DNA of 22,960 nt, from positions 1-22,960 of the IMG/VR virus record IMGVR_UViG_3300020400_000043, one strand, 5' to 3'. The DNA comes from a virus. The notes under the pieces were generated by a model, which searched no databases, was not told where the DNA came from, and saw nothing but the letters and a program-made list of their open reading frames with translations. A program made the translations under genes and the position numbers. Positions 1 to 22,960 of this stretch are shown piece by piece (position 1 is the first letter of the stretch; each line of letters opens with the position of its first letter).

Positions 1-32
1 ACACCAACTCTGCCTGAAAGAAGTCTTCCCAT
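1..32 (-). CDS. Partial CDS, N-terminal 10 codons of a downstream virion gene
   Basis: An ATG (positions 30-32, minus strand) overlaps the TAA stop of the 112-aa gene in a TAATG arrangement, as at several other junctions in this window. The frame reads MGRLLSGRVG and stays open to the window edge. A GGAG lies about 12 nt upstream, inside the preceding gene. Only the first ten codons are present, so no function can be read. The operon position suggests another virion protein. The call rests on the junction geometry, not on homology. Confidence 0.55.
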   Translation of the reverse strand, partial: MGRLLSGRVG

Positions 33-370
33 TACTTAGCGTTCTCCAGTATACTAACTATGCATTTCTGTGTATTATCAAAATCACCCTGAATTTTTAG
101 GATATCGCCAGATTCAAGTGCTAGTCTACCCTCAATAAATGTCATTGAGTCTTGGTGTGGAATCCTTGCTAGTTGAACTATGGGAGTGTCAACTGAATCT
201 CTACTTAGAGTTGCAGTAAAAGCAGTTACTGAGGATGATGTGCCGACATTTGCTACATTACCATAAATGACCAATGCAGAAATTCCCGCAGGACATGTAT
301 AGATTCCAACCGCACTGGTGGTTACAGTGTGTGTGACAGTCTTGAATTGATTTGTTGGAGTTGCTGTCAT
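32..370 (-). CDS. Small conserved virion-type protein (112 aa), function unknown
   Basis: A 112-aa protein rich in Thr, Ser and Val with alternating hydrophobic residues, consistent with a beta-sandwich. There is no signal peptide or membrane segment. It is the first gene after the 673-aa fibre gene and starts 1 nt after that gene's stop, with a strong AGGAGG ribosome-binding site at 382-387 inside the fibre gene, so the two are probably co-translated. Its stop overlaps the start of the next gene (TAATG). I do not recognise the family. Position beside the fibre genes suggests a small structural or fibre-associated protein, which is inference. Confidence 0.8.
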   Translation of the reverse strand: MTATPTNQFKTVTHTVTTSAVGIYTCPAGISALVIYGNVANVGTSSSVTAFTATLSRDSVDTPIVQLARIPHQDSMTFIEGRLALESGDILKIQGDFDNTQKCIVSILENAK

Positions 371-371
371 T

Positions 372-2393
372 TTATAAATTTCCTCCTAATGCTATTAGTA
401 GTGGTGTAAGTGTTGACTGTACATTCTTGTCAAAAGTGTCACCAGTAATTTTTCCTGTTTGTTGGTTGATAACAAAATTGTCTCCTAATTTTAAATTACC
501 TTTCTCATCAGTCGATGAGTAAATAATTTTACCTCCTAATTCTGATTTAGTTTGGTTTTCAGGAACAGAGACACCTCCTTTTATAGGTCGGGCAGAGTCA
601 ATCGCTAAACCTGAACCAACATGCTCAAAAATATATGATGAAGCGTTGATAAATGATTGTTTAGCAAATGGAACTGTTGATCCTACTCCCACCGTTGCAG
701 GCACAGACTTATCTAAAGTAATTGTAGAAATACCAGATACGACGGGGGTCGCACTATTTATAGTATGATAGGTAGGAGATAATGAAGCGGTTGCAGTAGC
801 TGTGACTCCCGACGAAGGAGCTGAAATAGTCACAGCTGGTGCAGACCGATATTGTGATCCTTTACCCGTAATTTTTATCGAGGTAATAGAACCAAACCCG
901 CTTATAACAGCACTACCTTCAGCAGTTATACCATTTGTTCCTGACGGATCACCAAAAGTTACAGTTGGTGGATTCGTCGCAGTATACCCTGATCCAGCAG
1001 AAGTTATAGAAATACTTGTTACTTCATTAAATAATTCGCCCAAATATAATACCTGACCAGCAAAAGGTCTCTGAGTTAAGTTAGCAACATTGACAATATT
1101 GTTGTTAGTTGTTACGGTAGCAGTGAGAATGCCTGATTGATGAACAGTTCCCACTCCAGAAGCAATAAGACCAAAGGTGCCAAAGGATGCCTCAGAACTG
1201 TGAACATCTGCAGTTGCTCCTGCAACACAAGTGATAGCAGATTGATTACAAATGCTGTATACTGAATTTAGTTGTGCATGACCATCATTAGAGACAGTGA
1301 CACCAATACCACCCTGATTGTACATTGTATATGAATCAGCAGTTATGGATTTCTCTCCCTCTGCGTGATCACCATCCACCTTCAACCCAACACTATTCGG
1401 AACATAATTTGTGCAATTTCTAATAAGTGGAGATTGAGTTACTATTCCTACTCCAGATGGGGCAAAGCAAACCATTGAACCAGTGCTTGCAGCACCAATA
1501 AATGATAAGTTCTGTATCATTGAACCATTGTTCATCTCAAATAAGTCTGCCCCTGCATTAGATGGCACTACCTGAGTATTGTTAAGTTCATCCCCGTCAA
1601 TTGTGACATTTGCTGGCACTGTTACAGGATTATTTTCTGTGTATATACCACTAGATACCCTTATCACATTGCCTGCAACTGCAATCGCTGTAGCACCCTC
1701 AATAGTTCTTTTTGCTGCACCCTCAGTCAATCCGTCATTACTGTCATGACCCTCTTCACTTACATATAAAATATTATTTACTTGAGAACCAGTGTTCCTT
1801 ACCCATATAAGCTCACCACTTGCATCAGCAGCAAGAATCGATGCTGCAACACCAATCGTTGCATTGCTATCTAAGAACGTACCACCTATCTGAACAAAAC
1901 CATTTGCACTATCACTACCGTTACGTACAACTTGCAATAAGTATTCTGGAAGTGTGCTACCAATACCTACTCGTTTATTTGTAGGATCAAATACAAAATT
2001 AGATGCACCACCAAACCTAGCATTTGATTTTTTAAATTGTATGGAGTCTGTTCCATCAGCAGCAGTTTGGAAGTTGTCTGTCCAAGATATACCTGTGCCG
2101 ACAGATATTAGAACGTTTTGATTATTACCAGCAGCATTGTTTGTGTCATAAAGTTGACCCGTAACTCTGGCAGCACCAATGACATCTAAGTTTCTTTGGG
2201 GTTGAGTACTGCCAATACCTACCTGACCTGCTGCAACAATACCATCAAAATTGGCAGTCGTTGCGACATCAAGACCAAATTTGGCATCTGTCTTACCAAT
2301 ACCTGTGAGATTATTATCGGCATCGACAATCAGAGCCTGATCACCGACCTCTAAACCTTTTTCTACAGCAAACTTTTTATTTACTGAGGACAT
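372..2393 (-). CDS. Tail-fibre-like structural protein with beta-helix (673 aa)
   Basis: The N-terminal part carries two copies of a VGIGST-x-P shaft motif (residues about 58-71 and 142-155), common in fibres of T4-like cyanophages. Residues about 208-270 (YVSEEGHDSNDG, then IRVSSGIYTENNPVTVPANV) resemble the first turns of a pectate-lyase-type right-handed beta-helix, and a long Asn/Ser/Gly-rich helix-like stretch follows. Residues about 460-545 contain two GSGY-type beta modules that also occur in gp5 and in the 1,893-aa protein. No catalytic residues are evident, so adhesin or receptor binding is more likely than depolymerase activity, though the latter cannot be excluded. The start ATG has GGAG about 11 nt upstream and a late-promoter-like motif at 2418-2425. 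Confidence 0.8.
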   Translation of the reverse strand: MSSVNKKFAVEKGLEVGDQALIVDADNNLTGIGKTDAKFGLDVATTANFDGIVAAGQVGIGSTQPQRNLDVIGAARVTGQLYDTNNAAGNNQNVLISVGTGISWTDNFQTAADGTDSIQFKKSNARFGGASNFVFDPTNKRVGIGSTLPEYLLQVVRNGSDSANGFVQIGGTFLDSNATIGVAASILAADASGELIWVRNTGSQVNNILYVSEEGHDSNDGLTEGAAKRTIEGATAIAVAGNVIRVSSGIYTENNPVTVPANVTIDGDELNNTQVVPSNAGADLFEMNNGSMIQNLSFIGAASTGSMVCFAPSGVGIVTQSPLIRNCTNYVPNSVGLKVDGDHAEGEKSITADSYTMYNQGGIGVTVSNDGHAQLNSVYSICNQSAITCVAGATADVHSSEASFGTFGLIASGVGTVHQSGILTATVTTNNNIVNVANLTQRPFAGQVLYLGELFNEVTSISITSAGSGYTATNPPTVTFGDPSGTNGITAEGSAVISGFGSITSIKITGKGSQYRSAPAVTISAPSSGVTATATASLSPTYHTINSATPVVSGISTITLDKSVPATVGVGSTVPFAKQSFINASSYIFEHVGSGLAIDSARPIKGGVSVPENQTKSELGGKIIYSSTDEKGNLKLGDNFVINQQTGKITGDTFDKNVQSTLTPLLIALGGNL
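382..387 (-). promoter_or_regulatory. Strong Shine-Dalgarno site for the 112-aa gene
   Basis: AGGAGG on the minus strand, 11 nt before the ATG at 370 and inside the last codons of the 673-aa fibre gene. It is the best ribosome-binding site in the window and stands out because many junctions in the upstream operon have little or none. It suggests the small protein is made in quantity. Confidence 0.7.
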
Positions 2394-2417
2394 CTACTAA
2401 CTTCTCCGTCGTATGTG

Positions 2418-2425
2418 TATTTATC
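2418..2425 (-). promoter_or_regulatory. Candidate T4-type late promoter (GATAAATA)
   Basis: GATAAATA on the minus strand differs from the T4 late consensus TATAAATA only at the first base. It overlaps the stop codon of the 1,893-aa gene and lies 24 nt before the ATG of the 673-aa fibre gene, a plausible promoter distance. The 30-bp gap between these genes is one of the few untranslated gaps in the late region. Short motifs occur by chance in AT-rich DNA, so confidence is moderate. Confidence 0.4.
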
Positions 2426-5400
2426 AACTGATACGCATAATATACGCAATTGCATAATATGGAGGTAGGTTCTTATTTGTTGCAGAAGAACCCTGACTAT
2501 CAGTTGAAGCAGTAACACCGATTCCAGTTGTATTGGAAACATTTGTTATGCTTACACCCGCATCAGCAGAAGCGTTTGTGATAGTAACATCTGCATTGTT
2601 TGTGTTAGCAAAAGAACTGACAGTTGTTTCATCAGTGGATGATGTGCTCGACCCCCCTGTTGTTCCTGATTGCACATCGTTACCAACATTAGATGCACCA
2701 CCTGAAGTAGTAACACTTTCATTCCCGTCAGATGCACTGTAGGCATGAGTATGACTCATACCGTGATCGTGTGCAGAACTCGTTACACTGTGTGAGTGAT
2801 CTCCACCTCCAAGTGTATTAGAGTGAGTGTGAACCCCTCCACTTAATGTATTGGTATGAGAGTGACCTGTATCACTAATAAACGTGCTTACTGTATGCTC
2901 GTGTGTTACTAAAGTCGAATCGGTCTGACCACCAGTTGTGTCTGCTGCATATGCATTACCACGACCAACTATAAATCTATCAATAAGATTCGGTGTTCCA
3001 TTTGTACCATTACATAATTGCCAGTTTGCTGGTATATTACCATCAGTTCCAGACCACATGATGATACCACCTATGGGTATGACACCATTACCTACAAATG
3101 CTGTAGCGGTGCATACGCCAGATGATTTTACATTGCCCTCTGCTGTAATTGATCCACCTACAAAAGAATTACCTGTTACCGAACTTGCTCCACCAACTGT
3201 GATATCGTTTGTTACTGACAATGTATGAGCAGTAAGTGTAGAACCTGACCATGTAAAACTTGAACTGTCCTGCAATTCACCATCAGTGCCAACAAGAACT
3301 AAACGACCAGATGTGAGATCGTCAATTTTTATGCTATCTACACTTGCGTTACCAGTGACACTTAGAACCTCACCTGAATCGACAGAGGATTGACCCACCG
3401 CTAACTTCTCAAAAGCGTACGCCTCAACCCCACTTTCAGTAGAGATAGGTCCGAACTGTTGCCACCTGTTAGTTCCCACTCCTGAGGTTCTGACCCACCC
3501 AATATATCCGCCTGGCGTATGATTTGTGGCAAATAATATGTTATCCTGTGCTTGTGTTTGTATAGGTTCTGATGATTGAACACCTAGGAATACGACTCCC
3601 TGTGTTCCCTCTCTATTACCTCTTAGTTTTAGATCAACAACATCGGTATTACCATTACTATAAAGGTTTTCATTTATTGCTAAATCATCAGTTGTTAGAG
3701 AATTGAGTAGAAGAGATTTAGGGAGTGAAGATCCTGTGGGTGCAGTGTCAAATTCATCTATTGTGCTATTACTCTCACCAGTTACGGCATCAGTTCTATT
3801 GCGTCCAACATAAAATTCACCCCTGTCATTCATTCCTGTATAGACAACCAATCCACCCCTAGTTTGAACAGATTGTGCGATTAACTGTTGCTCATCAGTT
3901 AATATCCTATCCTGTGCAGATGGCATTGCAGTTGAATAATTGCCAGGTCCGAACCCAACATACTCAAAAGTGTGTCCAGATGCACGTAAAATAGAGTATC
4001 TTCTAGACTCAACTGGTAATATTTTTATTCTTTGTGCTGCAACATTCTTATCATGATTGGTTGCATTTGTGCCTAGTACACCTCTTATAATTGAATTACA
4101 ATCTTTATTTGATATTCTTACAATTTCATCTTCAATTTGTAAGTAATCTCCTCTACGGAGTAAACTCTTCTCTTGAAGTGATATGGAGGATGTGGTTGTG
4201 GTGAGACCTGTTGTAAGAGGTGTGGTGACTCCACCGTATATTGGAATCGTTTGATTATTACCTCTTGCTGATATGCCAGCACCATGTGCAAAAGCAGTGG
4301 CACCACTAAACGTAGGAGTGCTACCAAGAGCACCCATGCTGACATTTACTGAAGATCCATAACCAATTCTATCTGTGATAAAGAATGTGCCATTGAATTC
4401 TGTGTTCGCATTATTGATAACAATCTGATCACCTCTTCTCAAACCTATATCTGAGTGTAAAGTGACAGTTGCAATACCACTTGTTATGTCATATTCTATA
4501 TTGTTGATGGCAGTGGACACACCCACGTGGTATATAAATCCGCCACTACTACTATCACTTGCACTTCCAGTATAAGAAACTCTTTGTGCCTCATCCACAC
4601 CAGTTATTCTATAGACACCATTATAAGAGTCACTGCCAACACCGATAACTTGAATAGCGTCACCAATATTATTGTTGATAGCATCTATCCTAACAGTCGC
4701 ATCAGATCCTGAAGATGCAAAAGGCACTCCTCTAACAGTCACAACATCATTGACACTGTAACCTGAACCGTGGTTGTTTATATCAATACTCGTTATGACA
4801 CCGCCTGAATTAACGGTAACATCAGCAGTGGCACCTTTACCTGTGCCACCAATCAAATCTACGTTGAACCAAGATGTAGACGGAGTGTAATTTGATCCAC
4901 CATTGAGATCGGTTACAGTTAAGATTGCATTGAATCCATGTTCAACTGCACCATCCAATATAAGTGCGGAACCAGAGACACTTGCACCTGTTATGCCGAT
5001 ACCAAGATTACTCTTATCTAAGAATGACTCTATACCCTCTTTTGATATACTATTAGCAGGATCATTTGTCTGAACAATACCTATGTCATCTCTTCTTGCA
5101 AATGACACTGCTGATTTGGGATCAACGACAGGATTGTCCACACTTACCTTAGGTCGTAAGTCGTTTACATTCTGTGGGAAAAGATTTGAAGCAGTTGAAA
5201 ACGGTGATATTGTAGGTCTTGCTAGATATGATAATAAAGTTATGTCATATATACCATCCTGAATGTTCCTTTTGTATTCTTGTATCTCTTCATTTGTATA
5301 AATTTGGTATGCTGTTCCAAAATCACGTTTGTTGAAGAATGGAGCAAAAGTTCTTCCTGATCCAACAATTGATTGATCATGGAGAGTGTATGGAACATTG

Positions 5401-8105
5401 GTTGTTATAGTTGATATTCCGCCAGGATTTGTATTAATTCCAATTCTAAAAGTTCTAGCGTCATCTATTGCTAAGACATCAAATAAACCATTATATCCAT
5501 TGTTTGCAACTCCGTCTGTATTATTTGTGCTTCTTAATCTTCTTATCTCTACACCCTGTCCTACAGATAATCTGTGTGGGAATTGTGATGTAATGATACC
5601 TGCATTAGATCCAGAACTCCAACTAGCATCAACAATTAAACTATCAATTCTTAGGTTAGATGTAGATGATATGACTGTAGAGTCATTTTTGTAGCTAACA
5701 TCATCAGGGAATGATCCAGATTCAGCAATAGAAAAACCATTAGTGGGTGGTGATGCTAAAGTAGAATCATCAGGCACCACATACCTTACTCTATAAATTT
5801 TTTCTAAATCTTTTCTATTGTCAGAACTTCTTTGGACAAATGTATTGACTGTTCTGGGTGTAATTTTAGATTGATTAGTTACTATTGCAGATCTAAGAGA
5901 GTTACCAGCACCTACTGTGATGAACCATCCAGTTCCATCCTCATACTGCATTGGGTGACCAGGATCGCCAGGATCTTTGGATTCAACTGTAGAAACTATT
6001 CGTAACTTACCACCAAGGTTGTTTATACCTATGAGATTACTACCTGCTATAGCGTTATTGAAAGTTGTAGCAACCTTGATTTGATTTGTATTTACACCAT
6101 CAGTTACAACAAAATAATCTCTATTATATTCTATACCATCAGGTAAATCTCCTGTCTCAGAAAATATTCTTATATTTTCACCTGGCAAAAACTTATGTGT
6201 CTCCTCTAATGTAAATATGTTGCTTGTTATAGAGTTTATACCAGAATTACTACCAACAAAAATCTCTTTCTTACCAGACGCATAGAGATCAGTGTTTGTG
6301 CCAGGACCTGGCATTAATATGTCAGCACCGAATGTTGTATTTTCTATAGTGCAGAATAACTTATCATTTATTTTGTTACCAATAGTGAAACCACTTGCAG
6401 TTTTATTTGGAACTTTATCCTTCTGCGAGTTGCCAAATATAAAGAGTTTAGTGTCTGTAGACACACCAACTGTTTTTTCTACATCAATAGATTGCCAGTT
6501 TATATCATCAACATTAGCAAAATTTTTCTTGGGTGGTACAATACTTGTTATAAACGCCTTGTTATCTTTTATAAATGCCTCTTTCCTAAATCCATCAGAC
6601 TCTAATGCTTTTGATCCAAAATTGGAGTTAGAGTTGGTGATAGACATATCACCACCTGCCACTGCCTTAAAGTGATGACCATATCCTATGGCAAATACAG
6701 ACACCAACTGCATTACGGAGTTGTTAGATGACTTTACATGATAGGACTCAAATTCTGGTTTATATCTTGCTAAACTATCAGTATGAAGTGTCGTCGTGGT
6801 TCCTAATGTTGCTTGATCTTCCCATGCACCTGAGGTAGAGTTATATTTTACAAAAGCATTGTCATCTTTTTGTAATGATATTCCAGTAAATTGAGCAACC
6901 AACATTGACTTGAATCCAGTTGCTTTATCACCATCACAATGTAAACCACACAATCCAAAAACTGATCTAATAGAGCAGTTGAATATGTAAGGTGAAGATG
7001 ATGTTACTGTGTCACTCTCTATTGTGACTATGGGTGTTAGTCCACTAAGACTTGGATTCGCAGTGCTGGTTGGTGTGTTTGCTACAGTGTAACTGAATTG
7101 TGTGTCACTTACTACTTGAGACACAACATGACTACCATCATACTCTGCATTATTGACACCAAATATCAATATTGGTGTTCCTACTGCAAGTCTGTGTGTT
7201 GTCTTTGTTTTTACCGTTACAATTGATGTTGCTGTTGTCGATGACGGATCTATACCAGAAAAAATATCATCAATCTCAACATCACCTAACTCAGATATAG
7301 CACCTACAATTCTATTCTCATCAATTAATTTCTCAAAATCATCATTTGTTGGATACGATGGCAGTGCTCTTCCACTATTTGTTCCATACGCAAGCGTTAA
7401 CTTTGCGTAATACATGTCAAGATCTGTGTTACCTTTGCCTGCTACTGTATTGTTACCGTCCGCATATTCAAATACAGTTAGTTTATGATGTGAAAAATTA
7501 GGTGCATAAACATTTTCAGTAAAATCTTTGAATGTCCTATCAGATCCCTCCCCGTCAAAAATACTAAAACCAAAGAAGAAACAAGCACCTGTTACTCTGA
7601 ATATCGCAGAGGTAGGTATGTCATTATTAAGTGGATCGGGAATATATTTTGGTCTTATTTTAGTTTTTCTAAGATCTTGTCCAACAATAGATGTTCCTCT
7701 TGGTAAGATTACACCACCGTGAATAGAATTATAGTGGTATAATACATTATCAACATTTTGTACGTCAAAATTTGTTCCAATGCCAAACTCTGTTATACTT
7801 TGAGTTGTTCCATTTACATCAGTTATATTTCCATCATTATCAATTTGAAAACCAGGTCTATTGTCAATGTAATGAACACCTGGCGATACTATTATAGTTG
7901 TCTTATCAAATTTATCGTTGTCTTTTCCTAATTGATACGAAAAACGAGCAGACTCAATTAATGCTCTTTGAATTGTTTTAAACGGACGAGTTCTTGAATT
8001 ACCAGTGTTACTGATATCATCCGTTGCATCAAGTTCTTCAGGGTTTACGTAGATTACATTTCCCTGTACATTTTTTAAAAAATTTTCAAGTCTGCTTAGT
8101 GGCAT
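2424..8105 (-). CDS. Giant virion fibre/adhesin with C-terminal tail-collar domain (1,893 aa)
   Basis: The largest gene here. The N-terminus (VIYVNPEELDATDD, FKTIQRALIESA, IIVSPGVHYIDN, residues about 17-82) reads as the start of a pectate-lyase-like beta-helix. The middle is a long beta-rich fibre typical of very large T4-like cyanophage structural proteins, including a GSGY-type module near residues 1060-1140 and the segment EYVGFGPGNYSTAMP near 1380. Residues about 1675-1715 (GGIIMWSG, WQLCNG, LIDRFIVGRG) match a phage tail-collar domain, as in T4 gp12. Six HxH motifs follow (residues 1735-1787), and the protein ends PPYYAIAYIMRIS, the usual collar ending. It probably forms a host-contact fibre on the baseplate. 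A perfect late promoter motif precedes it. Which T4 protein it replaces (gp10, gp12 or a long fibre) cannot be decided by eye. Confidence 0.85.
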   Translation of the reverse strand: MPLSRLENFLKNVQGNVIYVNPEELDATDDISNTGNSRTRPFKTIQRALIESARFSYQLGKDNDKFDKTTIIVSPGVHYIDNRPGFQIDNDGNITDVNGTTQSITEFGIGTNFDVQNVDNVLYHYNSIHGGVILPRGTSIVGQDLRKTKIRPKYIPDPLNNDIPTSAIFRVTGACFFFGFSIFDGEGSDRTFKDFTENVYAPNFSHHKLTVFEYADGNNTVAGKGNTDLDMYYAKLTLAYGTNSGRALPSYPTNDDFEKLIDENRIVGAISELGDVEIDDIFSGIDPSSTTATSIVTVKTKTTHRLAVGTPILIFGVNNAEYDGSHVVSQVVSDTQFSYTVANTPTSTANPSLSGLTPIVTIESDTVTSSSPYIFNCSIRSVFGLCGLHCDGDKATGFKSMLVAQFTGISLQKDDNAFVKYNSTSGAWEDQATLGTTTTLHTDSLARYKPEFESYHVKSSNNSVMQLVSVFAIGYGHHFKAVAGGDMSITNSNSNFGSKALESDGFRKEAFIKDNKAFITSIVPPKKNFANVDDINWQSIDVEKTVGVSTDTKLFIFGNSQKDKVPNKTASGFTIGNKINDKLFCTIENTTFGADILMPGPGTNTDLYASGKKEIFVGSNSGINSITSNIFTLEETHKFLPGENIRIFSETGDLPDGIEYNRDYFVVTDGVNTNQIKVATTFNNAIAGSNLIGINNLGGKLRIVSTVESKDPGDPGHPMQYEDGTGWFITVGAGNSLRSAIVTNQSKITPRTVNTFVQRSSDNRKDLEKIYRVRYVVPDDSTLASPPTNGFSIAESGSFPDDVSYKNDSTVISSTSNLRIDSLIVDASWSSGSNAGIITSQFPHRLSVGQGVEIRRLRSTNNTDGVANNGYNGLFDVLAIDDARTFRIGINTNPGGISTITTNVPYTLHDQSIVGSGRTFAPFFNKRDFGTAYQIYTNEEIQEYKRNIQDGIYDITLLSYLARPTISPFSTASNLFPQNVNDLRPKVSVDNPVVDPKSAVSFARRDDIGIVQTNDPANSISKEGIESFLDKSNLGIGITGASVSGSALILDGAVEHGFNAILTVTDLNGGSNYTPSTSWFNVDLIGGTGKGATADVTVNSGGVITSIDINNHGSGYSVNDVVTVRGVPFASSGSDATVRIDAINNNIGDAIQVIGVGSDSYNGVYRITGVDEAQRVSYTGSASDSSSGGFIYHVGVSTAINNIEYDITSGIATVTLHSDIGLRRGDQIVINNANTEFNGTFFITDRIGYGSSVNVSMGALGSTPTFSGATAFAHGAGISARGNNQTIPIYGGVTTPLTTGLTTTTSSISLQEKSLLRRGDYLQIEDEIVRISNKDCNSIIRGVLGTNATNHDKNVAAQRIKILPVESRRYSILRASGHTFEYVGFGPGNYSTAMPSAQDRILTDEQQLIAQSVQTRGGLVVYTGMNDRGEFYVGRNRTDAVTGESNSTIDEFDTAPTGSSLPKSLLLNSLTTDDLAINENLYSNGNTDVVDLKLRGNREGTQGVVFLGVQSSEPIQTQAQDNILFATNHTPGGYIGWVRTSGVGTNRWQQFGPISTESGVEAYAFEKLAVGQSSVDSGEVLSVTGNASVDSIKIDDLTSGRLVLVGTDGELQDSSSFTWSGSTLTAHTLSVTNDITVGGASSVTGNSFVGGSITAEGNVKSSGVCTATAFVGNGVIPIGGIIMWSGTDGNIPANWQLCNGTNGTPNLIDRFIVGRGNAYAADTTGGQTDSTLVTHEHTVSTFISDTGHSHTNTLSGGVHTHSNTLGGGDHSHSVTSSAHDHGMSHTHAYSASDGNESVTTSGGASNVGNDVQSGTTGGSSTSSTDETTVSSFANTNNADVTITNASADAGVSITNVSNTTGIGVTASTDSQGSSATNKNLPPYYAIAYIMRIS
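2745..2903 (-). repeat. HxH repeat cluster in the collar/tip domain
   Basis: Six HxH motifs (HEH, HSH, HTH, HSH, HDH, HTH) lie at residues 1735-1787 of the 1,893-aa protein, in Ser/Thr/Gly-rich spacers. In T4 gp37, HxH motifs chelate metal ions, stacked along the trimer axis. Metal binding here is inferred from that precedent. Confidence 0.75.
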
Positions 8106-8137
8106 TACTTATAAATCCTGACACCATTCCTTCAACC

Positions 8138-8145
8138 TATTTATA
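8138..8145 (-). promoter_or_regulatory. T4-type late promoter (perfect TATAAATA)
   Basis: The minus strand reads TATAAATA, the T4 late-promoter consensus recognised by gp55-type sigma with the gp33/gp45 machinery. It sits in the 90-bp gap 8106-8195 between the membrane-protein gene and the 1,893-aa gene, 32 nt before that gene's ATG, with AGGA as a possible ribosome-binding site in between. I see no convincing hairpin terminator in the rest of the gap. Location in the only sizeable gap before the longest structural gene makes this the most credible promoter in the window. Confidence 0.7.
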
Positions 8146-8195
8146 CCCTACTAAATCCCTGACTTATTCTACTCCAACACTAATGATTGCAATCG

Positions 8196-8537
8196 CTATA
8201 TTTTTGGTATTCTTTGAACTAATGGATATATATCTGTCTCAACTTTATCCACAATTTGATCGATGACATTAACGTCAAGACCTGCAAATGGTGGAACGAT
8301 ACCAAGTATGCGAAGTAATCCATCTACAAATAATGCTAAACAGGTAAAACCAAGTATCATACTTATGATTGTAGCGTCACGATTATGTTTTGCCATAGAT
8401 GCATCATCAATCGCTTTTGCTTTAGCAAGAGCGTCAGCAATAAGTGCATCCACCTCTTTTTTAGTGTAAAACCCTCCTAAAACAGGGATTTCGTGAAATT
8501 TTATGTCCGATAGTGGGAACTTAGGCATGTATGTCAT
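8196..8537 (-). CDS. Small single-pass membrane protein (113 aa), function unknown
   Basis: The N-terminal half is soluble, with a probable amphipathic helix (residues 24-50, KKEVDALIADALAKAKAIDD). One hydrophobic segment follows (about 56-80, containing ISMILGFTCLALFVDGLL), then a short acidic tail (VDKVETDIYPLV). There is no cleavable signal peptide. The start overlaps the stop of the upstream 64-aa gene by 4 nt (ATGA), so the two are coupled; a second ATG at codon 4 is an alternative start. A holin-like role is conceivable from size and a membrane segment, but nothing specific supports it and lysis genes are not visible nearby. I do not recognise the family. Confidence 0.75.
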   Translation of the reverse strand: MTYMPKFPLSDIKFHEIPVLGGFYTKKEVDALIADALAKAKAIDDASMAKHNRDATIISMILGFTCLALFVDGLLRILGIVPPFAGLDVNVIDQIVDKVETDIYPLVQRIPKI

Positions 8538-8728
8538 ACGTATATTATATCTAGCTCTTCATCAATCCCATCAGCAGTTCTTACAAGTTCTAACACTGAC
8601 ATAAACTCATTTGTTGTTTTGCAATCAATACATTGATAGTTACCAAGAGAACCGAAAATCTCAAATTTTCTAGAGGTGAGATTGACTCGAATCTCATCTA
8701 CAAACTCCTCTAAATCCAAATGTGCCAT
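8534..8728 (-). CDS. Hypothetical small acidic protein (64 aa)
   Basis: A 64-aa acidic protein starting MAHLDLEEFVDEIRV, with a C-x2-C pair (CIDC) near residues 33-36 and a leucine-rich C-terminal helix. No family recognised. It overlaps the membrane-protein gene by 4 nt, forming a two-gene unit between the tip-domain ORF and the giant fibre gene. A sigma70-like promoter candidate lies just upstream at 8750-8778. Codon use and base composition look like its neighbours. Confidence 0.7.
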   Translation of the reverse strand: MAHLDLEEFVDEIRVNLTSRKFEIFGSLGNYQCIDCKTTNEFMSVLELVRTADGIDEELDIIYV

Positions 8729-8749
8729 GATGTTTTATAAAGTACGCCT

Positions 8750-8778
8750 ATTATAGCACATATGTTCAAACATCGCAA
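8750..8778 (-). promoter_or_regulatory. Candidate host sigma70-type promoter before the 64-aa/113-aa pair
   Basis: On the minus strand TTGCGA (8773-8778) and a perfect TATAAT (8750-8755) are separated by exactly 17 bp. The -10 box lies 21 nt before the ATG at 8728. The -35 box matches consensus at only 4 of 6 positions and overlaps the 3' end of the upstream 85-aa gene. If real, it would let the two accessory genes be expressed by unmodified host polymerase, separately from the late virion genes. Confidence 0.35.
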
Positions 8779-9023
8779 GTTGCATCATGTACGACAGTCG
8801 GATCTTTGGACTCAACAGTCACCTCATAATATGCCTTTATAGGTCCGCCAGCATTATTACGAACAATAATTTTTGCACCATAATGTATTGTGCTGACAAA
8901 CAATTCTTGATATACTCCAATTGGAGTAAGTTGAACATTGATAGTTTCTGATTTGACATTTCCTAACCATGTTGGAGGTAACTCAATAATACCATCAACA
9001 CTCACTGTGCCACGTACTTCCAT
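8766..9023 (-). CDS. Stand-alone fibre-tip domain protein (85 aa), paralogue of its neighbour's C-terminus
   Basis: Translation from the ATG at 9023 gives MEVRGTVSVDGIIELPPTW and then NVQLTPIGVYQELFV and VRNNAGGPIKAYYEV. This lines up with residues about 158-235 of the adjacent upstream protein (YRGRLKSGTEITLPDYW, VQITPIG), so it is a free copy of that protein's C-terminal beta domain without the preceding HPNKEGHRLSHACLEGPE segment. The open frame extends to 9110, but an earlier start would overlap the upstream gene by 68 nt and add an unrelated hydrophobic leader, so 9023 is preferred. There is no good Shine-Dalgarno. It probably acts as a virion-associated cap or assembly partner; function is inferred. 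Confidence 0.75.
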   Translation of the reverse strand: MEVRGTVSVDGIIELPPTWLGNVKSETINVQLTPIGVYQELFVSTIHYGAKIIVRNNAGGPIKAYYEVTVESKDPTVVHDATCDV

Positions 9024-9042
9024 AACTTTATAGTTTTTTATA

Positions 9043-9807
9043 TTATAACACAGTCTTAGTATTTTGACCACTATTATGCTTAGGATAATCTTTATAAGTC
9101 TCACCCTCATACTCCACAGTGAGTGGATTTATATCATTTCTTTCACCCATTATAATATAGAAGCAATCAATATCAGAATCAGATTCTAACACCACTTTCT
9201 CACTATTAAATGATGAAACATATATGTTCTCTTGTTTTCCTATGGGTGTAATTTGCACTGTTATACTATCTTCATACACCAGATTTTTCCAATAATCTGG
9301 TAATGTGATTTCTGTGCCAGATTTTAGTCTACCTCTATAATATATCGCTAATTCTGGTCCTTCTAAACAAGCATGAGATAAACGATGTCCCTCTTTATTT
9401 GGATGGGAGATATCAAATAACTTGGTTGTTGCAACAATAGATCCTGACCAAGAAGCAAATCCACCAACGGATAAATCACCACCTGTGCTAATATTTCCTG
9501 TGACATGACTGTTACCATCAACAAATACTGCATTCGCTGCCCTTTCACCAATTATTTCTACATCACCCTCCACTTGAACTGCCCTACCACTTACGCCAGG
9601 ACTCCAATCTCCAAGTGCAGTTCCTACATTCAGAGTTGCTTTCGCAAAACCACCTTTATGTGCACCTAAAAATGATGGTCCTGTAGCAACTAAAGTGCCA
9701 TCATAAGGTTTGTCACCATTCAAAGTTTCTACTGCCTGATCTAATTTTGCTGGTTCTTCAACACCAATGTAAATCTTTCCAGATTCAATGTCTCTAATAC
9801 CTGTCAT
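9043..9807 (-). CDS. Baseplate/fibre tip-type structural protein (254 aa)
   Basis: The N-terminal part (residues 1-70, MTGIRDIESGKIYIGVEEPA) is of unknown type. Residues about 75-130 form a beta-rich shaft (VEGDVEIIGE, VTGNISTGGDLSVGG) similar in style to fibre shafts. From about residue 131 comes a domain, FDISHPNKEGHRLSHACLEG then VQITPIG, that I recognise from structural proteins of T4-like cyanophages and other phages, where it usually ends the protein. The start overlaps the stop of the needle-like gene by 4 nt (ATGA). Position right after gp5 and the needle suggests a spike-associated or baseplate-tip role, which is inference. Confidence 0.75.
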   Translation of the reverse strand: MTGIRDIESGKIYIGVEEPAKLDQAVETLNGDKPYDGTLVATGPSFLGAHKGGFAKATLNVGTALGDWSPGVSGRAVQVEGDVEIIGERAANAVFVDGNSHVTGNISTGGDLSVGGFASWSGSIVATTKLFDISHPNKEGHRLSHACLEGPELAIYYRGRLKSGTEITLPDYWKNLVYEDSITVQITPIGKQENIYVSSFNSEKVVLESDSDIDCFYIIMGERNDINPLTVEYEGETYKDYPKHNSGQNTKTVL

Positions 9808-10361
9808 TCGCTTAAGAGTGTTTTTGTTTGTTCTTTTAGATAGTCACCTAATATAGGTGGAACAAGTTGAGATACTGGTTCATGTATGCGAACTACCTTA
9901 CCTATTATAGCATTCCATCCCTCAGAAAAAGAAATGACTTTATCTGTTGCATCTAATATAACGTTTTCTGATTGTGCTATTATGCGATTGTCTGCGTCTA
10001 TATTGATGTCATGTTTTGCGTCAAGAGTGATGTCACCCTCTTTAGCATTTATTGCCTCCATTCTTATGTCATTTGCCACAACAGAAAATCTGCCATCACA
10101 TTCAATAAGTATATCTCCTGCAGACTTAAGAGTTAATGGTGCCCCATCACATTTCTGCCATATTTGAGATCCTTGTCTGGCAGTGGCATCATCACTTGAT
10201 CTTATTTCAAATCCACCATCATGAAATATACGCATCCCTGCACTAGATGATCCATGAAGTCCAATATCACGTATTCTAGTTACATCATCATCTCTTTCTC
10301 TTCCTATAGTAAAGTTACCATCCTCAGGATGATTTATTATAATTGGTGGTACGTTCGCCAT
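9804..10361 (-). CDS. Spike-needle-like beta-helical protein (185 aa), candidate detached gp5 C-terminus
   Basis: Residues about 75-150 show short beta repeats (GDILIECDGRFSVVANDIRM, GDITLDAKHDINIDADNR, VILDATDKVISF) with a stagger near eight residues, the pattern of triple-stranded beta-helix needles such as the T4 gp5 C-terminus and VgrG spikes. The N-terminal 60 residues are polar and the last 35 are probably helical. The start overlaps the gp5 stop by one base (TAATG) with AGAGG about 8 nt upstream. The large gp5-type protein upstream shows no comparable repeat needle, so this gene probably supplies it as a separate chain. No PAAR tip protein is visible in the window. Confidence 0.7.
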   Translation of the reverse strand: MANVPPIIINHPEDGNFTIGRERDDDVTRIRDIGLHGSSSAGMRIFHDGGFEIRSSDDATARQGSQIWQKCDGAPLTLKSAGDILIECDGRFSVVANDIRMEAINAKEGDITLDAKHDINIDADNRIIAQSENVILDATDKVISFSEGWNAIIGKVVRIHEPVSQLVPPILGDYLKEQTKTLLSE

Positions 10362-12706
10362 TAGAAACCTCTAGGACAATCAATAACTCTGATAAGTTTA
10401 GCATCTGGGACTATTGGATCCTCATAATCCTGAACTTTTGTAAATCTAGTTATGGGTCTGAGCACAGCACCAAATCCTGTATTTGTATTGACAGTAAGTT
10501 TTGGTATGTCAACGAGACCAACATCAACTTTTGTGTTTGGATCCACGCCTAAAATTCTACCTTTCTCATCTAAGATAGGCACTATGACACCGCCACTTGG
10601 TGTGGTGATTGTGTCACCTGACTTGAACCCTATGCCTGGTGATATCACCTGAACACCACTCACCTCTCCAATCACATCAATACCCTCATCATCTGCCGTT
10701 CCAGTTCCTGCTCCTACTCCTGCTGTGCCCGCACTAGTGCCCGTCACCGTGTCGGTGATAGGAACTACCGTTCCATCAGGTAATGTTGTTGTTCCTACGC
10801 TTGGTCTTGAAATTGGAACTACAGTCCCGTTAGGTAATGTAGTTGTTCCTGTAGGAGTTACTACCTCTTCGCCAGTGTCTACGTTAATTATAGTATCAAT
10901 AACACCAGGTCCTACATATCCACCGCCAGAATTTGTAATAACGATATCTTTTATTTGACCAAATGTAGGAGAATTCTCATCTAAATCAACCTCAGCAGTT
11001 GCAGTGGCACCTTTACCATTATTACAATTATCTGTTATGGTAACAAAAGGAGGAGATGTAAAACCAGATCCAAAATCGCTCATATTTACACCAACAACCT
11101 TTCCTATTGAGTTTACAACTGCTTTTCCAACAGCACCAGAACCTCCTCCACCAAAAATAGATAGTTTAGGAGGACCACACCTCTTTGTAAATGGGTCACA
11201 TCCACCAATTAAACTTTTCATATTAGTGGGTATGCCACCCGACACACCTTGTTTTAAGGTAAGAAGATCTCCCGTAACGCCTTTTAGCTCACTAAATGCA
11301 CCAGTGACACCCTCAATGCCAGGAAACATACCACTGAGAGCACCTATAGGGTCATTTATAGCATCGCCCAATCCTCCAAAGGCACTTAATCCACTTGCAA
11401 GATTTATTATTCTACCAAAATCTAATTTCTTTTTAGGATCTGCTCCTACATTGATCTTCCAATCTAAAGGTTCTGGTTCACACTCATTTCCCTCACATTC
11501 TAGAAGAGCAAGACCTGCTTGAGCAATTTTGACTGCTTTATCCATCATGCTTGCAAATGGAGGTAAGGATATGCCACCTGCCACACTTTGTATTGAACTT
11601 ATGGAGGGTCCTATGAGACCTTGAATTTTATCACTAATGCCAGATATAAGACCTCCAAAAAATTGTTCTGCTGCACAAAGTGGAAATTGTAATAAATTAC
11701 CCACCAATCCCTTCAAGAAATCACCCACAAAACTTTGTAAACCATTCAAAACATTCTCAATCAAGCAGTAGACCTGATCAGTTTGTTTTCTTATCTCTAA
11801 ATTTTTTATAAGATGTGCAGGGTCTAAAAAACTTATTGCTTTACTTACTTGCTCATCAACCTCTTTCAACATCTCTTTTCTTGCTTGCCTAATTGTTGCA
11901 GAAAACTTACCTGCAATTTTATTAGATGCTTTTAATATCAATTTGTCCATGTCCACTATTCTATTAAGAACTGGATCTATGTGTTTATCTTGAAATTTTT
12001 CTAATCCACTTACCTCATCAATAAAAGATTGTAGAACTTTTGATGCTTCTCCTAATGCACCACCTGGTGTATTACATTTTTGTGCAATCTCAACGTTAAC
12101 TGTTTCATTGTTAATATACTTATTAATGGTCCCCCCAAAGACATCCTTAAATTCTTTCTTACCATTCTCCTTTTTCTTGGCAATTTCATCGTTACTATTG
12201 GTTATACCACCATGAGTTATATTTTTTTCTCCATGTGTAAGGGTTAAATGCTTGCCTACTTCTAAGCTTTTATCATTTTCAAAAGGAAAAAATCCTGAAC
12301 TTGCTTTTCCTTTTACATCCTCCCATGAGTCAAATACTTCAGCACCAGAGTTTGCATAAAAACAACCAAGAATGACTGGTTGTTGTCCTTCTTCACCGTC
12401 AAGAAAAAATCCAAAAACAGTTTCGCCACCTTGTAAAGCAAAACTAGTGCCACCTCTATTATGTCCAGCACCAAACTGAGGTGACACGAGAAAATGTGCC
12501 CAAGGTAGGTCGAAGTCGTCTATACCTCCCTCTGCTTTTGATTCGGGTGGATGATGACCTAAAATTCTTACTTTTGCCCTAAATCCTGCCTCAACGTTTT
12601 GATTATTTTTATCACGCCAAGCGTAATCTGCGGTAACCTGTCCAATAAACCAGTGGAAACCGTCTTTACCTGCAAAATTTATACCAATTCTATTTGATTC
12701 AAGCAT
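10361..12706 (-). CDS. gp5: Baseplate hub/spike protein gp5 (781 aa), no lysozyme domain visible
   Basis: Residues about 17-120 match the N-terminal OB-fold of T4 gp5: HWFIGQVTADY, RAKVRILGHHPPE, LPWAHFLVSP, GGETVFGFFLDGEEGQQPVI then LGCFYANSG. In T4 this domain binds the gp27 hub. Residues about 140-430 are mostly helical and Gly/Ser-rich, with a Cys-rich patch (CEGNECEPEP). The C-terminal third holds GSGF/GGGY beta modules and an 18-residue tandem repeat (GTTTLPNGTVVPI). T4 gp5 (575 aa) has a lysozyme with an E/D/T triad between OB-fold and needle; I find no such signature here, although a lysozyme-like domain sits in the 622-aa protein. Start and stop overlap cp12 and the needle gene by one base each. 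Confidence 0.85.
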   Translation of the reverse strand: MLESNRIGINFAGKDGFHWFIGQVTADYAWRDKNNQNVEAGFRAKVRILGHHPPESKAEGGIDDFDLPWAHFLVSPQFGAGHNRGGTSFALQGGETVFGFFLDGEEGQQPVILGCFYANSGAEVFDSWEDVKGKASSGFFPFENDKSLEVGKHLTLTHGEKNITHGGITNSNDEIAKKKENGKKEFKDVFGGTINKYINNETVNVEIAQKCNTPGGALGEASKVLQSFIDEVSGLEKFQDKHIDPVLNRIVDMDKLILKASNKIAGKFSATIRQARKEMLKEVDEQVSKAISFLDPAHLIKNLEIRKQTDQVYCLIENVLNGLQSFVGDFLKGLVGNLLQFPLCAAEQFFGGLISGISDKIQGLIGPSISSIQSVAGGISLPPFASMMDKAVKIAQAGLALLECEGNECEPEPLDWKINVGADPKKKLDFGRIINLASGLSAFGGLGDAINDPIGALSGMFPGIEGVTGAFSELKGVTGDLLTLKQGVSGGIPTNMKSLIGGCDPFTKRCGPPKLSIFGGGGSGAVGKAVVNSIGKVVGVNMSDFGSGFTSPPFVTITDNCNNGKGATATAEVDLDENSPTFGQIKDIVITNSGGGYVGPGVIDTIINVDTGEEVVTPTGTTTLPNGTVVPISRPSVGTTTLPDGTVVPITDTVTGTSAGTAGVGAGTGTADDEGIDVIGEVSGVQVISPGIGFKSGDTITTPSGGVIVPILDEKGRILGVDPNTKVDVGLVDIPKLTVNTNTGFGAVLRPITRFTKVQDYEDPIVPDAKLIRVIDCPRGF
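10761..10850 (-). repeat. 54-bp-period tandem repeat inside gp5
   Basis: Two 36-bp units (10761-10796 and 10815-10850) are offset by 54 bp and identical at 31 of 36 positions by eye. They encode GTTTLPNGTVVPI and GTTTLPDGTVVPI. Most differences are synonymous, which suggests an old duplication kept for its protein product. It probably forms a flexible or beta-turn linker between the GSGF modules. Confidence 0.8.
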
Positions 12707-12933
12707 TAGTCATCATAAACAAGACACTCTGGTTCATCTGGGTGATTATCACAGAATAATTCTAAAGCATTTGGATCATGATGATCACCTGCTGCGATTT
12801 CTTCCTTATGATGTTCTGCATACTCCTCAAGTTCATGCAACTCTTCTTTTGCATGTCTTCTTGCTGCGGGGTTTGCTTGTGGATCATCGATAATTTTCTT
12901 ATCGTGCTCCATGTGGTCTTCGATTGTTTTCAT
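12706..12933 (-). CDS. cp12: CP12-like Calvin-cycle regulator (75 aa), auxiliary metabolic gene
   Basis: CP12 is a small redox-switch protein that binds glyceraldehyde-3-phosphate dehydrogenase and phosphoribulokinase and shuts down the Calvin cycle. Here the C-terminal signature is intact: C61 and C70 in FCDNHPDEPECLVYDD, a C-x8-C pair with the YDD ending typical of cyanobacterial CP12. The middle (EELHELEEYAEHHKEE) resembles the helical core of the family, with extra His and acidic residues. No N-terminal Cys pair is present, as in many cyanobacterial and phage forms. Cyanophages are known to carry cp12, proposed to divert host carbon to the pentose phosphate pathway. The start overlaps the hub gene by 4 nt and the stop overlaps gp5 by 1 nt, so it should be expressed with late virion genes. 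Confidence 0.85.
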   Translation of the reverse strand: MKTIEDHMEHDKKIIDDPQANPAARRHAKEELHELEEYAEHHKEEIAAGDHHDPNALELFCDNHPDEPECLVYDD

Positions 12934-14219
12934 GACTTTGTGTTATTTTGGAATGAGTCTCTCACAAGAGTAAGTCCACTGTATGATTTGTCACCAAACT
13001 CATGTGACAATCTTGCTATCATATAGAGTCCAGAAGCAGGGTTTTTACCCTTTCTTGTTGGTTTCTCAATATTTAGCTTAGCAAACTCACAGAAAATTAC
13101 CTGTCCTGCTCTAAGACTTAAGTTCATAGGAATAGTCACATTTAGCATTTGAGAGAATAATGCTGAGTATCTTGCACTTGATTGTGCCTCATAATTAATT
13201 TTGTCTTGAGGTGTTTCTGCAGACTGACCCTCTATTGCAGGAGTCATAGTTCCTTCATCAACAAATCCAAATGTTATTCTTGAATAAGCATCAGCGTAAA
13301 CTGCAGGGATAAGTTCTTCTTCATTTGATAGTTTAAGGTAAGTCCTTAGACTTTCCTTTAAACTATACTCCTCGAACATCGGTTTCTTTCTTAGTACATC
13401 ATAGTAGTAATTTGCTGCTTTGTATTGTCCACTTCTAAGTTTTTTGATGATATCATGATTTTCCACCCATTCAGGAGGTGATGAAAAATAAAAATTATTA
13501 TCATCTAATGTATTTTTGTCTGATGCATACTGATATTTTATAATTGATTTGTTACCCTCTGCATCTCCAAAAGTTTTATTAACATCTAGGAAACTATAAC
13601 CATCCTGTGTCTCATAAAATAAAAAACCTGAACTCCCTTTTGTTTGACTATATCCATCTGATCCTGATGGAATTGATTTTTTACATAAAGAACTTATCAT
13701 AAAAAGAGGTCTTCTGTAATTTCCAGTGAACTCATATTTGTTAGATGTCTCATCTATGAATAGTCTTTCTTCTTTTGCCTCTAGTTTATCCTTTAATATT
13801 TTTGATACAGTGTCAGATATTTTATCGGTGTATTTTTCCCAAACCCTAGTAGTGTGATTTGATATTGCATGTCGTGTTGCTAATGTCAAATTAAATACCT
13901 CTCTTTTTGTGTCTGAAGTATTTGAGTTAATATTTGTAATAACTAAAGGTTCTGTTGACTCATCCCATCTAAAACCTTCTTTTTGACTTGGATGATCATA
14001 TTGAAGATGCACATTCATACCACTTCTTATTGGCATTTCATTTAAGAACCCATAAGTGTCATAACATGACAATACAATATGAATACTTGGATCAATTACA
14101 TCCTCATGATACTTAACTCCTGCCAGTTGACCCATCAAATTTTTTGGAACTCCACCGCCTGCAGGTATAATGTCAAATTTTTTTAACTTATGACTTTTTG
14201 TCCAAGATGAAGCTTTCAT
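12930..14219 (-). CDS. Baseplate hub protein, gp27-like (429 aa)
   Basis: The protein is close in length to T4 gp27 (391 aa). Residues about 173-213 (FMISSLCKKSIP, then GFLFYETQDGYSFLDV) match the pattern of gp27/Mu gp44-type hubs, which form the trimeric ring that docks gp5 and closes the tube. The N-terminal 120 residues (GVKYHEDVIDPSIHIVL, MPIRSGMNVHL) fit the first hub beta-domain. The operon context agrees: two tape-measure-like genes upstream, gp5 downstream, with only cp12 in between. It starts in a TAATG overlap with the 665-aa gene. Homology to T4 gp27 itself is remote, so the name is by fold pattern and position. Confidence 0.7.
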   Translation of the reverse strand: MKASSWTKSHKLKKFDIIPAGGGVPKNLMGQLAGVKYHEDVIDPSIHIVLSCYDTYGFLNEMPIRSGMNVHLQYDHPSQKEGFRWDESTEPLVITNINSNTSDTKREVFNLTLATRHAISNHTTRVWEKYTDKISDTVSKILKDKLEAKEERLFIDETSNKYEFTGNYRRPLFMISSLCKKSIPSGSDGYSQTKGSSGFLFYETQDGYSFLDVNKTFGDAEGNKSIIKYQYASDKNTLDDNNFYFSSPPEWVENHDIIKKLRSGQYKAANYYYDVLRKKPMFEEYSLKESLRTYLKLSNEEELIPAVYADAYSRITFGFVDEGTMTPAIEGQSAETPQDKINYEAQSSARYSALFSQMLNVTIPMNLSLRAGQVIFCEFAKLNIEKPTRKGKNPASGLYMIARLSHEFGDKSYSGLTLVRDSFQNNTKS

Positions 14220-16216
14220 TATACAGTTAGTAATCCTGTCATCTGTGCGTATTTAGCAACAGCATCAAATGATTCATCTTTTATAACTACAGTTCTTTGC
14301 CCACTCCCTCCTAAACTCATTGGTCTAATCGTGGTGGGATTGTTCATAACAATTAAATTGTTAGTAAGATTAGATTCCTCATTTATTATGGGTGCCATTG
14401 CAAGATTATCACTTTCATTTGTGATTGTTTGAATTTGTTGATCTATATTGTTATCCTTCAACATCAAATCCGACATGGCAATATTTGTAGAATCTGGTGG
14501 TTCTAAATCATTTGAACCAAATAAATCTACCCCCTTTATTTTTTGACCTGGATCTTCAATAAAATCTCTCAAAGGTCGATTATTAAGTATATTCTCCAAT
14601 GTTCTTTGAATTTCAACATCTACATTTTTCATTCTCAATTTATCAGCATCAAATTTAGGTAAATTATCTGGTTTAAATATATCTAATTTTTTGAAAAATT
14701 CATTAAATTTTTGTCTATCTGCCTGTTTTGTCAAATCTATGTTAGGATTTTCTCTATTAAATTTTCTTAATTCCCTTATATATTGTTTTAATTGTCGTTC
14801 TCTTATCCGTTTGTTAGCTTTCAAGAGATTCAGTGCGTTATCTTTTTGCACCTTAGATATTTTTCCTCTTCCGAATAAATTTAGAACATCCTCTGCATTT
14901 TGCTCAAAACCACTCTTCATCTTTCTAAACATCTTAACGGGGTCTCTAAGACCAGTTTTTTGTAATATATTTTGCAATTGACCTTCTGGTGTTTTTGAAA
15001 ATAATTTATCTACAAGTTCTTCTTGTTTTATTTCAAGTTCCTTTTGCTCTTTTTTCTTTATATTTCTTTTTACAATATTAGTTTTGTTTTTGATTTTACC
15101 TGGTGCTCCCTTCTGATCAGGCACAACAGTTCCCCTTTTATTAATAAAAGGTGATGTCCTCATTCTAATTTTTTGTTGTGCAGATTTACTTAGTGTTCTC
15201 TCTAATAATTTTCCAATTGCCACTAATTGTTCCGTTTGACCTAAACCCCTTAAATTAGGACTCTTTAACAATATTTTTTCTATGATTTTTTGACTTGCAG
15301 GAACACTCTTTCCTCGTGAAACCACAGCAGCAGTTATAAGACCTGCTGCAAGTAATGTAAGTCCTATTGCTCTTACTGCAGGTCTTTGAAAAAAGGGTGT
15401 GGAAGGTTTAATTATTGATGATGGAATTTTTACTGTTTGATCATCTTCATCTACTTGTTTCTTAAATGCTATTAGAGTCGGGGCAGTATCTTCCTCAAAA
15501 GTTTTGAGAGTGTCGTCAAATTGATCTAAAGCACCTGAAAACAAAGTTTTCTCTCTTCTTTTTTTATCAATAAAAATTTGTGATTCTCTTTGTCTATCTG
15601 CATTTACTCCTGTGAGTAAGTCTGCGATACTCCCACCAGCAAAAGCACCAACTCCACTTCCAATGATACCACCAATTAATGTTCCTAAAGGACCACCAAA
15701 TGCTGTTCCTATGGCAGCACCTTTTGCACCACCAGCTAAGGCACCTGCCAATCCTCCACCAGCACCAATAGTTGCTTGTGCTATATTTTGTCCACTTCCC
15801 AATCTACCAGAAAAATCTAATCCTGTGCCTAGAATTGCTAAAGGTCCTACTCTACCAAATTTACCAAATTTACCAAGTCTTCCCAAATTTCTTCCAATTC
15901 CTCCCCCTCCTTTAGGAAGTAAAGGTTTTCTAGGTCCTCTACCAGAAAACCCCATACCACCTGACCCTCCTTTACCACGACCTCTGAGTCTGTTTAAAAG
16001 AAGAGAACCTCCAAAAAGATTTCCAAAAATACCACCTCCCTCCTTATCTCTCTTTGATAATGCACTGTATGTTCTACTTCTCTCTTCTATTGATTTTTTC
16101 AACAACTCTAAAGTTCTTTTCTCATATTTTCTATTAAGAGAAGACCTTCTTCTTATATCTCTCAATAAAGCATTAGATGTCCTTTTAGATTTTATGAATA
16201 TCGGTGTTATGTTCAT
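14219..16216 (-). CDS. Tape-measure-like large tail protein (665 aa)
   Basis: The N-terminus is a basic helix (residues 10-58) followed by a Gly/Arg-rich linker (60-125). A very Gly/Ala-rich hydrophobic stretch follows (about 145-200, GAKGAAIGTAFGGPLGTLIG), then a likely membrane helix (282-299, AIGLTLLAAGLITAAVVS), then long Lys-rich helical sequence to about 600. The C-terminus is Asn-rich and ends FDAVAKYAQMTGLLTV. Hydrophobic segments within a long helical protein are typical of tape measures, and T4 gp29 (590 aa) is similar in size. The layout parallels the 622-aa neighbour, so the two may be paralogues, with one as tape measure and the other as a partner at the T4 gp28/gp29 position. 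It starts right after the neighbour's stop. Confidence 0.65.
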   Translation of the reverse strand: MNITPIFIKSKRTSNALLRDIRRRSSLNRKYEKRTLELLKKSIEERSRTYSALSKRDKEGGGIFGNLFGGSLLLNRLRGRGKGGSGGMGFSGRGPRKPLLPKGGGGIGRNLGRLGKFGKFGRVGPLAILGTGLDFSGRLGSGQNIAQATIGAGGGLAGALAGGAKGAAIGTAFGGPLGTLIGGIIGSGVGAFAGGSIADLLTGVNADRQRESQIFIDKKRREKTLFSGALDQFDDTLKTFEEDTAPTLIAFKKQVDEDDQTVKIPSSIIKPSTPFFQRPAVRAIGLTLLAAGLITAAVVSRGKSVPASQKIIEKILLKSPNLRGLGQTEQLVAIGKLLERTLSKSAQQKIRMRTSPFINKRGTVVPDQKGAPGKIKNKTNIVKRNIKKKEQKELEIKQEELVDKLFSKTPEGQLQNILQKTGLRDPVKMFRKMKSGFEQNAEDVLNLFGRGKISKVQKDNALNLLKANKRIRERQLKQYIRELRKFNRENPNIDLTKQADRQKFNEFFKKLDIFKPDNLPKFDADKLRMKNVDVEIQRTLENILNNRPLRDFIEDPGQKIKGVDLFGSNDLEPPDSTNIAMSDLMLKDNNIDQQIQTITNESDNLAMAPIINEESNLTNNLIVMNNPTTIRPMSLGGSGQRTVVIKDESFDAVAKYAQMTGLLTV

Positions 16217-18085
16217 TTATACAAAGGCAGCATATGAATCTAGAGCAAAAGCAGATTCGAGTTTATCAATCGATCCATTGAATATTGTAGATACATTCAC
16301 ATTGCCTGTGGCATTATCAGGAACTTCTGGAAGAGGTGGTATTTCTTGAACATTATTATCACCATTTATTATAATTGGATTATTATTCTTCGTCTCAACA
16401 TTATTTTTTGTAGGATCTACACGTATTAAAGGACCTACTCCACCTTCAGGTATCCTGTAAAAGATTTCTCCTTTACTTTCAAGATTGATTTTCAATAACT
16501 CATTATATCTATTGAGACTATTCTCCGCAGTATTCGTGGTTTGTTTGTATTGTGGCGTAATACTAGCAAATATTCCACCCAATACTTTCATATCATCTTT
16601 ATCTAATCTCTCTGTAAGATCTACACCCCTCTCTTTTGCCTTCGCCTGTATCAAATCAATTTGAAATTCTGGTGTAAATTTTTGTTTATCAGGATCTACA
16701 CCTAATAATCTTTCAGCATCACTTTTTAAGAATACGAATTGACCTGCTCCAACAGCAGCAGATTTTTTCTCATTGCCTTCTCTGTCAATAAATTTTGATT
16801 GAGGATCCTTTAAAAATTCTGTTTGTAAATCGTCAACCTCTGAGATTGTCTTATTAGTAATATCACCATACTTCATTTCACCTGGTCTATCTCCAAAAAA
16901 CATACTAAATCCTGTTTCTTCTGAGTCAGTGCCCTCAAACTCTCTTATTGTTTGTACTGCAGTCTTGAGTTCAGGATCTTCAATTTCAAAATCATCATTT
17001 TTTGGTATAAACTGTTTATTAGCTTCCAGAGTGTCTGCAGCAGCACTTTGAGTGCCAGTAAAGAAGTTAAATAATTTACCTAATAATGAAGGATTATTTT
17101 CAGATTGTGCAACTTTTTCATTAAGGTCTTCACCTGTTACAAATTTGTAAAGATCAGCAGTCTCAGATGACTTAGGAAAAAAATTTCGAGACCCAACTAA
17201 AGACTCTTTATCTTCCTCTCCTTTATCTCCTGTACCTGTTGATGACTGTGATACTTTTTTCTCCTGTTCTTCTCTTGCAATATTTTTACTTTTTACTTTT
17301 TTTATGTCTTTTGGATCAATTTCAATTTTTGTAGTTTTCTTATCTTTTTTTGCATCCTTTATATCTAATAATATAGAATCTGCTCTCGTAAGTTGTGATC
17401 TAAATCTTACAACATCAGGTGAGTTTATTGTGCTCTGCCCTCTTCTTTCTTCTAATATTTCTTGCCTCCTTGTTCTGTCTGAATTATTAGATGCTAGAGC
17501 ACCTCCAGTCAATAATAATCCTCCTAGAGCTGCGAGTGCAAGTATACCCTTCGCTTTACCACCTCCTAACAACCCTAATCCTCCTGCAAGGACTCCACTT
17601 CCTTTTGCTCCTGCACCTATAAGTCCTTTCGCAGCTAATATCCCTATGACACCTTGTGCTATCTCTGGTAAGAATGCAGCAGTCCCTAACCCTATACCCT
17701 GTGCTGCACCACCTATATCTCCTTGTGCAAGTTCATTCGCAGCAATTCCAAATGATGCTAGTCCTATAATTTTTCGTAGATCAAAAAGAGCAGCAGCTTG
17801 AAAACTTTTTTGATTATCAATATCCTTCTTCAGTAACTTTTGTTCCTTTTCAAAAAACTTACGTCTTGCTCTTATATCACTCTGTATTTCATTTTGTATA
17901 CTCCTTATATTTTTATTGAGTTGCTCCATTTCAAGAACAACTCTACCCAACCCTGTTATTTGAGGTCTTTCTGGTCGAACACCTTCCTGTGCTCTTATCA
18001 GTTCTCTTTCATAGGCAGCATCCATCCTACGTTCTAAAGGAACCATAGGTGTTTGAGGTTCTACTGTTCTAGAAGGAGTTTGCAT
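16217..18085 (-). CDS. Tape-measure-like tail protein with lambda-R-like lysozyme domain (622 aa)
   Basis: Residues 45-95 form a coiled coil (LEMEQLNKNIRSIQNEI). Residues about 100-200 are Gly/Ala-rich and hydrophobic, including a likely membrane helix (180-198, GILALAALGGLLLTGGALA). Residues about 200-350 are charged and helical. Residues 374-533 resemble the lambda R endolysin (GH104 family): IREFEGTD aligns with its WSEGTD, placing the catalytic Glu at E384; AAVGAGQFVFL aligns with STGAGRYQLL; then FTPEFQ, AKERG and GIFASI follow in the same order. This suggests a tail-borne peptidoglycan hydrolase acting during DNA entry, in place of T4's gp5 lysozyme. The C-terminus is Asn-rich. The start overlaps the 64-aa ORF by 17 nt, with no clear ribosome-binding site; M14 is an alternative start. 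Confidence 0.7.
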   Translation of the reverse strand: MQTPSRTVEPQTPMVPLERRMDAAYERELIRAQEGVRPERPQITGLGRVVLEMEQLNKNIRSIQNEIQSDIRARRKFFEKEQKLLKKDIDNQKSFQAAALFDLRKIIGLASFGIAANELAQGDIGGAAQGIGLGTAAFLPEIAQGVIGILAAKGLIGAGAKGSGVLAGGLGLLGGGKAKGILALAALGGLLLTGGALASNNSDRTRRQEILEERRGQSTINSPDVVRFRSQLTRADSILLDIKDAKKDKKTTKIEIDPKDIKKVKSKNIAREEQEKKVSQSSTGTGDKGEEDKESLVGSRNFFPKSSETADLYKFVTGEDLNEKVAQSENNPSLLGKLFNFFTGTQSAAADTLEANKQFIPKNDDFEIEDPELKTAVQTIREFEGTDSEETGFSMFFGDRPGEMKYGDITNKTISEVDDLQTEFLKDPQSKFIDREGNEKKSAAVGAGQFVFLKSDAERLLGVDPDKQKFTPEFQIDLIQAKAKERGVDLTERLDKDDMKVLGGIFASITPQYKQTTNTAENSLNRYNELLKINLESKGEIFYRIPEGGVGPLIRVDPTKNNVETKNNNPIIINGDNNVQEIPPLPEVPDNATGNVNVSTIFNGSIDKLESAFALDSYAAFV

Positions 18086-18263
18086 TTTGTTGTGCTTGTT
18101 GTGCCTCTAATTTTTGTTTCTCTAGGAATTTGATAAGATATCCAACATAAATTTCTCTCTCCCAAGGTATCATCGACTCAATATCACTTAAACTCCAGTT
18201 ATGATGTTGCATCAGGGCAAAATTTGCTTCCATCATTGCATCAATACTGGTATGATATAACAT
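18069..18263 (-). CDS. Small chaperone-like hub/tape-measure assembly protein, gp51-like by position (64 aa)
   Basis: A short, wholly helical protein with the core LSDIESMIPWEREIYVGYLI and a Gln/Ala-rich tail. It lies between gp26 and the first tape-measure-like gene, where T4 has gp51 (hub assembly catalyst) and where siphophages encode the gpT-type frame of the tail assembly chaperone. It is far shorter than T4 gp51 (about 250 aa), so that name is positional. The ATG overlaps the gp26 stop (TAATG) and no Shine-Dalgarno lies in the preceding 15 nt. It is in the -1 frame relative to gp26, downstream of a slippery run at 18269-18278, so it may also be made as a gp26 fusion. Confidence 0.65.
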   Translation of the reverse strand: MLYHTSIDAMMEANFALMQHHNWSLSDIESMIPWEREIYVGYLIKFLEKQKLEAQQAQQNANSF

Positions 18264-18997
18264 TATGCGAAAAAATTTGCCAATCCCTCAACTACAACCT
18301 CTGACTCTACATTTGTATTTGGATTTGTTATTTTACCCTTATACTGTAATTTGGGCATAGTTGCAAAAAATTGTTCTATTTTTGAGAATTGACCTGAACT
18401 CAACTGTTCTATAAATGCCACTATTTCTTTTTTAGTGCAATCACTTGCAGACCATGACTCCTCTTCTGTAAAAATCTGGTCAATTGAGTCAGCGACTGCC
18501 TTGAACGCCTCATCAATTCTATTTTCATCAGTGCCAGTAATAGAAAAATTTGAATCCAAGAATTGTTGCATAGATGGATATTTCATTTTTATAGAGATTC
18601 CACTACCCAAATCAATAATGTCTGTATGATCATCAGAAACATTTAATTTGATGTCTGTCAACGCTATTGTAAGTGGAACTTTTGTTTCTCCATCATCTTG
18701 ACAGGTTGCTAATAATTCAACCGACTCACCAACTGATTTTCCTCTTATATTCAAAAACAAATACTCCAATTCAAAACTAGGTAAATCGTCAACTTTGATA
18801 CCACGAGATAAAATACATGACTTTAAAACCTCCTTTATTGTTGCAGCAATGTCTTTTTCATTACCACTCTCCATGGCGATCAAAAGTGCCTTCTCTTCCT
18901 TGACAAGAAAAGGTCGGTATTTTATTGTCTTTGATGTTGAAATAAGTTTTAGTTCAAATGTAGGTGCTACGACCTTAGGTAATGGCATAGTATTCAC
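18263..18997 (-). CDS. gp26: Baseplate hub/assembly protein gp26 (244 aa)
   Basis: I recognise the T4-like gp26 family (the T4 base plate protein family): the pattern FELKLISTSKTIKYRPFLVK, then EEKALLIAMES, then a helical domain with LEYLFLNIRGKSVGE. T4 gp26 is 208 aa. It acts in hub assembly and is suspected to help load the tape measure, by analogy with lambda gpG. The gene starts 13 nt after the gp54-like gene, with only a weak purine-rich site upstream. It ends with GLANFFA and a TAA that overlaps the ATG of the 64-aa ORF. The last codons contain overlapping -1 slippery heptamers. Confidence 0.8.
   Translation of the reverse strand: MNTMPLPKVVAPTFELKLISTSKTIKYRPFLVKEEKALLIAMESGNEKDIAATIKEVLKSCILSRGIKVDDLPSFELEYLFLNIRGKSVGESVELLATCQDDGETKVPLTIALTDIKLNVSDDHTDIIDLGSGISIKMKYPSMQQFLDSNFSITGTDENRIDEAFKAVADSIDQIFTEEESWSASDCTKKEIVAFIEQLSSGQFSKIEQFFATMPKLQYKGKITNPNTNVESEVVVEGLANFFA
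18269..18278 (-). promoter_or_regulatory. Candidate programmed -1 frameshift site at the gp26 3' end
   Basis: On the minus strand the gp26 frame reads GCA AAT TTT TTC GCA TAA. The run AAATTTTTTC contains two overlapping X-XXY-YYZ heptamers (A AAT TTT and T TTT TTC) in the correct phase, two to three codons before the stop. A -1 slip gives CGC ATA ATG TTA with no stop, entering the 64-aa ORF. The product would be about 309 aa. I see no strong stem directly downstream; weak pairing at 18201-18236 begins about 33 nt away. Confidence 0.4.
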
Positions 18998-19010
18998 TTC
19001 AGTACTTTAT

Positions 19011-19772
19011 TTAGTCACCTCTTTCCACACCATTTACACTGGTGAGACCAAAGTTGCCAAATTCAGGATCATCAGTATCTAATTGACCTAAGTTTGAGTT
19101 TAGAGAAGTGCGTTCTATTGTATAGTTTTCGTATTTGAAAGTAACAGATGTCTTTATTAATTGTGCCGTTCCATATGCAAGAGGAGACGCAATTATGGAT
19201 ACAGGGAATGCTTGTTCAATGAAATAAGTTATGGTGCTCGGATCTTCTACTATACCTTTTCTTTTCAGTCTATCAAAATCATTGAATTGATCTCTACCAA
19301 AAGCAGTTATCTCAATGGGGCATTTATATTCATTGGGATATCTCATTTTTCTAAAAGAATTATTTTTACCTTTTTCTTTGTTTGGAGAGATAAATTCAAC
19401 CCAAGAATTGAATACATCATTTGTCATATAGTTTTGTTGAGTGTACCATGTTAGGGTTATGTCTGGAAATCTCCTAAAAGTTGCATATTGTTGAGACATG
19501 CCTTGTCTTAGTCCATCAACTGTTGATGTGTCAAGACTAGTGCCAGGCAGTAATGCCTCAGAACAAAACAAAGCAAGGGTCGGTCCTATCGGTGTATTGA
19601 AGTGCTTAATTCGTTTTTCGATAAAATTCTTTAAGTTTGCTGATGCATCAAAATTTATAAACACATCGTAAGTATTGTTGAAGGCAGGAACATTACTATC
19701 AAATTTATGAGGTGTCCTTATCAACTCCTCAGTTGGTAAATAAAATCTTCCTGATTTTATAGCATTTGACAT
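19011..19772 (-). CDS. Tail-tube-fold protein, gp54-like tube initiator candidate (253 aa)
   Basis: The pattern CSEALLPGTSLDTSTVDG, then RFPDITLTWYTQQNYMTNDVFNSW (in two parts), a central proline/tyrosine turn (RYPNEY), then FPVSIIASPLAYG and KTSVTFKYENY matches the beta-sandwich shared by T4 tail-tube gp19 and the baseplate-tube proteins gp48 and gp54. T4 gp54 (320 aa) sits on gp48 and starts tube polymerisation. This protein is too long for a plain tube subunit (gp19 is 163 aa), so gp54 is the better guess. It opens the leftward hub operon, directly opposite gp4. An AGAGGG ribosome-binding site is close to the ATG, with a late-promoter-like motif at 19794-19801. Confidence 0.6.
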   Translation of the reverse strand: MSNAIKSGRFYLPTEELIRTPHKFDSNVPAFNNTYDVFINFDASANLKNFIEKRIKHFNTPIGPTLALFCSEALLPGTSLDTSTVDGLRQGMSQQYATFRRFPDITLTWYTQQNYMTNDVFNSWVEFISPNKEKGKNNSFRKMRYPNEYKCPIEITAFGRDQFNDFDRLKRKGIVEDPSTITYFIEQAFPVSIIASPLAYGTAQLIKTSVTFKYENYTIERTSLNSNLGQLDTDDPEFGNFGLTSVNGVERGD

Positions 19773-19782
19773 ACCCTCTAAA

Positions 19783-19790
19783 TATAAAGT
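19783..19790 (+). promoter_or_regulatory. Weak late-promoter-like motif before gp4 (TATAAAGT)
   Basis: TATAAAGT matches 6 of 8 bases of the T4 late consensus and ends 19 nt before the gp4 ATG at 19810. Some promoter must serve the rightward genes from this 37-bp gap or from inside the opposing gene, and this is the best candidate seen. Confidence 0.3.
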
Positions 19791-19793
19791 GCT

Positions 19794-19801
19794 TACTTAT
19801 A
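19794..19801 (-). promoter_or_regulatory. Candidate late promoter for the leftward hub operon (TATAAGTA)
   Basis: TATAAGTA on the minus strand differs at one base from the T4 late consensus and lies 21 nt before the ATG at 19772. It faces the rightward candidate at 19783-19790, so the two would form a compact divergent late promoter pair in a 37-bp gap. Confidence 0.45.
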
Positions 19802-19809
19802 TACTATGT

Positions 19810-20244
19810 ATGTCATATAAAGGCAAGTTTCGTCCAAGCAATCGTAAAAAATACAAGGGCGATGCATTAGACATCGTTTACAGATCACTATGGGAACTTA
19901 AATTTATGAGATATTGTGATAAAAATAAAAATATATTGCATTGGTCTTCCGAAGAAATAGTCATACCATACAGATCTCCAGTTGATAATAGGTCTCATAG
20001 ATATTTTCCTGATTTTTACATTAAATACAGAGATAAAAAAGGTAAAATACTTGAAAAAATAATTGAAGTCAAACCAGCTAAAGAAGTCAAGGAACCTAAA
20101 ATGCAAAAAGTAAGAACCAAAAAATACGTCACTGAAGTTATGAAGTATGCTGTAAATCAAGCAAAGTGGGAGGCAGCAAAAGATTTTTGTAAAGATAGAA
20201 GGTGGGAGTTTCAAATATTGACGGAGAAAGAGCTTGGAATTTAA
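19810..20244 (+). CDS. gp4: Head-completion nuclease-fold protein gp4 (144 aa)
   Basis: Homologue of T4 gp4 (150 aa), which finishes the DNA-filled head before tail joining. The sequence has an intact PD-(D/E)xK/TnsA-like nuclease pattern: E29 in SLWELKFM, D68 in RYFPDFYIKY, and E86-x-K88 in IIEVKPAKE, followed by a basic C-terminal helix ending EKELGI. The retained catalytic residues suggest an active nuclease, perhaps trimming DNA. The frame is open from 19789, but the ATG at 19810 (MSYKGKFRPSNRKK) gives the family length and leaves room for a promoter, so it is preferred. It overlaps the next gene by 11 nt if the TTG start there is used. Confidence 0.85.
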   Translation: MSYKGKFRPSNRKKYKGDALDIVYRSLWELKFMRYCDKNKNILHWSSEEIVIPYRSPVDNRSHRYFPDFYIKYRDKKGKILEKIIEVKPAKEVKEPKMQKVRTKKYVTEVMKYAVNQAKWEAAKDFCKDRRWEFQILTEKELGI

Positions 20245-20635
20245 GAACACGTTTCCTAAATCAACAACGACGGGGACACCAATGCCAGGTCATTTGATGT
20301 TGTTTCAATATGGTGCGAAAACTGCAGAAAAATTGAGATATTATGACAGAAATCCATTATGTTACATTATAGCGAGTCAAGGAAATGTATTTTGGGGTGT
20401 CAATTTGCATTATTATGCTCCTGACGAGCGAGAGATGATAATGGAGTGGATTGATGAAGCAAATCCATCTGAATTACCTAAAGGATACCATAAATACCTA
20501 AAATCATATGTGGATACATTATTTTTAGACATAGCAATGGAAGAATGGGAAACTGCTTTTAATCTACCTATTGAAGAGTTCGTAAGAGATCTCGGTAGCA
20601 TTAAGGTGCCCGTTAGCAAAGAGAGGATTCAATAA
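20234..20635 (+). CDS. Conserved phage protein of unknown function (133 aa), probable TTG start
   Basis: The core MPGHLMLFQYGAKTAEKLRY, then YDRNPLCYIIA and FWGVNLHYYAPDERE (residues about 17-67), recalls a 'YYDRFPL...GLNLHYLPP'-type pattern I associate with a conserved protein in contractile-tailed phages, but I cannot name its function. The rest is helical with a Trp/Glu-rich segment. The frame begins at TTG 20234 with GGAG 7 nt upstream, inside gp4. The first ATG is at 20282 (codon 17), with no comparable ribosome-binding site, so TTG is the better start. The stop overlaps the gp48 ATG (TAATG), tying it to the head-completion/baseplate operon. Confidence 0.8.
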   Translation: MEFKNTFPKSTTTGTPMPGHLMLFQYGAKTAEKLRYYDRNPLCYIIASQGNVFWGVNLHYYAPDEREMIMEWIDEANPSELPKGYHKYLKSYVDTLFLDIAMEEWETAFNLPIEEFVRDLGSIKVPVSKERIQ

Positions 20636-22242
20636 TGTCTGATAAAATATCAATTCTTGACAGTGGTAGAATGACTCAAGACTCTCAATTTAGCGTCACA
20701 GTTAATGGAAGAAACGTAGTGGTAAGAGAAAGCATAATTTTAGATGTTCAAAATGGTAATTACGGTAAAACATCTAAAATAGTTTACAAAACTGGAGGTC
20801 TAGGGAGACAAAAATGGTTAGAAGTAAATTCAAAAAGTGATGTAGGTAAAGCGATCTTAGAAGATGAAGATGGTGCAAGGGGTAATGCTTATAGAAATAC
20901 CATAGATAAAGTAAGAAATTTATCAAAAAAACAAGCATTGAGTAATGTAGTTGCTCATGATAATGCTTTACGTGAATCTGGGATGTTTGAAATTGCAACA
21001 GGTAAAGAATCACACATAGGAACACCTTTTCCAGAGAAAGAAAATGTTAAAAAAGATATTACAACAGAAGAGGGTGGTGTTGATGAAACTACCCCTGCAG
21101 GTACCACCAATGATAAAAAAAAGGTTACTACAGTATTGATATATCCAAAAGACATGTCAAAAAAACAAGATTATATTTACATAGAGGCATTTGAGTATAA
21201 GGCACCTCAACAGAGTTCTTTGAGACAAAATAAACAGGTACAAGTTCCAAATAGAGTAAGAGCATATCCTTTTACGAATGCTAAAGAGAGGAGTAAGATA
21301 AAAAAATATAAGAATGTAGATGCTCGTGATACAGAAACACAAGAAAAATTTGGTTTTACCAACACTATTACTTCTGGTTTACAAAGAGGTAATAATGTAG
21401 GAGGACAACAAAAGGATATCATAGGAACCGTGAGATTGCCCATACCTAATTCGATAAAGTCAAGTAATGGTGTTGACTGGGGCGAAGGTAGAGCAAACGC
21501 TTTGGAGGCAGGTGCTTTTTTAAACACTCAAAGTGCAATATCAAATGTTCTTGGAGGTAAAAAAAATATTGGTGGTTTGATCGGATCAGGAGTTGGAGAG
21601 CTGCAAAATCTTCTTAAAGATTTACCAGAAATAGGACAAGGACAGTCTGGACAATTGTTATCATCAGTTCTTGCAAGAACTGCTCTAGCACAGTTAAATA
21701 TTAATGTTGATCCCTCACAATTTATTGCAAGATCAACTGGTATGGCAATAAATCCCAATTTAGAGTTGTTATTTTCATCACCGAAACTTAGAACATTTAC
21801 TTTCGTATTTCAATTTGCCCCTGATGATGAAGATGAGGCGACTATGGTAAGAAAAATACAAAGATTTTTCAAACAGGGCATGTTACCAACTAATTCAAGT
21901 GGAGGGGATGCAGGAGCAAAATTATACCTTGGATCACCAAATGTGTACAGATTATGTTACAGAAATAATGGTAGAAGAATAAAAGGTTTAAATATTTTCA
22001 AAATTTGTGCTTTGACATCATGTGAAATTAATTTCACACCAGAAAACGTTTATCAGGCATACGAGGATGAAAAAGCAGTGTCAATGCCAGTTAGAAGTTT
22101 TATGAGTCTAACATTTACAGAACTTACACCAATATTTGCCAATGATTATGATGATCCTAATTTTGACGATCCAAGTTTAGAAGACATAAAACCAAACATA
22201 TTAGGGAAAAACAAAATTACAGAGGACGACATAGGATTCTAA
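20635..22242 (+). CDS. gp48: Baseplate tail-tube cap protein gp48 (535 aa)
   Basis: gp48 caps the baseplate hub and seeds the tail tube. The conserved C-terminal half is clear: INPNLELLFSSPKLRTFTF (from about residue 372), then EATMVRKIQRFFKQGMLP, LGSPNVYRLCY, FKICALTSCEINFTPEN and PVRSFMSLTFTELTPIF, the tail-tube-fold core of this family. The N-terminal part is longer than in T4 (364 aa) and includes a charged, low-complexity segment (about 135-215) and a Gly/Asn/Gln-rich region (220-340). The start is in a TAATG overlap with the preceding gene, with GAGAGGA upstream. gp53 follows after one base. Confidence 0.85.
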   Translation: MSDKISILDSGRMTQDSQFSVTVNGRNVVVRESIILDVQNGNYGKTSKIVYKTGGLGRQKWLEVNSKSDVGKAILEDEDGARGNAYRNTIDKVRNLSKKQALSNVVAHDNALRESGMFEIATGKESHIGTPFPEKENVKKDITTEEGGVDETTPAGTTNDKKKVTTVLIYPKDMSKKQDYIYIEAFEYKAPQQSSLRQNKQVQVPNRVRAYPFTNAKERSKIKKYKNVDARDTETQEKFGFTNTITSGLQRGNNVGGQQKDIIGTVRLPIPNSIKSSNGVDWGEGRANALEAGAFLNTQSAISNVLGGKKNIGGLIGSGVGELQNLLKDLPEIGQGQSGQLLSSVLARTALAQLNINVDPSQFIARSTGMAINPNLELLFSSPKLRTFTFVFQFAPDDEDEATMVRKIQRFFKQGMLPTNSSGGDAGAKLYLGSPNVYRLCYRNNGRRIKGLNIFKICALTSCEINFTPENVYQAYEDEKAVSMPVRSFMSLTFTELTPIFANDYDDPNFDDPSLEDIKPNILGKNKITEDDIGF

Positions 22243-22243
22243 A

Positions 22244-22897
22244 ATGGCATACTTCGACAATCACCCCAATCTTGTTTTACCATCATTTTCTCAGAATAGA
22301 AATTCAAGTGGTGACTCTTACCTTACAAAAAATCTTTTCAAAAGGGGTAAAATAAGAGAAGATTTTTTCAATAATGCTGTTGCTTTTCAAAAATACTTAA
22401 TAACAGGTGATGATAGACCTGACAATGTTGCAGATGATGTATATGGAGACTCTGAGTTAGATTGGGTCGTATTGATATCTAATAACATCATCAATGTTAG
22501 GGATGAATGGCCTATGAGTCAATATGATTTTCAAAGATATTTAAACAACAAATATGATCCAGAACAATTGACATCCATACATCATTATAAAACAAAAGAG
22601 GTGAGAGATGACGATGGCATATTACTATTAGAAAAAGGATTAACTGTCGATGCAAACTTTACATTCAATTATACTCAAGATGGTGTAAATATCAGTCTAT
22701 CAGGATCTCAAATTCTTGAGTCATTTACTGTTTTTCAACATGAAACTGATAAAAATGACAGAAAAAGAGATATCTTCATTCTGAGGTCTAATTATCTTGA
22801 CATGATTATGGAGGATTTAAGAAATATCATGACATATAAAAATAGTTCACAATTTATCAATAGTAGAGTAAAACAAGGTGATAATATAAGAATATAA
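22244..22897 (+). CDS. gp53: Baseplate wedge protein gp53 (217 aa)
   Basis: Recognised by the gp53 pattern: MAYFDNHPNLVLPSF at the start, FQKYLITGDDRPDNVADDVY, LDWVVLISNNIINVRDEWPM and then YDFQRYLNNKY, with a C-terminal helix ending in NSRVKQGDNIRI. T4 gp53 is 196 aa and joins the wedge last, clamping wedges around the hub. AGGA lies just before the ATG. It is the last gene of the rightward unit and is followed within 21 nt by a terminator. Confidence 0.85.
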   Translation: MAYFDNHPNLVLPSFSQNRNSSGDSYLTKNLFKRGKIREDFFNNAVAFQKYLITGDDRPDNVADDVYGDSELDWVVLISNNIINVRDEWPMSQYDFQRYLNNKYDPEQLTSIHHYKTKEVRDDDGILLLEKGLTVDANFTFNYTQDGVNISLSGSQILESFTVFQHETDKNDRKRDIFILRSNYLDMIMEDLRNIMTYKNSSQFINSRVKQGDNIRI

Positions 22898-22917
22898 AAA
22901 CCTATAGGCAAAAAAAT

Positions 22918-22944
22918 ACCCCGAATTTTTTTTCGGGGTTTTTT
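22918..22944 (+). terminator. Intrinsic terminator after gp53, possibly bidirectional
   Basis: The stem is ACCCCGAA (22918-22925) with TTCGGGGT (22932-22939), an 8-bp hairpin with a 6-nt T loop, followed by a T tract (to 22944). On the left flank a run of A (22910-22916) gives a T tract for the minus strand, so it could also stop transcription arriving from the right. The remaining 16 bp to the window end show nothing recognisable. Confidence 0.85.
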
Positions 22945-22960
22945 GAAACAAAAAGTCGAT

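Follow-up and report, generated by a model that had tools for sequence, protein, structure and literature searches.

A predicted -1 ribosomal frameshift that joins gp26 to a short downstream reading frame as a tail assembly chaperone in an uncultivated T4-like phage

Does the stop codon of gp26 in this T4-like phage separate two proteins, or can ribosomes change frame just before it and make a single longer one? The question is raised by the junction between gp26 and a 64-aa open reading frame (ORF) on the minus strand of the window, the whole stretch of 22,960 nucleotides of viral DNA that was analysed (Table 1). In the gp26 frame this junction reads ...GTT GAG GGA TTG GCA AAT TTT TTC GCA TAA TG..., with one codon (GCA) between the heptamer T TTT TTC and the stop codon. 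The 64-aa ORF is in the -1 frame relative to gp26, its ATG begins on the last A of the TAA (18263), and the -1 frame is open onward from the slip site (TTT TTT CGC ATA ATG). No Shine-Dalgarno (SD) motif precedes this ATG in the window. A sequence-only reading of the locus had already described this phase, the open frame and the missing SD motif, and it had noted two overlapping slippery heptamers in phase with gp26. All of this is found as described, but the second heptamer, A AAT TTT, is present in only some of the relatives considered below; it is not a conserved feature and is probably incidental. Counted from the ATG at 18988, gp26 has 241 aa (an in-frame GTG at 18997 is a possible alternative start). 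On the same count the fusion that was proposed from the sequence would have about 308 aa, not 309, and the case for the fusion itself has held up.

Table 1. Positions of the features at and around the gp26 junction in the window
Feature	Positions	Strand	Basis
gp26, putative TAC-N (short tail assembly chaperone), zero frame	18263..18988	minus	PF12322, phrog_150, predicted fold
Putative TAC-C, -1 frame from the slip through the 64-aa ORF to its stop	18069..18275	minus	profile matches of the 64-aa ORF; -1 phase in all relatives
Slippery heptamer T TTT TTC	18269..18275	minus	in phase with gp26
Overlapping heptamer A AAT TTT	18272..18278	minus	in phase with gp26
gp26 zero-frame stop TAA	18263..18265	minus	read from the sequence
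SD-like GAGGGA, candidate upstream stimulator	18284..18289	minus	GAG codon bias in relatives; present in the window
Hairpin place of the relatives, stem 18262-18253 with 18243-18234	18234..18262	minus	weak in the window
Tail-tube-fold gene (gp54/tube-like), upstream neighbour	19011..19772	minus	PF23849 Phage_TTP_2 (E = 1.1e-17), phrog_45 (E = 1.4e-24)
622-aa ORF immediately downstream that overlaps the end of TAC-C; putative tape-measure place	16217..18085	minus	position; phrog_18972 only
665-aa ORF whose glycine-rich stretch matches tape-measure profiles	14219..16216	minus	phrog_794, phrog_167 (E ~1e-11)

We consider it very probable that a -1 frameshift at T TTT TTC joins gp26 (TAC-N) and the 64-aa ORF as the tail assembly chaperone TAC-NC. 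The two reading frames would then be parts of one chaperone. Most ribosomes would stop at the TAA and release TAC-N (gp26, about 241 aa), and a minority would slip back by one base as the tRNA-Phe in the P and A sites leave T TTT TTC and re-pair on TTT TTT. Reading on through CGC ATA ATG, these ribosomes would produce TAC-NC, a protein of about 308 aa with an additional domain at its C-terminus. If the pair works like lambda G/GT, TAC-N would coat the tape-measure protein, and tail-tube subunits would be recruited by TAC-NC. Slippage in cells, its rate and the action as a chaperone are what we infer for this locus. The predicted peptide across the junction is ...ANFF-RI-MLYH... in the window, and the counterpart of its FF-RI segment in Prochlorococcus phage P-SSM2 is ...LQSFFRISMAHE....

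Profile searches bear on what the two reading frames encode. gp26 matches PF12322 (E = 3e-67) and phrog_150 (E = 2.6e-73). For the 64-aa ORF there is a match to phrog_634 ('baseplate hub assembly catalyst'; E = 1.8e-22) that starts at profile position 59, and another to the C-terminal end of phrog_150; these matches were the first sign that other phages carry the 64-aa piece as the last part of a longer protein. T4 gp51 itself belongs to PF12322 and ends in a phrog_634 region. A profile built from the predicted fusions aligns with gp51 from end to end and across the junction (FRIMLYH.../FKLLVNP...; E = 3e-12), and it gives no match to eight other T4 proteins. The profile of the C part alone also finds gp51 (E = 2.5e-6). 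T4 genes 26 and 51 are divergent and T4 is therefore unable to frameshift between them; the end of T4 gene 26 was searched for a slip site and has none. The end-to-end alignment and the PF12322/phrog_634 membership of gp51 thus indicate that in T4 the long form has a fused gene of its own, besides the short gene.

The predicted structure of gp26 also resembles a known chaperone. In an AlphaFold2 model (mean pLDDT 84), residues 1-95 match 3FGX best among 907 structural rows (Z = 8.1), and the HK97 tail assembly chaperone 2OB9 is second of the 907 (Z = 7.9, rmsd 3.9 over 84 residues), both with a Z near 8, which is at the edge of the structure tool's own warning. Below 2OB9 the third row has a Z of 5.4 and the rest have 2.4 or less. 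A Foldseek search of the PDB with the same model returned no significant match on E alone. The predicted N-terminal fold of gp26 matches that of the HK97 chaperone, and the second place of a known tail assembly chaperone fits the gene order. The third match, to residues 6-92 (window positions 18266-18988, minus strand), is PDB 5IR0, the ORF19 protein from a Vibrio cholerae PICI-like element; this satellite protein may share the chaperone fold.

The gene order is tube-like gene, gp26, 64-aa ORF and tape-measure-like ORFs, and the putative chaperone genes thus sit between tail-tube and tape-measure-like genes as lambda G/GT-type chaperones do. A gene in the matching region of Caulobacter phage Cr30 is annotated as a tape measure. 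One record points the other way: a Dickeya phage entry labels gp26 a confirmed structural protein, which counts against the chaperone reading because the lambda chaperones leave the virion. Taken with the colinearity of gp51 and the predicted fold match to 2OB9, the gene order bears out the tail-chaperone role suggested from the sequence. So gp26 would be TAC-N and the 64-aa ORF TAC-C, and the frameshift would make TAC-NC, as with lambda G/GT. In the window two consecutive large ORFs (622 and 665 aa) occupy the place where one tape-measure gene is expected, and only the 665-aa ORF matches tape-measure profiles. A stretch of the 622-aa ORF (about 368-478) matches phrog_18972, and this ORF may hold an enzyme domain.

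Conservation of the junction was assessed in 80 close relatives from IMG/VR, four further sets and twelve GenBank regions. Usable relatives number 166, with the window counted among them and with Ackermannviridae, Vibrio K362, T-evens and one record with an upstream frame jump left out; 97 of the 166 are distinct at <85% protein identity. An in-phase T6 run with the downstream domain in the -1 frame occurs in all 166 relatives and hence in 97/97 distinct ones, as TTTTTTC (89), TTTTTTT (7) or TTTTTTG (1), and the gp26 stop is one codon past the heptamer in 88/97. Phages that carry the run include Prochlorococcus P-SSM2, Synechococcus S-8S56, Caulobacter Cr30, Sinorhizobium phiM7, Rhizobium N34, Stenotrophomonas Ps15, Vibrio nt-1 and Aeromonas AsFcp_2. 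Apparent absences of the slip site proved to be artefacts of a later stop (relatives L127, L146, L147, L149, L161 and L101) or cases in which gp26 ends directly after the run (L122 and L124-L126), and the run is present in each. In the record left out for its frame jump, Stenotrophomonas phage IME-SM1 (L193, about 2200-2300), an apparent jump upstream lets the gp26 frame continue past its normal stop. A near-identical relative (L192) is without this jump, so that it may be a sequencing error.

The T6 run at the end of gp26 is conserved far beyond chance, and its spelling is not explained by codon need. The first Phe codon of the run is TTT in 97/97 distinct relatives, compared with 68% of the Phe codons elsewhere in the same genes. 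The base preceding this codon is T in 97/97 even though the residue that it helps to encode varies (S, N, D, A, G, T or H). The spelling TTT TTC occurs at 89 of the junctions and at only 6/94 of the other Phe-Phe pairs in these genes. The slippery run and the -1 phase, whose conservation beyond codon need the sequence-only reading had named as the comparison to make, are therefore both kept in every distinct relative.

Two candidate stimulators that flank the slip site probably raise its slip rate: an upstream GAGG and, in many relatives, a downstream hairpin. The GAGG core of the GAGGGA sequence ends 10 nt upstream of the slippery heptamer. Five codons ahead of the slip, Glu is encoded by GAG in 69/81 relatives (85%) versus 32% elsewhere in gp26 (binomial P = 1e-22), or P = 3e-30 relative to Glu codons that precede a G-starting codon; both values treat the relatives as independent and so overstate the evidence, though the bias is large. 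In their codon choice the relatives thus show apparent selection for an SD-like GAGG 10 nt upstream.

The hairpin lies about 6 nt downstream of the slip in many relatives, and its shape differs among them. In the relatives, the first 50 nt past the slip have more stable predicted folds than shuffled sequences (mean z = -1.75; controls -0.08 to -0.73). RNAalifold found no consensus structure for 80 junctions, and after this result the hairpin was assessed by these z-scores and as a named 10-pair stem, the one seen in P-SSM2. At the positions of this stem 60.5% of cells in the relatives are paired versus 26-42% when the stem is slid, and the covariation score is 0.194 versus 0.047-0.127 when slid and 0.095 when shuffled. 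Two of five stem measures, pairs changed on both sides and further pair types, are no better than shuffles. In the window 9/10 of the pairs can form, yet the 50 nt after the slip have an MFE of only -6.0 kcal/mol (z = +0.54), in agreement with the earlier remark that no strong stem follows the slip site here.

From the slip onward, complete relatives have 58-75 open codons in the -1 frame, and the +1 frame shuts early (median 8 codons, 95th percentile 24). An ATG within 8 codons of the slip is absent from 26/97 distinct relatives, and an SD-like motif 4-14 nt upstream was found for 0/71 of the -1 ORF ATGs that do exist in relatives. In 30 relatives there is no ATG, GTG or TTG before codon 7 of the -1 reading, and conserved -1 residues include L5 (29/30), H7 (29/30), L10 (30/30) and F18 (30/30). 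Because residues ahead of any start codon are conserved in these relatives, the stretch across the junction appears to be translated in the -1 frame without a start of its own. Judged by this coding constraint, the -1 frame is translated across the junction. In Aeromonas phage AsFcp_2 (MH791401, L090 3708-3887) the TAC-C domain is unannotated and has no ATG at its start, and its -1 reading matches phrog_634 (E = 1e-14).

These data bear most directly on a reading with two separate proteins, in which ribosomes finish gp26 at the TAA and initiate again at the ATG that overlaps it (TAATG coupling) to make a free 64-aa protein. The TAATG overlap is present in the window and in several relatives, and GenBank records of P-SSM2, Cr30, phiM7, N34 and others annotate two separate genes (gp26 and gp51), but coupling provides neither a start for the relatives that have no ATG near the junction nor a reason for the conserved residues before any start, and the existing ATGs have no SD motif. 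It also leaves the invariant T6 run and the GAG bias unexplained, and in T4 the long form is a single fused gene. We therefore regard two separate proteins as very unlikely, and the caveat about TAATG coupling that was attached to the original proposal fails for the family as a whole. Phages of the window's own clade do have the ATG, as TAATG, and some free 64-aa protein could be made in them as well. The -1 frameshift to a gp26-64aa fusion is the reading supported by the T6 run, the constraint on start-less -1 frames and the colinearity with gp51.

Slippage of RNA polymerase, which would add or drop a base within the T6 run so that the altered mRNA is translated normally into the fusion, is more improbable again. 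Six T in a row (seven in 7/97) are available and bacterial polymerase does slip on long A/T runs, but this run is short, and the reviewed bacterial cases have runs of nine (PMC5009743). Its seventh base is C in 89/97 relatives, and the run has not been lengthened as selection for polymerase slippage would favour. An SD-like element at 10 nt and a hairpin at 6 nt fit ribosomes, not polymerase. It is hardly credible that the run is kept for Phe-Phe or by base composition with the -1 phase as a by-product of the overlap, since, although gp26 does conserve the Phe-Phe pair and TTT is the favoured Phe codon in these genes, other Phe-Phe pairs are seldom spelled TTT TTC, the preceding T is fixed while its residue changes, and the -1 frame is constrained without a start.

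Relatives that keep both genes and break the run or the phase would, on the original proposal, speak against a frameshift. Such a break is seen only in Ackermannviridae (19 loci) and Vibrio K362, which have ATT TTC or CTT TTC and no canonical heptamer; the -1 phase is kept. Among the Ackermannviridae gp26 ends of L177-L191 (about 2290-2330), most junctions read ATT TTC ATT TAA TTTTTG. At most Kuttervirus-like junctions ATT replaces the ATG seen in Dickeya LIMEstone1, and about 10 codons of the -1 ORF pass without a start at these ATG-less Ackermannviridae junctions. These Kuttervirus-like relatives may shift in another way. The claim of conservation is accordingly limited to cyanophage-like and several other T4-like groups. 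One wider arrangement is conceivable, though we lean somewhat against it: the T4-like signal could be a three-part cassette (GAGG at 10 nt, T TTT TTC and a hairpin at ~6 nt) that is tuned in each clade, with Ackermannviridae fusing the frames by a shift without X XXY YYZ, so that heptamer slippage, non-heptamer slippage and T4 gene duplication would all serve one chaperone.

According to the abstract of Vladimirov, Gautam and Davidson from 2022, frameshifting reportedly appears conserved in several T4-like groups, and T4 is said to use genes 26 and 51. Tail assembly chaperone (TAC) genes of T4-like phages were identified in that study (Virology 566:9-15, doi 10.1016/j.virol.2021.11.003), as relayed by PMC10885494 and PMC12846349. 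PMC12846349 cites it for poly-T frameshift signals in the TAC-N genes of T4-like phages. As PMC10885494 reports from the same study, some T4-like phages do not frameshift and have two genes, one short and one long and fused, an arrangement that fits gp26 and gp51 as found here. A 2016 review had called G-T frameshifting general 'except T4' (PMC5009743), in line with the sequence-only reading, which knew of no frameshift in T4 gp26/gp51. The T4-like chaperone frameshift is thus already known, and the phage of the window adds a well-supported further case. This analysis documents an uncultivated phage, the GAGG statistics, a hairpin downstream of the slip and relatives without a start; the SD-like GAGG and hairpin statistics computed here may or may not be new. 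The two-gene annotation of gp26 and gp51 in GenBank is probably wrong for many T4-like phages. Its second 'gene' would mostly be the C-terminal part of a frameshift protein, and this part is missed altogether in Aeromonas phage AsFcp_2. Marine T4-like phages would thereby be tied to lambda-type tail building, and the separate short and fused long genes of T4 itself would become the exception.

The predicted signal has counterparts in three known systems. E. coli dnaX likewise combines a slippery heptamer with SD and stem-loop stimulators, and its SD spacing resembles the GAGG spacing here. It differs in its heptamer, A AAA AAG, and in that the shift yields a shorter product, at about 50%. Lambda slips on G GGA AAG, whereas the slip site of the window is T TTT TTC and baseplate hub genes also lie in its neighbourhood. 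The lambda gpG/gpGT pair has the same layout of a short chaperone and a rarer -1 frameshift fusion with a C-terminal domain, and its partners are the tape-measure and tube proteins (PMC5009743). The TAC loci of Vandenendeviridae and Andersonviridae share a poly-T slip near the TAC-N end, an open -1 frame and a downstream ORF that is annotated separately, but they belong to other phage families and use the motif GTTTTT (PMC12846349).
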